Below are positions 1 through 64,000 of a stretch of DNA of 64,000 nucleotides, piece after piece. The position numbers and the translations under genes are program-made. Every line of letters starts with the position of its first letter. The stretch's first letter is position 1. Below the pieces are notes generated by a model that was not told the origin of the DNA, searched no databases, and saw only the letters and a list, made by a program, of their open reading frames with translations. This stretch comes from Planococcus kocurii. GTDB lineage: Bacteria > Bacillota > Bacilli > Bacillales_A > Planococcaceae. The stretch spans positions 62,001-126,000 of the forward strand of contig NZ_CP013661.2 of assembly GCF_001465835.2 (NCBI RefSeq), in the 5' to 3' direction.

Positions 1-339
1 TTCAAGCGCATCATCTTGTTCTTGTTTAGCATATTCGTCATAGATAAATCCTTCAGAGTCTCCGCAACCGCGAATATCTACACGCACGCTAGCATAACCA
101 TGGCCAGCAAAATAAGGATGACGAATCGAGTCACGTAATGCGGTGAACTCGTTTTTTCGGTAGGGAAGATATTCCAAAATGACTGGTACTGGATGGGTTG
201 TCGCACTTTTAGGAATCCATAACTTTGCAGATAATCGTGTACCATCGGACATCGGTATCCAAATGTGGTCCGTCACTTCCACTTCATATGGAAATTCTCG
301 TTTAATGCTACGCGTGCTTTCGCGAACGTTAAAAACCAT
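1..339 (-). CDS. CocE/NonD family hydrolase, N-terminal part (runs off the window)
   Basis: Reverse-strand frame open from an ATG at 339 to the window edge (about 113 residues). The start has a GAGGTG ribosome binding site. The N-terminus contains WIPMSDGTRLSAKLW, then VILEYLPYRK and later VDIRGCGDSEG, the typical opening of the X-Pro dipeptidyl-peptidase/cocaine-esterase (CocE/NonD) alpha/beta hydrolases. The catalytic serine region lies outside the window. It lies 26 bp downstream of the BCCT transporter gene and on the same strand, so the two are probably one transcript. The substrate is unknown; an ester or amide imported by the transporter is an inference. Confidence 0.85.
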   Translation of the reverse strand, partial: MVFNVRESTRSIKREFPYEVEVTDHIWIPMSDGTRLSAKLWIPKSATTHPVPVILEYLPYRKNEFTALRDSIRHPYFAGHGYASVRVDIRGCGDSEGFIYDEYAKQEQDDALE

Positions 340-365
340 TAATTATTCACCTCTTCAAAATTTTT

Positions 366-1928
366 TTATTCTTTTGCTTTACTTTCCTGTACTAGTTCTT
401 CATCCATTGCTGTTTTGTATACAAGCGAAGTATCAGGATAATCTTGCTTGAGCCACCTTAAGAGAGAAAGCGTCAGTAAGACATACAAGAGAATGACGGG
501 TACCGATACAATGACGGAAGAAGTTTGAATAACTTTAAGTCCGCCAATCATTAATAACGAAATCGCCAATACAGCAAGAATGGCTCCCCAAAGCATACGA
601 TGCCAACGTGCCGGCTCTTGATCCCCTATTAACTCTTTTGTCGCAATTGCAGAGAGAATATACGTTGCTGAATCGAGTGAGGTTGCTAAGAAGATAAACG
701 CAAGCACTGCAAAAAATGGCAACACTAAAAAGTCGAGTGGCATTGTTTTTAAAATTTCTACTATAGTACTAGGGCCTCCACTGTTATTTAGCACATCCAC
801 CACATTTAATGCACCTGTTAGTTGTAAATTCAGCGTATAACCACCAAATATACCGAAATAAATCCAGCTGCCGAGTGAACCCCATAATAAAATATGCACG
901 ATCAATTCACGAATTGTACGACCTCTAGAAATTCTTGCTACAAACAAGCCGATAAAAGGTGCAGTCGCAGCGAACCATGCCCAATAGAACACGGTCCACG
1001 CTTGCGGGAATCCGCCTTTTGCAATTGGATCGGTCGAAAAGCTCATCAATGCGAAGTTCTGGAGCATCAGCCCAAAACTATTGCTAAAGTTTGATAAAAT
1101 AAATAAAGTTGGTCCCGTAATAAGAACAAATAATGCCAAGCCCAGCGCCAAATACACGTTCCAATCACTAAGTTTACGAATGCCTTTATACAATCCCATA
1201 TAAGCGCTTGCACTATAAATAATTGTCCAAATAACAATAATAATAATGCTTAGTTGCAGCGATTGTTGAACACCAAAAATTTCTCCGATAACTGCGGAGA
1301 CCATGGGTACACCAAGACCAAGCGAAGTTCCAAGTCCTCCGACCAAACTCCAAATAACCAATATGTCGATAAGTTTCCCAATCGGTCCATCAGCATATTT
1401 CCCTAAAACCCCTTTACAGGCTGTGCTGATTTTTAATGAACGATTTTTCTTTACAAAAAAAGAATAGGCAATCGTGACGGTCGGTAAAGCGTAAAGTGAC
1501 CATGCAGAAATCCCCCAATGAAACATACCGTAAGCTACTGCCCATTCTGCAGATTGAGTGCTATTAGGCTCTATCCCAAAAGGCGGACCCATGTAGTAAT
1601 ACATCGGTTCCATCATCGACCAGAACATAATGCTTGTGCCCATCCCCGCACAAAACAGCATGGCTCCCCAACTAAATGTTGAGAATTCAGGTGCTTCGTC
1701 TCCCAGACGCACTTTACCGTACTTACTAAAAACTAACCACACGAGTAAAATGAACACGCCAAACGTTAGAAATTGAAATACCCAATCTAAGTTGTAAGTT
1801 ATTCCTGTCATCATCTTGTTCATCACAGGTTCTGCTGACTTTCTAAAAATTACTAGTGACAGTGTTGCAACAACGATTACCACCAGCGAAGACCAGAAAA
1901 CCAGCGGATCAATTTTTACTTTCCCCAT
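366..1928 (-). CDS. BCCT family transporter (betaine/carnitine/choline type)
   Basis: About 520 residues with around 12 hydrophobic segments. Family marks include CAGMGTSIMFWSMMEP, matching the glycine/tryptophan stretch before the conserved Glu-Pro, and FYWAWFAATAPFIG followed by ARISRGRTIRE, the signature segment of the family. BCCT proteins import quaternary amines such as glycine betaine, choline or carnitine. The ATG at 1928 (protein starting MGKVKIDP) is preferred to the upstream in-frame start at 1949, because AAAGGGGG sits just before it. It is divergent from a TetR regulator and followed by a CocE-type hydrolase gene. The substrate cannot be told from sequence. Confidence 0.9.
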   Translation of the reverse strand: MGKVKIDPLVFWSSLVVIVVATLSLVIFRKSAEPVMNKMMTGITYNLDWVFQFLTFGVFILLVWLVFSKYGKVRLGDEAPEFSTFSWGAMLFCAGMGTSIMFWSMMEPMYYYMGPPFGIEPNSTQSAEWAVAYGMFHWGISAWSLYALPTVTIAYSFFVKKNRSLKISTACKGVLGKYADGPIGKLIDILVIWSLVGGLGTSLGLGVPMVSAVIGEIFGVQQSLQLSIIIIVIWTIIYSASAYMGLYKGIRKLSDWNVYLALGLALFVLITGPTLFILSNFSNSFGLMLQNFALMSFSTDPIAKGGFPQAWTVFYWAWFAATAPFIGLFVARISRGRTIRELIVHILLWGSLGSWIYFGIFGGYTLNLQLTGALNVVDVLNNSGGPSTIVEILKTMPLDFLVLPFFAVLAFIFLATSLDSATYILSAIATKELIGDQEPARWHRMLWGAILAVLAISLLMIGGLKVIQTSSVIVSVPVILLYVLLTLSLLRWLKQDYPDTSLVYKTAMDEELVQESKAKE

Positions 1929-1973
1929 TATTATTCCCCCTTTGTACAATTAGAAATAATCAAGTTTATTTTA

Positions 1974-1985
1974 TAATCATGATTA
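1974..1985. promoter_or_regulatory. Palindrome in the BCCT/TetR intergenic region, candidate operator
   Basis: Perfect 12-bp palindrome TAATCATGATTA in the AT-rich space between the divergent transporter and TetR genes. TetR-family proteins commonly bind such palindromes between themselves and a divergent target. That it is the operator is inference. Confidence 0.35.
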
Positions 1986-2069
1986 TTTTTATTTTTTTAT
2001 GTTATCATAATTTTGAAGGAATAATCAATATTTTTTAAAAATAAATAATTTTCGAGGAAGTGGACCTAG

Positions 2070-2729
2070 TTGGACAATAAAGAACTAAAAAAAAGACGGA
2101 TGTGGACCTATTTTATAGATGCTACTGAGGAGTTAATTCGAACAGAAGGCTACCAACATATAACAATTCGAAAGGTAGCAGAAAAAGCAGGTTATAATAG
2201 CGCTACGATTTATAACTACTTCGGGGAATTGTCGCATTTATTGTTCTTTGCCTCATTGAAATTCATGAAACCTTATATTGAATTGGTCACTGCAGAGATG
2301 AAGAAAACAACGGATCCAATAGAGAAATACTTAGTTGCATGGGAAGTATTTAGTGACTACTCGTTTAAAAACCCTGAAGTTTTCCATGCTGCATTTTTAA
2401 TGGATCTAGGGGAACATCCTGAAAGTTTATTAATACATTATTACGAACTCTACCCAGCAGATTTATTAGACGTATCGGAAGAATTAAAACCAGCACTAAT
2501 GGAGCGCAGTATTGATGAACGCGGTCGTCATGCGATAAGCCATATGATCAAAGCAGGTTTATTGAATGAAAAGCAAGCAGAAGAACTAAACGAACTAACT
2601 AACTTAATATGGCAAGGAATGTTTACAAATGTTTTAAATAACCGCAATCGTTACTCTGCACTAGAAGCTCATGAACGGACAATGCAGTATGTACGAGAGA
2701 TTGTTTCCAGTAAACTCACCAGTGAATAA
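2070..2729 (+). CDS. TetR/AcrR family transcriptional regulator
   Basis: 219 residues. The N-terminal helix-turn-helix is visible as ITIRKVAEKAGYNSATIYNY, followed by an F-x-x-L-x-x-L segment typical of TetR helix 4; the rest is a helical ligand-binding domain. The start is a TTG at 2070, supported by GAGGAAGTG about 9 bases upstream. It is divergently transcribed from the BCCT transporter and CocE-type hydrolase genes, so it probably represses them until their substrate is present (inference). A strong bidirectional terminator separates it from the convergent HD-GYP gene. Confidence 0.88.
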   Translation: MDNKELKKRRMWTYFIDATEELIRTEGYQHITIRKVAEKAGYNSATIYNYFGELSHLLFFASLKFMKPYIELVTAEMKKTTDPIEKYLVAWEVFSDYSFKNPEVFHAAFLMDLGEHPESLLIHYYELYPADLLDVSEELKPALMERSIDERGRHAISHMIKAGLLNEKQAEELNELTNLIWQGMFTNVLNNRNRYSALEAHERTMQYVREIVSSKLTSE

Positions 2730-2750
2730 TCGGAGATAACTCGTTTCATA

Positions 2751-2799
2751 AAAAAGCAAAAGACAACTGGAATCATTCCAGTTGTCTTTTGCTTTTTTA
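2751..2799. terminator. Bidirectional Rho-independent terminator
   Basis: Long perfect stem AAAAGACAACTGGAAT with its complement, short loop, A-run on the left and T-run on the right. It lies between the convergent TetR and HD-GYP genes. Confidence 0.9.
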
Positions 2800-2801
2800 T
2801 G

Positions 2802-3722
2802 TTAAATTATTCGACCGATTTTACCTTCTTCTAATAAGACTCGTTCAAAAGCATCGACTACATCTAGATCATAATGTGTTCCAGCCATTTTTTTTAGTTC
2901 GCCCATCGCTGTATCATCGCTAAGTGCTTTTCTATATACCCGATCTTCTGTCATAGCATCAAAAGTATCACTTACTGCAATAATTCTTGCTTCCAAAAGA
3001 ATTGTATCTCCACTTAACCCATAAGGATAGCCACTGCCATTGAGTCTCTCATGATGCTGTTCAATAATCGGTACAAGTTCATGATAATACGAATTTTTTA
3101 CCATTTCTGCCCCATCAAGAGGATGTTTTTTCATGATCTCAAATTCTTCATCGGTTAGTCGGCCAGGTTTATTTAGCACCTCTGAAGGTACGTAGATTTT
3201 TCCAATGTCATGTAAGAATGCCGCCACGATTAAATTTTCAAGTTGAACTTTGTTTAATTTTAACTTTTGAGCAATTTTAACCGAGTAGGCAGCTACTCGG
3301 TCACTATGTTTATTTGTGTACCTATCTTTTTCCTCAACTTGGTTCATAATATCCATTAATTTCGAGATGTCATTACTAATATGAAAGAATGTCTGTTCTG
3401 TGAAAACACATAATAATGTTACTTTAGATAATGCAGTAAAATAAATGGGTTCTTTAAGGCCCCGTGTCGTAAAGTAATCTTCAGGACCTAGTTTCTCTTG
3501 TCGGTGATCAGCTTCATACAGGACTTCTCCCGAAATAATAAAATAAAACTCAATTGCTTTCGCATTTTCACTCGGATAAACATAAAATAACATTTCCTCT
3601 TCGATGGATTGATGCAATATTTCAACACCATCTCCTTTAGTAATAAGGCTGAAGACTGAGTTATCGTCAAAACTAACCGTTTCGAGGAATTCTCCTTTTT
3701 TACCGACTTTAAAACCGTCCAT
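2802..3722 (-). CDS. HD-GYP domain protein, putative cyclic-di-GMP phosphodiesterase
   Basis: 306 residues from the ATG at 3722, chosen because AAGGTGG lies 6 bases upstream; an in-frame ATG at 3758 would overlap the next terminator. The C-terminal half is an HD-GYP domain with HDIGK (171-175) and HHERLNGSGYP (223-233), the residues of the metal site and the GYP motif. HD-GYP proteins hydrolyse c-di-GMP. The N-terminal ~110 residues look like a beta-rich cupin-like sensor (for example FYFIISGEVLYEADH). No transmembrane segment, so it is cytoplasmic. A GGDEF cyclase is encoded at about 42 kb. Confidence 0.85.
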   Translation of the reverse strand: MDGFKVGKKGEFLETVSFDDNSVFSLITKGDGVEILHQSIEEEMLFYVYPSENAKAIEFYFIISGEVLYEADHRQEKLGPEDYFTTRGLKEPIYFTALSKVTLLCVFTEQTFFHISNDISKLMDIMNQVEEKDRYTNKHSDRVAAYSVKIAQKLKLNKVQLENLIVAAFLHDIGKIYVPSEVLNKPGRLTDEEFEIMKKHPLDGAEMVKNSYYHELVPIIEQHHERLNGSGYPYGLSGDTILLEARIIAVSDTFDAMTEDRVYRKALSDDTAMGELKKMAGTHYDLDVVDAFERVLLEEGKIGRII

Positions 3723-3741
3723 ATCATCCCACCTTAATGCG

Positions 3742-3776
3742 AATAAAGACGAGTTCACAATGAACTCGTCTTTATT
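3742..3776 (-). terminator. Rho-independent terminator downstream of the secreted coiled-coil gene
   Basis: 16-bp stem AATAAAGACGAGTTCA with its complement around a 3-base loop, between the stop at 3807 and the next gene start. Both arms carry A/T runs, so it may work in both directions. Confidence 0.75.
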
Positions 3777-3806
3777 GTACTACATAAAAATGCTGAATTG
3801 TAAAAA

Positions 3807-4502
3807 TTATCTCCTGCCAACTACACGAATTGGATCAATCCAAACCCATTGATCAGCAAAACGTACAAGTTTCCAGCTACATTCCGCCTCTACCCCTTTA
3901 CTGGCTGCTTTTGCAATTGTTTCGGCAGACATTTTAAGTGTTACATCATAAATTTTTGTAATAACTTCATTTAAATCTTCGGTATACTCGGCAGTTATTT
4001 CGGCATGCTTTATAGATTTTTTATTCAGTTTTTCATTTAGCTTATTGACCTGTTTATTTAATTTACTTGAATCTTTTTCTTCTGTTAAAATCATTATTTT
4101 TGTAAGTTCTTCAATTTCAGCGCTAATTTCTTTCATTTCTTTTTCGATTTTCGCTTGTTCTTCACCAAGTTTCGCTTCTAATTTCAGCAACTTTTCTTCG
4201 TATTTTTGTTGCTTATTCACATCATTTTTTGATTCTTCCATTTCTGATAGTATTTTGTTTTTTTCTTTTTGTATATCAAAAATTTTGCCACCTTCTTCAA
4301 TTTCTCGTATGTCTAGTAGATACTCGGCTTGAAGTTCATCTGCTTCTGTTACAGCTTTTTCGATTTTTTTATCAATCTCAAGGTTGGTTTTTTCAATCAT
4401 GCGAATTGCTTCTTCATAATCCTTATCACTCGTTGCAAAAGCTGGACTTGCTACACCTGTTAATAACACGAGCATTAATGACATTGATACAAACTTCTTC
4501 AT
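3807..4502 (-). CDS. Secreted coiled-coil protein of unknown function
   Basis: 231 residues from the ATG at 4502, preceded by GTGGAGAGTG. The N-terminus is a clear Sec signal peptide (MKKFVSMSLMLVLLTGVAS, then PAFA) with a likely cut before TSDKD. The middle is almost entirely charged heptad-like helix rich in Lys and Glu, so a long coiled coil outside the cell. The last ~40 residues (WKLVRFADQWVWIDPIRVVG) form a small hydrophobic tail domain. No enzymatic motif was recognised. Confidence 0.75.
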   Translation of the reverse strand: MKKFVSMSLMLVLLTGVASPAFATSDKDYEEAIRMIEKTNLEIDKKIEKAVTEADELQAEYLLDIREIEEGGKIFDIQKEKNKILSEMEESKNDVNKQQKYEEKLLKLEAKLGEEQAKIEKEMKEISAEIEELTKIMILTEEKDSSKLNKQVNKLNEKLNKKSIKHAEITAEYTEDLNEVITKIYDVTLKMSAETIAKAASKGVEAECSWKLVRFADQWVWIDPIRVVGRR

Positions 4503-5205
4503 CAAAATAATCACTCTCCACTTTTTCAATTTAGATAATAAAAAGACCATTTAACATTTGATGCACATTCTAACTATTTACTTTTTACAATAACCTTTCT
4601 TTTTTATTCGGAATGGCCATGATTTTAAATGAAACTAATTTATTATCTAGTCCTATTGTACAGGGTTTAAATACCTAAATCTATGAATTATTTAATTTTT
4701 CTGTCATTAATTGAAATAAAATTTTAAATATGTATGTATGAAAAATAAGTTGAAGCTTAATCATTTTGTCCCTTTAATAATTGCAAGGGTTTATGCAGTT
4801 ACTAGTGGAATTTTTCCAGTTAATTAGCTTTTATTTCGATTAAATTTGATTAGATGGACAGTTGTTTTAATTTATACCATGTATTGCTGCTGTAGTTTTA
4901 CCCGTTATTGTCGTATCAAAATCAAGGTGCTAATTGTTGTACAGGCCCCTAATATTCAATACGTATGAACATAAAGTTTCTACTGTTGTTCTTGTTCTTT
5001 AAACGAGCACAATCAACTCATTTTTAAAATCAATAGAAAGGGTATCTACCATTCGAAAATGACTAGCTGGAATTGTTTTTACCTCATTCCCTTTAACTTC
5101 CTCTAGTATCATTACCTGCCATTTTATTTGACAAGACAGTGTCTCTTTCGTCAGTAGTTTATACTAAATGGCTAAAAGTTCATATTACAAAACAACATTG
5201 TTTTA
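4503..5205. other. AT-rich stretch without an intact gene
   Basis: About 700 bp. A minus-strand frame between about 5165 and 4999 is open for roughly 55 codons and ends at a TAA, but has no convincing start or ribosome binding site; its translation contains CQIKWQVMILEEVKG. It may be the tail of a decayed gene. Nothing else was recognised. Confidence 0.35.
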
Positions 5206-6927
5206 CTAAGTCTTAGAATTTCTCAAAAGCTTACAGGCAAGCTGGATATTTAATAACTCATCGGGGTTTTGTAAATCTGTATTTAATAGTTCTGAAATCC
5301 TTTTTAATCGATAGTGCAGCGTATTCAAATGAATATGCAATTCTTTTGCTGCTTGACCTGGAAATTGAATAAATTGTGTATAGGCTATTAGCGTTTTTAA
5401 AAGCTCTGCACTTTTTTTCCGATCATAGTCGATGACCGGTCCCAATGTCGAAATAATAAATGCTTCAATATCCTTGTCTTTATTAGATACGAGAAGTCGC
5501 TCGAAACCAAGTGATTGGTAGTCCATTACTTTATCTTTAACTCGAGAAGAGCGCATAAACGTTAATACTTTCAAAGAGTCTTCTATGGAATCCGGCAAAC
5601 GATCGATTTGCGAAACGCACGGTCCAACAGCCAACTTGACAGTAGCATCTAGCTGTTGATGCGAAATAGCCACTTGCAAATCTTTTGCCATGCGCTTAAC
5701 TTTTTCCAATAAGTCATGTTTTGTGGCTTTGTCCTTGATTGACAACAAAAAAATAAAAGACTGCTCTTTTGAGACGATTAAACTTCCTGGAAAACGTTGG
5801 TTTACTTCCATCTGAAACAAATGAGCGATTTCTCTTCTAGCCATAAGTGCTGCAAGTGTGTTGCTATCCTCTTCCATTACGGCTTCTGCAGCGACTGGCA
5901 AAAATCGGAAACGCGTATCTAACCCTAAATCTTTAGCTCTTTTGATAAACGTATCACTTAACATTCCTTTTAAAAGGTCTTCCATTAATTCAGATTTAAA
6001 GCGGTGTTCCACTTCACGGAGTGCAGCGTTCCGGTTAATTTCGAGAGTGAGATACAGAATACTTTGCTGAATAAAGTACACGTCTGAATCGGAAAGTTGT
6101 TCATTCTGTTTGGTAGCTACTAGCAATTTGCCCAACAAGAAACGTCCACTTTGTATGAGGAATTCATTTTTATGAGTGTGTTTTTCCTGGTCTCCCATTT
6201 GCAAATCTTCACCATAAATTGTCAATATTGATAAAGGTTTCTGAATTTGATCAGCTAATTGTTCGAGCATTTGCATCAAACCGACACCATCACTCATTTT
6301 TATGAGAAGTTTTTGCTGATACTGGATAATTTGCTCGAATTGTTCATTTTTCTTTTTTACATCTTCGTGCAGACGAGCTTTGGCAAGTGCAATGGCTGCT
6401 TGACCTGCAATTGCCTGAAGTAAACGTAAATCTTTTTCTGTAAAAGTTCCATGTTCTGCAAACCCATTCAGCGTAATGACACCGATGCACGCATCATTTT
6501 CTGTAATTAACGGAACACACATAGCCCGGTAAGCATAAGGGCCTGTATGTTGAGCAATTGAAGCTGCAAGTAATGCTTTATTTTGATCACTCATTGATTT
6601 CGTTCCGCCTGCAAGTTGAGAAGCAGAAGTGATTAAAACGGGTTCTCGCGTAGAAAAACATTTTCCAGTAAACGATTCATGTGAATCTAAGCAAATACCT
6701 TCTACATCACTTGTGAAATTGACATATGATAAACAGACAAGTTTCTGTATGCTTTCATCGTACAAAAAGAGCACGCCTCCATCAGCATCCGGAATTGCTT
6801 TGATCGCTTCTTTTAGAGTTAACTGAAACAATTCATTCATATTTAATGTAGAATTAACTGCTTCCGCCACTTTAATAAGCGCTTCCATTTGGGAAGGAGA
6901 AAAGTTTTTTTCAGGTATCTGGTTCAT
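5206..6927 (-). CDS. GAF-domain, PucR/CdaR-type transcriptional regulator
   Basis: 573 residues. An N-terminal GAF domain spans roughly 15-185 (VFLYDESIQKL, GVITLNGFAEHGTFTEKDL), followed by a short coiled coil, a central region of the CdaR/PucR type, and a C-terminal helix-turn-helix: PGQAAKELHIHLNTLHYRLK, then RISELL, the standard PucR HTH_30 signature. Such proteins activate nearby catabolic genes. It lies downstream of the M20 peptidase gene of the AbgT transporter operon, separated by a terminator, and is probably its regulator (inference). The ligand sensed by GAF is unknown. Confidence 0.85.
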   Translation of the reverse strand: MNQIPEKNFSPSQMEALIKVAEAVNSTLNMNELFQLTLKEAIKAIPDADGGVLFLYDESIQKLVCLSYVNFTSDVEGICLDSHESFTGKCFSTREPVLITSASQLAGGTKSMSDQNKALLAASIAQHTGPYAYRAMCVPLITENDACIGVITLNGFAEHGTFTEKDLRLLQAIAGQAAIALAKARLHEDVKKKNEQFEQIIQYQQKLLIKMSDGVGLMQMLEQLADQIQKPLSILTIYGEDLQMGDQEKHTHKNEFLIQSGRFLLGKLLVATKQNEQLSDSDVYFIQQSILYLTLEINRNAALREVEHRFKSELMEDLLKGMLSDTFIKRAKDLGLDTRFRFLPVAAEAVMEEDSNTLAALMARREIAHLFQMEVNQRFPGSLIVSKEQSFIFLLSIKDKATKHDLLEKVKRMAKDLQVAISHQQLDATVKLAVGPCVSQIDRLPDSIEDSLKVLTFMRSSRVKDKVMDYQSLGFERLLVSNKDKDIEAFIISTLGPVIDYDRKKSAELLKTLIAYTQFIQFPGQAAKELHIHLNTLHYRLKRISELLNTDLQNPDELLNIQLACKLLRNSKT

Positions 6928-6986
6928 AGCAATCCTCTACTTTCTCTAGTTATGTAGTGAATTCTAGCTTATCACGATTACAAGAA

Positions 6987-7029
6987 AAAACAGACAGAGA
7001 AAAAGAGTTTCTTTTTCTCTGTCTGTTTT
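6987..7029. terminator. Bidirectional Rho-independent terminator
   Basis: 20-bp stem AAAACAGACAGAGAAAAAGA with its complement around a GTT loop, between the M20 peptidase stop and the PucR regulator start. It ends the AbgT/amidohydrolase/M20 transcript. Confidence 0.9.
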
Positions 7030-7060
7030 AGACTAGAGGCTTATGGGACCGTTACAAAGT

Positions 7061-8278
7061 TTATTTTACAAGCTCATATTCAAATAAAATCGCAGCAAAT
7101 GATTTGGCTGTATGGAGCATTGCCGTTTCGTCAAAATCAAACCGAGCGTGATGATGTGGATACACTCTGTCGTCTTCTGCTAATTGAGCGCCCGCGAAAA
7201 TAAAAGAACCCGGTCTATGTTGTGTATAGTAGCAAAAGTCTTCACCGGGCATGACTGATGGGGTTTCGATCACCGCTTCAGCCCCAAGAATTCCCTCCAT
7301 TGCACGTTTGGCTAATTGGGTTTCCTCAGAATGATTCCACAAAGCATCATAACCTTTTTCAATTGCGGTATCGGCTTCAGCCCCAAATGCTTTTGCCACT
7401 TGATTTGCGATTGTTGTTAATCTTTCAGCAGCGAGCGCGCGTACTTCCGGTTCATAAGAACGGATCGTCCCGGTCATGACCGCTGTAGTAGGAATGACAT
7501 TATTGGCTTGGCCGCTGTTAATAGAGCCGACAGAAATAACGAGTTGCTTTAAAGGATTTGTATTACGGCTGACGACCGACTGAAGTGCTGTAACAATGTG
7601 TGACGCTGTGACAATGGGATCGATTGTTTCTTGCGGTATAGCACCGTGTCCACCTTTGCCGTTAACGGTAATGATAAAGGTATCAACTGCAGCTTGGATA
7701 AATCCTTCTTTGTAGTACATGGTTCCTGAAGGCATCGTACTTTGAAGGTGGCAACCATATACTGCGTCAACGCCTTCAAGGCAACCATCTGCGATCATCG
7801 CTTGTGCACCTCCTGGGTATTCTTCTTCACCGAATTGATGGATAAAGACGACATTGTTGTTCACTTGCTCAGGATTTTCAACTAAGCTTTTAGCAAAAAC
7901 CATTAGTGCCGCTGTATGTCCATCGTGACCACAAGCATGCATAACACCAGGAATTGTCGACTTGTAAGCGACATCTTTTTGATCTTGAATCGGCAAAGCA
8001 TCAAAATCCGCACGGAAAGCAATGGTTTTTTGCGCATGAGCAACATTGAATTTAGCGACTACACCTCGCCCGCCAACACCGGTTCTGACTTCTAATCCTA
8101 AAGTTCGGTAGTACTCAGCAATGTATTTAGGTGTTTCGACTTCTTGATGAGAAAGTTCAGGATATTGATGAAGATGACGACGGATACTAACCATTTCAGA
8201 ATATAGATTTTCTAATCGACCTGCTAACTTTTGGATTTTTTCATGTTGTATAGACGTTTTCTGAATATTAGTAGACAT
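7061..8278 (-). CDS. M20 family metallopeptidase / N-acyl-amino-acid amidohydrolase
   Basis: About 405 residues. M20D marks are HACGHDGHTAAL (first metal His and Asp), GEEEYPGGA (catalytic glutamates) and the late PHHHARFDFDE. Family members deacylate N-acyl amino acids or cleave dipeptide-like amides, including the AbgA/AbgB subunits for aminobenzoyl-glutamate. The ATG at 8278 is favoured over the in-frame TTG at 8284 because GGAGG lies 11 bases before it. The start overlaps the end of the upstream amidohydrolase gene by 11 bases, so translation is coupled. It acts in the cytoplasm on substrate brought in by the AbgT-type carrier. Confidence 0.9.
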   Translation of the reverse strand: MSTNIQKTSIQHEKIQKLAGRLENLYSEMVSIRRHLHQYPELSHQEVETPKYIAEYYRTLGLEVRTGVGGRGVVAKFNVAHAQKTIAFRADFDALPIQDQKDVAYKSTIPGVMHACGHDGHTAALMVFAKSLVENPEQVNNNVVFIHQFGEEEYPGGAQAMIADGCLEGVDAVYGCHLQSTMPSGTMYYKEGFIQAAVDTFIITVNGKGGHGAIPQETIDPIVTASHIVTALQSVVSRNTNPLKQLVISVGSINSGQANNVIPTTAVMTGTIRSYEPEVRALAAERLTTIANQVAKAFGAEADTAIEKGYDALWNHSEETQLAKRAMEGILGAEAVIETPSVMPGEDFCYYTQHRPGSFIFAGAQLAEDDRVYPHHHARFDFDETAMLHTAKSFAAILFEYELVK

Positions 8279-9449
8279 GGACAACTTCTCCTCCTTGATA
8301 TACGGTTTCGACTGAACGAAAAGCAGAAAGCTTATCTTCTGGGTCTTCAGACAGGATAATAAAATCGGCTATTTTGTCTTTCTCCAATGATCCCGTTTCG
8401 TTTTGAACAGTGAGAACGGAAGCAGCAGAAAAAGTTGCAGCAGTAATAATGTCACGAATAGACATCCCACCTTCATGCATCAACTCAAGTTCTTTAGCAA
8501 AGTCACCGTGCAAGTTAAACGGTGTACCAGCGTCTGTGCCCGCAGCAATTTTCACGCCCGCAGCTACAGCTTTTCGAAAACTTTCTTTGTGAACTTCGTA
8601 ACAGTACATAGCTTTTTTGACAGCGTGCGGTGGAATCGCGCCTGAATCTGCATTTTGCACAATATAATAAGGTGCTGCAAGAGTAGGAACTAATACGGTA
8701 TCGTGTTTAATCATTAGTTCAATCGTTTCATCATCAAGAAAAATACCATGCTCAATCGTCGTAATTCCCGCACGCACAGCATTTTGAATACCAACAGTCC
8801 CTTGAGCATGCGAAGCCGTTGTCTTACCAGCATGTAGCGCTTCTTCAACCGCTGTCCTCATTTCGCTTTCCGATAGTTGTGGAGAACCTGGATCGACTCC
8901 AGGTGTCATGACACCTCCAGTTGCCATTAACTTTAATACATCGGCACCCTGTTTCAAAGTTTGGCGCGCCATTTTACGGACTTCGTCTTCCCCATCAGCC
9001 TCAGAAGCGAGTGGATATCCGTGGCCACCTGTCATGACAATAGGTTGACCAGAGCCATAAACAGTAGGCCCTGTAACAATTCCGTTATTTACTGCATCCC
9101 GGTAGGCCAAATCAATGTGCCATTTAGATCCTAAATTGCGGACGCTGGTCACGCCTGATTGTAACTGTTTTTTTCCGTTAGCTTGATGACGATACGCAGA
9201 AGTCGCCTGACTATCAGTGGCAATTTGAGAAAATGGGTCAGCTATTCCGTCCATGCCAAGATGAATATGCATATCAAAGAATCCAGGTACAATGGTTTTC
9301 CCTTGACCATCGATTACGGTTTCAGCTTCTTTATCAACTGCTTCTTCTCCAACTGCTATAATTTTATTTGCTTCAACAATGATAGCTGATTGGATGAGCT
9401 TGTCACCTCTACCTGTGTAAATCGTGACATTTTTTATCTTCAAAGACAT
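8268..9449 (-). CDS. Metal-dependent amidohydrolase (imidazolonepropionase / Xaa-Pro dipeptidase-like)
   Basis: 393 residues. The amidohydrolase-superfamily ligands are in order: FDMHIHLG (HxH), DVLKLMATGG (bridging Lys), TASHAQGTVG, TTIEHGI, and AAGTDAGTP (metal Asp). This is the subfamily that contains peptidase-like amidohydrolases acting on N-acyl or prolyl dipeptides. It lies between the AbgT transporter gene (18 bp upstream) and the M20 peptidase gene it overlaps, so it is the middle gene of a three-gene operon. The exact substrate is not given by the sequence. Confidence 0.88.
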   Translation of the reverse strand: MSLKIKNVTIYTGRGDKLIQSAIIVEANKIIAVGEEAVDKEAETVIDGQGKTIVPGFFDMHIHLGMDGIADPFSQIATDSQATSAYRHQANGKKQLQSGVTSVRNLGSKWHIDLAYRDAVNNGIVTGPTVYGSGQPIVMTGGHGYPLASEADGEDEVRKMARQTLKQGADVLKLMATGGVMTPGVDPGSPQLSESEMRTAVEEALHAGKTTASHAQGTVGIQNAVRAGITTIEHGIFLDDETIELMIKHDTVLVPTLAAPYYIVQNADSGAIPPHAVKKAMYCYEVHKESFRKAVAAGVKIAAGTDAGTPFNLHGDFAKELELMHEGGMSIRDIITAATFSAASVLTVQNETGSLEKDKIADFIILSEDPEDKLSAFRSVETVYQGGEVVHVY

Positions 9450-9467
9450 TGAAATTCCTCCTTTAGT

Positions 9468-11015
9468 TTATGGTAAATAAATATTTCCTCCAGGACCGAG
9501 CGGCAAACCGAGTAAGAACCACACAGTGAATAAGATTAGCCAGAAAATCGCAAAGGCTATCGAATATGGCAACAAGGCTGCAAGTAATGTACCAATCCCA
9601 ATATTCTTATCGTATTTTTTTGCAAACGTCAATAAAATTGCAAAGTATGCGAGCATGGGCGTGATTGGATTCGTGATCGAATCGGCAATGCGATAGGCCA
9701 CTTGAGTGACTGCAGGATCGTAGCCCAGCATCATGAACATGGGAACAAATATCGGTGCAAGTAATGCCCACTTAGCAGAAGCACTGGCAATTAGTAAATT
9801 AATCAGTGCTGCGATCATAATAAATCCAAGAATCAATGGTAGACCTTCAAAGCCAATGCCCTTCAAGAAACCTGCACCTTCAATCGCAATGATGGGTCCC
9901 AAATTGCTCATACCAAAAAACGCAATCATTTGAGCAGCTACGAAAGCCAGAACAATATAACCACCCATTCCAGACATGGCCTTTGTTAGGTGCTCAGCAA
10001 CGTCTTTATCATTTTTCAGTACTTTCGATCCGAAACCATAGGCTAGGGCAGGGAGTAAAAATCCGAAAAGCATAATGGGTACAATCCCCGTCATAAATGG
10101 CGAAACAATAATGCCGCCGGTTTCTTGATTACGCAAAATACCGTTTTCTGGAAGTACTAAAAGCAAGATCACAACTGCATACAGTGCAAGCGCAATACCA
10201 GCCCACAACAAACCACGTTTTTCTGCAGTAGTTGTTTTTTCTAACTTATCGACTTTTCCCGTATATACCCCAAGTCGTGGCTCTGTAATTTTGGTCGTTA
10301 CAAACATAGATACAGGAATGATGACAAAGGTCGAGGCAATCATAAAATACCAATTGATTGCCGGGTTCGCAACGTAACTAGGATCAATTAAATTTGCTCC
10401 TGCTTGTGTAAATCCAGATAATAGTGGATCGAGCATGCTAACGATTAAATTAGCACTAAAAGCGCCGGTAACGGTTGCATAACCCGCGACCAGACCAGCG
10501 ATTGGATTGCGGCCAAGTGCTGCAAAAATCATAGCAGCAATTGGAGGTAGCACAACTTGAGCGGCATCAGCAGCTGTATTTCCCAAAACGGCAATTAAAA
10601 GAATCGTTGGCAAAATCACTTTAGCCGGAGCGTTCAAAATCGTTGTTTTCATGAACGTCGTAACAAGTCCTGTCGATTCTGCAAGACCTACGCCTAACAT
10701 GACCACTAAGACCAAACCGAGTGGCGGAAAACCGGTAAAGTTTGGTACTAGTGTTTCAAAAATTGTACGAATACCATCACCATTCAACATATTGACAACT
10801 TGAATTTCTTCACCGGTACCTGGATGCGTAGATGTAATTCCTAGTGACGAAAAAATAGCAGATGCTACTAAGATAATGAGTGTAAAACTAGCGAAAAGAG
10901 TGACGGGATCCGGCATCTTATTGCCGTACACTTCTACTTTCGTTAGCATTTTTTGAAAAAAGCTTGGTTTTTCACTTTTTTGAAGCTTAGCGGTTGATTC
11001 TGCAGTTTTGTTCAT
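9468..11015 (-). CDS. AbgT family transporter
   Basis: 515 residues with about 11-13 hydrophobic segments. The sequence opens with a cytoplasmic stretch ending KMPDPVTLFASF, a hallmark of the AbgT (p-aminobenzoyl-glutamate transporter) family, and contains GNTAADAAQVVLPPIAAMIF, its re-entrant core. Family members import aminobenzoyl-glutamate or export sulfonamide-like compounds. First gene of the operon with an amidohydrolase and an M20 amidohydrolase, which supports uptake followed by intracellular cleavage. A good GGAGGGTGAG binding site precedes the start. Confidence 0.9.
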   Translation of the reverse strand: MNKTAESTAKLQKSEKPSFFQKMLTKVEVYGNKMPDPVTLFASFTLIILVASAIFSSLGITSTHPGTGEEIQVVNMLNGDGIRTIFETLVPNFTGFPPLGLVLVVMLGVGLAESTGLVTTFMKTTILNAPAKVILPTILLIAVLGNTAADAAQVVLPPIAAMIFAALGRNPIAGLVAGYATVTGAFSANLIVSMLDPLLSGFTQAGANLIDPSYVANPAINWYFMIASTFVIIPVSMFVTTKITEPRLGVYTGKVDKLEKTTTAEKRGLLWAGIALALYAVVILLLVLPENGILRNQETGGIIVSPFMTGIVPIMLFGFLLPALAYGFGSKVLKNDKDVAEHLTKAMSGMGGYIVLAFVAAQMIAFFGMSNLGPIIAIEGAGFLKGIGFEGLPLILGFIMIAALINLLIASASAKWALLAPIFVPMFMMLGYDPAVTQVAYRIADSITNPITPMLAYFAILLTFAKKYDKNIGIGTLLAALLPYSIAFAIFWLILFTVWFLLGLPLGPGGNIYLP

Positions 11016-11406
11016 CTTCTCACCCTCCAGTAGTTAGAATAGTTAAAATACTATTGATTTCCTCGCGATTACTATATAGATTTACATACGAACTATTGAA
11101 TTATTATTTGTGGATAGTCACAAATAATGATTGGTTTTATAAGAGCTGAATCGGTAAACGGAACTAAACGTAATCGAAAATCACAACTGTAAAATAGTTT
11201 ATGCATAAAATGGACTTCCCTGTAAGTTTCTAACATAAAACAGACGGAGAATCCCGAACTCCGTGTGCAGTTTTCAAGGTGCCGAAGGTAATTTCTCTGA
11301 AACGACCGATTGTCCCTGATCGTCATGAACCCACTTGCTGCATCCATTTTGCGTCTGCCATGGAAAGCGGCCGTTGCAATCGACCTCTGCTTGTTCTGTC
11401 GCATGC
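11016..11406. other. Region without a recognised gene
   Basis: About 390 bp upstream of the AbgT operon, so its promoter is probably at the left end. A block around 11270-11400 is richer in GC than its surroundings. It holds overlapping open frames on both strands that match nothing I recognise and may be a decayed insertion. Confidence 0.4.
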
Positions 11407-11456
11407 AAAAAGGGCTGTCCCAGAAAGTCATTGTTCATGACCTTCTGGGACAGCCC
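11407..11456 (-). terminator. Terminator after the M23 peptidase gene, resembling insertion-sequence ends
   Basis: Nearly perfect 20-bp inverted repeat, GGGCTGTCCCAGAAAGTCAT against its complement with one mismatch, with a T5 run on the minus strand. It is well placed to end the M23 transcript. The GGGCTGTCCCAGAA sequence also resembles terminal repeats of some insertion sequences, so it may be a relic of one. Confidence 0.7.
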
Positions 11457-11484
11457 CTTCAACTATTTATCCGTTTTAGAAAGC

Positions 11485-12849
11485 TTATCTTATATAGAGA
11501 GATGGATCTACAGCATTAGAACGTGAACCGTTCCAAGTTCCCACATGAACCTCAAAGTGTACATGGGTTCCTGTAGAACGACCGGTGCTGCCCATTCCTC
11601 CAACTTTTTCTCCTTGTGACACGGCTTGACCAGTTGAAACATTGATTGAACTCATATGACCATAAACGGTTGCATAGGTTTGTCCTTCGATTGAGTGTGT
11701 AAGAATCACAACTTTTCCATAGCCACCCATTACTCCGGAGTAAGAGACATATCCTGTTGCTGCGGCTACTATAGGCGTGTCAGTTTCATTGGCAATATCG
11801 TATCCTAAATGTGTTTCAGCTCCATCTCCAATATCGCGTCCGCCAAATCCTGATGTATGACGACCGTCTGCTGGGCTAATAAAAGGAGACCCCACAACTG
11901 GGGTTACCGGCAGTATTGCTACAGGACTGGATGCGCCCGAAATCTTGTTTCCAGAGTCTTTTGCTGCTTTACGCTCTGCAGCTATACGAGCTTCTTCAGC
12001 TTTTCGCTGTCGTTTTTGCTCAGCTGCTAACTTCCGCTTACGCTCTTCTTCAGCTTTTCTTGCCAACTCGGCGAGTCGAGCTTGTTCATCAGCGATTTGT
12101 TGCTCTAATTCGGCACTAATTTCTATTTCTTCTTCGAATTGATCTTCAAGTTTCAACTTTGCTGCTGCCAACCGTTTCTGTTCTGCTGTTACCTCTTTTG
12201 CAAGTCCATTTTGTTTATTCTTTTGATCAGCAAGTGAATGATTCAATGCTTGAAGTTCTTTTTGAAGCTCTCCTTGTTGAGTCATCTTCGTTTCCACAAT
12301 CGTTTGTTGTTTAGACAAAAGCGTTTTATCTCCTGTTTGCTGAAGCATGATTTCTCGGTCTGCTTCTAGTAACGTATTTACAGCAGAGATGCGATCGATA
12401 AAATCAATAAAACTATTAGCTCCTAGCAAAACATCTATATAATCTACCGAGCCGCCGCTTAACTGGATTGCACGAGCACGTTCTTGTAACAGTTTATCTC
12501 GTTCTGCAATTTTCTTTTCCAATTCTGCAATTGATTTTTTCAGCACATCAATTTCATTTTGGGTTTGGTCTATTTTTTCTTGTACATCAGCTATTTTAAA
12601 TTCAACTTCTGTGATTTTATTGTCTAATTCTGTGATTTCCATCATAATTCCAGTTAACTTTGTTTGGTTTTCGTTAATTTCATTGGATTTTTTTTGAATA
12701 CCCGAATTTAATTCACTCTTTTTTTGCTCAGTATCTTGCTGTTTTTTTTCAAGTTCACTCAACGGACTTGCATCAGTTGTCGGCAAGCACAGCGTAATCG
12801 CCAGTGCAGATACTAGACCGGTTACGATCCACTTTGATTTCAGACTCAA
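11485..12849 (-). CDS. Secreted coiled-coil M23 peptidase (murein hydrolase-like)
   Basis: About 454 residues. A signal peptide (KSKWIVTGLVSALAITLCL) is followed by a long coiled coil (roughly 35-270), an Ala/Lys/Arg-rich linker and a C-terminal LytM/M23 domain. The domain has HLGYD (metal His and Asp) and THVHFEV (HxH). The layout matches PcsB/EnvC-type wall hydrolases or their activators, acting on peptidoglycan outside the membrane. The TTG at 12849 is proposed as start because AAGGGG lies 9 bases upstream; the ATG at 12876 has no binding site and would lengthen the signal peptide N-region. Confidence 0.85.
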   Translation of the reverse strand: MSLKSKWIVTGLVSALAITLCLPTTDASPLSELEKKQQDTEQKKSELNSGIQKKSNEINENQTKLTGIMMEITELDNKITEVEFKIADVQEKIDQTQNEIDVLKKSIAELEKKIAERDKLLQERARAIQLSGGSVDYIDVLLGANSFIDFIDRISAVNTLLEADREIMLQQTGDKTLLSKQQTIVETKMTQQGELQKELQALNHSLADQKNKQNGLAKEVTAEQKRLAAAKLKLEDQFEEEIEISAELEQQIADEQARLAELARKAEEERKRKLAAEQKRQRKAEEARIAAERKAAKDSGNKISGASSPVAILPVTPVVGSPFISPADGRHTSGFGGRDIGDGAETHLGYDIANETDTPIVAAATGYVSYSGVMGGYGKVVILTHSIEGQTYATVYGHMSSINVSTGQAVSQGEKVGGMGSTGRSTGTHVHFEVHVGTWNGSRSNAVDPSLYIR

Positions 12850-13060
12850 GTTTTTGTTCCCCTTCCAATTACTCATTTTAAGCTAAGCAATTTAAGCCTT
12901 TTATTATATAATACAGGAAACTTATGGAGAATCTATTAAAATCAAAAAAATAGTTGCCATTCTTATCTTTGCTGAATCTTAAAGCTACTCTTTTCTTCTC
13001 ATGCGCTTAAATCTTATAAAGATGTGGAATTCAACAGTGGTTAGCGTGTATAAACAATCC

Positions 13061-13097
13061 AAAAAGCAACTAGTGAAACATCACTAGTTGCTTTTTT
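13061..13097. terminator. Bidirectional Rho-independent terminator
   Basis: 16-bp stem AAAAAGCAACTAGTGA with its complement and an AACA loop, followed by T6. It lies just past the glycosyltransferase stop. Confidence 0.88.
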
Positions 13098-13153
13098 ATG
13101 AGATATGCCTTTACTACTGATTTATCCGCGTGAAAATGCTTTTTTTGTACAGG

Positions 13154-14128
13154 CTAAAAAGGCAATTTTTTTGATTTTCTTGACCAATGAAACGCAGTGT
13201 TCTTTGAATAGTGCATGGTTTTTGAAACTTTTTTATATATTCTTGTTATAAATTCTTTACGCAAATAAAATGCTGCATACTCTCTACCGAAGGCTTTCTT
13301 GAATTCCTGTTGTCTCAGCAACAAATAGAACATGTTTTTCTTTTTTGTCTGGACAATCGTTTCGTTGTATTGAAAATCTGTATCGCCGTTTATTGCATCT
13401 AACAAACTTGCTACTTCTTCATTTCGACGAACTTCCTTCATCACAGTGGACATCGCACTTTCAGACCAGGCGCCTTTTACGTCTACTCGGTAAACAGCCA
13501 TGGTTTGGTCTGTATAATGCACTTGACCATGGTGTGCTAGGTGAATGGTTAGAGGATAGTCGCCAAAACCCGCATCAAAATAAAAAGCGGGTACATAATC
13601 GGCCACTTCACGCCGGTAAACCATCGCATTCGTTGGAAAAAGTTCGCCACCACCTTCAATAATTTCGTTAATCGAAAATATTCGATCTCTACGACTTGGC
13701 CTCACTTTCCCCACTACTCGTTTGCAGGTATCGGAAATTTTAAAAGCAGAATGAACACTCAACACACACTCAGTATTTGCTTCTAAATAATCAACTTGTT
13801 TTTGTAATTTGTAAGGATCAGTCCAGTAGTCATCACCTTCGCAAATAGCGATATACTTGCCATTTGCTCGGCGTTGATTTATTTGAAGCATCGTTGCACC
13901 TTGAGAAAACTGATTTTCTTTTTGGTAAATAGGTTTTATCAGATTCGGAAAATCTTGTTCATATTTCTTAATGATTTTAGCCGTGTTGTCTACTGAAGCA
14001 TCATCGTGAATGAGAATTTCAAAGTCGAAATTCGTTTTTTGCATTAAAAATCCCTCAATCGTTTGTGCTATATAATTTTCATGGTTATAAGCCAGGCAAT
14101 CGACACTTACTAGAATATCTTTTCTCAT
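13154..14128 (-). CDS. Family 2 glycosyltransferase
   Basis: About 324 residues from the ATG at 14128, placed 8 bases after TAGGAGGTC; an in-frame start at 14164 lacks such a site. GT-A fold marks: VSVDCLAYNHENYI at the N-terminus, EILIHDDASVDNT, and the DxD-containing segment CEGDDYWTDPYKLQ. No transmembrane segment, so it transfers a sugar from a nucleotide-sugar on the cytoplasmic side. It follows the WbqC-like gene by 37 bp and probably shares its transcript, pointing to a surface glycan. The acceptor is unknown. Confidence 0.88.
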   Translation of the reverse strand: MRKDILVSVDCLAYNHENYIAQTIEGFLMQKTNFDFEILIHDDASVDNTAKIIKKYEQDFPNLIKPIYQKENQFSQGATMLQINQRRANGKYIAICEGDDYWTDPYKLQKQVDYLEANTECVLSVHSAFKISDTCKRVVGKVRPSRRDRIFSINEIIEGGGELFPTNAMVYRREVADYVPAFYFDAGFGDYPLTIHLAHHGQVHYTDQTMAVYRVDVKGAWSESAMSTVMKEVRRNEEVASLLDAINGDTDFQYNETIVQTKKKNMFYLLLRQQEFKKAFGREYAAFYLRKEFITRIYKKVSKTMHYSKNTAFHWSRKSKKLPF

Positions 14129-14165
14129 TGCGGCTGACCTCCTAACTTTCCTTGCCTTTCTCAAA

Positions 14166-14909
14166 CTAATCGCTGATGCTCACGGAATGAATTTGAGGGG
14201 CGAAATCTTTAATCACTGTGAAATCATCCAACATAGCGCTAATTTTCACAGGACTATTGAACATCATCACATCAATAATGGATAAATTAGGAACAAAGTT
14301 CGCTAACTCTTTTTGTGGATAAGCAATATCGTTTGTTTTGATGAGCTTTAATTTAACGCCCTTCGATTCAAAGTCCATTGAAGAATAAAGGGATAGACCT
14401 CCATAAGCGTTAACATATTCTTTTGCTGAAAGCAGTTCGCAAATCTCTAATATTTTATCTTGACCTTTAAGCACCTCATTTTTTTTCAAGTCAGAAGAAA
14501 GTAAAATAGTTGTCTGAATATTTAAGTATTTACAAATCTCTTGAATCGAATTTGTAAGGTATTTAGCCAAATTCGTCTCTTTTTGGTTGATAACATTTTC
14601 TATCAAGTTGAAAACTTCATGAAAATAAGGAGCCTTACTATAGGTTTCTTTGATCGTTTTCAGCAATTTTTTGTTATAAATAACGTCATTTTCAATTTCA
14701 ATTTCATTAATTCGTTTATTTTGGCTTACTTTAGTTATTTTTAACGAGATAGCCATTTCTTCTCCATTCACTAAAATAATGTTTCGATTGATCCACCCTT
14801 TTTTCTTATAATTCACATCATCATAAATCACATAGGTGTCAACAGTTTTAATCAATTGCCAGTATCCGATGTACGGGAAAAAGTACGGTTGCATAATGCC
14901 TAGTTTCAT
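14166..14909 (-). CDS. WbqC family protein
   Basis: 247 residues. The opening MKLGIMQPYFFPYIGYWQL and YDDVNYKKKGWINRN are diagnostic of the WbqC-like family. These genes occur in polysaccharide and O-antigen type clusters; some act with aminotransferase/acyl-transfer steps on sugars, but the reaction is not settled. The AAGGGGATGAGG site supports the ATG at 14909. It is upstream of the glycosyltransferase and downstream of an SDR gene, consistent with a small glycan-modifying group. Confidence 0.88.
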   Translation of the reverse strand: MKLGIMQPYFFPYIGYWQLIKTVDTYVIYDDVNYKKKGWINRNIILVNGEEMAISLKITKVSQNKRINEIEIENDVIYNKKLLKTIKETYSKAPYFHEVFNLIENVINQKETNLAKYLTNSIQEICKYLNIQTTILLSSDLKKNEVLKGQDKILEICELLSAKEYVNAYGGLSLYSSMDFESKGVKLKLIKTNDIAYPQKELANFVPNLSIIDVMMFNSPVKISAMLDDFTVIKDFAPQIHSVSISD

Positions 14910-14988
14910 AACCTCATCCCCTTTATTTTAACGCCGAAAAAAGCCGCCTCGTTTTGTTTTTCTAGAATTTTGCATCTTGTCATGTTGA

Positions 14989-15762
14989 TTAACGCGCTCC
15001 CATGCCCCCATCAATACGGTATTGGCTACCTGTTATAAACTCCGAATCATCACTTGCCAGGAACAGAAGAAGTTTTGCCACTTCTGACGTGGACCCATAT
15101 CTTCCTAAAGGGATACGGGATGAAATTCTTTCCCGGACTTCTGATGGATTGTCGCTGTTAATGCCTTCTTCGTTTTTCCTCATCATTGTGGAGTCTAGAG
15201 GTGCTGGGTGAATTGAATTTACTCTGACTGATTGGTGACCTGCTTCTAAAGCTGCTGTTTTAGTCAATCCGACTACTGCATGCTTTGAAGCCGCGTAAAG
15301 CGAATTCCCACCACTTCCCATTAAACCGGAAACAGAAGAAGTATTAATGATACTGCCACTTTTTTGCTCAATCATGATAGGTAGTACTTTTTTCAATCCG
15401 AGGAAAACACCTTTCACATTGATATTCATAATCAAATCAAAATCTTTAACAGATTGTTCTACTAAAGGTGCAACTCTTCCTAAAATGCCTGCGTTATTCA
15501 AAAAAACATCAATTCTTCCCCATCGCTTCACGACTTCATCAACATAGTCTGCAACTTCTTTTTCTGAAGTCACATCAGCTATGATGCTAAATAGTTCACC
15601 AAATTGCGAAAGGTATTCTCTGGACTCTGTAAGTTTTTGTTGGTCCCGATCGATTAGCACAACTTTAGCGCCTTCTTTCAGAAAAATTTCTGCAGCAGCT
15701 GCACCTAAGTCTCCAGCTGCACCTGTAATTACTGCAATTTTCCCTTTCAATCTATCAGTCAT
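14989..15762 (-). CDS. Short-chain dehydrogenase/reductase (SDR)
   Basis: 257 residues from the ATG at 15762, preceded by GGAGGG (an in-frame TTG at 15777 overlaps this site). Classical SDR motifs: TGAAGDLGAAAAE (nucleotide-binding glycine motif), LNNAGILG, a serine in NTSSVSG, and YAASKHAVVG carrying the catalytic Tyr and Lys. Cytoplasmic NAD(P)-dependent oxidoreductase. It lies 79 bp upstream of the WbqC-like gene. The substrate is unknown, and membership in the glycan group is only suggested by position. Confidence 0.9.
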   Translation of the reverse strand: MTDRLKGKIAVITGAAGDLGAAAAEIFLKEGAKVVLIDRDQQKLTESREYLSQFGELFSIIADVTSEKEVADYVDEVVKRWGRIDVFLNNAGILGRVAPLVEQSVKDFDLIMNINVKGVFLGLKKVLPIMIEQKSGSIINTSSVSGLMGSGGNSLYAASKHAVVGLTKTAALEAGHQSVRVNSIHPAPLDSTMMRKNEEGINSDNPSEVRERISSRIPLGRYGSTSEVAKLLLFLASDDSEFITGSQYRIDGGMGAR

Positions 15763-15961
15763 TTCTTCACCCTCCAAAATAAAAGCTGTGATTTAAGCCT
15801 TTAAAATAATTAACTTTCGTTGGATTGATGATTTTATATCCGCTTACTTAAAAAATCCTCAAAAACCCGATTAACTGTCATCACACAACAGCTTGATCGA
15901 GTTTTATGACTTCATCTCATAAGCCGAGGTTTGTTTATCAACAATACAATTCTCAAAAAAG

Positions 15962-16528
15962 TTAACTGTCTGTCTTCCAATAACCATGTTCCAAACATAA
16001 GTGATCATATTCTTTCTTTAAAATACTGACGATTACTTGGTCATAATAGCGGTTGTTGCGGTATGCATAATCCCGTTTTCTACCTTCTTCAACCCAGCCA
16101 CATTTTTTTAGAAACAAATTGGAAGAAGGAACATTATGTTCAAGGATATCTCCTTCTAAACGATGTAGTTGCAGTTCTTCAAATGCATATTTCATGGTAG
16201 TCATAACCGTATCACGCCCATAACCGTGTCCACGCATGTTCTTTTTCCCTATTAAAATTCCGTGATGGGCTGAACGATTTCTATAATCAATATTTAAAAT
16301 ATTTGAAATGCCGATAAAGCCATCTTCTTCTGTCTCAATCGCCAAACGTAGATTTCGATTATCAAATTCTAAGCGGTCGAACCATCGATTTTGTTGTTCA
16401 GAAGAAATTGGAATTGTCCATCCTCCGAGAAGGTGGGCTACTTCTGGATCATTATAATAACTACGCAACTCTTCCATGTCTGCTCTTTCCAATGCTCGTA
16501 AAGTCACTTTCTTCCCTTTAACATTCAT
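15962..16528 (-). CDS. GNAT family N-acetyltransferase (RimJ/RimL-like)
   Basis: 188 residues. Opens VTLRALERADMEELRSYYND, as in RimJ/SpeG-like GNATs. The acetyl-CoA pyrophosphate loop is GKKNMRGHGYGRDT, and SNLFLKKCGWVEEGRKRD forms the conserved C-terminal part. It transfers an acetyl group from acetyl-CoA to an amine, with an unknown acceptor. The ribosome binding site is modest (AAGAAGATGAG). Stands alone. Confidence 0.85.
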   Translation of the reverse strand: MNVKGKKVTLRALERADMEELRSYYNDPEVAHLLGGWTIPISSEQQNRWFDRLEFDNRNLRLAIETEEDGFIGISNILNIDYRNRSAHHGILIGKKNMRGHGYGRDTVMTTMKYAFEELQLHRLEGDILEHNVPSSNLFLKKCGWVEEGRKRDYAYRNNRYYDQVIVSILKKEYDHLCLEHGYWKTDS

Positions 16529-16930
16529 CTTCTCATCTTCTTTCTTTATAGTTTTTTCTCTCTTAGTCCTTCTATACTTGCTTGAGTATCCAGGTTAGTA
16601 ATCGTCATCTTCCGAGAAACACTTTTAATAAGATGTAACGCGTCCGTTTTGTCATTAATTCACAAGTTAATGACAAAATGAATTCAATTGGTGTATTTTC
16701 ACGATTTTATATAACTTTTCATTTATGCGAAAAATTAACCATTACTTCTGTTCCGAAAAACTAGTAGTAAAATATTATACCCAGTTCAATAATACCATGT
16801 TTACTGAAAATTTAGACATATTTTTTTATTTTTATTTTAATTTAATTTTTTGACCAATCAAAGTATGTATACTTAAGAAAATATAGTTTGAATTTTTATC
16901 CATTAAATCTATTTGGGAGGGATTTACATC
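16529..16930. other. AT-rich intergenic region with an inverted repeat
   Basis: About 400 bp without a gene. At 16647-16678 there is a 12-bp inverted repeat, TTTTGTCATTAA against its complement around an 8-base spacer. It has no T-run on either strand, so it may be a protein-binding site rather than a terminator. Confidence 0.4.
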
Positions 16931-16962
16931 AAAAAAAGATCCCATGCTTTCACATGGGATCT
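16931..16962 (-). terminator. Rho-independent terminator
   Basis: 10-bp stem AGATCCCATG with its complement and a T7 run on the minus strand. It ends transcription coming from the genes at 17.1-17.7 kb. Confidence 0.85.
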
Positions 16963-17100
16963 CAGACTGTAGACAAAGTCTTATTAAACTGAATAGTGAA
17001 GTATAACCTCCAACTGGGTTGGCCACTTCGCTTTCCAGTGGGCTCAGCGCGCTGAAACGTTATCCATCATCCAGAAGTAGATGCGCTTTTCTTACATTAA
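16961..17100. repeat. Fragment related to the MITE-like element at 41.4 kb
   Basis: CTCAGACTGTAGACAAAGTC at 16961-16980 is identical to 41450-41469, the left terminal repeat of the element described at 41432-41763. As there, it starts directly at the right arm of a Rho-independent terminator. Some GC-rich sequence follows up to about 17100, but no matching right end was seen, so this copy is truncated or diverged. Confidence 0.55.
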
Positions 17101-17112
17101 CTCATGCACGCA

Positions 17113-17325
17113 TCAAAGGAATTTGTTTTGCGATCGTTCAAGACGTTTATTTAACCTTATCAATTGATTAATCACAACAACCAGTAGAACGCCTATAACA
17201 ATTGCCAATGAATAGAGAATAACTATATCGCTGTCACCTACTGTGAAAATTAAAAGTGTGACACTCGCAAAAAATCCAATAATAGCAAGTAGAATCGTAA
17301 TTACTGTACTTAAGACATATTGCAC
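17113..17325 (-). CDS. Small membrane protein, unknown function
   Basis: 70 residues with two predicted membrane helices (TVITILLAIIGFFASVTLLI and IVILYSLAIVIGVLLVVVI) and a basic C-terminal tail (RLNKRLERSQNK). It is 38 bp downstream of the lipoprotein gene and probably on the same transcript, which also includes the sigma factor. No family recognised. Confidence 0.6.
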   Translation of the reverse strand: MQYVLSTVITILLAIIGFFASVTLLIFTVGDSDIVILYSLAIVIGVLLVVVINQLIRLNKRLERSQNKFL

Positions 17326-17363
17326 CTGAACTCACTTCTTTCTTTAATCATATAGAAATGCAG

Positions 17364-17699
17364 TTAATCAAGTTCTTGAAACGCTTTGCCAACTACAGTT
17401 TTCTGATCTAAATCAACATAGACGATAAGGTTGCCAGCTGTAGCTGTGTCGGTACCATTGAATACTACTGAATAAACTTGTTGTTGTTTATAAGTAGAAT
17501 GGATCTGAGCTTTGATTTTTGCAGATACCGCTTCTTTAGTAACTAATGAGTCTTTGGGACTTGTTGGAATAAGTAGTTGCTCCTCATCAGATAGACTATT
17601 ATGAGCTATCATTTCGATTGGTAGTTTTTTCTCAGTAATTGAGGAAGAACATGCTGTTAATGTTGCAACTAAAAGAATGAGAACGCTCCATTTCTTCAT
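17364..17699 (-). CDS. Putative lipoprotein, unknown function
   Basis: 111 residues from the ATG at 17699, preceded by GAGGAG (the upstream in-frame start at 17714 overlaps this site). The N-terminus MKKWSVLILLVATLTACSSS is a lipoprotein signal with lipobox LTAC. The mature part is about 90 residues and not assigned to a family. It lies downstream of the degenerate signal-peptidase-like gene of the sigma-factor group. Confidence 0.7.
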   Translation of the reverse strand: MKKWSVLILLVATLTACSSSITEKKLPIEMIAHNSLSDEEQLLIPTSPKDSLVTKEAVSAKIKAQIHSTYKQQQVYSVVFNGTDTATAGNLIVYVDLDQKTVVGKAFQELD

Positions 17700-17788
17700 A
17701 AAAAGTCTCCTCACTAGTTATGATGTAATTTACACAATCCAATCAACAGTAATAACCGAACATTCCAGCACAGTTGACTTTAATTAGT

Positions 17789-18526
17789 TTAGTAAACTGA
17801 TTTGTAATAACCGATTACTTCGCCTTGAATTTTCTCTAACTTCAATGTATGCTGACTTCCTCGCAACCAATCATCTCCAACTAGAAAAACTTCATTTTCT
17901 GCCAACTGAATTTTTTTCATATTCGTTTGGAATATCTCTTTCATTCCTGAAGTATCGCTAGTAGAAGATGTGTTTTTTTCAACCTGCTGGCTGTACTCTT
18001 CATAAGAATCTATTCCCAATCGATGGGCGCTGCTATAAAAAGTTTCCAATTTCTGTTCATCAACAAAAATGTGGCCATCTACAATTTCAACGCTTTCACC
18101 TGGCAATCCGATAACACGCGAAATGGTCTTCTGTAAACCTTCGGAAAATTTATATTCGTAAGTGACTACGTCTCCTCGGGCAATCTTTTTCTCACTATAC
18201 GCAAATGGATCAATCAATAAGGGCTGTGCTGCATACTCGTGATTTCCTCTATCCATGGTATCGTACTTGAAGTCAAATATTTCTAAAGGCTCCTCGTACG
18301 CTGTAAAGATCGGAATTTCAGCTACAGTATCCGTATCTGTCACTACTAATTCCTCCACTTTTCCAGTCGACGGTTTCTGTGTTTCTTGTGCTGTTTCGTT
18401 TACAGCTTGTACTAGAAAAAATGTGACCAGTGATAAAAGAAATGCGAAGATGGCCGTATACTTAAAAAAACCATATCTTTTACTAGAAAATTTATTCGAT
18501 TTACCTTCTTTTATATTCAAGAGCAT
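17789..18526 (-). CDS. Degenerate S26 signal-peptidase-like membrane protein, candidate anti-sigma factor; N-terminus apparently frameshifted
   Basis: 245 residues with one membrane helix (YTAIFAFLLSLVTFFLVQ). The outer part has signal peptidase I blocks (RGDVV, ISRVIGLPGESVEI, VFLVGDDWLRGSQ), but the catalytic Lys position holds Ser (ISR rather than KR) and no SM-type nucleophile block is visible, so it is probably inactive. A better start exists at 18600: GGGAGG precedes an ATG that overlaps the sigma-factor stop. That frame (MNKFKHEMDDF) is lost at a T6 tract (18566-18571); one extra T would join it to the present frame through FGVNPRFNKSLKHK. The gene follows an ECF sigma gene, the usual place for an anti-sigma factor (inference). 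Confidence 0.7.
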   Translation of the reverse strand: MLLNIKEGKSNKFSSKRYGFFKYTAIFAFLLSLVTFFLVQAVNETAQETQKPSTGKVEELVVTDTDTVAEIPIFTAYEEPLEIFDFKYDTMDRGNHEYAAQPLLIDPFAYSEKKIARGDVVTYEYKFSEGLQKTISRVIGLPGESVEIVDGHIFVDEQKLETFYSSAHRLGIDSYEEYSQQVEKNTSSTSDTSGMKEIFQTNMKKIQLAENEVFLVGDDWLRGSQHTLKLEKIQGEVIGYYKSVY

Positions 18527-18586
18527 CTTGTGTTTTAAGGATTTGTTGAATCTAGGATTAACGCCAAAAAATCATCCATTTCATGC

Positions 18587-19141
18587 TTAAATTTGTTCAT
18601 CCTGGAATCCCTCCCATTCACTTGAATCGGTTTTATTCTTCAACAAGCGCTTGGCTCTTCGCAGTCTAGTTTTAATAGTGTTTTCTGGACATGCCAGCAG
18701 TTCACTGATTTCTTTCATAGTGAGCTGCTGGTAATAATAAAGAATAATGGCTTCTCTATATGTAATCGGCAGTTCCATTACATTTTTGATTAGGTCAGAT
18801 CTCACGACTTGGTGTTCATACGTTTTTTCAGTGGATTTCGAACTAGAAATCCACTGGGTCATTGCATCTGAGAAGACAATTCGTCTGTTTTTCCAGCTTC
18901 GTAAATGGTCATGACAGCGATTGATAGCCATTTTGGAAAGATATGTCTTTAAGGAAGAACGAGATTCAAACTGGTGAGATTTTAGATAGTAAGCTACAAT
19001 TACTTCTTGCAAAATATCTTCTGCAGTAGACCAATCTTTGACGTATACATAAATGAAACGAAGCAAATATTCGCCATGTTCATCCATTATTTGCTCAATT
19101 TGTTCTTCGTTTAAGTTGTACTCTCCATCATTTTCAACCAC
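18587..19141 (-). CDS. ECF-type RNA polymerase sigma-70 factor
   Basis: 184 residues. Region 2 is visible as LLRFIYVYVKDWSTAEDILQ and region 4 as LPITYREAIILYYYQQLTMK, then EISELLACPENTIKTRLRRA. Such factors direct RNA polymerase to a small regulon and are usually held by a co-transcribed membrane anti-sigma. The GTG at 19141 follows AGGAGAGG at 12 bases; the ATGs in between run into stops at once. Its 3' end overlaps a candidate start of the next gene by 14 bases, suggesting coupled translation. Confidence 0.9.
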   Translation of the reverse strand: MVENDGEYNLNEEQIEQIMDEHGEYLLRFIYVYVKDWSTAEDILQEVIVAYYLKSHQFESRSSLKTYLSKMAINRCHDHLRSWKNRRIVFSDAMTQWISSSKSTEKTYEHQVVRSDLIKNVMELPITYREAIILYYYQQLTMKEISELLACPENTIKTRLRRAKRLLKNKTDSSEWEGFQDEQI

Positions 19142-19351
19142 TCATTACACCATCCTCTCCTGGATACCCCATAGACGTAAGATTTCTGAGAATAGTTTCA
19201 CTATTTCAATGTAAATGCTTTTACTTCTTCTTGTCTTTTATCATTCCAATTTTATTAGCCCTAAAAAAAAATCCTTACTAGCTCTTTTTAGTTTATTTGG
19301 TTATTGATTTTGTATTTTTTTGGTTATCTCCTCTTAAGGTTCTTTAAATTT

Positions 19352-20498
19352 CTACTGAACTGCAACAAACCCTGTGTCTTCTACCAATTTTTGTCCTTCT
19401 TCAGAAAGGATCCACTCAATTAACGGCTGTACATTCGGATTTTTTGTTCCAGCGGTAACAGCATAAAATTCAGCAGCTAAAGGATATTTTCCCGAACGGA
19501 TATTTTCAATGTTTGGTTCAATGCCATCAACTGCTATCAATTTGATTTTGTCATTGCGAACCATTTGAGTAGAATAGAATCGAAACGTATAACCAATGGC
19601 ATTTTTGTAGTTCCGGTAGCTTGCTACTTCCTCTATTATACCGCCCATTCCTCCAGCCAAATCTTCAGTTTCAGGCTCTTTAATTTTTTGGTCTTCCATG
19701 AATTTAATAAACATCGTTTGGCTACCGCTATCTTCGGGGCGTTGAAAAGGGCGGATTTCATCGTTCTTCCCACCAAGTTCTTTCCAATTTTCAATATCTC
19801 CTGAATAGATTCCTTGGATATCTTTGCTCGCTAAATCAGTAACCGAGTTTCGAGAATTGACGAAAAACACAAAAGCTTCACGTCCAATCGGCGTCAGTTC
19901 TAGCTCTACCCCTGCTTCTTCTGCGGCTTTTTTTTGGCCACTGGAAGGTTCTGCAGCAAAAATCAAATCGGCATTTCCTTTGATAAGCCGACTATAAGCA
20001 GAAGGAGTCGTAGTCGTAGTCGTAGCGACAGGACCTTTATATGGATTATAAAGATCTTCTGGATAAGTGGCTTCTGCAAATGCTGAAAATAAAGGGTAGA
20101 GAGCCGTTGCTCCGTCTATTATCGGTACTTCTCCCGCTATTTTGAAAGAGGCTTGTTGATCCAATCTAGCTAGTTTTTCACTTTCTTTAAATGGCTCGTA
20201 TGCATAGAGATCTACTTCTGAATCATTCACTTTCTCAAAACTTTCTTTATAGTAATGAGGAACAGCAAAGGCGGCCCCTACCATTAAACACAAAGAAATC
20301 CACAGAATCGTTTTTTTTTCCATTTCTTTTTTCTGTAATAAAAACAAATAAGATAACCAACGATATGATAATTGCGCCAAAGAAGCCAAATAAATGGACA
20401 TCTCCTGTATTCAAGATATGAAGCATGCCGCCAAAAAATACAGAAAGAATTCCAGCGAAGATCAATAAAGCGGTAATAAACTTTCCAAAACCATTCAT
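19352..20498 (-). pseudogene. Membrane-anchored phosphate-binding (PstS-like) protein, split by a frameshift at an A9 tract
   Basis: The upstream frame starts at the ATG at 20498 (GGAGGACATAAG before it) and gives two membrane helices (FITALLIFAGILSVFFGGML and LFGFFGAIIISLVILFVF). It then leaves frame at a run of nine A on the coding strand (plus-strand T9 near 20312-20320). The downstream frame continues with a third helix (TILWISLCLMVGAAFAV) and a PBP-like domain with DGATALYPLFSAFAE, IFAAEPSSGQ and GSQTMFIKF. With eight A the two frames join exactly. The downstream frame alone has only a weak ribosome site. Possible reasons are true decay, transcriptional slippage or a homopolymer error. 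The protein probably binds phosphate-like anions outside the cell. Confidence 0.7.
20004..20029. repeat. Triplet repeat encoding a threonine run
   Basis: Five or so tandem GTC/GTA-type triplets (GTCGTAGTCGTAGTCGTAG) inside the binding-protein gene, read on the minus strand as consecutive threonines. Confidence 0.7.
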
Positions 20499-20667
20499 CT
20501 TATGTCCTCCGATCATACTTGATTTGTTTGAATAGATAGTCAAAGATTTAACCAATTTCTAGTCGTCAAGATAAAACACATTAAATGTGACTGTGCAAGG
20601 GATAATATGAGTCTGTAAATGATACCAAAAGCCTACTTGCTGTTTTTGAAGTGACCATTTTCTACTC

Positions 20668-21009
20668 TTAAATTAGTTTTATTCCAATAGCTAAAGCACC
20701 CCAAGCTTGCTCTTGTTCTACCGAATAGATATCAAAAGTCCCTTTTATCATTTCTTCCATTGTCCATTCTTCGCAATCAAAATCACTGAATGGAACATCT
20801 TCATACATAGCTTGAAACGTGGGATATGATTTAAGTTCCAGTACAACCACTCGTATCACTTCATTCTGACTGGGGATTTTGATAAATTTGATGGTATCCC
20901 CAATTTTAATTTTTCTTCTCTTTTCATCGTTCAATCTTACTTCTACTTTTTTCTTTCTTTCAATAATTGATTCAACGTATTCATCATATAATCCCATCGT
21001 GTGTTCCAT
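20668..21009 (-). CDS. ASCH/YqfB-like RNA-binding fold protein
   Basis: 113 residues. The pattern IERKKKVEVRLNDEKRRKIK, then IGDTIKF, and VVVLELKSYPTFQAM resembles ASCH (ASC-1 homology) domains, small beta-barrels thought to bind RNA or nucleotides. GAGGGGAGTGG supports the ATG at 21009. It is a single-gene unit. Assignment rests on pattern only. Confidence 0.6.
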   Translation of the reverse strand: MEHTMGLYDEYVESIIERKKKVEVRLNDEKRRKIKIGDTIKFIKIPSQNEVIRVVVLELKSYPTFQAMYEDVPFSDFDCEEWTMEEMIKGTFDIYSVEQEQAWGALAIGIKLI

Positions 21010-21100
21010 GATTCCACTCCCCTCTTCTAATTTCTATTCGAATAAAATCTATTTGGTATCGTTTTCTTAAAAGCTTTCACATAACCGCGGCTTTTCTAAC

Positions 21101-21503
21101 TTAATCTTTAAAGGCATTAAACCAGTGGTAGGGTTGTAACTCTTTCAATGTTTTATAAATCAATCTGTTCTCAGAAGTTGTGATGGCGGCTTTTACTTCT
21201 TCTTCCCACTAAAAAAGACGTTCTTGACAAACACCACAAGGAGTGAGAATCATGTATTGTGCTTTTTCATCTTCACGAACAACGCAAATCGAATGCGTTA
21301 CAGCATTGTTGAGTTTATGTGCTTCTGATATAGCTCCTGTTTCAATACATAATTCTGTAGATGCATTAGTTACTTCAAGAGCAATGCTCGTCAAACTAGT
21401 TCCGTCTTGGGTATACAGCGCTGCAGCGCCTCCCCAGCCAGCAGGAAATTTTTTCTTGGATAAGCTTTTTTGCTACTTCGTATCATCTTTTTTCTACTGT
21501 CAT
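21101..21503 (-). pseudogene. Cytidine deaminase pseudogene
   Basis: Minus-strand decayed gene of about the right length (~134 codons). Recognisable pieces are YEVAKKLIQEK, then in another frame FPAGWGGAAALYTQDGTS, ELCIETGAISEAHKLNN (catalytic Glu region is altered but recognisable), TPCGVCQERLF (zinc cysteines), and after a stop WEEEVKAAITTSENR. At least three lesions: a TGA at codon 7, a one-base frameshift at the A6/T3 run, and a TAG where Tyr is usual. Its start overlaps the end of a GNAT pseudogene, so an old two-gene operon decayed together. Confidence 0.8.
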
Positions 21504-21504
21504 T

Positions 21505-21802
21505 TTATCTTCCTTTATACGGTTCATCACATTGATAAATCATCTTTAAAAACTCAAACTCACTACCATTTGTCGCTTGTACAAAATACTCGACCTCTTT
21601 AAATCCCAGCTTTTTATAAACAGTTATCGCTCTTTCATTAAAAGTAGCAACTGATAAGGTAATCTTTTTGAGGATTTAAAAATGCTGCTAAATCTTCTTG
21701 GTCAGCATCCATGTTATAAAAAGAATACTGACCTTCATAACGCCAATGATTCGCAATTTCTTCTGCTTGTTCTTGTGTCATCACTTGAAAGAAATCTTTC
21801 AT
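21505..21802 (-). pseudogene. GNAT acetyltransferase pseudogene with internal deletion
   Basis: Starts well (GAAGGAGATTAAG, then an ATG at 21802; MKDFFQVMTQEQAEEIANHW) but after ~50 residues (AAFLNPQKDYL) the frame shifts directly to the GNAT C-terminal piece SVATFNERAITVYKKLGF. The central acetyl-CoA loop, perhaps 60 residues, is missing. It ends just before the cytidine deaminase pseudogene start. Confidence 0.75.
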
Positions 21803-21910
21803 CAGTTCTTAATCTCCTTCGAATTATTTGACGTTCTAAAATTCTTGCCATAACTTCGATCCTGTATTAGCCCAAGGATGCATCCATTAAAATAGTAAAT
21901 CGATAAAAAA

Positions 21911-23134
21911 TTAATCATTTAAAGTCAAATTCTCCCTAAAATAGATATTTCGCTTTCTAGCTGTTACGACCTTAAAGACCCTAACGCCTAGCAATAAGAA
22001 CATAAACGACCCAATTAATCCTACAGGCCTGATTGAAGTTAGTTCAGCGGCTAATCCAATTAAGATAGTTAGAATAATAATAAAAAATGCTTCAACTATA
22101 CCGAATAAACTGCTAAACCTCCCCATCATAGATACCGGTACAGTATTTTGATAAAAGGTTAAATAACCCGTGTTTGCAAAAGTGATAGCAAATCCAATAA
22201 TGAACGTTCCAAGTGCAGCACTAACAAACCCTTGTGCACTGTAGAGAGTGATATAACCGACTGCAGTAAACACAGAGCCAGCGCCTATTAACAAGTTGAC
22301 TGTTAATTGTTTGGAAAAAATGGTGTTTATTAGTGAACCCAAAATAATCCCCGTTCCAAATATACTTAATAGGAATCCATAGTTAGTGTCTGATAAACCA
22401 ATAACTCCTTTTGCAAAAGCCGCTTCTAATGAATCGAGGGCAGTCATAAATATCGTCATTCCCACAAAAAAAAGATACACTTTCAACACAAATGGGTAGG
22501 TTTGGCTAAACTTGTAGACTACATCAAAATCAGCTTTTATTAGTTTCCAAGAAAGCTTTTCCGTTTCCAATAAGACTGTTTGTGTATCAACATTAGGTAA
22601 TAATAAAATGATGAAAGCTGACAATATTAAAGCCACTGCGTTTATATAAATAGCCGTGTCAGGTGTCCCCATCCAAAACAATAGACCAGCTATTGCAGGT
22701 CCAGTTAATGTTCCGCAAGAATTAATAAAGCTTCTTAACGCATTAAATCGTTGACGATCCTTCTCTGGTATGAGTTTGGTCATATACACCATTGACGTGG
22801 GTTCAAACATGGCACTTCCCATATTAATGATAAATACGATGACATAAACATAGAACAGTGAAGGAAGCATAGGGATTAATGCAATACATAAAGCACGTGA
22901 AATATCTAACCCAATCATAAATTTCCTCGTATTAATTCGGTCGATCAGGCTACCTGCCCATGAGTTCGAGCAAATAGTCGCGATCGGTCCTAAAATGTAT
23001 AGCCAAGCGATCGCTAGAGGAGAACCGGTTTCATTCAGGATAATTAAGTTCAAGGCAATCAGATAAACCCAGCTGCCTATATTTGAAATACCGATACCAC
23101 CTAACAATAAAAAAGAGTACTTCCAATTTTTCAT
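21911..23134 (-). CDS. MFS transporter under T-box control
   Basis: 407 residues with about 12 hydrophobic segments. WAGSLIDRINTRKFMIGLD is the loop 2-3 motif of the major facilitator superfamily (MFS_3/drug-exporter-like branch). GTGGAGGAGCGG supports the ATG at 23134. A T-box leader with its own terminator lies directly upstream, so expression rises when a specific tRNA is uncharged. That suggests transport of an amino acid or a related compound (inference), although this branch usually exports. Confidence 0.85.
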   Translation of the reverse strand: MKNWKYSFLLLGGIGISNIGSWVYLIALNLIILNETGSPLAIAWLYILGPIATICSNSWAGSLIDRINTRKFMIGLDISRALCIALIPMLPSLFYVYVIVFIINMGSAMFEPTSMVYMTKLIPEKDRQRFNALRSFINSCGTLTGPAIAGLLFWMGTPDTAIYINAVALILSAFIILLLPNVDTQTVLLETEKLSWKLIKADFDVVYKFSQTYPFVLKVYLFFVGMTIFMTALDSLEAAFAKGVIGLSDTNYGFLLSIFGTGIILGSLINTIFSKQLTVNLLIGAGSVFTAVGYITLYSAQGFVSAALGTFIIGFAITFANTGYLTFYQNTVPVSMMGRFSSLFGIVEAFFIIILTILIGLAAELTSIRPVGLIGSFMFLLLGVRVFKVVTARKRNIYFRENLTLND

Positions 23135-23164
23135 CGTAACCGCTCCTCCACTGAATTTTAGCTA

Positions 23165-23455
23165 AACAAAAAATCTCGTCCCCAAGACAATTGTCTTGGG
23201 GACGAGATTGCTAAAATCGTGGTGCCACCCCTATTTGTTAATACGTCACCGGATTAACCTCATTCGGTACGGCCAAAAAATGGCGATTACCTAGCTCAAT
23301 AACGGGAGCTCCCGTCACAACATCCCCTTAAATGCAGGTTCCTTCATGATGCTCAGAGGCTTGTTTCAATAACGCACTTCTACTCCTTTTCACCAATGGG
23401 AGCTCTCTAGAAAAAGTGTTTAGCTATCTACTGTTCTCTTCCATGCTTTTCTCAT
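23165..23455 (-). promoter_or_regulatory. T-box riboswitch leader of the MFS transporter gene
   Basis: Minus-strand leader with the T-box core GGGTGGCACCACGATT at about 23231-23216, followed by a strong terminator (stem TCTCGTCCCCAAGACAA, 23171-23209, then T6). Upstream are an AGTAG bulge, AGAGAGCT and the CCTCTGAGC element. Aligning with the argS leader in this window (GAAG-CGC-A-CTTCTAAG against GAAA-CAA-G-CCTCTGAG) puts CAA, glutamine, in the specifier position at 23361-23363; ACA (threonine) is the one-base-shifted alternative. Confidence 0.85.
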
Positions 23456-23717
23456 TTATAATTTCCATAATATTACCACAACTTCATTTAACTAGTAAAT
23501 ACCAATTTTATGATAATTTCTGATACTGATGAATCGAGATGTCTAAAAGAATTGCATCTCTGCATCAATATAAAGACAACTGCTCTAAAATCCAAATGAG
23601 AGACTGATTTTTTCTATTCTCTATCACAAACCATTCTGAAAAGCATTTTGGAATAACAGGAGACAAAGTGTTTGTTAAGCCTTATCCCCTACTCTGAAAG
23701 TAACGGAAGATAACAAT

Positions 23718-24608
23718 TTAGTTTTTATAAGAGTTTAAAAATACCTTTTCTAGTTCATGAAGGGTTAACCCTGTAACTTCAGTGAAACTTTCTTCAAAAT
23801 CCTGCGTTTCTTCTACTAAATCGATGATTTCCCTAATTACTTGTTCTTCATAGTTCGTTGTCAGAAACTCAAAAGTATAGTAGCTCTGCAAATAGGGGTC
23901 ACTCATAACGAGTGTCCGAGCTTCCTGCCATTGTTCAGAACTTGTTAGTTGTTCAAAAGAAATTTTCTCGAAATATGGAAAGCTCACTTCATTCGGGTCA
24001 GTTCCTACGTATTCAGCTATCCCTTCTATAAACCATATGGGATAAGTAGCTGGATTTTGTACTTTTTGAGAAAATACATAGTGAGTATATTCATGCAACA
24101 GCATCTTCTGAAAAGCATACAAGGCAATTTTATCTTTTGCCAATATAAGTTCCTTATTAGAATTATGAAAAGCTAGTACTTTATCGAAATCAGAATAAAA
24201 TCCATCTATATTTTCAAGTTCTGAAAATCCTCTTAATTCCTTGAGATCTTCAAAGACGAGTAGATCCACCGGTGCTAATCGGACTTCACCGAAAAGTTTT
24301 TCGTTTTTGGCAATAGCTAAGTCTAATGTTTCTTTCGTAAGAGGCAAAAGAGCGGCGAAATTTTCTTCATAGTAAATAGAAATGTGTTGATGATTTTCAT
24401 GCACAGAAATTTCTTTTATCCGCCTTTCACTTTCTCCGTTCGCATTTTGTGTCAGAAGGGCTTTCACTGATTGAACATATGTAATGTTTGGATCAAGTGT
24501 TTCTTCTAAGAACTTATGCAAAAACAAGCTTCCACCTAGCAAGACGAGAAATGCGATGAAAACAAAACTAGCTGAAATAAGAAAGAAAAATCTAATCGGC
24601 TTTTTCAT
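23718..24608 (-). CDS. Membrane-anchored zinc metallopeptidase-like protein (peptidase MA-like)
   Basis: About 296 residues from the ATG at 24608, 7 bases after AAGGAGGTGG. One N-terminal helix (FFFLISASFVFIAFLVLLGG) anchors an extracellular domain. The zinc motif HEYTH (HExxH) and the following WFIEGIAEYVG (third ligand Glu) fit the gluzincin-type peptidase MA-like group. The substrate is unknown. It lies 109 bp downstream of the MBL-fold gene. Confidence 0.78.
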   Translation of the reverse strand: MKKPIRFFFLISASFVFIAFLVLLGGSLFLHKFLEETLDPNITYVQSVKALLTQNANGESERRIKEISVHENHQHISIYYEENFAALLPLTKETLDLAIAKNEKLFGEVRLAPVDLLVFEDLKELRGFSELENIDGFYSDFDKVLAFHNSNKELILAKDKIALYAFQKMLLHEYTHYVFSQKVQNPATYPIWFIEGIAEYVGTDPNEVSFPYFEKISFEQLTSSEQWQEARTLVMSDPYLQSYYTFEFLTTNYEEQVIREIIDLVEETQDFEESFTEVTGLTLHELEKVFLNSYKN

Positions 24609-24717
24609 ACAATCCACCTCCTTTATAGGAACAACTTCATCGCTCTACAGGTTTTCTACAGCGAGGATGCTGATTATTTTGAAGAGCATATGTATTTCCT
24701 CGTAAGAACGTGTTGTC

Positions 24718-25665
24718 TTATTTTGTCGCCGCATAAAAATTGTAAACGGATGCTAAGTTACGCTGGATTCCTTGCGTTCCCTTCCACTTTTCATATTCGC
24801 TCGGAACAACAAAGTTCGCAACAAAATCAGCTAAAAGAATATCGGCATTTTGTGCATCTTTTACAGCATCAATCAGCATGGATATGTACTGAATCATTGT
24901 GTCAACCTTTTCAGTGGTACCAATTTGTCCATGTCCAGGCATTAGTACCTGTATGTCTATCTTTTGGATTTCTTTTAAAATAGTTAAAAAGTTATCTGGT
25001 TGAAAAATTGGTAGATGGAGCTCTTCGGTTACAATATCGCCCATGAAAGCCGCTTGCTCTTGCGGAACGTACAGAAACGTGTCACTCGGTGAATGCCCTC
25101 CACCTAGGCAGTATAATTCAGCATTTCGTTCTGTTCCTGAAATAATCACTTTTCTTTCAAAAGTAAAAGAAGGCAGAACGAGCTTTAGCGTAGGAAGCTC
25201 GTCAAGCAACTTAGTCATTTCTAAATATTGATTTGTTAAGCTCTGTTGGATGATTTCGTTTTCCTCAATGGATATTTGTAATTTTAGGTTATGTAGATAT
25301 TGCGTGGTTTCTGTAAGTTCAGTTTCCATATCCCCTATGGCGTTTTTTTCTTTAATCCATTCTTTAGTTACCTCAGTAGAAATAATCACTTCCTCTTCAA
25401 AAATCTGATTGCCAAAAATGTGATCGCCATGATAATGGCTGTTTACGAGGTATTTCACTTTCTTTCCAGTCAATTTCTCAGCTTGCTGTCTTAACTCTCT
25501 GGCAGCAGAAGGTGTATTAAATGCATCAAATACAAGAAGCTCAGTACCTAAATCAACAAAGCCAGCGTTACTGAATGCGCCTTTACCTGGTTTTGCGATG
25601 GCTGCAAAAACACCATTAGTCATTTTCATTAAAGTGAAAAATTCAGTATCCATTAATTTTTTCAT
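24718..25665 (-). CDS. MBL-fold metallo-hydrolase
   Basis: 315 residues. The zinc motif is NSHYHGDHIFGN, with the later ligands in LGGGHSPSDTF, AFMGDIV and LMPGHGQIG. It matches the metallo-beta-lactamase fold, in the branch of small-molecule hydrolases similar to quercetinase/lactonase-like proteins. Cytoplasmic, no signal peptide. The GGGGGGATTAAAACG site precedes the ATG at 25665. Confidence 0.88.
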   Translation of the reverse strand: MKKLMDTEFFTLMKMTNGVFAAIAKPGKGAFSNAGFVDLGTELLVFDAFNTPSAARELRQQAEKLTGKKVKYLVNSHYHGDHIFGNQIFEEEVIISTEVTKEWIKEKNAIGDMETELTETTQYLHNLKLQISIEENEIIQQSLTNQYLEMTKLLDELPTLKLVLPSFTFERKVIISGTERNAELYCLGGGHSPSDTFLYVPQEQAAFMGDIVTEELHLPIFQPDNFLTILKEIQKIDIQVLMPGHGQIGTTEKVDTMIQYISMLIDAVKDAQNADILLADFVANFVVPSEYEKWKGTQGIQRNLASVYNFYAATK

Positions 25666-25856
25666 CGTTTTAATCCCCCCCTGTAAATTTTGGTGTAAAC
25701 ATTCAGGTTTCTATTCTAGCGTTGCACTTTCTATTTCTCTTTCCTCTAAACTACATCTACTAGATTAAAAATTCCAATTTAATTTTTAATCTAGTATTTG
25801 TATTTATACGATAGCTCAATCTTTTCAAGTAATAACTAAAATTTTTTTCGGAAAAT

Positions 25857-25912
25857 TTGCACTCTCTTAATTTTTATGTGTATAATCAGGTTAATAAAAG
25901 TTAACCGGTTAA
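25857..25912 (+). promoter_or_regulatory. SigA-type promoter with overlapping inverted repeat, candidate ArsR operator
   Basis: TTGCAC (25857-25862), an 18-base spacer, and a perfect TATAAT (25881-25886), immediately followed by GGTTAATAAAAGTTAACC and a further GGTTAA half site. The inverted repeat between the -10 box and the ArsR-type regulator start is in the right place for autorepression. Confidence 0.65.
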
Positions 25913-25928
25913 GAAAGGAGTTTTCGAA

Positions 25929-26519
25929 ATGGAACAACAATCAATTTTTATTCTGGAAACGTACGAACAGTTAAAAGTCATTAGTGATCCGCTGCGCACT
26001 AAAATGCTCATTCATTTAGTGGAACAGCCTCACACGGGACAGATGCTGGCCCAGGAACTCAACCTTTCGCGCGCTAAAGTTCTCTATCACCTCCGAGAAT
26101 TGGAGAAGTATGGCATCATTCAGCTGGTCCGAAAAGAAGAGCGCGGAGGAAATGTCCTGAAATTCTATCAGGCAGTCGCCAGAGGGTTTATTCCGGCGGA
26201 TCATCTGCTCACGTATGTGGAATCCAAAGAAGCTACACGCCAGTCGTATCTGGAAGTCATTGACCGGGCGAAAACCCGCGTGTTGACGGCTCCGGACGAA
26301 TCCTTCGAACTGCATTCTTCTCACGTAGAAGAATGGAATAATCTATCGCTTCAAACCGAATTTACGGTGAGTCAGAAAAAATTTGTGGAATTCACCCAAA
26401 AATACCGCGAACTCTTGAAGACATTGAAAGAAGAGGACGATCATCCCGACAAACAGCATTATTACCTGATGTCCACGGCTTTCCAGATCGACGAGTTGCT
26501 CTTTAAAAAAGACAAGTAG
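25929..26519 (+). CDS. ArsR-type winged-helix transcriptional regulator
   Basis: 196 residues. The N-terminal HTH reads VISDPLRTKMLIHLVEQPHT, then AQELNLSRAKVLYHLRELEK, typical of ArsR-like repressors, followed by a C-terminal helical extension of ~100 residues. No metal-binding cysteine pair is visible. AAGGAG lies before the ATG. It is 21 bp upstream of an MFS transporter gene and both are GC-richer than neighbours, so it probably controls this exporter. Confidence 0.85.
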   Translation: MEQQSIFILETYEQLKVISDPLRTKMLIHLVEQPHTGQMLAQELNLSRAKVLYHLRELEKYGIIQLVRKEERGGNVLKFYQAVARGFIPADHLLTYVESKEATRQSYLEVIDRAKTRVLTAPDESFELHSSHVEEWNNLSLQTEFTVSQKKFVEFTQKYRELLKTLKEEDDHPDKQHYYLMSTAFQIDELLFKKDK

Positions 26520-26540
26520 GCGGCGGAAAGGAGAACTCCC

Positions 26541-27791
26541 ATGGCAATCGACCAAGCAGCACAAGTAACTGCAAAGGAAAAACCAGTTCCAAGTTTGTTC
26601 AGCAATCGTTCGTTTGTTTTCCTGTGGCTTTCCAGTACCGCGTCTTTCCTAGCATTATCAACGTACTTGTTTACCGAACAATGGTACATCATCACCGTTC
26701 TGGAAAAAGAGAGTCTGCTGGGCATCGTCATGATGGCGACCATGGTGCCACGGATCTTGTTCATGACGCTTGGCGGTGTCTGGGCCGACCGGTTCCGTCG
26801 GTCGCGCATCATGCTAATCTCCAGTTTCGTGCGTTGCCTGTTGGTGCTGGGCATGATTTTACTGCTGCAGCTCAGCTTGCTGGAACTGTGGCCACTTATT
26901 CTTTTTGCTTTGTGTTTTGGAATTGTCGATGCGTTCTTTTCACCGGCAAATACGTCGCTCCTGCCATCGGTCGTGGCGAAAGAGACGCTTCCCCGGTCGA
27001 ATTCTTTCATTCAAAGTTCCAATCAAATTGCTCTTTTTTCCGGTCCGATGCTGGGCGGTTGGATTCTTTCGTTTGGTTCGTTCAGTCTGTTATTCGGAGT
27101 CATTGCCGTTTTTTTGCTGCTGACATTTCTTTTCTCTTCACTCATTAAGGAGGAAAAAAGAACGTTAACCACTAACAGAGCTTCTACAAAATCCGAACTG
27201 AAGGAAGGATTTTCGTATGTATGGAGCATGCCATTTCTAAAAAATATATTGGTGATTTTAATCTTTATCAATTTCTTTTTTTTCGGTCCGCTACTGATGG
27301 GGATTCCGTTACTGGTGGATAGTGTGCTCAAAGGAAAGGTACTGGATTTAAGCTTTCTTCAAAGTTCTTACCAAGGTGGAATGTTGGCTGGTGCCGTCAT
27401 GGTAGGTGTGCTGAATTTGCGAAAAAAGCAAGGGTTAACCATGCTGGTGATGATTGGTGTTTTAGGTATTTTCTTAACTTTACTGGGTCATATCAGTTTT
27501 CTGTGGCAAGGAATTCTTTTGCTTTCGCTCATGGGCATTCTGTCTTCTTTTATTAATGTTTCGCTTATTTCAACGATTCAAGCCCAGACAGATCCAACTA
27601 AAATCGGGCGTGTTATGAGTCTTGTTAATGCCTCTTCAAACGGACTTGTGCCTTTGTCTTATGCATTTGTGTCATTAGCACTTGTGATGCAGTTCACCAT
27701 TTCCAGTATCATGATGGTATGCGGTTTGCTAATTCTATCGATTTCCTCTATCTATCTCTTGCGCTCTAACATTATTAAGAATGTAGAATAG
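26541..27791 (+). CDS. MFS transporter, probable drug or metabolite exporter
   Basis: 416 residues, about 12 membrane segments. The loop 2-3 motif reads GGVWADRFRRSRIM; RVMSLVNASSNGLVPLSYAF is near the end. It belongs to the MFS_3-like exporter branch. AAGGAGAAC precedes the ATG. Its base composition changes inside the gene: the first ~600 bp is near 50 percent GC, while from about 27130 it falls to the AT-rich level of the surroundings, suggesting recombination between diverged copies or partial transfer. Confidence 0.85.
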   Translation: MAIDQAAQVTAKEKPVPSLFSNRSFVFLWLSSTASFLALSTYLFTEQWYIITVLEKESLLGIVMMATMVPRILFMTLGGVWADRFRRSRIMLISSFVRCLLVLGMILLLQLSLLELWPLILFALCFGIVDAFFSPANTSLLPSVVAKETLPRSNSFIQSSNQIALFSGPMLGGWILSFGSFSLLFGVIAVFLLLTFLFSSLIKEEKRTLTTNRASTKSELKEGFSYVWSMPFLKNILVILIFINFFFFGPLLMGIPLLVDSVLKGKVLDLSFLQSSYQGGMLAGAVMVGVLNLRKKQGLTMLVMIGVLGIFLTLLGHISFLWQGILLLSLMGILSSFINVSLISTIQAQTDPTKIGRVMSLVNASSNGLVPLSYAFVSLALVMQFTISSIMMVCGLLILSISSIYLLRSNIIKNVE

Positions 27792-28137
27792 AAGTGAGCA
27801 TACTTTCTCGTTCAATGTTTCTCAGACCAATAATTGAATAAGAACTTGGAAAAAGACCTGTTGCACTTCTATTTGCATTTCAGATTTATCCTTAAAGGAA
27901 ACTGTACAATTTCATTAAAAAAGAAGCGATGATGTGTAACGTATAAGATCTTTTCCCCTTAAGACTTAATCCCTATAAAAGAATAACCTGGCCATCTATA
28001 CACCTCAAAATTAGATTGTGTTTCTACTTATTAATAAACCCTGTAAATCGAGGCGGATTTTAAACAAGTAGTCTGTTCCAAGCTTATTTTCTTGCTCAAC
28101 TTTTTTTTCATACTGTGTGAAACTCAGAAATTCTACA
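27792..28137. other. Intergenic region, nothing recognised
   Basis: About 345 bp between convergent genes. No convincing frame, ribosome binding site or strong hairpin was seen. Confidence 0.5.
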
Positions 28138-28932
28138 TTATATCCACTCATGACCGTATTCACGAATGAACTTAACTTCCTTTTGATAATGCTCGACGTG
28201 GCCTTCTAGTATCATCTTTTGAAAGGCTAGATCACCTTCATTCGCTTTTCTTGCTATTGTTTCACATAATCCTTCTAATCGCAGCAATACCATTTCCAAA
28301 AACGTTTCTTCTATATCCTCCCCATAAGATTCAAAAAAAAACTTTATTCGCCGTTTTATGCGATCAGCATCTGTTGAAGAATCATAATAACCTTCTCCCT
28401 TATCTGCTTCGGCTAAATTATACCTACTTAAAGGGACACATGTATAAACGGTATATGCCATGTCCCAAAGTCTCGGGCCAGGACCAGCATTATCAAAATC
28501 AATGATACCAACCGGTTTTTCATGATTGAAAATAATATTGTATATGGCAAAATCATTGTGGCACATCACTTCATAATTCGGGGGAGTATTATCCAACGAT
28601 TGCCAGCTGTCATCAAATGAAAAATTGCTTACTGAATCATGATAAAGACGTAGCATTTTCGCTATCTTTTGCAGCACTTCATCTGACCACATATACTTTT
28701 TTACTGGATAATTACCAGCCTCTCCTTCAATAAACGTTAAAATCTCTTTCCCCTTGTTATCTATCCCTAAAAATTGGGGTGACTGACGGAAACCTGTAAT
28801 CGCTAAATGCTTTAAAAGCTCATGAATTTTAAAACTTTCTGGCTTTAACTTTCGGTGAACTGTGTCTCCATTACGATAGACATCCGAAACGTTTCCTCCA
28901 ACTAGTTTTTCTTCACCTTGATAATTGGGCAC
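28138..28932 (-). CDS. Aminoglycoside phosphotransferase-like (APH) kinase
   Basis: About 264 residues. The kinase catalytic loop is MCHNDFAIYNIIFN (Brenner-type H-x-D) and the metal Asp is in PVGIIDFDNAGPGP, which define the APH/choline-kinase-like fold. It phosphorylates a small molecule such as an antibiotic, choline or a sugar; the target is unknown. The GTG at 28932 is preferred, 8 bases after GGAGG; the TTG at 28938 touches that site. It follows an adenylate-kinase-like gene by 28 bp. Confidence 0.82.
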   Translation of the reverse strand: MPNYQGEEKLVGGNVSDVYRNGDTVHRKLKPESFKIHELLKHLAITGFRQSPQFLGIDNKGKEILTFIEGEAGNYPVKKYMWSDEVLQKIAKMLRLYHDSVSNFSFDDSWQSLDNTPPNYEVMCHNDFAIYNIIFNHEKPVGIIDFDNAGPGPRLWDMAYTVYTCVPLSRYNLAEADKGEGYYDSSTDADRIKRRIKFFFESYGEDIEETFLEMVLLRLEGLCETIARKANEGDLAFQKMILEGHVEHYQKEVKFIREYGHEWI

Positions 28933-28960
28933 GCTCAACTCCTCCTCAATTTTACTTCCC

Positions 28961-29512
28961 TTAAATTTGACTTGAATTATTCCTATTCAAGTAGTTCATA
29001 ACCTTCGCAACACGTTCTTCGATTGAATAGTCACCCTCGATTCTTAAAAGTGGACAAGATAATTCGGCCATCCATTGTTCATGCAAGGCTTTGCTTCTGA
29101 CTTCCATGCCTGCATGGTCATAAAGGGATGCCCACTTCAGAAAAACTTGCGATTCCTCGTATCTACTGCCACTAGGCGAAACCGCATTTCCGTACCGTTC
29201 TATTTCCCGCTCTTGCAACCTTGCTAGCCTGACTTCTGATGGAATCCATAAGAAAATAACTAGGTTGAAATAAGGCACAAAGCAGTTTCCCCAGCCAGCT
29301 ACAGCGCCTGTCAGGATACATTGATCATCTCGCGACAAATCCTCCTTAAGCATTTCCTGTCTTTCAAGTGTAGATCTTTGTTCAGTGAATTTGGTTTTCC
29401 AAAAATAATCATCCGTATCCAAGTGGGTATATGGCAGGACGTTTGCTAACGAGTTGCCAAGTGTCGTTGTTCCTGATCCTGCAGCCCCCATGATATGAAT
29501 TTTACTATTCAT
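28961..29512 (-). CDS. P-loop nucleotide kinase-like protein
   Basis: About 183 residues. Walker A is GAAGSGTTTLG; the following HLDTDDYFWK and the LID-like RLARLQEREIERYG resemble adenylate-kinase-like small kinases (AAA_18/FlaR-like proteins). It has two adjacent ATGs (29515 and 29512); the second is 7 bases after GGAGG. Probably co-transcribed with the following phosphotransferase gene. Substrate unknown. Confidence 0.78.
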   Translation of the reverse strand: MNSKIHIMGAAGSGTTTLGNSLANVLPYTHLDTDDYFWKTKFTEQRSTLERQEMLKEDLSRDDQCILTGAVAGWGNCFVPYFNLVIFLWIPSEVRLARLQEREIERYGNAVSPSGSRYEESQVFLKWASLYDHAGMEVRSKALHEQWMAELSCPLLRIEGDYSIEERVAKVMNYLNRNNSSQI

Positions 29513-29617
29513 CATTTCTCCTCCCACATAAGAACTTGGAAAAAATACATTTTAACATCTGCTCTTTCGATAATCTGAAAATATGTAAATTAAATAAATA
29601 GGATCAATCTTCATGTA

Positions 29618-30262
29618 TTACAATAAATTTGAGCTCGTTGACTCCTTATTCAAAGACAACCAAACATCTATAACTTCTTTAATTGAAAAATCAATATATC
29701 CTGAAATCTGTTGGAATGAATACACTTCCAGTTCTTTTAGTAAATCTTCCTGACTATATATGAAGTCTTCAAGAGTTTCTTCTTTAAACTTTTTTAAATC
29801 CTCCAATTTGATTTCATCTATAGCGCTTTTGAAAAGAATGTCTTCGACTAATTCACCCTTCAGATACCTGCAGTTAAACCATTCAATTAGTTTCCCGTTT
29901 AATTTTCTAAAGTCGTTATGCCATCTTTCCAACAGCCTTGGATCAGCATCTACACGATTTTTGAAATTATTTTTGAAATAAACCTGCTTCATCCATACAT
30001 CATCGGAAATTAGATGCGTCAAGTAGCCAAGCGCATATTCATTTAGAATTTCAGTCGGGTATTTTTCGATGAAGCGCTTGTAGTTCACAAATCTTGTCCC
30101 ATCCTCCAAGCTTCCCTCAAAAAAATGCGAATCCGTTTTTCGTTTTCTAGTAAAAGCTGCATCCGGTGAAATTGCACCCAAAAGAAAAACTTGCTTATTT
30201 TCAATTGGTAATTTTTTTGATACTTTATCTGCAATGATTAAGTGCATGATTCTTGATCCCAT
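29618..30262 (-). CDS. Zinc-dependent phospholipase C-like domain protein
   Basis: 214 residues. It opens MHLIIADKVSKKLPI and has FLLGAISPDAAF, HFFEGS, and YALGYLTHLISDDVW, the histidine and aspartate pattern of the zinc-dependent phospholipase C (PF00882-type) family. In Bacillales these are small cytoplasmic proteins of unproven activity. AAGGAG lies before the ATG at 30262. Stands alone. Confidence 0.75.
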   Translation of the reverse strand: MGSRIMHLIIADKVSKKLPIENKQVFLLGAISPDAAFTRKRKTDSHFFEGSLEDGTRFVNYKRFIEKYPTEILNEYALGYLTHLISDDVWMKQVYFKNNFKNRVDADPRLLERWHNDFRKLNGKLIEWFNCRYLKGELVEDILFKSAIDEIKLEDLKKFKEETLEDFIYSQEDLLKELEVYSFQQISGYIDFSIKEVIDVWLSLNKESTSSNLL

Positions 30263-30378
30263 CCCTACACTCCTTACTTAACATTAAATTCTGTATATCA
30301 TTAAGAAAATTCGTTACAGACTATGCATTCTTAAAAAATCCTCGAGAAAAGGGCTAACGCCACCTTTGCTTCATTAGG

Positions 30379-30876
30379 TTATTTCGTTCTGAAATTAGCC
30401 GCTTCCAGAAGAATTTCTTGATAAATTTCATTCCACTTCGGGTAGTATAAACCAACTTCATTGATTGGAACGAATATTCTTTGTGAGGATTCATACTCCG
30501 CTTTAAAGGGATGCAATGTCTCGATATTCATTCGATAAAATACTTGGTACCCGACCTTAGGATATTTCCCATTTTCATCCCAAATCAAATTTTCAGAATG
30601 ATCCACAATGAGGTGTCCTAGCAATTGATAATCCCCTGAAACATATCCCTCTTCCATCGCTTCTCTTTGAAAACAATCCTGTGGAGTTTCATTTTCTTCA
30701 ATATGTCCTCCAGGGAAATCCCATCCACGATGATTCAATTCGACTAAGAGCAACTGACCTTCATAAAAACAAAAGCCATGCACACTAGTTATTAACTGAT
30801 AATTAGGAAGGGAATCATTCGCTTCCCATATTAATTTAACTGTGGCTTCTCCCCACCTGACATAAGACGTGGTCAT
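30379..30876 (-). CDS. Nudix hydrolase
   Basis: 165 residues. The Nudix box is GGHIEENETPQDCFQREAME, then EGYV; the terminal glycine of the consensus is replaced by Tyr. Such enzymes hydrolyse nucleoside diphosphates linked to another moiety. AGGAGGATT precedes the ATG. Single gene. Confidence 0.85.
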   Translation of the reverse strand: MTTSYVRWGEATVKLIWEANDSLPNYQLITSVHGFCFYEGQLLLVELNHRGWDFPGGHIEENETPQDCFQREAMEEGYVSGDYQLLGHLIVDHSENLIWDENGKYPKVGYQVFYRMNIETLHPFKAEYESSQRIFVPINEVGLYYPKWNEIYQEILLEAANFRTK

Positions 30877-30984
30877 ATATCCAATCCTCCTTTCTAGTAT
30901 GAAGTTAAAATGTTCAACTTGTATTGACTTAAAATAGCATTTCTTTGTTCGTTCTTATATTCTTGTGTCGGTAACCTTTCACTT

Positions 30985-31422
30985 TCATCCTTAATGTAAC
31001 TACAATAAGAAGAACTGGTGATTAATTAGCAAGCAATTCTGACTACTCTCCATTTCGGTAGAGTTAAAAAGGAGATTGATCCAAAGTTCATAAGCTTCAG
31101 AACCATATCCTCCATTCCAGTATTCTTTATCGTAAATGACAACTCCCGTCTCGAGTCAGTTCGTATTCTTGTCTATCCAATATGCCCCACATAGCCCATA
31201 ACTTTTTCTTCAGTTCTAATTACTAGAGAAGCTGGAACTCCTGATGATTTTTTCTTCAGTCAAACAGTATTTCCAATATTTCTTCTGTATTACATACTGT
31301 AGTACGTACAATTCCATTTTTTGCCTCCTACTTTTTTCTTCAAATCTCCAAAAATACAGTTTGTTCAAGTTTTCTTTCGTGTTTTTAACTAAGTCGATTT
31401 TAGCTCCAATTAGTTCAACCAT
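30985..31422 (-). pseudogene. GNAT acetyltransferase pseudogene (RimJ/RimL type)
   Basis: The minus strand starts MVELIGAKIDLVKNTKENLN, then KLYFWRFEEK, the opening of a RimJ-like GNAT. It then jumps among frames: GVPASLVIRTEEKVMGYVG, then VVIYDKEYWNGGYGSEAYEL with the acetyl-CoA loop. Several frameshifts and a missing C-terminus mean it is not functional. An intact-looking 68-codon frame at its start is only the first fragment. Confidence 0.75.
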
Positions 31423-31517
31423 AAAAAGTTAGTCACTCTACCGGAATATTGTTTAAAAATTTAACGAAAAATATTTTCCTTCTCTCCATTTTCTCTACCA
31501 GCAGAAATTGAAAACAG

Positions 31518-32051
31518 TTATATCTGTTCGAGTATTAAACTTACAATTCTAGCTGCCGATTGAGATCCATCTACGACGAAGTCAGCGCTTGGCTTTATTG
31601 TAGACAGCATCTCCAGATAGCCCCTTCTCCCTTGTGAGGTATAGTGTTTCATCGCTTCCATAATCTCTTCTGTAGAGCTATGTTGGAAGTCCCTAATCGT
31701 TCGACGTGCAAATGCGATATCCAAGGGTGTATCGATAAAGACGGAAAAACTGATGAAAGAATGCATGTCAGCATGCCGATAGGAAAACGGAAAATCCAAT
31801 ACAATATAATCGAAAGGTTCCGTCAACAATTTTTCCAAGTCCTTTACAAAAGGAGAAAGATTCCATTCATTATAATCATTTCCACGATTTAGCCAACCTA
31901 TTACATTTTCAGGGCCCTCTAAATCATACTCATCGAAGTAAAGTGCTTTAGAATTTGGTAATCTTTCATTCAACTTTTTAGTAATTGTTGTTTTTCCGCC
32001 ACCAGAAATACTGGCAATGGCAATAACAATAGGTTTTTTTGCTTCATCCAT
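31518..32051 (-). CDS. Uridine kinase-like P-loop NTPase
   Basis: 177 residues. Walker A SISGGGKTTITKKL, then LYFDEYDLEG and YIVLDFPFSYRH (Walker B), and RRTIRDF in the lid region. It resembles the small uridine kinase/phosphoribulokinase-like NTPases, which phosphorylate nucleosides or other small molecules. AAAGAGGTGG lies before the ATG. Stands alone. Confidence 0.78.
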   Translation of the reverse strand: MDEAKKPIVIAIASISGGGKTTITKKLNERLPNSKALYFDEYDLEGPENVIGWLNRGNDYNEWNLSPFVKDLEKLLTEPFDYIVLDFPFSYRHADMHSFISFSVFIDTPLDIAFARRTIRDFQHSSTEEIMEAMKHYTSQGRRGYLEMLSTIKPSADFVVDGSQSAARIVSLILEQI

Positions 32052-32306
32052 ACAACCACCTCTTTTTACAGTTATTTCTGATAACTAGAATACGATTCAT
32101 TTACTATATCCAATTTTTCTATTTTAATCCAGTTACCGCCTGAAATAATAGTATAATGAAAATACTTTATTATTTATTAGTAGAAGCGTACAGATTTTTG
32201 ATTTACCGATATGGACTTATAAATTGTACATAGTATTACCGCAACGACTACTTTTTCATCACAACCCAATCAGGATGCTTGAGTTTCAAGTAAAGGAGAG
32301 AGAAAA

Positions 32307-33191
32307 ATGCAGAACTATAAAATAACTACACAAGATGGAATAGCGAATTACTATGAATACGGGGATGCTAAAAATCCGAGCATTGTTTGCCTTCATGGAC
32401 TTGCAGGAAATGGGTTGTATAGTTTCGATGAACTTGCCTTTCTTCTTGAAGAAAATTTCCACTTAATTGTAGTGGATAGTCCTGGACATGGAGAGACTTC
32501 TTCTTTTTTAAATGAAGATGATTATCTTTTTTCGAATTTAGCAACATGGCTTCATCAAGTGATTGAAAAAATTATTTCCGGATCTTTTTATCTTATGGGG
32601 CATTCTTGGGGCGCAGATATGGCGCTGCATTTTACACGCTTTTATCCAGAAAAAATTGAGGGTCTGATCATGCTTGATGGCGGTTTTACTTTCCCGCAAA
32701 ACCAGCCCGAAATGACATTTGAATATGTCTATAAAGGGTGGAGAAATTACATGGAACAGTCGGTATTTGCAAATGAAGAAGAAATTTCCCAGGAGTACCT
32801 GACGTATACAAACCGGTGGGATTCACGCAAAGAGAAATACGCTGCGTCCCTTTTTAAAAAGAGACAGGATGGAAACTTTGAATTGGCAGCATCGACTTTT
32901 ACCGTTCTCGCTATTATCAAAGCATTTTTTAAAGAGCCTTTTACAGAAGTCTATCCATTTATCAAGATGCCAACACTCTTGCTTTATGCAGAACTTCCTA
33001 AGAGCTTGAACGCGGCAAGAGTGACAGGGATTGGTCAGCTGCGAAGCAATGTTGAAAATGTTTCAGTAATAGCTATAGGTGGTTCGTCACATATGATCCA
33101 ATGGGACGAACCACAACAAATCGCTATAATTATCAGCAAGTGGATCATGGGGGAAGGTTGCGCCATATTTCCACCTTTTACGGTCATTTAG
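32307..33191 (+). CDS. Alpha/beta hydrolase
   Basis: 294 residues. Oxyanion HGLAG near residue 30, nucleophile elbow MGHSWGAD around residue 98, and late histidine in GGSSHMIQWDEP. This is the usual alpha/beta hydrolase order; the family covers esterases, lipases and haloalkane hydrolases. No signal peptide. AAAGGAGAGAG precedes the ATG. Confidence 0.88.
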   Translation: MQNYKITTQDGIANYYEYGDAKNPSIVCLHGLAGNGLYSFDELAFLLEENFHLIVVDSPGHGETSSFLNEDDYLFSNLATWLHQVIEKIISGSFYLMGHSWGADMALHFTRFYPEKIEGLIMLDGGFTFPQNQPEMTFEYVYKGWRNYMEQSVFANEEEISQEYLTYTNRWDSRKEKYAASLFKKRQDGNFELAASTFTVLAIIKAFFKEPFTEVYPFIKMPTLLLYAELPKSLNAARVTGIGQLRSNVENVSVIAIGGSSHMIQWDEPQQIAIIISKWIMGEGCAIFPPFTVI

Positions 33192-33238
33192 TCTCTGACA
33201 ACTGATGCTAGGTTACTTTACATTTATCGAAGAAGCTT

Positions 33239-33814
33239 TTACTCATTTATATGTAAGGTAATGATTAACCGATTCCAAGTAAGCTTCCAATTTTTCTGTT
33301 GAATGCGCTTTTGATAGACTGCAATACGCTCTTTATTTGCCGTGAAAAAAGGAGTCGGTCTAACCGTTAAGCTAATTACATCTATGATTCCATGAGGGGC
33401 TATTAATACTAGGTTATCGTTTTTGTCTAATTTAATTCCTAGCGCGGTCGCAGTTTCTGGGAACTTTGCTATTGCGTCAATAGCTGAACTATAAGGTGCT
33501 ACTCTATTTCTACTATGCATCCGTGCCTGATTCTTTACGGACCATGGCACATTAGGAAGTAAACTTACTAAGGTGCTTTCTAGTTGTTTTTCTATTTTTT
33601 CATCTAAATTTTCAGCATCATAATAAATTACATCAATATCCCGTAGAGTAGTTCTTTCACCATATCCATGCAAGGTATCCCAGACTTTCGAGCGAATAAA
33701 ACCCGCACAAATCCAGCTATCAGGAAGATTTAATCCCTTCACCGTTTTAAGTAGTTTCATCATCCATGCGTCTTTTCGTATCAATTCAATAATATCGTTC
33801 TCACTTTTAATCAC
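33239..33814 (-). CDS. Nucleotidyltransferase family protein (NTP_transf_6/DUF925-like)
   Basis: 191 residues from a GTG at 33814, preceded by GGGGAGAGAAG; the longer frame to 33868 has no such site. Shows WICAGFIRSKVWDTLHG, TTLRDIDVIYYD (metal Asp pair), MHSRN and PFFTANKERIAVYQKRI, the conserved features of the NTP_transf_6 family. The reaction is unknown. Confidence 0.82.
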   Translation of the reverse strand: MIKSENDIIELIRKDAWMMKLLKTVKGLNLPDSWICAGFIRSKVWDTLHGYGERTTLRDIDVIYYDAENLDEKIEKQLESTLVSLLPNVPWSVKNQARMHSRNRVAPYSSAIDAIAKFPETATALGIKLDKNDNLVLIAPHGIIDVISLTVRPTPFFTANKERIAVYQKRIQQKNWKLTWNRLIITLHINE

Positions 33815-33978
33815 GGACTTCTCTCCCCTTCCACAAGTATTTACTATTAGCCAGAGAAAAAAGATCATCAGGTGGTCGTCTTTACAGTGTAGCTATAATT
33901 ATATCAAAACTTTCGGAATTATAAGTCTTAAAAAAATCTATATTACGAGTAATCTTAATAAAGAATGGAGGCAACCAG

Positions 33979-34509
33979 ATGATAGATTATCGAATAATAC
34001 CCACAGAAAATTTTTCTGAAAAAATTGGGGAACTTGTTTCCATGTTGGAACATACGAGAGAAGTTACGCTAAATGAGATTTTTGATTTAAGTCAAAGAGA
34101 TTTGGATTATTTATCCGATAAAAGAGGGAATTCCATCGGTTCTCTTTTGACCCACATTGCATCTATTGAATTTGTTCATCAAACTATTTCAAGCGAAAAT
34201 AGAGATCTGACAGAAAGTGAATACATAAAATGGAGAACTTCTTTAGAACTTGGAGATACAGCTAGAGTGGAGATCCAAAAAAATCCTCTTGTTTATTATT
34301 TGAACGAATTACATCAAGTTCGACAAGACACTTTAGCATTACTAAAATCTAAGCAGGACAGTTGGTTAGCAGAAGAAAAAATATGGCCTAGTGGCACTCT
34401 CTATAATAATTACTATCTTTGGTTCCATGTCATGGAGGATGAGATTAACCATCGCGGACAAATTCGAACAATTAAAAGATTGTTAAAAAGTAAAGATTTT
34501 AATTATTAG
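33979..34509 (+). CDS. DinB family protein
   Basis: 176 residues. A four-helix-bundle protein with SIGSLLTHIASIEFVHQ and HVMEDEINHRGQIRTIKRLL, carrying the three-histidine metal site of the DinB/DUF664 family. Members are often metal-dependent hydrolases or bacillithiol-transferase-like. GGAGGCAACCAG precedes the ATG. Confidence 0.85.
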   Translation: MIDYRIIPTENFSEKIGELVSMLEHTREVTLNEIFDLSQRDLDYLSDKRGNSIGSLLTHIASIEFVHQTISSENRDLTESEYIKWRTSLELGDTARVEIQKNPLVYYLNELHQVRQDTLALLKSKQDSWLAEEKIWPSGTLYNNYYLWFHVMEDEINHRGQIRTIKRLLKSKDFNY

Positions 34510-34860
34510 ACTTGATTCCCACAAACAATAAAAATTTCCAAATCAGCTAGATTTACTGTTTAAAAAAAGTTGTATATAAATTTGGACAAATAAGCAATTG
34601 AATGCATCATTTTTCTAGCGAATCTTCTATCTTCTTGGTTTTTATGACACATTTTTTGGTATATTATTCCTCAATCATCTAGGAAAATTCACTAAGAAAT
34701 GCTATAGTCAACAGGATCAGAAATTTCACTAAACGAGCCAGTGCTATACAAGGAGGCGTTTATTATGACAAACAAAATTACCGTTTCCATTAATGAGTAC
34801 AAGGGGATAGCGCCTAATTAACATTATTTCGCATTCCCCGAAAATCGAAAGGGGAAAATT
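34510..34860. other. Intergenic region with an 18-codon mini-frame
   Basis: About 350 bp between two plus-strand genes. Apart from the short frame at 34765-34821, nothing was recognised. A promoter for the downstream GNAT gene is likely here but I could not fix its boxes. Confidence 0.4.
34765..34821 (+). other. Short 18-codon frame with a strong ribosome binding site
   Basis: ATG preceded by AAGGAGGCG at 7 bases, encoding MTNKITVSINEYKGIAPN. It ends 39 bp before the GNAT gene. It could be a leader peptide or the fused ends of a deleted gene. Confidence 0.3.
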
Positions 34861-35316
34861 ATGAGTATAGAAAATGTGAAAATCGTCGAATTGACTGCAG
34901 AAAATTGGTATGACTGCTGTGAATTAGAGGTAGCAGAAGAACAAGTACAATACATGGAACCAAATGCTGTATCAATTGCTCAATCGAAGTTTGAAACTAG
35001 CTTAAAACCTTACGCCATCTATACAGGTGAGAAAACAGTCGGCTTTTTGATGTATAACTCTATTCCGGAGGAACTTGACGGTTATTGGGTATACCGAATA
35101 ATGGTGGACAAAGCCTTCCAAGGTCAAGGAATTGGGAAAGCTGCAACTAAATTAATGATTGCTGAGATGGCCAAATCACTGCATGCCACAAAAATTGTCG
35201 TCGGCTATCATCCAGACAACTTGAATGCCCATAATTTATATGCAAGTTTGGGATTCGAGGACCATGGAGATCGGTTCGGCAAAGAAATGGCTGTTGTAAA
35301 ACAATTAGTCGATTAA
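34861..35316 (+). CDS. GNAT acetyltransferase, spermidine/diamine acetyltransferase-like
   Basis: 151 residues. YRIMVDKAFQGQGIGKAA is the acetyl-CoA loop, and YHPDNLNAHNLYASLGFED the C-terminal signature. It resembles the BltD/PaiA-like polyamine acetyltransferases in pattern. AAAGGGGAAAATT precedes the ATG. A strong terminator follows at 35480. Confidence 0.82.
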   Translation: MSIENVKIVELTAENWYDCCELEVAEEQVQYMEPNAVSIAQSKFETSLKPYAIYTGEKTVGFLMYNSIPEELDGYWVYRIMVDKAFQGQGIGKAATKLMIAEMAKSLHATKIVVGYHPDNLNAHNLYASLGFEDHGDRFGKEMAVVKQLVD

Positions 35317-35479
35317 CGAATCAAAAAAACGTTTTTTGGATGCATACAAGATGAGACCGTATTGCGCAAATGTCCGAACGATTAATCGAACGTTCCTCGA
35401 TAAACTTTTTGTGATCTATAGTTATCGTAAAAAGCACTCGCTATTCGAGACATTTATACACCCTGCACACGAAAGCATA

Positions 35480-35517
35480 AACGCCCAACCAGTTCCCTGG
35501 TTGGGCGTTTTCTTTTT
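35480..35517 (+). terminator. Rho-independent terminator
   Basis: Stem AACGCCCAACCAG with its complement, TTCC loop, then TTTTCTTTTT. Downstream of the GNAT gene. Confidence 0.9.
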
Positions 35518-35535
35518 GAAAGCAATCCACTAGAA

Positions 35536-35748
35536 TTAAGAAAATAGTTCTTTATCTGCAGAAACCTGACGGTAAAGTGAGAAAACCTCTTCATTTTCCT
35601 TCTCCCACGTTAAATCTCTCTGCATTGGAATCGCATAAGCTGCCTCCATGTCACTCACAAGAGTAGCCAACATTCGTTTTTTCCGATTTGTCGGATACGC
35701 TCCCTGCTTGATTACTTCATAACGTTTCGTATAGTACTTCAACATCAT
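35536..35748 (-). CDS. Small protein of unknown function
   Basis: 70 residues, basic, no membrane helix or signal peptide (MLKYYTKRYEVIKQGAYPTN). GAGGGAG lies 8 bases before the ATG pair at 35748. Not assigned to a family; the binding site makes it likely real. Confidence 0.5.
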   Translation of the reverse strand: MMLKYYTKRYEVIKQGAYPTNRKKRMLATLVSDMEAAYAIPMQRDLTWEKENEEVFSLYRQVSADKELFS

Positions 35749-36034
35749 TCTACATACTCCCTCAAGTAAAAAAATGGCCGTGCTATCCGCTATTTCTTCG
35801 TTTAGCCTTTCAGTATACCGGAGTATTTCATATCTTTATATTAAATATACTCATACGAACTCCAGATAGCTACTTCTAAACAGTGAAGCGGGTACATATG
35901 ATTTGATCCTAGACATAAAGCAAGAGAAAAGCACTTTAACCTCCTCCCTTCCTGATATTCAATCCTAGATAAAACGTTTCTAGCGTTTATTATCAAAATA
36001 AGAGTTAGTTCGTGCCCTTCGCTAAATTTCTTCC

Positions 36035-37726
36035 TTACATTTTTTCAGGTGCTTTGACTCCCAGTAATCGTAACCCTTCCTTTAAGACAATTGTTACTGC
36101 TTGAACCAATGCTAATCTCCCTTCTTGCTCAAGATCTTCGTTTAGTATTTTCACGTGGCTATAATAGGTGTTAAATTCTTGTGCCAGTAAAATTAGGTAT
36201 TTAGCAATTTGTGAAGGTTCAGCATGATCAAAGCTTTTTGCAATAATTTCTGGGAATGCAAGTAATAACTTTACGATCGGCCAACTGTAGTCATCATTTA
36301 ACCCCACTGGATTGAGATGATAACTATCAATGCCAGACTTGGTTAAAATCGAACGAGCTCTTGCATGCGCATATTGAACGTATGGACCCGTAGCACCTTC
36401 AAATTTCAGCATTTCTGAAAGCGAGAATTCTATATTATTTTGACGTTCGTTTTTTAAATCATGAAAAATGATAGCTCCAACTCCGACCATTTTTGCAACC
36501 TCGTCCTTGAAAGCCAAAGTCGGACTTTTTTCAGCTATATTTTTCTCTGCCAGTCCAATTGCTTCTTTGATGACTTGTTCCAGCAATACTACTGTGCCTT
36601 TTCTAGTGGACATCTTTTTCCCATGCTTCAAGATGAAACCAAAAGGAACATGGATCATGTCATTTGCCCATTCGTATCCCAGTTTTTCCAGCACAAAAAA
36701 CAATTGTTTAAAATGCAGTGTCTGTTCTTGTCCTACTACATAAAAGGATTTATCAAATTGATAATTTCTTTTTCTGAAAACAGCTGCTGCTAAATCACGG
36801 GTGCCATATAGTGTAGCACCATCTGATTTTCTAATTAATAATGGCGACAAGTTATAGTTGCTCAAATCAACAATGTCAGCTCCATTTGACTTCACCAACA
36901 ATTGTTTTTCCTCAAGCAACTTCACTATTTCATTCATTTTATCGTTATAAAATGCTTCACCATTATAGGAATCAAAATCAATATCTAATAATTTATAAAT
37001 TTTAGCGAATTCTTGAAGAGACTCGTTTCGGAACCATTCCCATAATTTTCTCGCTTCCTCATCTCCGTCTTCAAGCTTTTTGAACCACAGTCTCGCGCTA
37101 TTTTCCAAGGCGGGATCTGCCTCAGCTTTCTCATGGAACTTAACATACAGCTTCAACAATTCACTAATGGGTTCATTTTTTACATCTGCTTCTTTCCCCC
37201 AAGCTTTATAAGCAGCAATCAATTTACCGAATTGAGTTCCCCAGTCACCTAAGTGATTGATTCGAACTGTTTGAAAGCCACATTTTTCGGATATGTTTGC
37301 TAAAGAGTTACCAATAACAGTTGATCTAAGATGACCCATAGAAAAGGGTTTCGCAATATTTGGAGAAGAGAAATCTAAAGTCACAACCTTTGACTGTCCC
37401 ATATCAGAAGATCCGTATTCAGTGCGCTTATGTAAAACTGTTTTTATCGTTTTTAAACTGACAACAGTTTTGTTATAAAAACAGTTTACATACGGACCTT
37501 CCGCCACTACCTTTTCAAAAAAAGGATGGGAAACTTTTTGTGCCAAGTCTTTTGCTATTTCTACTGGAGACTTTTTAAGTAGCTTTGCCAATGTGAAACA
37601 GGGGAAAGCTATATCTCCTTGTGTGCTATATTTTGGTTGTTCAATCAATTTCACAACCTCATTAAACTCCAGTATTCCGCTCAAACTTGAAGCAATTTCA
37701 TCAGCGTAAGTTCTCAATAAATCCAT
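36035..37726 (-). CDS. argS: Arginyl-tRNA synthetase
   Basis: 563 residues, normal length. Class I motifs: FSSPNIAKPFSMGHLRSTVI (ArgRS form of HIGH) and GKKMSTRKGTVVLL (KMSKS equivalent). The N-terminal ~100 residues form the Arg-tRNA-specific domain, and the C-terminus carries the DALR-type anticodon-binding domain. It charges tRNA-Arg with arginine. AGGGGGAGA precedes the ATG. Transcription is set by the T-box leader upstream. Whether the genome has a second argS copy cannot be seen here. Confidence 0.95.
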   Translation of the reverse strand: MDLLRTYADEIASSLSGILEFNEVVKLIEQPKYSTQGDIAFPCFTLAKLLKKSPVEIAKDLAQKVSHPFFEKVVAEGPYVNCFYNKTVVSLKTIKTVLHKRTEYGSSDMGQSKVVTLDFSSPNIAKPFSMGHLRSTVIGNSLANISEKCGFQTVRINHLGDWGTQFGKLIAAYKAWGKEADVKNEPISELLKLYVKFHEKAEADPALENSARLWFKKLEDGDEEARKLWEWFRNESLQEFAKIYKLLDIDFDSYNGEAFYNDKMNEIVKLLEEKQLLVKSNGADIVDLSNYNLSPLLIRKSDGATLYGTRDLAAAVFRKRNYQFDKSFYVVGQEQTLHFKQLFFVLEKLGYEWANDMIHVPFGFILKHGKKMSTRKGTVVLLEQVIKEAIGLAEKNIAEKSPTLAFKDEVAKMVGVGAIIFHDLKNERQNNIEFSLSEMLKFEGATGPYVQYAHARARSILTKSGIDSYHLNPVGLNDDYSWPIVKLLLAFPEIIAKSFDHAEPSQIAKYLILLAQEFNTYYSHVKILNEDLEQEGRLALVQAVTIVLKEGLRLLGVKAPEKM

Positions 37727-37744
37727 ACAATCTCCCCCTTTTTT

Positions 37745-38000
37745 AGATAAAAATAAAAAAGCCCGTCTCTGTATATGTTATACAGAGACGGACTTTCCCC
37801 GCGGTACCACTCTTATTGTCCAACTATTATGGACCGGCTCAACATGATAACGGGATATCCCGACAATACCCTACTAAACTATTCAGGCAGTTTCTTAGAA
37901 GTGCGCTTCATCGTAATAGAACCTATCAGGCTTTCACCATCCCTGACTCGCTAGTGGATCTAATTACAACTACTCTCTTCATCATAGAATTTACATATTT
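37745..38000 (-). promoter_or_regulatory. T-box riboswitch leader of argS (arginine)
   Basis: Minus-strand leader with the T-box core GAGTGGTACCGCGG at about 37812-37799 and a terminator stem CCCGTCTCTGTATA (37762-37792) with a T-run. AGAGAGTAG and the specifier segment GAAGCGCACTTCTAAG are upstream. The specifier reads CGC at 37905-37903, an arginine codon, as expected for argS. Confidence 0.93.
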
Positions 38001-38407
38001 TTCAATTAGCATACCCTACTAATTTCCTTAAGTCAAACTCCTTAAAGAACAGACCCTATTTATTATTACTTTCAAATAGCTAACTCAGTAAAAAGGAAGC
38101 TTTTTTAGTTGCTTTTGCCTTCTGCAAATTTCCAGATTGTCCTTGACTAGTTTCGACTACTCTGGCTTTGAGATGAGAAGAATAATAGCTTTCTCTTCTC
38201 ATAGATTAGCTTTTATCATACTGTTTCTTTATATAGACTCGTTAAAACTAATGATTAACCAATACAAAACTTGTAAAAAGATGAATTTCCAGCAAATCAT
38301 CAGTCAAAATCTATTTCTTGCGATATAATAAAAATATTCAGTTAGTTTCTTCAACGCAACTAGACTATAAACAGATAATAGAATAGATAGATAAAAGGAG
38401 GCATTAA
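38001..38407. other. Divergent intergenic region
   Basis: About 400 bp between the argS T-box and the lipoprotein gene, AT-rich. It must contain the promoters for both, but no other structure was recognised. Confidence 0.4.
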
Positions 38408-39004
38408 ATGAAAAGAGTAACTACACTTCTCGCACTGTCGTTCGTTTTTTTGAGCGCCTGTGCAAATGATGTTGAAAAATCAAACTCTATTTCTGCTGTT
38501 GAATTAACAGAGAAAGAACGTGCGATATTGACAACTACTTCAGATAAATCATTTGTTTTCGATTTCAGTATTAATAGTGAATACAAAGAGGTATCTGTAT
38601 GGGTTGAAAAATACCAATCAGGTACATTGATTGAGGAGATAGTTGGTTCTCTATCTGCAGAGGCAGAGGGTAACGGTACTATTATTTTTGCAACCTCCAA
38701 ACTAGAGAACGATGGTGAAAAACAGACGTTTAATATTGGAATTAGTAGTAACGGTCATACAGGTTCCGTAAGTAATATAGAAATTAATCCAGAAGATTTG
38801 GTTGATATGGCAAGTGTTTGGGGACAACTTGAAGGTGAAAAAAAGTCGATTGACGATGAGTTGGTATTAGCTAATATTAGTTATTCAAATGATCAAGTTA
38901 TAAGTAGTCTATCTACTGATTTTTTTAACGATGTTGAAAATCACATAGATGAACTAGCACAATATGATCTTGTCTACCTTCTTAAAGCTGAATTTAAAAA
39001 ATAA
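38408..39004 (+). CDS. Putative lipoprotein, unknown function
   Basis: 198 residues. The lipoprotein signal MKRVTTLLALSFVFLSACAN has the lipobox LSAC. The mature part alternates beta-like stretches (FDFSINSEYKEVSVWVEKY) and is not assigned to a family. AAAGGAGGC precedes the ATG, and a terminator follows at 39098. Confidence 0.72.
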   Translation: MKRVTTLLALSFVFLSACANDVEKSNSISAVELTEKERAILTTTSDKSFVFDFSINSEYKEVSVWVEKYQSGTLIEEIVGSLSAEAEGNGTIIFATSKLENDGEKQTFNIGISSNGHTGSVSNIEINPEDLVDMASVWGQLEGEKKSIDDELVLANISYSNDQVISSLSTDFFNDVENHIDELAQYDLVYLLKAEFKK

Positions 39005-39097
39005 AGATATAAGCGTCTTTCTCTTGAGAAAATGCTTTAGCTCTTACTAGACAAGTGTACATCCTAGTAAAAATCACTTCGTATACGCTTTAATCCA

Positions 39098-39146
39098 TAA
39101 ACGCCACAGCTCTATGACAAAGTGAGCTGTGGCGTTTATTCTATTT
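39098..39146. terminator. Rho-independent terminator
   Basis: Stem AAACGCCACAGCTC with its complement around an 11-base loop, T-rich on the right. Ends the lipoprotein transcript. Confidence 0.8.
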
Positions 39147-39306
39147 CTATAGATTTTCAAATAAGGCATAGCCTTTTGATAAACTTCATTTCTTCAATAT
39201 CGCCTACGCTATTTTCTTAATGATATTACGTTTACTGAAACTTAAATGGCCTCTCTTTTTAAACAGTAACCTTTTAGAAATCAGTTTATCAATAGCAATT
39301 TCTTTC

Positions 39307-40947
39307 CTACTTCCCAAAAGAAGAAAGAAATTTAACTCGATCTCCCATTGGCGGGATGTTGTTATCAACCAATGCAACCTCTAAAATTGCTGGACCGTTT
39401 AAATAAGTTAATGCATTTAACACATTTTGAGATAAATCTTCAAAGCTATCTACACGGAAATTCGGGATATTTAATGCTTCAGCCATTGCTGTAATATTGA
39501 CGGGTTCTTGTTCAAAGGATGGATGTGAACGCTTGTATTGCAACGTATGTCCCTGATATACCATCCCTAAACGCGCATTATTCATTACGACGAACAAAAT
39601 AGGCAATTTATATTCTTTCGCAGTTAAAATTTCCATCCCGTGCATAAAGAAGCAACCATCTCCTGTGATGGCAACTACCGGTCGATTGGGTTCAGCAAGT
39701 TTCGAGCCAATTGCTGCGCTTAATCCGCTTCCCATTGCACCAAAATGTACGTTGATATCGAACGTGTCTTCCTCCAACACTTCCATGTCATGGATTACAT
39801 AAGCCATAAATTCTCCGATATCTATCGTATATCGAGTAGAAGTTGGTAAGAATTCCTGTAACTTCCGTAAGACATTCTTTGTATTAAATTCCTCTTCTGT
39901 ATCAGCGGATGACTCTCGTCCAATTGCCTTCACAGTTGTCGGTCGCTCTAGTCCTCTTGCTTTGAGTTCTTCAATTAGTTTAGTTAAACCCTCTGACATA
40001 TCTCCATGTATTGGAACATCAACCGGATACTTTCGGTTAAAAACGGTAGAATCAAAATCAATTTGAATGACGAATCGGTCTTTTGCCAGATTTGGGTTAT
40101 AATTACTTGTCGCTGTTTCACCTAAACTTGATCCCAGAACAAGTAGTGTTTCTGCATCTCCCTCATTCACAAACAAAGACGTATCATTTTTTCCGGCGAA
40201 ACCAAACACTCCAGAAAATAAAGGGTGGTCTTCCCGGAAAAGCCCTTTTGCCACAGGTGTTGCAACAATTGGCCAATTGAGCAACTCTGCAAGTTCTAGT
40301 ACTTGCGCTACCGAATTACGTACGCCTTGTCCCGCAAAGATAAAGCCTTTTTTCTTCTGCAGCAAATGATCAGCTACTTGTTTGACTAATGTCGCATCTA
40401 TAGGTGGATGTCGCTCTATTTCTATCTTTGGTATAGGAAGTTTTTCGACATTCCCCATTTGCACATCTATTGGCATCGCAACATGAACCGGTCCGGGTAT
40501 ACCAGAAAGGGCAATTTGTGTCGCTTTTACAATCTCATCCAATAAATTCGCTGAATCCAAAACCGTAACACTATACTTGGTTATAGGTTGAAAGAGTGCC
40601 TGAGCATCGAGTTCTTGTGAAGCATTTAGTCCCATTGTGCTGACCGGCACTGCCCCAGTAAGAAACAGAATGGGCAAATGCTCCCGCATTGCATTCGCAG
40701 CTCCTGTCAATAAATTAGTGCCTCCGGGGCCACTACTGCCGATGCACACACTCAGCTGCTGAGAATATTTTGCATAAGATGCTGCCATATAAGAGGCAGC
40801 CCCTTCGTGTTTTGTGACAATTGGAGTGATTTCTGGAAAATCTAAAAGCTGATCATAAAAAGCATTGACCGAACCTGCTGGTATTCCAAATACGTACTTA
40901 ACACCATTTCCCTCTAAAAATTCCAAAACATTACGAACCGCTTTCAT
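39307..40947 (-). CDS. Thiamine-pyrophosphate-dependent enzyme (acetolactate synthase / pyruvate oxidase family)
   Basis: 546 residues from the ATG at 40947, behind GGAGAGTAGG; the longer frame to 40971 has no binding site. Three TPP-enzyme domains: the N-terminal PYR domain with catalytic Glu in VTKHEGAASYMA, a middle domain (GFIFAGQGVRNSVA), and the C-terminal PP domain with ITGDGCFFMHGMEIL and VVMNNARLGMVYQG for Mg-diphosphate. Acetolactate synthase and pyruvate oxidase share this layout; a specific name is not safe. Stands alone. Confidence 0.85.
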   Translation of the reverse strand: MKAVRNVLEFLEGNGVKYVFGIPAGSVNAFYDQLLDFPEITPIVTKHEGAASYMAASYAKYSQQLSVCIGSSGPGGTNLLTGAANAMREHLPILFLTGAVPVSTMGLNASQELDAQALFQPITKYSVTVLDSANLLDEIVKATQIALSGIPGPVHVAMPIDVQMGNVEKLPIPKIEIERHPPIDATLVKQVADHLLQKKKGFIFAGQGVRNSVAQVLELAELLNWPIVATPVAKGLFREDHPLFSGVFGFAGKNDTSLFVNEGDAETLLVLGSSLGETATSNYNPNLAKDRFVIQIDFDSTVFNRKYPVDVPIHGDMSEGLTKLIEELKARGLERPTTVKAIGRESSADTEEEFNTKNVLRKLQEFLPTSTRYTIDIGEFMAYVIHDMEVLEEDTFDINVHFGAMGSGLSAAIGSKLAEPNRPVVAITGDGCFFMHGMEILTAKEYKLPILFVVMNNARLGMVYQGHTLQYKRSHPSFEQEPVNITAMAEALNIPNFRVDSFEDLSQNVLNALTYLNGPAILEVALVDNNIPPMGDRVKFLSSFGK

Positions 40948-41131
40948 ACCAAACCTACTCTCCATAAACATTGATAGATACTGTAAATACTTTTAATTTT
41001 ATCAGCCTGCTGAAGTAGCACTCTGAATGTGCCACAGTTTTTAACTATTACATTTTGTTATTCGTTCGTCTCAATGCCTTCTGGAAGCTAATCGAAACGA
41101 TAACAACTCATCATTCAATTGTTATTGGTAT

Positions 41132-41285
41132 CTAAAAAATTCGTATCTTTTTTAAACCAAAAAATTCTGATGAATCTTCTTGTTCTGCATTCCTATTACT
41201 AAAAGGATATTCTTCGTTGTAATGCCCGTAACTGGCGATACCTTTTTCTGCTCTTACGTCTTTTTTAAGATGTGTGTTCCAGCAT
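41132..41285 (-). pseudogene. Small broken frame of unknown function
   Basis: GAGGAGG precedes an ATG at 41285 (MLEHTS, then a stop). One base earlier the other frame reads LKKDVRAEKGIASYGHYNEE, then YPFSNRNAEQED, for ~47 codons. The two would join with one base removed. It may be the remains of a ~50-residue protein. Confidence 0.35.
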
Positions 41286-41431
41286 AAAACCTCCTCGCCA
41301 CTTTAATTACTTTTAATTTAGAAAATTCATTTATGTAAAGTTTACCATAAATTCCATTAGAGGAATATACAGTATTAAAAAGAAAATCTCAGTAAATAAT
41401 AGTAGTACAGATTCATTCATACAAAAAGAAA

Positions 41432-41763
41432 AAGCTCTTATTTGAGCTTCTCAGACTGTAGACAAAGTCTATAAAAATGAATAATAATGTATAATTTAAC
41501 CGGTTGTCAGCATGTGACTCAGATTAGCGAGAGTAACCAACGAATCTGCTTTTAATCAATACTCTCTTAAGGATTCGGAGTGCAATGCGGCGAAGAGCAA
41601 AGAGATGCTCCTGTATCGCTGCGCTAGCTTCGTCGCAAAGACTTGTCCGCGGAAAGCGTCCGCATGGAACGCAGAATCCTGTATCCCCAAGATGAATCGA
41701 CTATTTATTCTTTAACTAACATAAAAATTCATTTGTCTGCAATCTGAGAAGCTCTTATTTGAG
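41432..41763. mobile_element. MITE-like element with nested inverted repeats, inserted at a terminator
   Basis: Outer inverted repeats of 23 bp with two mismatches (41444-41466 and 41732-41754; motif CTTCTCAGACTGTAGACAAA). A 15-bp direct repeat AAGCTCTTATTTGAG (41432-41446 and 41749-41763) flanks and overlaps them; the left copy is part of a hairpin that looks like a Rho-independent terminator. Inside is a second, imperfect 21-bp inverted repeat (41570-41590 and 41660-41680) and a GC-rich core. No open frame. A fragment of the same end lies at 16961. Confidence 0.6.
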
Positions 41764-41771
41764 TTTCTTTC

Positions 41772-41882
41772 TTATTGCTCAAAATGTTCTTCCAACCATC
41801 GAATTAAATCCTCAGTTATTTCTTCAAAAACTGTATGATTAATACTTTAGCCTTGATTGCCATTCAGTAACAAAATAGGATG
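41772..41882 (-). pseudogene. C-terminal remnant of an alpha/beta hydrolase
   Basis: Minus-strand frame HPILLLNGNQG, a stop, then SINHTVFEEITEDLIRWLEE and HFEQ before the final stop. The histidine and the terminal helix match alpha/beta hydrolase C-termini. The rest of the gene is gone, perhaps lost when the adjacent MITE-like element arrived. Confidence 0.45.
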
Positions 41883-41938
41883 AACACTTTTTTTACAAAT
41901 CGGATTATAAAAGGTTAACAAGGATAAGTGAATTTCGC

Positions 41939-43528
41939 TTAACTTGAGTAAATCGTAATTCGGTTTCTTCCTGCGACCTTTGATGTAAACAATGCCGAAT
42001 CCGCGAACCCGAAAATTTCGGTTACCGAATTTGTTTGTGCTGGATATTCTGAAATTCCAATAGATACTGTAATGGTTTTATTAGGTATGTAGTTGGTCTT
42101 TTCAACTTTTCCCCTAATCTTTTCTGCCACATTATAAGCACTTTGAGAATCGGTATGGGGAAGAAGTATAACAAACTCTTCTCCTCCATATCGAAAACAA
42201 ACATCATTTTTTCTTACAACTGTACAAAGTGTTTCGGCCATCATTTTTAAAACCTTGTCTCCCACTTGATGTCCATACGTGTCATTAACGGACTTGAAGT
42301 GATCGATATCCAGCACCAGTAGAGAGAACAACCGGCTTTCCGCTGACCAGATGCTTAAAACTTCGTCCAGATTTCTCCGGTTCAGTAGTCCTGTCAACGA
42401 GTCGGTCTGTGCAGATTGAGTGAGTTGCAGATTATTTTTTTCGATTGTTTCAAAAGCCAAACCCACACTTTTGGTTAACAGGTCCGCTTCCCGGTTCCAA
42501 TGAGCTTCTGTCAGAACTTCCTTTTCCGATTGGAAAATCGGTTTTCCTTCAGCTAATCGATTTACGAGAGTGCCCAGTCGATTAAAAGGAGCTGCTAACT
42601 TTCGCGCGATCAAGATTGACAACAGAAGCAAAAACAAAAACGGCACCAACACCTTCATTAGCAATTGCCGGAGCTCAGTTAGCAGTAAATTCTCAACAAA
42701 TGAATACGGAGTTTGCTGCACAATTCCCCATCCTGCTTCTGGAACATAACTATAAGCTGATAGCATGGAAACTCCTATGGCATTTTCCGCAATCTCTGTT
42801 CCACTTTTTCCCTCTGCTATTTTACGTACCAGTGAATGTTCATAAAAATTTTCACCAATCCGCTGGCTTTGTGGATGAAACAACAATATTCCGTTGGGGC
42901 CAACAACATAGTAGTGGGAACCACTAGTATCACTCGCCTCATTATCAAGAATCTGATTCAAGGCATTTTCTTTTTGAAGATAAATGGTTCCTCCGATCAT
43001 CCCTCTATAAGTTCCATTATTCGAATAGATGGGTTGACTCATCAAAACTAGTAGCTGATTCGAGGGACCCACATAAGGTTTAGTCAGCATGGGCACTCGT
43101 GCATCTAAGACATCTTTAGTAACACCAGAGGTTATTTTTGTTCCTTGCAATCCAATGCCCCCTGGACTGTTAACTCGGATAACTCCCGTTTCATCAACCC
43201 ACGATAAAGAGTTGAAATAGCCACTGCTGACTCTTAAAAGCTCTAGTTGCTCCTGGATTTCTGGATCAGTCATCTCCTCATGGTCTTCCAAAAACTCTGC
43301 GGTAGATTTTAAATGGGTTCTCATCGAAATAAATAATGAGTCGACAGAATGGCTCATCTTTTTAGCCTTGGAAAAATTAAGCGCCAAGTAAGTTGATGTT
43401 AAGGACTCTTTATTCGAATGATAAGTCGAAATCGTAAGAATCAAAAGAGTTGATATCACAGAAACGGAGACAAGTAAAGATAACAACGTTGCTAAACTTA
43501 CTTTTCGAGTAGTGAAAGTTTTTCTCAT
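41939..43528 (-). CDS. Membrane diguanylate cyclase with Cache sensor (dCache-GGDEF)
   Basis: 529 residues. First membrane helix near 13-33, a Cache-type extracellular sensor (MLTKPYVGPSNQLLVLMSQP, GSHYYVVGPNGILLFHP) to ~280, a second helix (LMKVLVPFLFLLLLSILIA), a HAMP-like linker, and a C-terminal GGDEF domain. The active-site motif is RYGGEEFVILLP, with DIDHFKSVNDTYGHQVGD for nucleotide binding. It makes c-di-GMP from GTP. AAGGAGTATATTAA precedes the ATG. Confidence 0.92.
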   Translation of the reverse strand: MRKTFTTRKVSLATLLSLLVSVSVISTLLILTISTYHSNKESLTSTYLALNFSKAKKMSHSVDSLFISMRTHLKSTAEFLEDHEEMTDPEIQEQLELLRVSSGYFNSLSWVDETGVIRVNSPGGIGLQGTKITSGVTKDVLDARVPMLTKPYVGPSNQLLVLMSQPIYSNNGTYRGMIGGTIYLQKENALNQILDNEASDTSGSHYYVVGPNGILLFHPQSQRIGENFYEHSLVRKIAEGKSGTEIAENAIGVSMLSAYSYVPEAGWGIVQQTPYSFVENLLLTELRQLLMKVLVPFLFLLLLSILIARKLAAPFNRLGTLVNRLAEGKPIFQSEKEVLTEAHWNREADLLTKSVGLAFETIEKNNLQLTQSAQTDSLTGLLNRRNLDEVLSIWSAESRLFSLLVLDIDHFKSVNDTYGHQVGDKVLKMMAETLCTVVRKNDVCFRYGGEEFVILLPHTDSQSAYNVAEKIRGKVEKTNYIPNKTITVSIGISEYPAQTNSVTEIFGFADSALFTSKVAGRNRITIYSS

Positions 43529-43884
43529 TTAATATACTCCTTAATAACCTATAAAATAATTATTTAAAAAGACGTAGTTTCATTGAGAGCGAAAAATAGC
43601 TGTTAAAAAATACGTCCTAAAGAAGTCCACTTTTCCGTGAATTGGTCATGATAATTTCATCCAACACCAAAAGGTCTTTCTTTTCTTTTTTGTAGTCCAC
43701 GAGAAATTTTATGCGCATTTTTTAACATACATTTCTATTATTTTCATGTACTAGTCTTGATTTACACATGGTGAATATTCCCTTATACTTCAAGGTAATT
43801 ATACCATTATTTACCTCAATATCTTAAATATTCTTTTCTCATCTATAAAAAGGGATTTTAGTATATGATTACTTTTTAAGAAAA

Positions 43885-43915
43885 GAGAAAAAAGAGGTGC
43901 TTTGAAATACCTCTT
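43885..43915 (-). terminator. Rho-independent terminator
   Basis: Stem AAGAGGT with its complement and T6 on the minus strand. Downstream of the phosphotransferase gene and the decayed unit. Confidence 0.55.
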
Positions 43916-44080
43916 CTCTCCTCTCTTATTTACACAGCTTTCAATAAGCTACGATATGTTAAATATCATCCATTCAAAAATACAGTTTTAAATTCTTAAA
44001 ATGCATCTTTTGAAGGGATTACTCCCCCTAATAAATCCATTTTCTTTCGAAGTACTTCTGACTTCTTTAGAGTAAGGGTC

Positions 44081-44117
44081 TTGAATATATCTTAATTAGA
44101 CTTATGGTACATTCAAA
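44081..44117. repeat. Dispersed palindrome family A, diverged member
   Basis: TTGAATATATCTTAATTAGA and its imperfect complement TTATGGTACATTCAA form a ~36-bp inverted repeat. Same family as 50151, 50536, 50829, 51335, 61994, 62889 and 63426. Confidence 0.5.
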
Positions 44118-44150
44118 ACCTAGTTATTTCTTCAATTAACTCCATATTAC

Positions 44151-45080
44151 TCAAGTTAAACTGTACTCTTCAAAATCTAAGAACAACTGGATAAGATTTT
44201 CAAACAACGTGCGTTGTACTGAATTCTGCCAATCTTCTTCCACATCTGCCATTAGCCACATGACTTCATCAAGGAAAACATGTTTCAGTGCTTTTAGCCA
44301 GTTCGCTTTCTCCACTTGAGATAGGATCACAAATTCCCCGTACCCTAGTAAAAACAGGTGCCACTGCTGTTTTGTAAAAGGTCGATCTGGCGCAGAGACC
44401 AGTTCATTGTGAAATAACAACAGGACCAGCGCCAAATCAAAAATTCGCGGAATCCATCCAGCATTATCCGGATCAATCAAATAAGGCTTTGGCGTATAGA
44501 CAAGGTTATTCGCTTTAAAATCATGCGGTGTTGCAACGGAAATAAGGTCTGCTTGCTTCAGCTCTGCCTGTTGACGAACCGCTTGCAGAAGCCGGACTTC
44601 TAATTTTGGATTTATCGTGATGCCGTGTGGAGCTGCATTTTGCACAATGTGCTGGAAGCTCTCTGTGACTTCCTCTTCCGTGAAATCAAATACATTGTAG
44701 ATATCCAGTTCAAATTCATTATTAACAGGAGATAGCGCGTGAATTCTTCCAAGCAACCTTCCTGCTTCTTGGATTTCCCAATCCTTCCCTACATAAGACT
44801 CTCCATGAATAAACGGATAAACAACGTAGGTTTCTTCGTCGAAAGTCCTCGGGTTTTCTACAGAAATCTTTGCTGGAATAATCACCTCAATGCCTTGTTT
44901 GTTTATTGTTTTTGTATACTTCATGAGACGATTCGCTTTCTGAATTGGATGTTGCGTTTTTTTGACGATAAAGTCGCCTTCAGGTCTTTTTAGCCGGTAA
45001 ACTGGCGAGAACGGATAGATACTGATTGGCTCTTCTTCTAATTCAAAACCAAAATTCTTTGCAATTGTTTTAGCTTTCAT
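44151..45080 (-). CDS. CotS-like aminoglycoside phosphotransferase-fold kinase
   Basis: 309 residues. N-lobe YRLKRPEGDFIVKKTQHPIQ; catalytic loop TPHDFKANNLVYT (H-x-D form) and metal Asp in YLIDPDNAGWIPRI. This pattern fits the CotS/YsxE-like APH superfamily in Bacillales. A small-molecule kinase activity is possible but the substrate is unknown. Weak ribosome site (GCAGG). Confidence 0.78.
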   Translation of the reverse strand: MKAKTIAKNFGFELEEEPISIYPFSPVYRLKRPEGDFIVKKTQHPIQKANRLMKYTKTINKQGIEVIIPAKISVENPRTFDEETYVVYPFIHGESYVGKDWEIQEAGRLLGRIHALSPVNNEFELDIYNVFDFTEEEVTESFQHIVQNAAPHGITINPKLEVRLLQAVRQQAELKQADLISVATPHDFKANNLVYTPKPYLIDPDNAGWIPRIFDLALVLLLFHNELVSAPDRPFTKQQWHLFLLGYGEFVILSQVEKANWLKALKHVFLDEVMWLMADVEEDWQNSVQRTLFENLIQLFLDFEEYSLT

Positions 45081-45224
45081 TAAATTCTGCCTGCTTTCAG
45101 TTTAGTCTTTTTCACGTGGACTGTTTCCAGCATTTATCTTATTCGAATATGTATATGATTATATTACCAATAAGCAGAAAATTTAGAAACGACAGTTCAA
45201 AAGTTATTATGCAAGTTACAAGGG

Positions 45225-45250
45225 GTTCGTAAAAGTACACTTTTACGAAC
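45225..45250. repeat. Dispersed palindrome family B
   Basis: Perfect 26-bp palindrome built of GTTCGTAAAAGTA and its complement, 20 bp from the MazF-like terminator. Same family as 46853, 51804, 51864 and 63771. Confidence 0.65.
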
Positions 45251-45269
45251 AAAATGAATTTCAGTACTC

Positions 45270-45298
45270 AAAAAGACCAATCATAATGATTGGTCTTA
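45270..45298 (-). terminator. Rho-independent terminator
   Basis: Stem AAGACCAATCA with its complement, T5 on the minus strand, just past the MazF-like gene. Confidence 0.85.
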
Positions 45299-45304
45299 CT
45301 TTCT

Positions 45305-45673
45305 TTACCCTATAAAAGTAATGGCATCGATGATAGCCTTGCATTCTTCAATCAACTCTTGATCGGCCTCGTCTGTTAATCTTGCAGCTCTAGCCAATGG
45401 ATCAATTGCCTTTATCTTTTCACACAATACATATCCGGTTGTCTGATTGTTTACTACGCTGTTCTTGTTATTCTTGGTTCTTCCATTTACCGGTACATGA
45501 GTCGGGTAACCTTTATTCGTATTGGTGATTGGCAAAACCCAAATTAAGTCGGTCTCTTTATGTACATTTTCTTCTGAAACAACGATGGCTGGACGATAAC
45601 CTTGCTGTTCGTGCCCTTTTGCCGGCGACATATCGACCTTTATAATATCCCCAACTTTAAAAAATCTTGTCAT
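45305..45673 (-). CDS. PemK/MazF family toxin
   Basis: 122 residues from the ATG at 45673, 8 bases after GGAGGAG. GDIIKVDMSPAKGHEQQGYR, then PAIVVS, is the MazF opening; LIWVLPITNTNKGYPTHVPV and the later GYVLCEKIKAIDP complete the fold. MazF proteins are ribonucleases cutting single-stranded RNA at short sequences. It follows the MazE-like antitoxin gene by 83 bp, on the same strand. Active-site Arg and Thr/Ser are retained by pattern. Confidence 0.88.
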   Translation of the reverse strand: MTRFFKVGDIIKVDMSPAKGHEQQGYRPAIVVSEENVHKETDLIWVLPITNTNKGYPTHVPVNGRTKNNKNSVVNNQTTGYVLCEKIKAIDPLARAARLTDEADQELIEECKAIIDAITFIG

Positions 45674-45756
45674 CACTACTCCTCCAATTAAATAGTGCCT
45701 GTACTTTTCCATTGAGGATTAAGTACAGGCAAACGATTTTTGAGCCTATTAATTGC

Positions 45757-46038
45757 TTACCACTCTTCTTTTCCGACTGGTTCTACTTCATCCCAAAGTG
45801 CTTCAGGCTCAGGTTTTTCACCATTATAACCAACAAATAACTTTTGAAACGGAGTTAACTGGCTTTTTCGAACTAATGAAATTCGATTTGGTTCAATCTC
45901 TACATCAAATACAGCATCATCAGTTGCATTAAATCCGGCTTCCTCAAGGATATCTCTTGTAAGCCTAACTGCTTTACTGTTACCCCAATTCTGAAGTTTA
46001 GCCTCTCGGTGACTAACTTTCTGCTTGATTTGCGGCAT
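45757..46038 (-). CDS. MazE-like antitoxin (AbrB/SpoVT fold)
   Basis: 93 residues from the ATG at 46038, placed after GAGGAG. LQNWGNSKAVRLTRDILEEA is the swapped-hairpin DNA-binding fold of MazE, and the acidic C-terminal tail (EPEALWDEVEPVGKEEW) is the part that usually wraps the toxin. It neutralises the downstream MazF-like RNase and probably represses the operon. GTATATACAGTGTATC lies about 35 bp upstream as a candidate operator. Confidence 0.88.
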   Translation of the reverse strand: MPQIKQKVSHREAKLQNWGNSKAVRLTRDILEEAGFNATDDAVFDVEIEPNRISLVRKSQLTPFQKLFVGYNGEKPEPEALWDEVEPVGKEEW

Positions 46039-46241
46039 GTGAATCAACTCCTCAGAGTGCTATTTATACACCAAGTATATACAGTGTATCTACATTCGGC
46101 AAGCAATAGCTCTTTTAAGATTCTTTTATAATGGAACTCGATTAAAAAGTAGTCACCATTCGGAATAAACTCTTTTGATCCATCTAGCTGTTTATTTTAC
46201 TTCCGATAATCCGGAATATATAAACTTCTTCACTTTTTATT

Positions 46242-46709
46242 TTAGATTCTTTTCCCCATTGCTGTTGATTGCGTTTGATAGCCCAGTTTTTTATAAAGTT
46301 TATAAGCATTAGGATTTTTGCCAAAAACATTTAATCCCATAGAGGTAATCCCAGCACTTTTCATGTTTGCTTCTAATTCTTTCAATACCAAGGTAGCGAA
46401 TCCTTTCTTTCTAAACTCTTCCTTGATTAAAATATGGTAGATATAAGCTTTATTACTTTCGGATTAGATAGTGTACCAAATCACACCAATTGTTTTATCT
46501 TCTTCGGTTGAATAAATAGTGTAAACTAACTGGCCTTCTGTGCCTTGTTTGTTTGGAAGGAGTTGTTCCATTAAATCTTTTGATTCTTCCATCGCCTTTT
46601 CTAATGGAATCATATAGTTTTCAGATAAGTCTTTAGCGTAGTCAGGTATAAAATATGCCAAGTAACGATCAAATTCTTCCTCTGTCATTTGTTGTAGTTT
46701 TGTTTTCAT
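46242..46709 (-). pseudogene. GNAT acetyltransferase with one in-frame stop
   Basis: A good start (GAGGAGTGAC, ATG at 46709) leads to a 155-codon frame of normal GNAT length broken by a single TAA after VIWYTI. The frame continues in phase with SESNKAYIYHILIKEEFRKK, then GFATLVLKELEAN, and ends NPNAYKLYKKLGYQTQS. The acetyl-CoA loop lies after the stop, so the truncated product would be inactive. Confidence 0.85.
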
Positions 46710-46852
46710 AATAGTCACTCCTCACATTTTATAAAAATTCTAGAATGTTCTATATTTTATTTCATCCCAACTAATTATACCATTATTTCCCTATCGTTTG
46801 TTTTGTCATTCCTCTAGCTCATTCTCAAAGAAAAACAGCTTATAGAAATAAA

Positions 46853-46880
46853 GCGTTCCTAAAAGTTCACTTTTCAAAAC
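46853..46880. repeat. Dispersed palindrome family B, diverged
   Basis: GCGTTCCTAAAAGTTCACTT with an imperfect complement, directly beside the terminator of the M3 peptidase gene. Confidence 0.45.
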
Positions 46881-46908
46881 AAAAAGAGACTCAGGTTTGA
46901 GCCTCTTC
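46881..46908 (-). terminator. Rho-independent terminator
   Basis: AGAGACTCA against TGAGCCTCT around GGTT, with T5 on the minus strand, beyond the M3 peptidase gene. Confidence 0.7.
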
Positions 46909-47012
46909 TTCCGGTAATTGGTCATATGTCAATTAAGCTACTTTCACCATTTCTCATATTAACTTTAAAGACATTTTATGGTAATGAAAACCTATTTGAT
47001 GCTACAAAGATA

Positions 47013-48827
47013 TTAGTTACTTTCGTTACAATACTTTTCAGTCAGTCTCAAGTATTCTTCAATGGCTCCAATTAACGACTGCTGGGAGGCATTCCAAAAT
47101 TCGCTCATTGATAAATCTCTCCCTAAAAAGGTTTGTGCCAATTGTTTCACTGTCATTCTTCCAGAGTTGCGCAATAGTTCGTCATATCGTTCGTTAAATC
47201 CACTAGGTTCTAATTTTGCCAATTCATAAATGCCATTGCTGAACAAATAACCGATAGTATAAGGAATGTTATAGAATGGTTTTTCAGCGTCATAAAAATG
47301 AACCGTATACATCCACTTATAAAGTGCCAATTCTTCAATTTCTCCTTCATAGAAGGAATTTTCTGCTTCGCTCAGCAGTAATTTTATTTCCTCGACATTC
47401 AACGGACCATTTTTTCTTTTTTCATAAAAGGCCTGTTCAAACCGGAACATATTGGGTACGGTTCCAACGTACATCAAACCATTTTTGATTTTTATTTCGA
47501 GAAGAGCCAGTTTTTCCAGTTCATTGGTGGTCTGATTAATAACGGCATCTAATACCAGGTTTTCCATGAAAGTAGAAGCTGTTTCATCAACGCTTGTTCC
47601 TTTCCGTTGGGCAAGAGCCGGTTCCTCATGAAGGATAAAGTTATGGTAAGCATGACCTAATTCGTGAGCTAAGGTTACGACATCCTGATAAGTTTCTCGA
47701 TAAGCGAAAAATATTCGGCTTTCTTTTGCCAACGGCATGGATGCACAAAACCCTCCTTCTGCCTTGTTGGGTCGATTTTCCGTTTCGATCCAGCCTGCTT
47801 CAAACGCCATTTCCGCAAAATGACCTAACTTTTCATTGAACCGATAAAATTGCTTAAGGATTAAGCTCCTCGCTTCAGCATAAGACACTTTCTCGACAGG
47901 GGCGAATACGGGAGCAACCAAATCAAACCAACTCGTTTTTTTAGTCTGACTTAATTGCAGTTTGCGCTGAATATAGGCTTGATAAATTTTCTTATTCTGA
48001 TCAATTGAAGCTAGTACAGTATGAATGGTCTTTTCGTCTAAATCATTTTGTTCAACTGCTTCTTTTAATTGATTGGTCCAGCCACGCTGTTCATATATGT
48101 CTAACCGAGAACCGGCAATTCGATTCCATACGGAAGCAAAAGAGGCAGCTTCACCTTCACAAGCCACTTTTATTCCTTGAATCGCATGTTGGCGTAAATC
48201 CTGATCCTTTGAATAAATCGCATGGTTTAAGGCTTGGCCAATCGATACCTCTGTTATCTTCCCATCTATTTTTATGGAAACTCTCAATTGCGATAGCATC
48301 AGTTGATGTTGCTCTTCCCATCCCTTTATTCCGTTAACGGATAAAACGCTGATGAGCCTTTCCATTTCAGCAGGGAGCTGGTCATGAACTGCCTGTCTCT
48401 GTTTTTCTAAATAAAACGAAATGGGTTCCACTGCTTCCAAGTTGATAAATTCAGTCCATTCATCTTCAGGAATCGCAGCAAGAACGTGGTCTAAGCTAAT
48501 TTTTACGGAATCCAACTTTACTTTGATCTTAGCACTTTGGTCCATAAGAACGAACGTTGCACTGTCTTTCACGTTCTCGGCATACACACAAATCAAGAAC
48601 TCATCCAATTCCTCCCATTCACTCAGCATAGATTGAAACTGGTACACAATATCGAGAATTTTTTGAAGTTCCTTTTTTTCTATTGCTGCTTCTTGAGCTT
48701 CGAAATTCTTACTTAAGATATGAAGATTCTCCGTCAACCGATCTATGAGTTTTCCTAGCTCTACTGATTGGCTTCCGCCTTCGTATAAAGAATCTAAATT
48801 CCAATTTTGTTTAACTGTTTGATTCAA
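47013..48827 (-). CDS. M3 family oligoendopeptidase (PepF-like)
   Basis: 604 residues. Zinc motif HELGHAYHNF (HExxH) with the third ligand Glu in VDETASTFMENL. The flanking YRETYQDVVTLAHELG and the C-terminal RNSGRMTVKQLAQTFLG match the M3B oligoendopeptidase group. Cytoplasmic enzyme that cleaves short peptides. The TTG at 48827 is supported by GAGGAGACTGACA. Confidence 0.9.
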   Translation of the reverse strand: MNQTVKQNWNLDSLYEGGSQSVELGKLIDRLTENLHILSKNFEAQEAAIEKKELQKILDIVYQFQSMLSEWEELDEFLICVYAENVKDSATFVLMDQSAKIKVKLDSVKISLDHVLAAIPEDEWTEFINLEAVEPISFYLEKQRQAVHDQLPAEMERLISVLSVNGIKGWEEQHQLMLSQLRVSIKIDGKITEVSIGQALNHAIYSKDQDLRQHAIQGIKVACEGEAASFASVWNRIAGSRLDIYEQRGWTNQLKEAVEQNDLDEKTIHTVLASIDQNKKIYQAYIQRKLQLSQTKKTSWFDLVAPVFAPVEKVSYAEARSLILKQFYRFNEKLGHFAEMAFEAGWIETENRPNKAEGGFCASMPLAKESRIFFAYRETYQDVVTLAHELGHAYHNFILHEEPALAQRKGTSVDETASTFMENLVLDAVINQTTNELEKLALLEIKIKNGLMYVGTVPNMFRFEQAFYEKRKNGPLNVEEIKLLLSEAENSFYEGEIEELALYKWMYTVHFYDAEKPFYNIPYTIGYLFSNGIYELAKLEPSGFNERYDELLRNSGRMTVKQLAQTFLGRDLSMSEFWNASQQSLIGAIEEYLRLTEKYCNESN

Positions 48828-49056
48828 TGTCAGTCTCCTCTTCTTTTTACTTTACCGGTAAAATAGCTGCTACTTCCGATAAACTGTTTGTGCTGTCTTT
48901 AATGAAATTACAGTAAGCTAACTAAGCAATTAGTGAAACCAACTCTCTAGTTATACGTATTTGTACCATGTTATCAATTTACATATGAGTACGAAAGGTC
49001 AAACTAGCAATCGTTGGATTGGTTCAATGCTTATCTAGAGAAAAAGGAGATAAAAT

Positions 49057-49503
49057 ATGAATTTCTTAGTTAACTTCATTATCATTGGTTTGTTTATTTT
49101 TCCTTTTGTTGCATTTATTCATGAGACCGGACATGCCTTTTTTCTTAAGCTATTTGGTGGGAAGATCAATGAGTTCAGTATTGGGAATGGTAAAATTCTA
49201 TGGAAAAAGAACAACTTCAATATCAGAAATGCTTATTTTGCCGGTGGAAGAGTCGTCCCAAATACGATCAACTGGATGAGCACCACTCAAAAGTCCTTCT
49301 TCTTTTTAGGTGGTGTGCTATTTAACTTAATTAGCGCGCTGGTTCTGGATGTGACCACTGGATATGAGCTTGGAGTTTTCCGTCATTATTTAGATAGCTT
49401 CATATTCGTATCTTACTTAAATGTTTTCATCAATTTAGTTCCACTCACTACTATCTTTGGTGACACTGATGGTAAAAAATTAGTAGAGCTATACAAAAGG
49501 TGA
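49057..49503 (+). CDS. Small M50-like membrane metalloprotease
   Basis: 148 residues with about four membrane helices. The first helix contains FIHETGHAFFLKLFGG (HExxH zinc motif). A later NLVPLTTIFGDTDGKKL supplies the third ligand Asp, the site-2 protease pattern. It is much shorter than typical S2Ps such as SpoIVFB and has no PDZ or CBS domain. AAAAGGAGA precedes the ATG. Stands alone. Substrate unknown. Confidence 0.7.
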   Translation: MNFLVNFIIIGLFIFPFVAFIHETGHAFFLKLFGGKINEFSIGNGKILWKKNNFNIRNAYFAGGRVVPNTINWMSTTQKSFFFLGGVLFNLISALVLDVTTGYELGVFRHYLDSFIFVSYLNVFINLVPLTTIFGDTDGKKLVELYKR

Positions 49504-49600
49504 TCAGAACTACAGCTTTCATTCTTTTTCTAATAGCAGGTACATAAAAGTATCAAGTGAGCTAGTGAAAATAGTTAAGCCTTTTAACATATTTTAAATA

Positions 49601-49672
49601 ACCGTTCGTAAAAGAATGAATTCACAAGCAAAAAGGAGAAAAGATGTGCTAGTTACAGACTCTTTCCTCCTT
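49601..49672. terminator. Half palindrome B and terminator-like hairpin
   Basis: ACCGTTCGTAAAAG (single arm of family B) at 49601, then AAGGAG with complement CTCCTT separated by ~25 bases and a T5 on the minus strand. Confidence 0.35.
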
Positions 49673-49873
49673 AAAAATACACATAGCTTCCGATAAGCTG
49701 CGATATGTAAACCTACATCTCTTGAGATTCAAGTTTGAAAATCTTACAGAACAGTATTCTGAATGTATCATTTTTTCTAATGAAATTAGTTCAGAATAAT
49801 TTTCAGGTGAAGTCTGTAGAATCAGGGTTCTGAATAGAAAAGCTTTAAAATTTATCCGATGTAGTAACTCCAA
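49649..49873 (-). other. Decayed repeat unit related to 43920-44117
   Basis: The frame is open (74 codons; FRTLILQTSPENYSELIS to FTYRSLSEAMCIFKEE) but has no binding site and a homologous, interrupted copy at 43.9-44.1 kb. I treat it as a degenerate repeat rather than a gene. Confidence 0.35.
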
Positions 49874-49935
49874 AAATGGTATTTTGTGTTAACATATTAC
49901 TTAAGTTAAAATATTCCAAAAAGGAGATGTTGAAT

Positions 49936-50112
49936 ATGACTATGGGTATTATTCCTCTAGTATCGATAATTATTTGGATTGCAGTGACCTATGAACTTAG
50001 TAAACCTTCAGAAAAGCAAAACAAACTTAATATCATAACGTTTACAGCTCTAGGTACATTATCAACTGTAATTTTGACTATTTCACTTTTTCAAAACTTC
50101 ATATCGTTTTAG
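49936..50112 (+). CDS. Small membrane protein, unknown
   Basis: 58 residues with two membrane helices (MGIIPLVSIIIWIAVTYEL and LGTLSTVILTISLFQNF). The ATG at 49936 follows AAGGAGATG by 6 bases; the longer frame has no site. The region around it carries several similar tiny membrane-protein genes. Confidence 0.6.
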   Translation: MTMGIIPLVSIIIWIAVTYELSKPSEKQNKLNIITFTALGTLSTVILTISLFQNFISF

Positions 50113-50150
50113 AAAAGAATGCTTCGATTTTGAAGGGTTCTTTACTTATT

Positions 50151-50186
50151 TTGAATGTAACTTAATTAGACTTAAGTCACATTCGG
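50151..50186. repeat. Dispersed palindrome family A
   Basis: TTGAATGTAACTTAATTAGA followed by CTTAAGTCACATTCG, a 36-bp imperfect palindrome in the gap after the small membrane protein. Confidence 0.65.
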
Positions 50187-50266
50187 ATTATCCTTTATTT
50201 GGTAATGTGTATTAGTTGTGTTATTCTGAATTTAAATTTATAGCTACTCTCTGAAGGAGTTTTATT

Positions 50267-50461
50267 ATGAAAATTAATCGTCCTTTTTACTACTTTTTGT
50301 TGTTCATAGGAGGATTTGCTATTTTAGTTGGTTTCGATTATAGCAAATCAGGCTCATTTGATTGGTTTGACAATTTTATGCAGACCGCATTTGTTACTGT
50401 TTTCTATATTTTCTTTATGAACAAATCTTTAAAAAAATCGTCTGATATAAAAACCTCTTGA
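50267..50461 (+). CDS. Small membrane protein, unknown
   Basis: 64 residues, two membrane helices (PFYYFLLFIGGFAILVGF and FVTVFYIFFM). GAAGGAG lies 8 bases before the ATG. A terminator overlaps the stop. Confidence 0.62.
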   Translation: MKINRPFYYFLLFIGGFAILVGFDYSKSGSFDWFDNFMQTAFVTVFYIFFMNKSLKKSSDIKTS

Positions 50462-50483
50462 TCTTAAAATCAAGAGGTTTTTA
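50450..50483 (+). terminator. Rho-independent terminator
   Basis: Stem AAAACCTCTTGAT with its complement, then T5. Overlaps the stop codon of the small membrane-protein gene. Confidence 0.88.
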
Positions 50484-50535
50484 TTATATTACTTACCAGC
50501 AGTCACTAAAGCCAAAAAGAAGGAGTTATACGGAA

Positions 50536-50571
50536 CTGAATGTAACTTAATTGCTATTATGCTGCATTCAA
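50536..50571. repeat. Dispersed palindrome family A
   Basis: CTGAATGTAACTTAATTGCT and ATGCTGCATTCAA, an imperfect 36-bp inverted repeat just past the terminator and before the next small gene. Confidence 0.55.
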
Positions 50572-50584
50572 TTTTAAAATAAAA

Positions 50585-50791
50585 CTATTTATTAGATCTT
50601 TGTTTTCTCTTATCGAGCACAACCCAAGCTTGATAGATGACAAATCCAACAATAATTATAAGGGTTGGAATGAACTCAAACTCTTTTGGAAGAGAAATAT
50701 ATAGTAGCACGGCCAGCAAAATCAAAGGTAATACAAAAGCAAACCAAACCCTCACTCTTTTATTTTGAAAGTTCATATTGAAACGTTCCAT
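50585..50791 (-). CDS. Small membrane protein, unknown
   Basis: 68 residues from the ATG at 50791, behind GAGGGGTG. Two membrane helices (VWFAFVLPLILLAVLLYISL and FIPTLIIIVGFVIYQAWVVL) and a basic tail. Confidence 0.6.
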   Translation of the reverse strand: MERFNMNFQNKRVRVWFAFVLPLILLAVLLYISLPKEFEFIPTLIIIVGFVIYQAWVVLDKRKQRSNK

Positions 50792-50828
50792 CTGTTTCAC
50801 CCCTCTTCAAAATAGTTCTTTTACTATG

Positions 50829-50864
50829 TTGAATGTAACTTAATTCACATTAAGTTACATTCAC
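50829..50864. repeat. Dispersed palindrome family A, best-preserved member
   Basis: TTGAATGTAACTTAATTCAC followed by ATTAAGTTACATTCAC; nearly perfect 15-bp arms. It ends three bases from the stop of the DUF4181-like gene. Confidence 0.7.
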
Positions 50865-50866
50865 AC

Positions 50867-51277
50867 TTAAGATATTAGGGAGTTAAATAAATCAAATTGA
50901 ATCGTTAAGATTAAAGCTATTACGATTAAAGACATTTCACTGATAGTTAAGATGATTTTTTTCGGATTCTGTGAGTATTTCCATTCAAAAACGGCTTGTA
51001 CCGAGTGGCTCAATATCGTAAATAGAATTACCGAAACTAAAAAAACGTTTACTGAGTATCCTTTAGAAACTAAAAGATAAAAGCAAATTATGTATGCCAC
51101 AGCTGCTGTTGCATTGATAGATAAATCAATTTTCAGATGCAACTTGTTTACATAATTGAATGAAAAGAGTCCTTTTCCTTCATTCTTGATCTTAAATATT
51201 TTTCTTAATGCGAGATTAACAAGAGCAACTATAAGAACTACGAATAAAAAAAATCCAATAAATTTTAACCAGACCAT
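50867..51277 (-). CDS. DUF4181-like membrane protein
   Basis: 136 residues with four membrane helices. The cytoplasmic loop after helix 3 has SVQAVFEWKYSQNPKKIILT, which resembles DUF4181 proteins of Bacillales. AGGAGGTGATAG precedes the ATG. Function unknown. Confidence 0.65.
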   Translation of the reverse strand: MVWLKFIGFFLFVVLIVALVNLALRKIFKIKNEGKGLFSFNYVNKLHLKIDLSINATAAVAYIICFYLLVSKGYSVNVFLVSVILFTILSHSVQAVFEWKYSQNPKKIILTISEMSLIVIALILTIQFDLFNSLIS

Positions 51278-51334
51278 CTCACTATCACCTCCTGTAGTTC
51301 AACAAAAATTTCTAGCATACTTTTTCGCCTAATG

Positions 51335-51370
51335 TGAATGTAACTTAACTGCACTTAAGTTACATTCACA
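51335..51370. repeat. Dispersed palindrome family A, near-perfect
   Basis: GTGAATGTAACTTAACTGCA and its complement (CTTAAGTTACATTCAC) form 16-bp arms upstream of the DUF4181-like gene. Confidence 0.7.
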
Positions 51371-51555
51371 TTCCAGTCTTTTCAACAAAAAATCTAATTA
51401 AATTTTTTAGGGAGTTTCACAAAATCCTTCAGATCAGTTTGTAGCTCATTGATTTTTTGATTATGACTCATGCTCAACTCGATACTCTACTTAAAAGTCA
51501 GTGGTAAAACGAAAAATTAGTAACTACACGTTTAGGAGTTTGAAAACCTTTCAAG

Positions 51556-51672
51556 TTATTGTTTCCCCTCAAGTTGCTTTATTCTTTTTTCTAGCTTTTC
51601 AACTTTGGAAGTATTAAGTACTGCTATAGCTAAGATTATCATCATTAAAGAGAATAAAAATATCGTCTCCAT
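51556..51672 (-). CDS. Small membrane protein with amphipathic tail (38 residues)
   Basis: ATG at 51672, 6 bases after AAGGAGGAG. The peptide is one helix (TIFLFSLMMIILAIAVL) and a charged coiled-coil-like tail (SKVEKLEKRIKQLEGKQ). The strong ribosome site and composition suggest a real micro-protein. Confidence 0.6.
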   Translation of the reverse strand: METIFLFSLMMIILAIAVLNTSKVEKLEKRIKQLEGKQ

Positions 51673-51803
51673 CAGTTCTCCTCCTTACATATCATTATTT
51701 TAACTAGATATAAATTGATAAAAATGAATAATTTGTTAATTGAATTATAACAATATTTCTTAAGTATAAATACCTGAAACTAAAATCAACGTAGTACAAA
51801 TAA

Positions 51804-51834
51804 AACCGTTCGTAAAAGTACACTTTTCCGAACG
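51804..51834. repeat. Dispersed palindrome family B
   Basis: CCGTTCGTAAAAGTACACTT with complement TTTTCCGAACG; near-perfect palindrome. Confidence 0.65.
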
Positions 51835-51863
51835 CTTGCAAAATAGCTTTAAAATCCAAAAAA

Positions 51864-51909
51864 GAGCGTTCGTAAATGTGTCAAAGCACTTTACGAACGT
51901 TCTTTTTTT
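51864..51909. terminator. Terminator built from palindrome family B
   Basis: GAGCGTTCGTAAATG and its complement CACTTTACGAACGTTC form a 14-bp stem followed by T7 on the plus strand. A further TACTTTTACGAAC arm follows at 51915. It may shield or close the 3' side of the CBASS operon. Confidence 0.65.
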
Positions 51910-52027
51910 CTTAATACTTTTACGAACATATACAGTAAGACTCAAATCGCAATACCTTTTTTAACTTGAAATATCAAAGTAGTAAAAACTGGTTTTCTAA
52001 ATAAAAAGACAATCGTAAGTAACGGCT

Positions 52028-52546
52028 TCAACGGCTGTCCAGCTCTTTAGAACCACCGAATTCATCTACTACATCGAGTTGGATGAATTTCTTATTTTTC
52101 GGAAACACGTAAGTACTATATTCCCAAGATTTATATCTACCGCCCACTATCAGTAATACAGGTTCGGGACATTTATAATTCTCATTACACGAGATTTCAC
52201 TCATTTGCTTAATATCTTGATTACTTAGAGTTGAACTACTATCGGGATGGTAATGCCATTCCCCAATATAGTATTCATTTTTTTTATACCACAATTGATC
52301 TAACTTCTTTTTCACACCGTTAATTCCTCTTACGAACCATGTAGGTCCGCTTTTTGAATCTGGTGGAGCTGACATAAACTTAGAAATAATTGCGGAAGTA
52401 TATTGCTCATTGTAGAAACCAATCAATATACCGCCTGTTTCATTTGGATAGGATGACTTGCAGAGTATCTGAATTTCATCTAGTACTATATTAGGAATAA
52501 CTACTTTAAAATTTTGATTTTCACTAGTAAAATTTAAATCATTCAT
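52028..52546 (-). CDS. cap3: Cap3: JAMM-type isopeptidase of a type II CBASS system
   Basis: 172 residues from the ATG at 52546, 5 bases after GAGGT and overlapping the Cap2 stop by 8 bases; an in-frame ATG at 52558 lacks a site. JAB1/MPN fold with catalytic Glu in NETGGILIG (Glu36), zinc His pair in EWHYHPD (98 and 100) and Asp111, the full H-x-H-x10-D set. In type II CBASS, Cap3 removes the CD-NTase from its conjugates and so tunes Cap2 activity. Last gene of the four-gene operon. Confidence 0.9.
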   Translation of the reverse strand: MNDLNFTSENQNFKVVIPNIVLDEIQILCKSSYPNETGGILIGFYNEQYTSAIISKFMSAPPDSKSGPTWFVRGINGVKKKLDQLWYKKNEYYIGEWHYHPDSSSTLSNQDIKQMSEISCNENYKCPEPVLLIVGGRYKSWEYSTYVFPKNKKFIQLDVVDEFGGSKELDSR

Positions 52547-54359
52547 TGAATACCTCATTATGAATTAGATTAATTCCTTTGAAGTTTCCGTCGCTATTTT
52601 CTTGTTCATATACACTAAATGTTGAAGATTCTCTTTCACCATATATTGATTCAAACTTTTTAATAGCAGTGGCAGCTAAAATCCACACATCATCAGCTCT
52701 AGCAGGAAACAGTGGGTGCCAACAACCCAACCCTTCCCTCGGTAGTGGTGTTTCGTTGAATTGAGTACTTTCTTCGGCTAACCAGGAATTAACACATTTT
52801 CTAAACAGACTATAATGAAAATAAGAGCCGTTATTACTAAAAAGAAATAGCCTTCTACCCGCAAATCCTAGCGAAATAGAAATAAATCGCTTTGTATCAG
52901 ACCACTGATGTTGTTGCAACTGTATTAAAACCTCATCTTCTCCCGTACAGTCTAGTATCACATTATATTTTATTAACTGTTCAAAGTTATTTTCTAGATT
53001 ATATTTTAACGTCCCAGGATATGATTTTACCTTAGAGTGAAGTGAGGTTTTATTTAGTCGCTTAGCCAGCGCCTCTGCTTTATTATTTCCTATTTCAGTT
53101 AGTAACAAGGTATGCCTAGTAAGGTTTCCCATTTCTAAATTGTCGTGATCAACAATCCCTAGCTTCTCTACACCTGCTCTGACTAATAACTCTCCAACAG
53201 AAGAGCCAAGTGCCCCAGCACCTATTAGCAATATTCTTGAATCGCTAATTGTTTTAGGTAACATGCCGCGGCTCATGACAGCATTTTTTGACCAATTGAA
53301 TGAATGCATCCACCTTACTTTACTTCGGCTATTAATAGTAACTTTTTTTTCATTTTTGTTGCTACTGTTAATATCTAACTTAGCTGTTTTAGGGTTGAGA
53401 CTGTTATCAATTAAAAGAGGAATTTCTATTCCTTTCCAAAATATTTCAGTGTATTCTTCATTCAATTTTTCTTTGATAGGGAACCCAATCAGTAGTATGT
53501 GAACTAATTTCCCTTTGCATTTTTGCCTTTTTTTAATCTGGCGCAGAATACTTCCAAGTTCTATTTTTTGACTATCACATATTTCTGTAAGTTCACTCCA
53601 AGTCAGTGGAGCTTGCCATGGCTTAAGGTGGGGGATTTCTTTTAATAATATCCAAGAACCTATAATTCTATTATCGTTTTTAGCTTGAGAAGATTGATAT
53701 CCCCATTCAGTATTTCTTAAACATAATCCGTTTAGTTTCTTAAACTCTCTTACTAAAAAAATTCCACTATGTAGAGCTGAGAAAGTGGCAATTCCATATT
53801 TAACTCCAATTGAATTCCAAAACGCAAATGATCTCGAGTCTTCAGAAAAACCAATTTTTAATGAAGAAAATTCAGGAAAATCAATCAACTCAAAGAGTTC
53901 GTCTTGAGAAGTGAGTTTACTTTTTGAAGCAGCTATTAACCATTCTATGGCTCTTATAATATGCCAAGATAAACGAACTTCTTCTTGGTGTGGCTCTTCA
54001 TTAGGAACAAGCCTACCTAATGTTGTTACATTTGAATCTAGACATAATAAACCGCTTCTCCATGGGTAATCATTATTGCCTTCGTAATTGTACATCTGAT
54101 GTGGAAATGTTTGAGTTAAGCTATTTTGTTTTGACGGGTAAAAACCAATATTTCCTCTTGGATAATCATCGTCAATTAATATATACCATTCGGTATAACT
54201 ATTTATTACAGCAGATTCAATTTCGTCCGAGTATAACGAACAATGAAGAACCCATTTTTTTATGGGTTCTATCCACCTTAAATCATCGATTATCTCAATT
54301 CCTTCTACGAATTCCGTAGCTCTACGTCCCGTAAGTAGAACCTCATTAGGAATTTTCAT
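52539..54359 (-). CDS. cap2: Cap2: fused E2-E1 ubiquitin-transfer-like enzyme of type II CBASS
   Basis: About 606 residues. The N-terminal third is E2-like with catalytic Cys in WRSGLLCLDS (about residue 106). The C-terminal third is an E1/ThiF adenylation domain with LLIGAGALGSSVGELLVRAG, VDHDNLEMGNLTRH and a cysteine candidate in GLGCWHPLFPA. Cap2 activates and attaches the C-terminal glycine of the CD-NTase to targets, priming it against phage. It starts at the ATG at 54359 (GGTGAGG before it) or the GTG at 54368, which overlaps the CD-NTase stop by 4 bases. Coupled to Cap3 downstream. Confidence 0.9.
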   Translation of the reverse strand: MKIPNEVLLTGRRATEFVEGIEIIDDLRWIEPIKKWVLHCSLYSDEIESAVINSYTEWYILIDDDYPRGNIGFYPSKQNSLTQTFPHQMYNYEGNNDYPWRSGLLCLDSNVTTLGRLVPNEEPHQEEVRLSWHIIRAIEWLIAASKSKLTSQDELFELIDFPEFSSLKIGFSEDSRSFAFWNSIGVKYGIATFSALHSGIFLVREFKKLNGLCLRNTEWGYQSSQAKNDNRIIGSWILLKEIPHLKPWQAPLTWSELTEICDSQKIELGSILRQIKKRQKCKGKLVHILLIGFPIKEKLNEEYTEIFWKGIEIPLLIDNSLNPKTAKLDINSSNKNEKKVTINSRSKVRWMHSFNWSKNAVMSRGMLPKTISDSRILLIGAGALGSSVGELLVRAGVEKLGIVDHDNLEMGNLTRHTLLLTEIGNNKAEALAKRLNKTSLHSKVKSYPGTLKYNLENNFEQLIKYNVILDCTGEDEVLIQLQQHQWSDTKRFISISLGFAGRRLFLFSNNGSYFHYSLFRKCVNSWLAEESTQFNETPLPREGLGCWHPLFPARADDVWILAATAIKKFESIYGERESSTFSVYEQENSDGNFKGINLIHNEVFNE

Positions 54360-54364
54360 AGACC

Positions 54365-55426
54365 TCACCCAAATCTACCGCCTGAAACAGAAGAGGTCGG
54401 TTCGGTTCTTGGAGTAAAACTATCTTGTGATTTTTTCGTATTAGAAGGTGGTTCTGGAAACTTTGAGCCAAATAATTCTCTCCATAATTCAATGCTCTCC
54501 ACCTTATCGGTACTATCTAAAGCTTTTCTTGCAATCAACGCAGCTTCAATCACTAAATCATAAAATTCTTTATATTCTTCATCACTAATACGTTTAAAGA
54601 CGTCATGTTCGGGGACTCCATGATCTTTCAAAAAAGGCTTTTCAGGATATTCTTTAACAATATTTTCTAAAGTCAGTGTAACTCCTTCAGCAATCGATCC
54701 TATGCCATCCGGACAACTTAAACCTACAAAATGTTCTAAAGGATATCCTTTAGGATACTTAGGGTTGGGGTTTAACTTTTTCCACCACTTCAGAGCTTTC
54801 ACTACATTTACGTAATTCCTATTACAATCCGCATTTTTATTCCAGGTCCACTTAATTTGTGCTAATGGATCGGTTTTTTCCCATTTTCCCGCTTCTCTAT
54901 CCGGAATTAATAAGGGTTCCGTTTTCCATTCTTTTTGATAGTCTATGCTCCAAGATTTAGTAAGAGCCCAATTCTCCAAGTCTTCTATCGAGTAAGAAGT
55001 CGATATGCTATTTGTTGTAAGTAACTCTTTTTGTGTCTCTGAAGGTGCAGATGTAATTACTAAGTCAAGCTCGACATAGCTAAGTTCAATACCAATAGAT
55101 CGCCCTTGCATTTTATATTTCCCTTTGTAATGTTTTTCTAAGAAAGGGACAAATTTATCTAATGCTTCTTGAGGAGAGTACTGCTCTGTATCTAACGTTG
55201 TCACAACAATCACATCTACGTCTGACTTATTTCCATTTTTAGATCGAACAGCGGTCGCCCTTCTATAACTTCCTTGTAAGAATGTGTTAACAAGAATCGA
55301 AGACAATTCTCCATCTTCCAATAATCTCTTTCGTAAAATACTGTGGCCTTTTTTTAAATCGTTTATTTGATTATCTGTTAATCTTATACCTAATAAAAAA
55401 TCATTAAAATAAGATTTTACTTCCAT
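54365..55426 (-). CDS. CD-NTase: CBASS cyclic-oligonucleotide synthase
   Basis: 353 residues from the ATG at 55426, 9 bases after AAGGGGA; an upstream in-frame GTG touches that site. Nucleotidyltransferase core: QGSYRRATAV (GS at 52-53), NKSDVDVIVV (metal Asp69 and Asp71) and SYVELDLVI (third Asp, 121). The helical C-terminal half and a flexible Pro/Ser/Thr-rich tail end in SVSGGRFG. The terminal glycine is where Cap2 enzymes conjugate CD-NTases. On infection it makes a cyclic di- or trinucleotide that activates the SAVED effector. The clade cannot be set without alignment. Confidence 0.92.
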   Translation of the reverse strand: MEVKSYFNDFLLGIRLTDNQINDLKKGHSILRKRLLEDGELSSILVNTFLQGSYRRATAVRSKNGNKSDVDVIVVTTLDTEQYSPQEALDKFVPFLEKHYKGKYKMQGRSIGIELSYVELDLVITSAPSETQKELLTTNSISTSYSIEDLENWALTKSWSIDYQKEWKTEPLLIPDREAGKWEKTDPLAQIKWTWNKNADCNRNYVNVVKALKWWKKLNPNPKYPKGYPLEHFVGLSCPDGIGSIAEGVTLTLENIVKEYPEKPFLKDHGVPEHDVFKRISDEEYKEFYDLVIEAALIARKALDSTDKVESIELWRELFGSKFPEPPSNTKKSQDSFTPRTEPTSSVSGGRFG

Positions 55427-55449
55427 TTTATGCACTCCCCTTCATGTAT

Positions 55450-56976
55450 TTAAGGTAACTCAATAGTTGGAAAATAATCTTTTGCTATTTCAAAGTCGTA
55501 TTCATAGAGAGTTAACTGACCAAAGTTTCTTGAAAGTTGTCCTAAGAAGAACCAAAAACCATTTGGGCCAGCTCCAAAAAAGTGGTATCTTCTTTTCCTA
55601 TCCTCTTTTTGAAGTCCATTTAAAGTTTTTGATATCTCGTTAGCAAGATACATAGCATGGTTTCCATCGCGTATTGAATTGAAACTCGGAGATTCTTCAA
55701 AATAAAATCTAATAATAGATTTAGCAGACAACTCTTTGGTTTCAATATATTCTCTTACATCTTGAACAGCTGGATGTGTCATTTCTATTACTATAACAAT
55801 ATCACTGCCATTTTCATCAATAATATCATGGCTAACTTGCCATAATGGATATTGCTCTTTTAGCACCTTAGAGTTTGATCGCCAAATCGCTCTTCCATCC
55901 AGCCCTTTTTGAATAGGAACTGCTTTCACTCCAGATTTTGGATCAAGAAGAAAACCGGTTGTAAAAGCAATAGTTGAATGAGTATCTAAATAAATGCAAT
56001 AAGAGTTACCTTCTGCTAAACTACATCCTATAAAATCTTCTACAGCCGCTTTAATATTTACATTCCAGCTAAATTCATCTTTTAGATATCGACCGTCAAA
56101 ATAATGTAATAAACAAGTCATTGTAGTTGTATCGTTCTCTAGATTTTCAGCTCTTCGAATGAAGCTCCTTATTCCAACAGGAACTTCTTCCGTTAACATA
56201 ATGTTGCGACCTGTCCACAAATCTTCAGATTTACATATTTCTATTAACTTTTCTTTATTAAATTTCGTTTGATCTTCTTGAAACAATCGTTGAAGCAAAT
56301 TGACATATGGGTTAATACGTTGTGAGAGATCGATAGGTTTTAATCCAACCGCCGATAGTTGTCCATTTAAAATCCTAAGGAACGGTTCATATTGATGAAA
56401 ATTATTCCAAATTCGAATAGCTTTTAAAACACTTTTCAATTCTTCGTCTTCTTTAATTTCTAAATGATTTTTCAATTTTTCTCTTACTTGAGCTATATAC
56501 GATCTGCTTTTTCCATCAAATAAAATTTCTTCTTTGAAATATCCTCCTTTAGTGTCAACAATTTTTAATTTCGCTAATTCGTCGTCCGGGTGTATAGCCC
56601 ATGGCGTAACTAAGACTGCAACCCCTAATTCATTGTCTTTATTCAAAACTGGCAACGCTACTTTAACCTTTTCTAGAAAAGAATATTTAGAAGCATTGAT
56701 GAAGTCCGGATTCATTAAGTTATCGAGGGTTATACTATTTCGATAATCCACATGATATTTTACTTGGTAATACTCTTTGTGAATTAGCTTCCCACTTATA
56801 TCCCTTATAGGTTTCTTATAGCGAATAACTATATCATCAAGAGATTTTATTTCCTGATCTTCATAAGAGATAGTATCTACATTAGAGTGATCACTTAACA
56901 TATCACACGCTTTTAACCAAAAGAAAAGTATTTGATACTCGTCCCCTAAACTCCTAGCTTTTATCGGATTCGCCAT
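55450..56976 (-). CDS. cap4: CBASS effector: Cap4-like nuclease with SAVED ligand sensor
   Basis: 508 residues. The N-terminal ~200 look like the DUF4297 (dsDNA endonuclease) domain: ARSLGDEYQILFFWL, then SLDDIVIRY and EYYQVKYH give the D...Q-x-K catalytic set (Asp47/48, Gln71, Lys73). The C-terminal ~200 form a SAVED domain with RRYHFFGAGPNGFWFFLGQ and LTLYEYDF. Cap4-type effectors degrade DNA after a cyclic nucleotide binds SAVED, killing the infected cell. First gene of the operon; GAGGTG precedes the ATG. The gap to the CD-NTase gene is 23 bp. Confidence 0.88.
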   Translation of the reverse strand: MANPIKARSLGDEYQILFFWLKACDMLSDHSNVDTISYEDQEIKSLDDIVIRYKKPIRDISGKLIHKEYYQVKYHVDYRNSITLDNLMNPDFINASKYSFLEKVKVALPVLNKDNELGVAVLVTPWAIHPDDELAKLKIVDTKGGYFKEEILFDGKSRSYIAQVREKLKNHLEIKEDEELKSVLKAIRIWNNFHQYEPFLRILNGQLSAVGLKPIDLSQRINPYVNLLQRLFQEDQTKFNKEKLIEICKSEDLWTGRNIMLTEEVPVGIRSFIRRAENLENDTTTMTCLLHYFDGRYLKDEFSWNVNIKAAVEDFIGCSLAEGNSYCIYLDTHSTIAFTTGFLLDPKSGVKAVPIQKGLDGRAIWRSNSKVLKEQYPLWQVSHDIIDENGSDIVIVIEMTHPAVQDVREYIETKELSAKSIIRFYFEESPSFNSIRDGNHAMYLANEISKTLNGLQKEDRKRRYHFFGAGPNGFWFFLGQLSRNFGQLTLYEYDFEIAKDYFPTIELP

Positions 56977-57420
56977 AAATAATATTTCACCTCATTATTG
57001 TCAAACTATTCTTTAATTTTCTCATAATATCCATTATTATTCCATACATTGAAAATGTAGTTTTATTTAAATTGCAAATCACATCTTCAAAAATTATTCG
57101 TTGTTCTAAAACTTATACTCAAGTTAAGTTATCTATTAGTTTTACTTGAAGATAACGACATATTAAAATTACATTTTAATAAATTATTAATGATTGAGTT
57201 AGACTACAACTTATATATTATCGGCGAATATAATAACGTATTAAATTTAATAAAAAAATAAGTATTAGGACAGTTATGCGTAGCTATTATACTATCGACA
57301 TAGGAGTAAGATTATGAAAATATGTTATAATCCGTTTAACAGAACCCACCACGCCTCTTCACAATGCGGACCACGGTGGGTCTTATTACGATTTCGTTAT
57401 TTTGCTGTGGGGGTTCGGTC
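56977..57420. other. AT-rich promoter region between the CBASS operon and the nuclease-fold gene
   Basis: About 440 bp, very AT-rich up to 57300, so it probably carries the CBASS promoter (no box assigned with confidence). At its right end, GC rises and a hairpin (ACCCACC at 57344-57350 against GGTGGGT at 57375-57381) lies 40 bp before the downstream plus-strand start. Confidence 0.45.
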
Positions 57421-57819
57421 ATGAACATTAACAAGTTTAACGAAAATTCAACCGGCCGGTTATTGGTTGGAAAAATAGATCGAGACAAGATTAATAGGCT
57501 AACAGGAATTGCTTTCCTTGAAGAAGAAGTCTTCATCTATCCGGGTGCCATCAAACATATTAATCGCAATCATCCACTTGTATGGAATCAGTACAAGAAC
57601 GAACTTCCTTCTATTCTTTTAAACCCCGATTATATCGGCAAAAATCCAACAGTTCCGAATAGCGTCGAACTCTACAAATTTGTTAGCCAGCAGCTTCTTC
57701 TGGCGGTTAAATTGGACCCGAGTGGATATTTGTTTGTGTCAACTTTTTATGTGCTCGATAATGCAGAACATAAAATCAAGAAGAGGCTGGCAAGCGGGCG
57801 TATTCAATTATATACATAA
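57421..57819 (+). CDS. PBECR-like nuclease-fold protein
   Basis: 132 residues from the ATG at 57421 (GGGGGTTCGG before it; a longer start at 57364 lies inside a hairpin). TGRLLVGKIDRDKINRLTGI, EVFIYPGAIKHINRNHP, DYIGKNPTVPNSVELYKF and KKRLASGRIQ match the phage-Barnase-EndoU-ColicinE5/D-RelE-like (PBECR) fold proteins often found in phages and mobile elements. The basic/His residues around KHINRNHP are candidate catalytic residues. It is next to a possible structured RNA and a recombinase gene. Confidence 0.72.
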   Translation: MNINKFNENSTGRLLVGKIDRDKINRLTGIAFLEEEVFIYPGAIKHINRNHPLVWNQYKNELPSILLNPDYIGKNPTVPNSVELYKFVSQQLLLAVKLDPSGYLFVSTFYVLDNAEHKIKKRLASGRIQLYT

Positions 57820-57879
57820 GCCGATAGCTTGAATAAAACACGTTTCGTGTTATGATAAAGATAAGAAATGATTAGCTAT

Positions 57880-58026
57880 GAAGAATCTTGATTAGGTAAT
57901 ACGGGTCATTAAGGTGGGAAAGGTTCCCCACGCGCTCACTATGAGTTATCAGAGATCCCGGATACGCCGCCCGGGTAATAACCCCCTAAATAAGTAAGCC
58001 TCTAACTTCGGTTAGAGGCTTTTTTC
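57880..58026 (+). ncRNA. Candidate structured RNA with terminator
   Basis: Downstream of the PBECR-like gene. A GC-rich, non-coding 110-base stretch contains local stems GTGGG/CCCAC (57914-57931) and CCCGG/CCGGG (57957-57974). It ends in a strong terminator: AAGCCTCTAAC, TTCG loop, GTTAGAGGCTT and T-run. It may be only a long 3' UTR. No known RNA family was recognised. Confidence 0.4.
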
Positions 58027-58067
58027 TTTGCATGTCTTATTTTCTTATAACCCGCATCCTTATAAGT

Positions 58068-58622
58068 TTACTGTTTTTCCAGATAACGATAAATGGTGGT
58101 ACGAGAAACGCCCCATCTTTCAGCCACATCTTTAATCGGTGTCCCACCTTGAATCAGCGAACGCATCATTTCAATATCTTTCGGTCCAAATTTCTCCGGA
58201 CGTCCCCCCAAACGCCCTCTTGCTCGGGCAGCTGTCCGTCCTGCAGCCGAACGTTCCTCAATCAAATTCCGTTCAAATTCGGCAAATGCCGCGAACAAGT
58301 GAAACATCAGTTGGCCTGTTGCATTGCGTTTATCCATCGTCAAGTTTTCCTGCAAACTATGGAATGCGACACCCCGTTCATTTAGGGCATTCACCAGTTG
58401 AATCAAGTCCTGCATGTTTCTTCCCAAGCGATCCAATCGCCAAACTACAATCGTGTCCCCTTCGCGAGCATACGAGATGGCTTCTTCTAAACCGGGACGT
58501 TGCTTTTTCGTTCCACTCATTTTGTCGTGAAATGTTTTATCGCAGCCATAAGCTGCTAACGCATCCAGCTGTAAATCCAAATTTTGTAATCCTGTAGACA
58601 CACGCGCATATCCAATGAGCAC
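58068..58622 (-). CDS. Serine recombinase (resolvase/invertase type)
   Basis: 184 residues from a GTG at 58622, 3 bases after AGAGGG. Starts LIGYARVSTGLQNLDLQLDA with the catalytic Ser in ARVST, VVWRLDRLGRNMQDL (active-site arginines), FAEFERNLIEERSAAG and a C-terminal HTH (PIKDVAERWGVSRTTIYRYL). It is a small Tn3-resolvase/Bin-type enzyme acting on short DNA sites. It lies beside the CBASS island and the PBECR-like gene, suggesting mobility. No res site was identified. Confidence 0.92.
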   Translation of the reverse strand: MLIGYARVSTGLQNLDLQLDALAAYGCDKTFHDKMSGTKKQRPGLEEAISYAREGDTIVVWRLDRLGRNMQDLIQLVNALNERGVAFHSLQENLTMDKRNATGQLMFHLFAAFAEFERNLIEERSAAGRTAARARGRLGGRPEKFGPKDIEMMRSLIQGGTPIKDVAERWGVSRTTIYRYLEKQ

Positions 58623-59017
58623 TCGATCCCTCTTCTCTTCTTTTTCAATGAATTCATTGTACCATAAGATAAAAACAGTGTGGTTAATGTACATAGAATA
58701 CTGTACAGGGTTTTATAACACGAAACGCATGAAAAAAGATCCTTTTCAAACCGAAGAGTGCTGTGTTCAGAAAAGGACCGAGTTTTGGAAGATAGATTAC
58801 AGATAACAATCAAAAGAATTAAGAATAATCAATAAATAAAACTTGAAGCATTAGTAATATGGTATACTTTTCCACATATTACATAGGAGGTACAATCCAA
58901 TGGTGAGAAAATAATCGGAGAGAATCTTAAAATGTTTTATTAGTTTTTAAAATACATATATGGATTTTCTCTTTCATCGAATTAAGATCTAAATCTAGCA
59001 TAGAGGAGAGATATACA
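58623..59017. other. Intergenic region with a vestigial start
   Basis: About 395 bp. At 58886 AGGAGG precedes an ATG followed by only three codons and a stop (MVRK), probably a remnant. Nothing else recognised. Confidence 0.4.
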
Positions 59018-59863
59018 ATGTTAAATAAATTAAGTGAGTCCATTTATTATTTATCAAATCAAGATGATCGAGAACGTCCAGCTTTAGGATTGGTGTGTGG
59101 TGAAAAACATAGCTTAATCATAGACGCTGGTAACTCTACGCAACACGCCAAAGAGTTTTTATTGGAAATTCAGAACCTAAATGTACCACCAGTTAAATAT
59201 GTCGTCATTACACATGCGCATTGGGATCATTTCCTAGGTATGAATGAGTTTGATGCATCGGTAATAGTTAATAGCCAAACAAACGAATTGATGAAAGAAT
59301 GGCAAAGCTTTTCGTATGATGACCGCTCGCTCCAAAAGTATGTAAGCCAGGATCTAATGAATGTGAAGTGTGCAGAGATTATAAAAGATGACATCCCAAA
59401 TAGGAATGATTTCAAGTTGAACTCTCCAAATATTATTTTTGAGAAGACGATAACGATCGATTTAGGAAATAAGGTCTGTCTGCTTGAACAAGTCAAAAGT
59501 ACGCATGCAGACGATTCAACAATCGTGTATGTTCCTGATGAGAAAGTTATTTTTTTAGGTGATTGTGCATACGGGACAACCACAAATTCTTTGTTTCATT
59601 TCAAACAAGCTTTGTTGTTGCCAATGATTGAAGACATTCAGAAATTTGATGCAAAAATGTCTCTTCTTGGTCACGAGTCTATTTATGATTCGGATGAAAT
59701 GAATCTCTATTGGCAAGAGTTAACAGCAGCAAATCAAGCTGTAAAATCAAAATCATTAGAAGATGCTAAAGAAAACTTTGTAGCAGAAATTAAAAGAGAA
59801 CCCAATGATAATGAACTGTTTTTTATTCAAGCATTTGTGAATGACCAAATCATAAATTCGTAA
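59018..59863 (+). CDS. MBL-fold metallo-hydrolase
   Basis: 281 residues. Zinc motif VITHAHWDHFLGMN, then HADDSTIVYVPDEKVIFLGD and LLGHESIYD supply the later ligands. It belongs to the metallo-beta-lactamase fold (beta-lactamase-like hydrolase). GAGGAGAGATATACA precedes the ATG. Substrate unknown. Confidence 0.88.
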   Translation: MLNKLSESIYYLSNQDDRERPALGLVCGEKHSLIIDAGNSTQHAKEFLLEIQNLNVPPVKYVVITHAHWDHFLGMNEFDASVIVNSQTNELMKEWQSFSYDDRSLQKYVSQDLMNVKCAEIIKDDIPNRNDFKLNSPNIIFEKTITIDLGNKVCLLEQVKSTHADDSTIVYVPDEKVIFLGDCAYGTTTNSLFHFKQALLLPMIEDIQKFDAKMSLLGHESIYDSDEMNLYWQELTAANQAVKSKSLEDAKENFVAEIKREPNDNELFFIQAFVNDQIINS

Positions 59864-60123
59864 AAATATTAGCGAACAAGGTTTTAACGGGAACTTGAAG
59901 TGCCGCTCCAGTAAAGGCTGGTCCGTTAAGAAGAATAACGCATCTGCATCATATGGCATCTATGCAGTATATCTTTCTTTTCCTCCAACAGCACCATTTT
60001 TTTAACTCATCTACACAGAAGAGTTTTTCGCAAAATGCCACGGTGAAATAAAACAGCAATAAACTCTCATTATGAATAACCCCTAAACTCGATGCGTTCA
60101 CATGACAATTTCGAGCCTATCTT

Positions 60124-60571
60124 ACTAGTAATGCCAGAATATTTTCAGTGGCAAGCTTCTGTACTTTTAAATCCGTTTTCATTTGGATAGAGCTTTTTGC
60201 CAGTTCTAAACAAAATTCACTTTCGTCAAACCGTACAAAGCCAAACAATTGTGTAGAAATCCATCCCATTACGAATCATCTGAACATCTCTTTCTAAGGA
60301 TGTTAACTGGTGCGCAGAGGGATGACAAGCTGTCATCTTATACCGACGATTTTCGTTTTGATAGGTATAATCGATTCTTGAATGATTACGGATCTTTGAA
60401 CCTATCATGTATGTGTCTGTGTTTACATATTTGATTTTGCTTTTATCCAACAGGTTTATAAGCCTATTGGCAAACGTCTTTTTCTCTGCAGCACCATGAC
60501 CGGATATTCAGATAATAATTTTTATCCGTCTCTTTTATTCTTTTTGCTAACTCTTGAATAAAGTCTTCCAT
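60124..60571 (-). pseudogene. Truncated uridine kinase-like pseudogene
   Basis: Starts normally (AAGGGGAAGAAG, ATG at 60571; MEDFIQELAKRIKETDKNYY) but the P-loop stretch is frameshifted (SGHGAAEKKTFANRL needs a change of frame). It continues as INLLDKSKIKYVNTDTYMIG and YKMTACHPSAHQLTSLERDV, then is cut after GMDFYTI and runs into unrelated sequence. The C-terminal half is missing. The 59864-60123 stretch beyond it holds only scattered open pieces. Confidence 0.75.
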
Positions 60572-60590
60572 TCTTCTTCCCCTTTTGGGC

Positions 60591-61112
60591 TTATTGCGGC
60601 TTTTTTGAGAGCCATTCTAAAGCTTCTTTTTGAATTTTTAAAGCCAGTTGCTCTTTTCCCTGGATATAGGATTCGATGTCGTACGGAAACTTCTGACTCA
60701 AACGGCTTTTTAATTCTCCATATTCTTTCCTAGCAACCGAATGAGTGCGAAGATAATCGCGAAATGCTAAATGTCTTTTAATTTCAAGACTTCCGATTTG
60801 ATAAATATGGAGATGATGCGTCCGTTCATCTCCTCCTTTTTGAAAATACCTGCGTCCTGGAATTCCATTTTCGCCTTTTCCTTCATACCCTAAGCCGCGT
60901 AATTGATTAGTATAGGTATCTACTAAAGTGATTTCTTTGACTATAGCTAATATGTCTATGACCGGCTTAGCTTGTAATTCTGGAATGGATGTACTGCCAA
61001 AATGATGAATCGAAACAACCTCTTCGCCTAACATTCCCTTTAACTTAGTTGCCTCTTTGACAAATAAGGACACCCATTGTTCATCGTATGGCAAAACTAC
61101 AACTTCTCTCAA
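60591..61112 (-). CDS. GrpB family protein (UPF0157)
   Basis: 173 residues. VVSIHHFGSTSIPELQAKPV, then IDILAIV, is the GrpB signature (nucleotidyltransferase-like fold with G-S-T-S and D-I-L); RYFQKGGDERTHHLHIYQI and RDYLRTH complete it. Some relatives may act on dephospho-CoA-like substrates, but the role in Bacillales is not known. It lies 20 bp upstream of the uridine kinase-like pseudogene, on the same strand. Confidence 0.9.
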   Translation of the reverse strand: MREVVVLPYDEQWVSLFVKEATKLKGMLGEEVVSIHHFGSTSIPELQAKPVIDILAIVKEITLVDTYTNQLRGLGYEGKGENGIPGRRYFQKGGDERTHHLHIYQIGSLEIKRHLAFRDYLRTHSVARKEYGELKSRLSQKFPYDIESYIQGKEQLALKIQKEALEWLSKKPQ

Positions 61113-61302
61113 AACTTCACCCTACTTTCGCTAACTCACAAATTTTTCATAAACATGAATTCTCTCAAATGTCATCAGGAAATGGTGATTTGTATCTTCA
61201 AAAACAAAATGTTACTTAAAAGTGCACCCATTGAGAGAAAGATGGAAAGCACTAAAAGTTTGGTCTTTATCCTTCTTCGTTCATGTATAAGAATTTCATG
61301 GC

Positions 61303-61333
61303 AAAAAAAAGCCATTTAAATTCCAAACGGCTA
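61303..61333 (-). terminator. Rho-independent terminator
   Basis: AGCCATTT with AAACGGCT (one G-U pair in RNA) and T8 on the minus strand, beyond the signal peptidase gene. Confidence 0.7.
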
Positions 61334-61397
61334 AGAAAGTTTGAATTTATTTAGTGTAAACAAAACGAAGAATAGGCATATTCGTTTTTAGAGTCTA

Positions 61398-61964
61398 TTA
61401 TTCCACAAAGCCCATTTCATTCAATGGCCAAAAGACGTAATTAGTGCTACCGGTTATATTCGTTATCGGCACGAGACCAATAATTCGACTATCGGTGCTA
61501 CTTCGACGATTATCGCCTAAAACGAAGACATAACCTTCAGGAATCTTGTCCAGTTCTGTAAGTCCTTCAAGTGTAAAATCTTCTGTTAGCGTCCCACTTC
61601 CCAAGTTATATTGCTCCTTAAGAGAAGATAAATACGGTTCACCTTGAGCTTTCACATTTATGTACAGCTGATCATTCTCGTAGGCTACATAATCTCCCGG
61701 AACGCCAATTACTCGTTTAATATAATCTTTGTCTTTTGTCGCATGAAACACCACAATATCGGATCGTTCAGGTTCTCCGATGAAATAACCAATTTTGTTC
61801 ACCAACATTCGATCCTCATTTTCAAGTGTCGGCATCATTGATTCTCCATCGACAACAACTGGGGCGAATAAGAAAAAACGAATGAGTCCAGCGACTGCTA
61901 AAGCAACAAAGAGCGCTTTTCCCCACTCCCAAAGTTCATTTTTCTCTTTTTTTGTCTGATCCAC
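61398..61964 (-). CDS. sipS: Type I signal peptidase
   Basis: 188 residues. One N-terminal membrane helix (ALFVALAVAGLIRFFLFAP), nucleophile in VDGESMMPTLEN, RSDIVVFHA, general-base Lys in YIKRVIGVPGD, and GDNRRSSTDSRIIG. All catalytic parts are present. It removes signal peptides from secreted proteins on the outer membrane face. The GTG at 61964 follows GGGGGAAAG. The sipS symbol marks the family; which Sip paralogue it is cannot be told. Confidence 0.9.
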   Translation of the reverse strand: MDQTKKEKNELWEWGKALFVALAVAGLIRFFLFAPVVVDGESMMPTLENEDRMLVNKIGYFIGEPERSDIVVFHATKDKDYIKRVIGVPGDYVAYENDQLYINVKAQGEPYLSSLKEQYNLGSGTLTEDFTLEGLTELDKIPEGYVFVLGDNRRSSTDSRIIGLVPITNITGSTNYVFWPLNEMGFVE

Positions 61965-61993
61965 GGTTTACTTTCCCCCTTACTATACTAAAT

Positions 61994-62029
61994 CTGAATG
62001 TAACTTAGTTACTAATAAATTACATTCAA
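61994..62029. repeat. Dispersed palindrome family A
   Basis: CTGAATGTAACTTAGTTACT with AATTACATTCAA, upstream of the signal peptidase gene. Confidence 0.6.
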
Positions 62030-62065
62030 AAAATAAACAATAACGTGAATTGATGGTGAGAGAGC

Positions 62066-62564
62066 CTAGTTAATAGTTAAAGGGAAAACATAATATCCTG
62101 TTCCTCGTTCCCACGTGGCGACAACTTCATAGATTGTTTTCCCACTTTGTCCATCCAGCACTACATCTTTGAAAGAACCTTTTAGATTATCTGTAGAATC
62201 CCAAATGTTAACCTGGTAAGAGATTGGTTCTTCCTCAAACTGAAGTTCAATGGATGTACTTGTATTTACGATTGGCCCGTTTCGATCACCAACCAATTCA
62301 GAAATACCGATAGTTTCTGCCTCTATCTCAACCATAGAATTTTCTTCTTGATCAAAGTAACTCCAGGCATAACCACCTAAAGCAGCAGAAAACTCCTCTT
62401 CATTCACTTCTATTTTTAATTGAGGAGGTTTTTTTTTCAGTATATTTTACATTTCCCACAGAATTACTCATGTTTTTTTCGTTTTCTGTAGCTTCCTTTT
62501 CTTGATAGCAACCAGCTAATACAACAATCATTAGCATGCTTAAAAATAATAATTTGGATTTCAT
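62066..62564 (-). pseudogene. Lipoprotein gene split by a frameshift at an A9 tract
   Basis: The first frame starts at an ATG at 62564 (AAGGAGGATGAAG) with lipoprotein signal MKSKLLFLSMLMIVVLAGCY, and leaves frame at nine A on the minus strand (plus T9, 62429-62437). With eight A it joins the downstream 113-codon frame through KPPQLKIEVNEEEFSAALGG and continues to the stop at 62066. The mature ~140-residue protein is not assigned to a family. It may be slippage, decay or a sequencing error. Confidence 0.7.
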
Positions 62565-62703
62565 CTTCATCCTCCTTAGCTCAACTTTAGACGTAAAGTA
62601 CAATCTATTGGTTACAGAAGGTGACTAATTGCTAAGCTCTCAGTCTAGTGAGCATAAAGTATAGCTCTTTAGCAATGGAGAATTTTAAAGAACATTAATC
62701 TTA

Positions 62704-62856
62704 TTATTCCCTGTAGTTTTTACCAGTTAATTGACCAGCAATTAAAGCTAACAACATATTAGTAATTATAAGGGCGCTCAGAGGCATATTCGAAACGATA
62801 AGAATTAAAGTCAATATACCTGCGACTCCAGCAAACAAAAAAGCATTGTAATTCAT
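62704..62856 (-). CDS. Small membrane protein (50 residues)
   Basis: ATG at 62856, 7 bases after GAGGAGGTG. Two membrane helices (FAGVAGILTLILIVSN and LIITNMLLALIAGQL). Same style as the small genes at 50-51.6 kb, and again next to family A palindromes. Confidence 0.62.
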   Translation of the reverse strand: MNYNAFLFAGVAGILTLILIVSNMPLSALIITNMLLALIAGQLTGKNYRE

Positions 62857-62888
62857 AAAGGTCACCTCCTCGATTCATTCTTCGGATT

Positions 62889-62924
62889 TTGAATGTAACT
62901 TACTTCATCTTCAGCTACATTTCG
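62889..62924. repeat. Dispersed palindrome family A, diverged
   Basis: TTGAATGTAACTTACTTCAT with AGCTACATTTCG, upstream of the 50-residue membrane-protein gene. Confidence 0.5.
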
Positions 62925-62966
62925 TTTCCATCGTTCTCAATCGCTTTCAATCGCTTTCAACGCGTA

Positions 62967-63392
62967 TTATTTTTCTTTCTTTTTCGAATCTCCATCTTCT
63001 TGCCAAAAAGCTGGACCCGTTACATCCGATAACCAAAACAAAACATCCTGTTCATGATTCTCGGGCTTTAAGTTGCTAATGGGCCCAGGATTAAAGGTGT
63101 AGTCCCCTTGTTGAATTTTTTCTTCCCTCACATAGTCTTTGAAATGGTAAGCTCCATATCCTTGTACCGTATTTGTTCCTTCTGGTTGAGGAGATTCTTC
63201 TCGAATCGACGCATGGACCTCTGCTAAATAACTAAAGAACCTAGACAGTGAAAGGTATCCTTCCGAATTCCCGACAAATGAAACGCCAACTTCATCGATT
63301 TTGATTTCCATTTTTGCTTTTTTTGAAAAATATGGATCAAAATCGTAAAATATCTCTTTCTCTTTTTTCATTTCCTTCTTTTTTTTCGCCAT
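62967..63392 (-). CDS. Hypothetical protein
   Basis: 141 residues from the ATG at 63392 (GAGGAGCG at 8-9 bases); the longer frame lacks a site. Lys/Glu-rich ends surround a core with MEIKIDEVGVSFVGNSEGYL and SDVTGPAFWQEDGD. No signal peptide or membrane helix, no family recognised. Confidence 0.6.
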   Translation of the reverse strand: MAKKKKEMKKEKEIFYDFDPYFSKKAKMEIKIDEVGVSFVGNSEGYLSLSRFFSYLAEVHASIREESPQPEGTNTVQGYGAYHFKDYVREEKIQQGDYTFNPGPISNLKPENHEQDVLFWLSDVTGPAFWQEDGDSKKKEK

Positions 63393-63425
63393 TTTATTTA
63401 CGCTCCTCGATTGTTTTTCATAGGT

Positions 63426-63461
63426 TTGAATGTAACTTTTCTGCACATCTGTTGCATTTAA
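63426..63461. repeat. Dispersed palindrome family A, diverged
   Basis: TTGAATGTAACTTTTCTGCA with TGTTGCATTTAA. Confidence 0.45.
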
Positions 63462-63770
63462 TGGCTTGCGCTATTATATGTTCTTCAATCAGAAGACTCA
63501 GCTATATAATAGGATGGTTTATTGTACCCAAATTTTATATTTAAAATGAAACAGTAGGATAAACTACTAGAAAACTGATGACTTCCCTTTTTTATAAAAG
63601 ACGATGTTCAATATCAACTTGGACGACTTGAAAATCTTTTGCAATAACAAGGGTTGGTCCTAAGCGTAGGTCGCTAACGAACTTTTCATTTGAAAAACTG
63701 GGAATCCATTAATTGTTACTTCAAATATACATATACCACAAGAAGATAGCTAGCTAATTTTGGAAATTAA

Positions 63771-63810
63771 ACCGTTCGTAAACATATCGAAATCCGTTAT
63801 GAACGTTCGC
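63771..63810. repeat. Dispersed palindrome family B, diverged
   Basis: ACCGTTCGTAAACATATCGA with GTTATGAACGTTCGC. Confidence 0.5.
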
Positions 63811-63958
63811 ATGTTTACAGCTACTTTTGCGGTCTGATTTGTTTAAGATAGAATGGATGAAAACACGTTTTTTCTATAATTGTATGAATCACTCTTATTT
63901 TGGACTAACTAAAACGAACCGTGTAAAATTGAACTTTAACGAAGAGGAGGTCATGGCT

Positions 63959-64000
63959 ATGTGCACATCCCTAACGTATTCAACGAAAGATCATTATTTT
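63959..64000 (+). CDS. Choloylglycine hydrolase / linear amide C-N hydrolase family, N-terminal start (runs off the window)
   Basis: Only 14 codons: MCTSLTYSTKDHYF. The Met-Cys-Thr start, where Cys2 becomes the N-terminal nucleophile, and the DHYF that follows are typical of the bile-salt hydrolase/penicillin V acylase group. GAGGAGG lies 9 bases before the ATG at 63959; the nearer ATG at 63953 would bury the cysteine. Confidence 0.65.
   Translation, partial: MCTSLTYSTKDHYF

Follow-up and report, generated by a model that had tools for sequence, protein, structure and literature searches.

Enterobacter cloacae carries a type II CBASS with Cap4 as its effector. In that system (CdnD02, Cap2, Cap3, Cap4), as in the locus described here, the cyclase is accompanied by Cap2, by Cap3 and by an effector. 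In the type II CBASS set of PMC10097602, as far as the available part of that paper goes, the effector is CapV or Cap4, and cyclases accompanied by Cap2 and Cap3 end in Gly or Ala. Within Bacillota, the type II CBASS of Bacillus cereus WPySW2 consists of the same four gene types as our locus, with a Cap4 (Nuc-SAVED) effector, and a B. cereus type II CBASS with Cap4 protects B. subtilis (PMC11153139, accessible portion). The WPySW2 cyclase makes cA3 and has an SGSY motif and a lid His, while a QGSx motif, Thr in lid 1 and Gln in lid 2 are the determinants of cAAG synthesis (both from the accessible text of PMC13424991).

We analysed a 64,000-nucleotide stretch of the Planococcus kocurii genome (the window), in which a type II CBASS locus occupies positions 52028-56976 with four minus-strand genes in the order Cap4, clade D CD-NTase, Cap2 and Cap3. 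Family profiles and solved homologues bear out the four identities, and the reading frames the minus-strand order, that a sequence-only reading had proposed. Searches gave Pfam, PADLOC and PDB matches for all four proteins, the best E-values to PADLOC CBASS profiles ranging from 3.6e-57 to 8.6e-204; in the PDB search Cap4, CdnD and Cap2 align with solved homologues across most of their length, and matches of the cyclase, Cap2 and Cap3 to NCBIfam models fall under the model cut-offs. The four-gene order is also found in Halobacillus (L002) and Alkalicoccus (L003), as judged by frame position and visible similarity, and in L005 and L006 the Cap4, cyclase and Cap2 frames are adjacent, the examined stretches stopping short of Cap3. 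Given the PADLOC E-values and the order shared with Halobacillus and Alkalicoccus, the set is not a product of chance. Judged from its sequence, the locus is a complete, apparently intact type II CBASS operon with Cap4, of an already well-studied kind; the sequence directly shows which genes it contains and in what order, together with the catalytic residues, the C-terminal Gly and the motifs that select nucleotides.

The listed frames, all on the minus strand, span 55450-56976 (508 aa), 54365-55435 (356 aa), 52539-54368 (609 aa) and 52028-52558 (176 aa); as listed, a gap of 14 bases separates the Cap4 and cyclase frames, and overlaps of 4 and 20 bases join cyclase to Cap2 and Cap2 to Cap3, respectively. 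The cyclase likely starts slightly inside its frame, at ATG 55426, which is preceded by AAGGGGAG, so that the gene would cover 54365-55426 (353 aa). Cap2 probably starts at ATG 54359, also slightly inside its frame and just past the cyclase stop, and with this start only Cap2 and Cap3 retain a stop/start overlap. The earlier statement that stops and starts overlap thus stands for Cap2/Cap3 and is lost at the Cap2 start if ATG 54359 is used.

The Cap4 effector (55450-56976, minus strand, 508 aa) is predicted to join an N-terminal PD-(D/E)xK-type nuclease to a C-terminal SAVED sensor. It matches PADLOC profile PDLC00752 across residues 1-508 (5.9e-190), its SAVED domain matches PF18145 (2.8e-33, Pfam) and NF033611 (6.5e-36, NCBIfam), and residues 1-504 align with its top PDB match, the solved Cap4 7yib (2e-54). 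The nuclease residues D47/D48 and K73 are present, K73 aligning with a position that is Lys in 7yib and Ala in the 7yia chain. The effector had been called a DUF4297-like nuclease/SAVED protein; the SAVED part and the homology to Cap4 hold, but the literal DUF4297 profile does not, as PF14130 (DUF4297/Cap4_nuclease) gave no match to the nuclease domain up to an E-value of 10. The solved Cap4 7yib, used as a control, likewise lacks a PF14130 match, while the window protein aligns to it from residue 1, so the miss probably reflects a narrow profile. PF14130 was therefore dropped as a discriminating test for Cap4. In substance, neither of the outcomes named earlier as refuting the reading occurred: the effector retains its SAVED assignment, and the cyclase matches CD-NTase families.

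The CdnD cyclase (54365-55426, minus strand) matches PDLC00822 (1.2e-154, PADLOC) and PF18144 (1.5e-23, Pfam), and its top PDB matches are the clade D cAAG synthases 7ljm (1.2e-100) and 7d48 (5.4e-97); it is 47.2% identical to Salmonella plasmid relatives. The proposed GS...DxD...D triad is present as GS52-53, D69/D71 (DVD) and D121 (LD). A housekeeping nucleotidyltransferase was considered and rejected: the cyclase matches SMODS as well as the cAAG-making enzymes of clade D, and its listed matches are to CD-NTase or SMODS families, apart from some weak rows of a general or chance kind, the PADLOC part of this check covering the best 25 of 38 matches. The protein has QGSY at 51-54, T185 in lid 1, Q190 in lid 2 and a C-terminal GGRFG; QGS and the lid Gln are common to the chains 7d48 and 7ljm, and QGS with the lid Thr/Gln is kept in the window cyclase and all six compared relatives. 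QGSY and the lid residues Thr and Gln lead us to predict 3'3'3'-cAAG as the most likely signal, in contrast to Bacillus cereus, whose system uses cA3; this prediction is based on three positions, and position 4 of XGSX is Tyr here versus Ile in the enzymes from Enterobacter and Salmonella. The same type II CBASS could instead signal through cA3, given that the studied Bacillota type II CBASS with Cap4 does so (PMC13424991 and PMC11153139, available parts) and that its enzyme shares the Tyr in the fourth motif position. We regard this as improbable, since the first motif residue Gln and the lid-2 Gln match cAAG synthases and not the Ser and His of the B. cereus cyclase. Moreover, the window cyclase matches the enzymes of Enterobacter and Salmonella much more closely (1.2e-100 to 5.1e-95) than it does 9sa4 (6.2e-37), an annotated CD-NTase that is presumably the one from B. 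cereus.

Cap2 (52539-54368, minus strand, ATG probably at 54359), a putative E2-E1 conjugating enzyme, matches PDLC00848 (8.6e-204, PADLOC) and, as its top PDB match, the solved Cap2 7to3_A (4.6e-84), and carries the catalytic cysteines C109 and C549 and a GAGALGS motif. The putative JAMM isopeptidase Cap3 (52028-52558, minus strand) matches PDLC00890 (3.6e-57, PADLOC), PF14464 (3e-9) and 9ild (1.3e-6), with the JAMM residues E40, H102-x-H104, S112 and D115. Catalytic residues were thus found in all four proteins, as had been claimed. The C-terminal Gly of the cyclase fits the Gly/Ala rule, as expected for conjugation by Cap2; the corresponding residue is Ala in E. cloacae (PMC10097602, available part). 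Our reading, to which we give a probability of about 0.92, is that the locus is a complete type II CBASS operon in which CdnD would make a signal, most likely cAAG, that leads to DNA degradation by Cap4, with the cyclase tuned by Cap2 and Cap3; we infer activity, signal, conjugation and phage defence from studied relatives. Phage infection would turn on CdnD, whose product would be a cyclic trinucleotide, most likely 3'3'3'-cAAG; this messenger would bind the SAVED domain of Cap4 and cause Cap4 to self-associate, upon which its nuclease domain would cut up DNA and abort the infection. Cap2 would join the cyclase via its C-terminal Gly to cellular proteins, priming or tuning it, and Cap3 would take these conjugates off.

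On the 3' side of the operon, hairpins at 51800-51930 (minus strand) probably form a terminator, possibly a bidirectional one, with a folding energy of -40.6 kcal/mol, a z of -5.3 and a U-rich stretch past the stem. Of the terminators noted earlier on this side, the strong hairpin is borne out but is absent from the list of a strict terminator scan. A promoter search over 51400-58200 returned 20 promoter-like matches, not above shuffles (mean 26.6) and none convincing, and the GC content of the operon (0.32-0.36, against 0.29-0.40 in the surroundings) is uninformative. The cyclase is present in 2 of the 46 genus genomes, own genome counted, which implies frequent gain and loss; the genes on either side, for an M3-type peptidase and a signal peptidase, have relatives in all 46, and phage records yielded one weak match to the cyclase. 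This sparse distribution and the missing clear promoter would suit an operon that looks intact but is unexpressed or has lost activity, which we nevertheless find highly improbable in view of the four full-length frames, the catalytic residues, the full-length profile matches and the terminator-like hairpin. Apart from these loci, Priestia plasmids carry CBASS (L007 and L008) with cyclases 72.7 and 73.3% identical to that of the window and Cap2 and Cap3 downstream, whereas their SAVED protein is a divergently transcribed alpha/beta-hydrolase-SAVED fusion in place of the nuclease-SAVED protein.

Outside the CBASS operon, the plus strand encodes a PBECR3-family predicted RNase (57421-57819), followed by a skipping-rope RNA (RF02924, 57904-57983; 65.6 bits, gathering score 36.7) and a terminator-like hairpin (57996-58021); an abiF RNA motif (RF03085, 57345-57381, plus strand; 38.0 bits, gathering score 37) ends about 40 nt ahead of the PBECR3 ATG. 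Skipping-rope RNA, a structured RNA reportedly described in an earlier paper, is to our knowledge an orphan RNA family so far. The pair is more surprising than the neighbouring ordinary CBASS operon and turns up repeatedly, on plasmids, in phages and in further bacteria: it was found in 10 of 13 order-level loci (window counted), phylum-wide in 13 of 14 small-frame versus 1 of 6 large-frame loci, in all 5 plasmid loci fetched and in 7/7 viral contigs, the viral scan finding none with a single PBECR3 sequence as query and 7 with alignment A1. RNAalifold on a MAFFT alignment of 30 skipping-rope RNAs gave a single 4-pair helix with compensatory changes at all four pairs. The RNase fold of the PBECR3 protein is predicted from VIA-align rows of middling Z; Foldseek with the protein model against PDB gave nothing under 1e-3, and the PBECR3 alignment had no match among PDB sequences. 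In PHROGs the window protein matches one family of unknown function, and two viral relatives match none.

In type III toxin-antitoxin systems, RNA antitoxin repeats lie upstream of the toxin gene with a terminator between (PMC5086642, accessible portion). We did not file the pair as such a system, because the RNA lies downstream of the PBECR3 gene, on the opposite strand in L038, L071 and L093, and has one copy in the window (two in 2 of 7 viral loci). The pair could represent a nuclease-RNA module of a type III-like kind that has so far gone unrecognised. No link between skipping-rope RNA and PBECR3 was found in the literature searched, which included passages on the RNA and the available parts of PMC5512222, PMC12373285 and PMC5086642. 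We give even odds to the CBASS operon lying in one small defence island together with another, as yet unrecognised two-part system, in which a stand-alone PBECR3 RNase would be bound and held back by skipping-rope RNA from a downstream or convergent gene, in the manner of a type III toxin-antitoxin, giving plasmid/prophage maintenance or phage defence; this leaves the identity of the CBASS operon unchanged.

This operon is a predicted case of a Gram-positive type II CBASS that signals with cAAG, whereas the studied Bacillus system uses cA3, and with such a pair the effect of signal identity and of Cap2 conjugation would be testable within one host. Furthermore, the Priestia relatives, with the same cyclase core next to a hydrolase-SAVED protein, represent a natural effector swap. 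If true, the PBECR3-RNA pair would matter more than the CBASS operon, as the skipping-rope RNA family would then have a partner and a role open to testing.

To establish the gene content of the operon, we screened its four minus-strand frames against protein families. The frames lie where the sequence-only reading had placed them, and its calls of a SAVED effector, a CD-NTase, an E2-E1 fusion and a JAMM isopeptidase held: Cap4 (55450-56976) matches PADLOC PDLC00752, the Cap4 endonuclease effector profile, over residues 1-508 (5.9e-190) and Pfam SAVED (2.8e-33), CdnD (54365-55435, likely start ATG 55426) matches PDLC00822 (1.2e-154) and SMODS (1.5e-23), the E1-E2 protein Cap2 (52539-54368, likely ATG 54359) PDLC00848 (8.6e-204) and ThiF (2.3e-23), and the JAB protein Cap3 (52028-52558) PDLC00890 (3.6e-57) and Prok-JAB (3e-9). 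With NCBIfam, the SAVED match exceeds the cut-off, and those of the cyclase, Cap2 and Cap3 stay under it (e.g. CBASS_cyclase_b, 61 bits vs 200). Solved relatives are 7yib for Cap4 (2e-54), 7ljm and 7d48 for CdnD (1.2e-100, 5.4e-97), 7to3_A for Cap2 (4.6e-84) and peptidase 9ild for Cap3 (1.3e-6). Catalytic residues, as established for these families, had been noted as present wherever that reading could check them, and were found in all four proteins: D47/D48 and K73 in Cap4, the latter aligned with the Lys replaced by Ala in the solved 7yia chain, GS52-53, D69, D71 and D121 in CdnD, which ends in Gly, C109 (E2) and C549 (E1) in Cap2, and E40, H102, H104, S112 and D115 in Cap3. Both cysteines align with Ala in the solved Cap2 chain, presumably through engineering. 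The DUF4297 label of the effector N-terminus failed when read literally, as PF14130 (Cap4_nuclease) gave no match to the window Cap4 up to E 10 and a single weak one, under the cut-off (0.046), among three relatives. The solved Cap4 7yib, taken as control, likewise lacks this match, therefore the label is better based on full-length Cap4 homology. The CBASS identity is confirmed; the system is ordinary and of an already known kind, and the prediction of its signal is sharpened.

According to PMC13424991, cAAG and cA3 makers are separated by XGSX position one and the lid-2 residue, the former having QGSI and Gln, the latter Ser/Thr and His. QGSY, lid-1 Thr and lid-2 Gln are present in the window CdnD and in 6/6 relatives compared; from these residues we predict cAAG as its signal. 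Steps beyond gene identity are predicted from studied relatives, in which Cap2 conjugation requires a cyclase C-terminal Gly/Ala and Cap3 deconjugates (PMC10097602), and a Cap4-bearing type II CBASS of B. cereus protects B. subtilis (PMC11153139).

Cyclase homologues occur in 2/46 genus genomes and, at 1e-20, 3/261 order genomes (own genome counted in both), in 53 of 72,556 plasmid records and, weakly, in one phage record, a sparse spread that would fit a mobile defence cassette. The same order of four genes is found in Halobacillus sp. A1 (Cap4 73%) and Alkalicoccus urumqiensis (Cap4 61%). The Alkalicoccus CdnD (L003:9544-10623) ends in GRFGCQ, two residues past the Gly ending its closest relatives, and Cap3 might trim this end as in a ubiquitin precursor. 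Two Priestia plasmids keep the cyclase (73% identical), Cap2 and Cap3 like the window, but a divergently transcribed alpha/beta-hydrolase-SAVED fusion (L007:3957-5441 and L008:4058-5542, minus strand) replaces Cap4, which is an effector swap beside the CdnD-Cap2-Cap3 core. The P. koreensis plasmid Cap2 (L008:7077-8907) may be broken because it is annotated as two separate CDS.

Upstream of Cap4 and divergent from it, the plus strand carries an abiF RNA motif (57345-57381), a gene of the PBECR3 RNase family (57421-57819) and a skipping-rope RNA (RF02924, 57904-57983) with a terminator-like hairpin. Convergent to this RNA lies a serine resolvase gene (58068-58694, minus strand), and in the 8 listed of 1673 plasmid records its region matches plasmid sequences of Planococcus, Salimicrobium, Exiguobacterium and others at 77-88% identity, which suggests plasmid-derived DNA beside the operon. 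A PBECR3-RNA-resolvase arrangement as in the window recurs in genome G009 (L041). The abiF motif ends ~40 nt ahead of PBECR3 in the window and in L029 (G009), whose copy scores 35.6, under the gathering score of 37; only a PBECR3 fragment follows it in L039 (G035), and the next frame after it appears Abi_2-like by eye in L012 and L014.

Searching the 261 order genomes with the PBECR3 protein gave hits in 12, at 13 places (window counted). Skipping-rope lies at most about 140 nt downstream at 10 of these places, on the same strand in nine order loci and the opposite one in L038; it is missing from L035, where the contig stops on the downstream side, from L036, and from L039, which has a fragment of just 23 residues. 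The RNA was found in 10/12 order genomes with PBECR3 vs 9/249 others (Fisher p 1.7e-11, relatedness ignored). Across the phylum sample (25 places in 21/398 genomes), 15 of the 24 loci scanned, all except the window, have the RNA: 13/14 with PBECR3 over the Pfam cut-off and a frame <200 aa (L082 and L092 being pieces of one gene), 1/6 with frames >=500 aa and 1/4 under the cut-off. It accompanies PBECR3 at 5/5 plasmid loci fetched (from 8 records), at the one phage locus fetched (from 6 records) and in 7/7 viral contigs, although L099 and L105 are not independent because their proteins are identical as printed. In Streptococcus phage phiJH1301-1 (L099:1474-2198), a PBECR-like spbA and skipping-rope lie between the lysin and the annotated att site, a moron-like placement. 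In two viral contigs the PBECR3 gene is followed by a tandem pair of skipping-rope RNAs (L103:2442-2628, L107:2372-2617), resembling repeats of type III RNA antitoxins. Skipping-rope also occurs alone, since in three same-genus genomes (L042, L045, L047) it lacks a PBECR3 neighbour; there it lies near a helix-turn-helix-like gene (by eye), in L045 followed by a similar resolvase. Most loci examined have a small PBECR3 gene and then skipping-rope within ~140 nt (window 57421-57983, plus strand; L028-L034, L037, L038, L040, L071-L077, L080, L082, L084, L086, L087, L093-L107), which makes the two a candidate nuclease-RNA module carried by plasmids, prophages and chromosomes, and this RNase-RNA pair adjoining the CBASS operon is a lead worth following.
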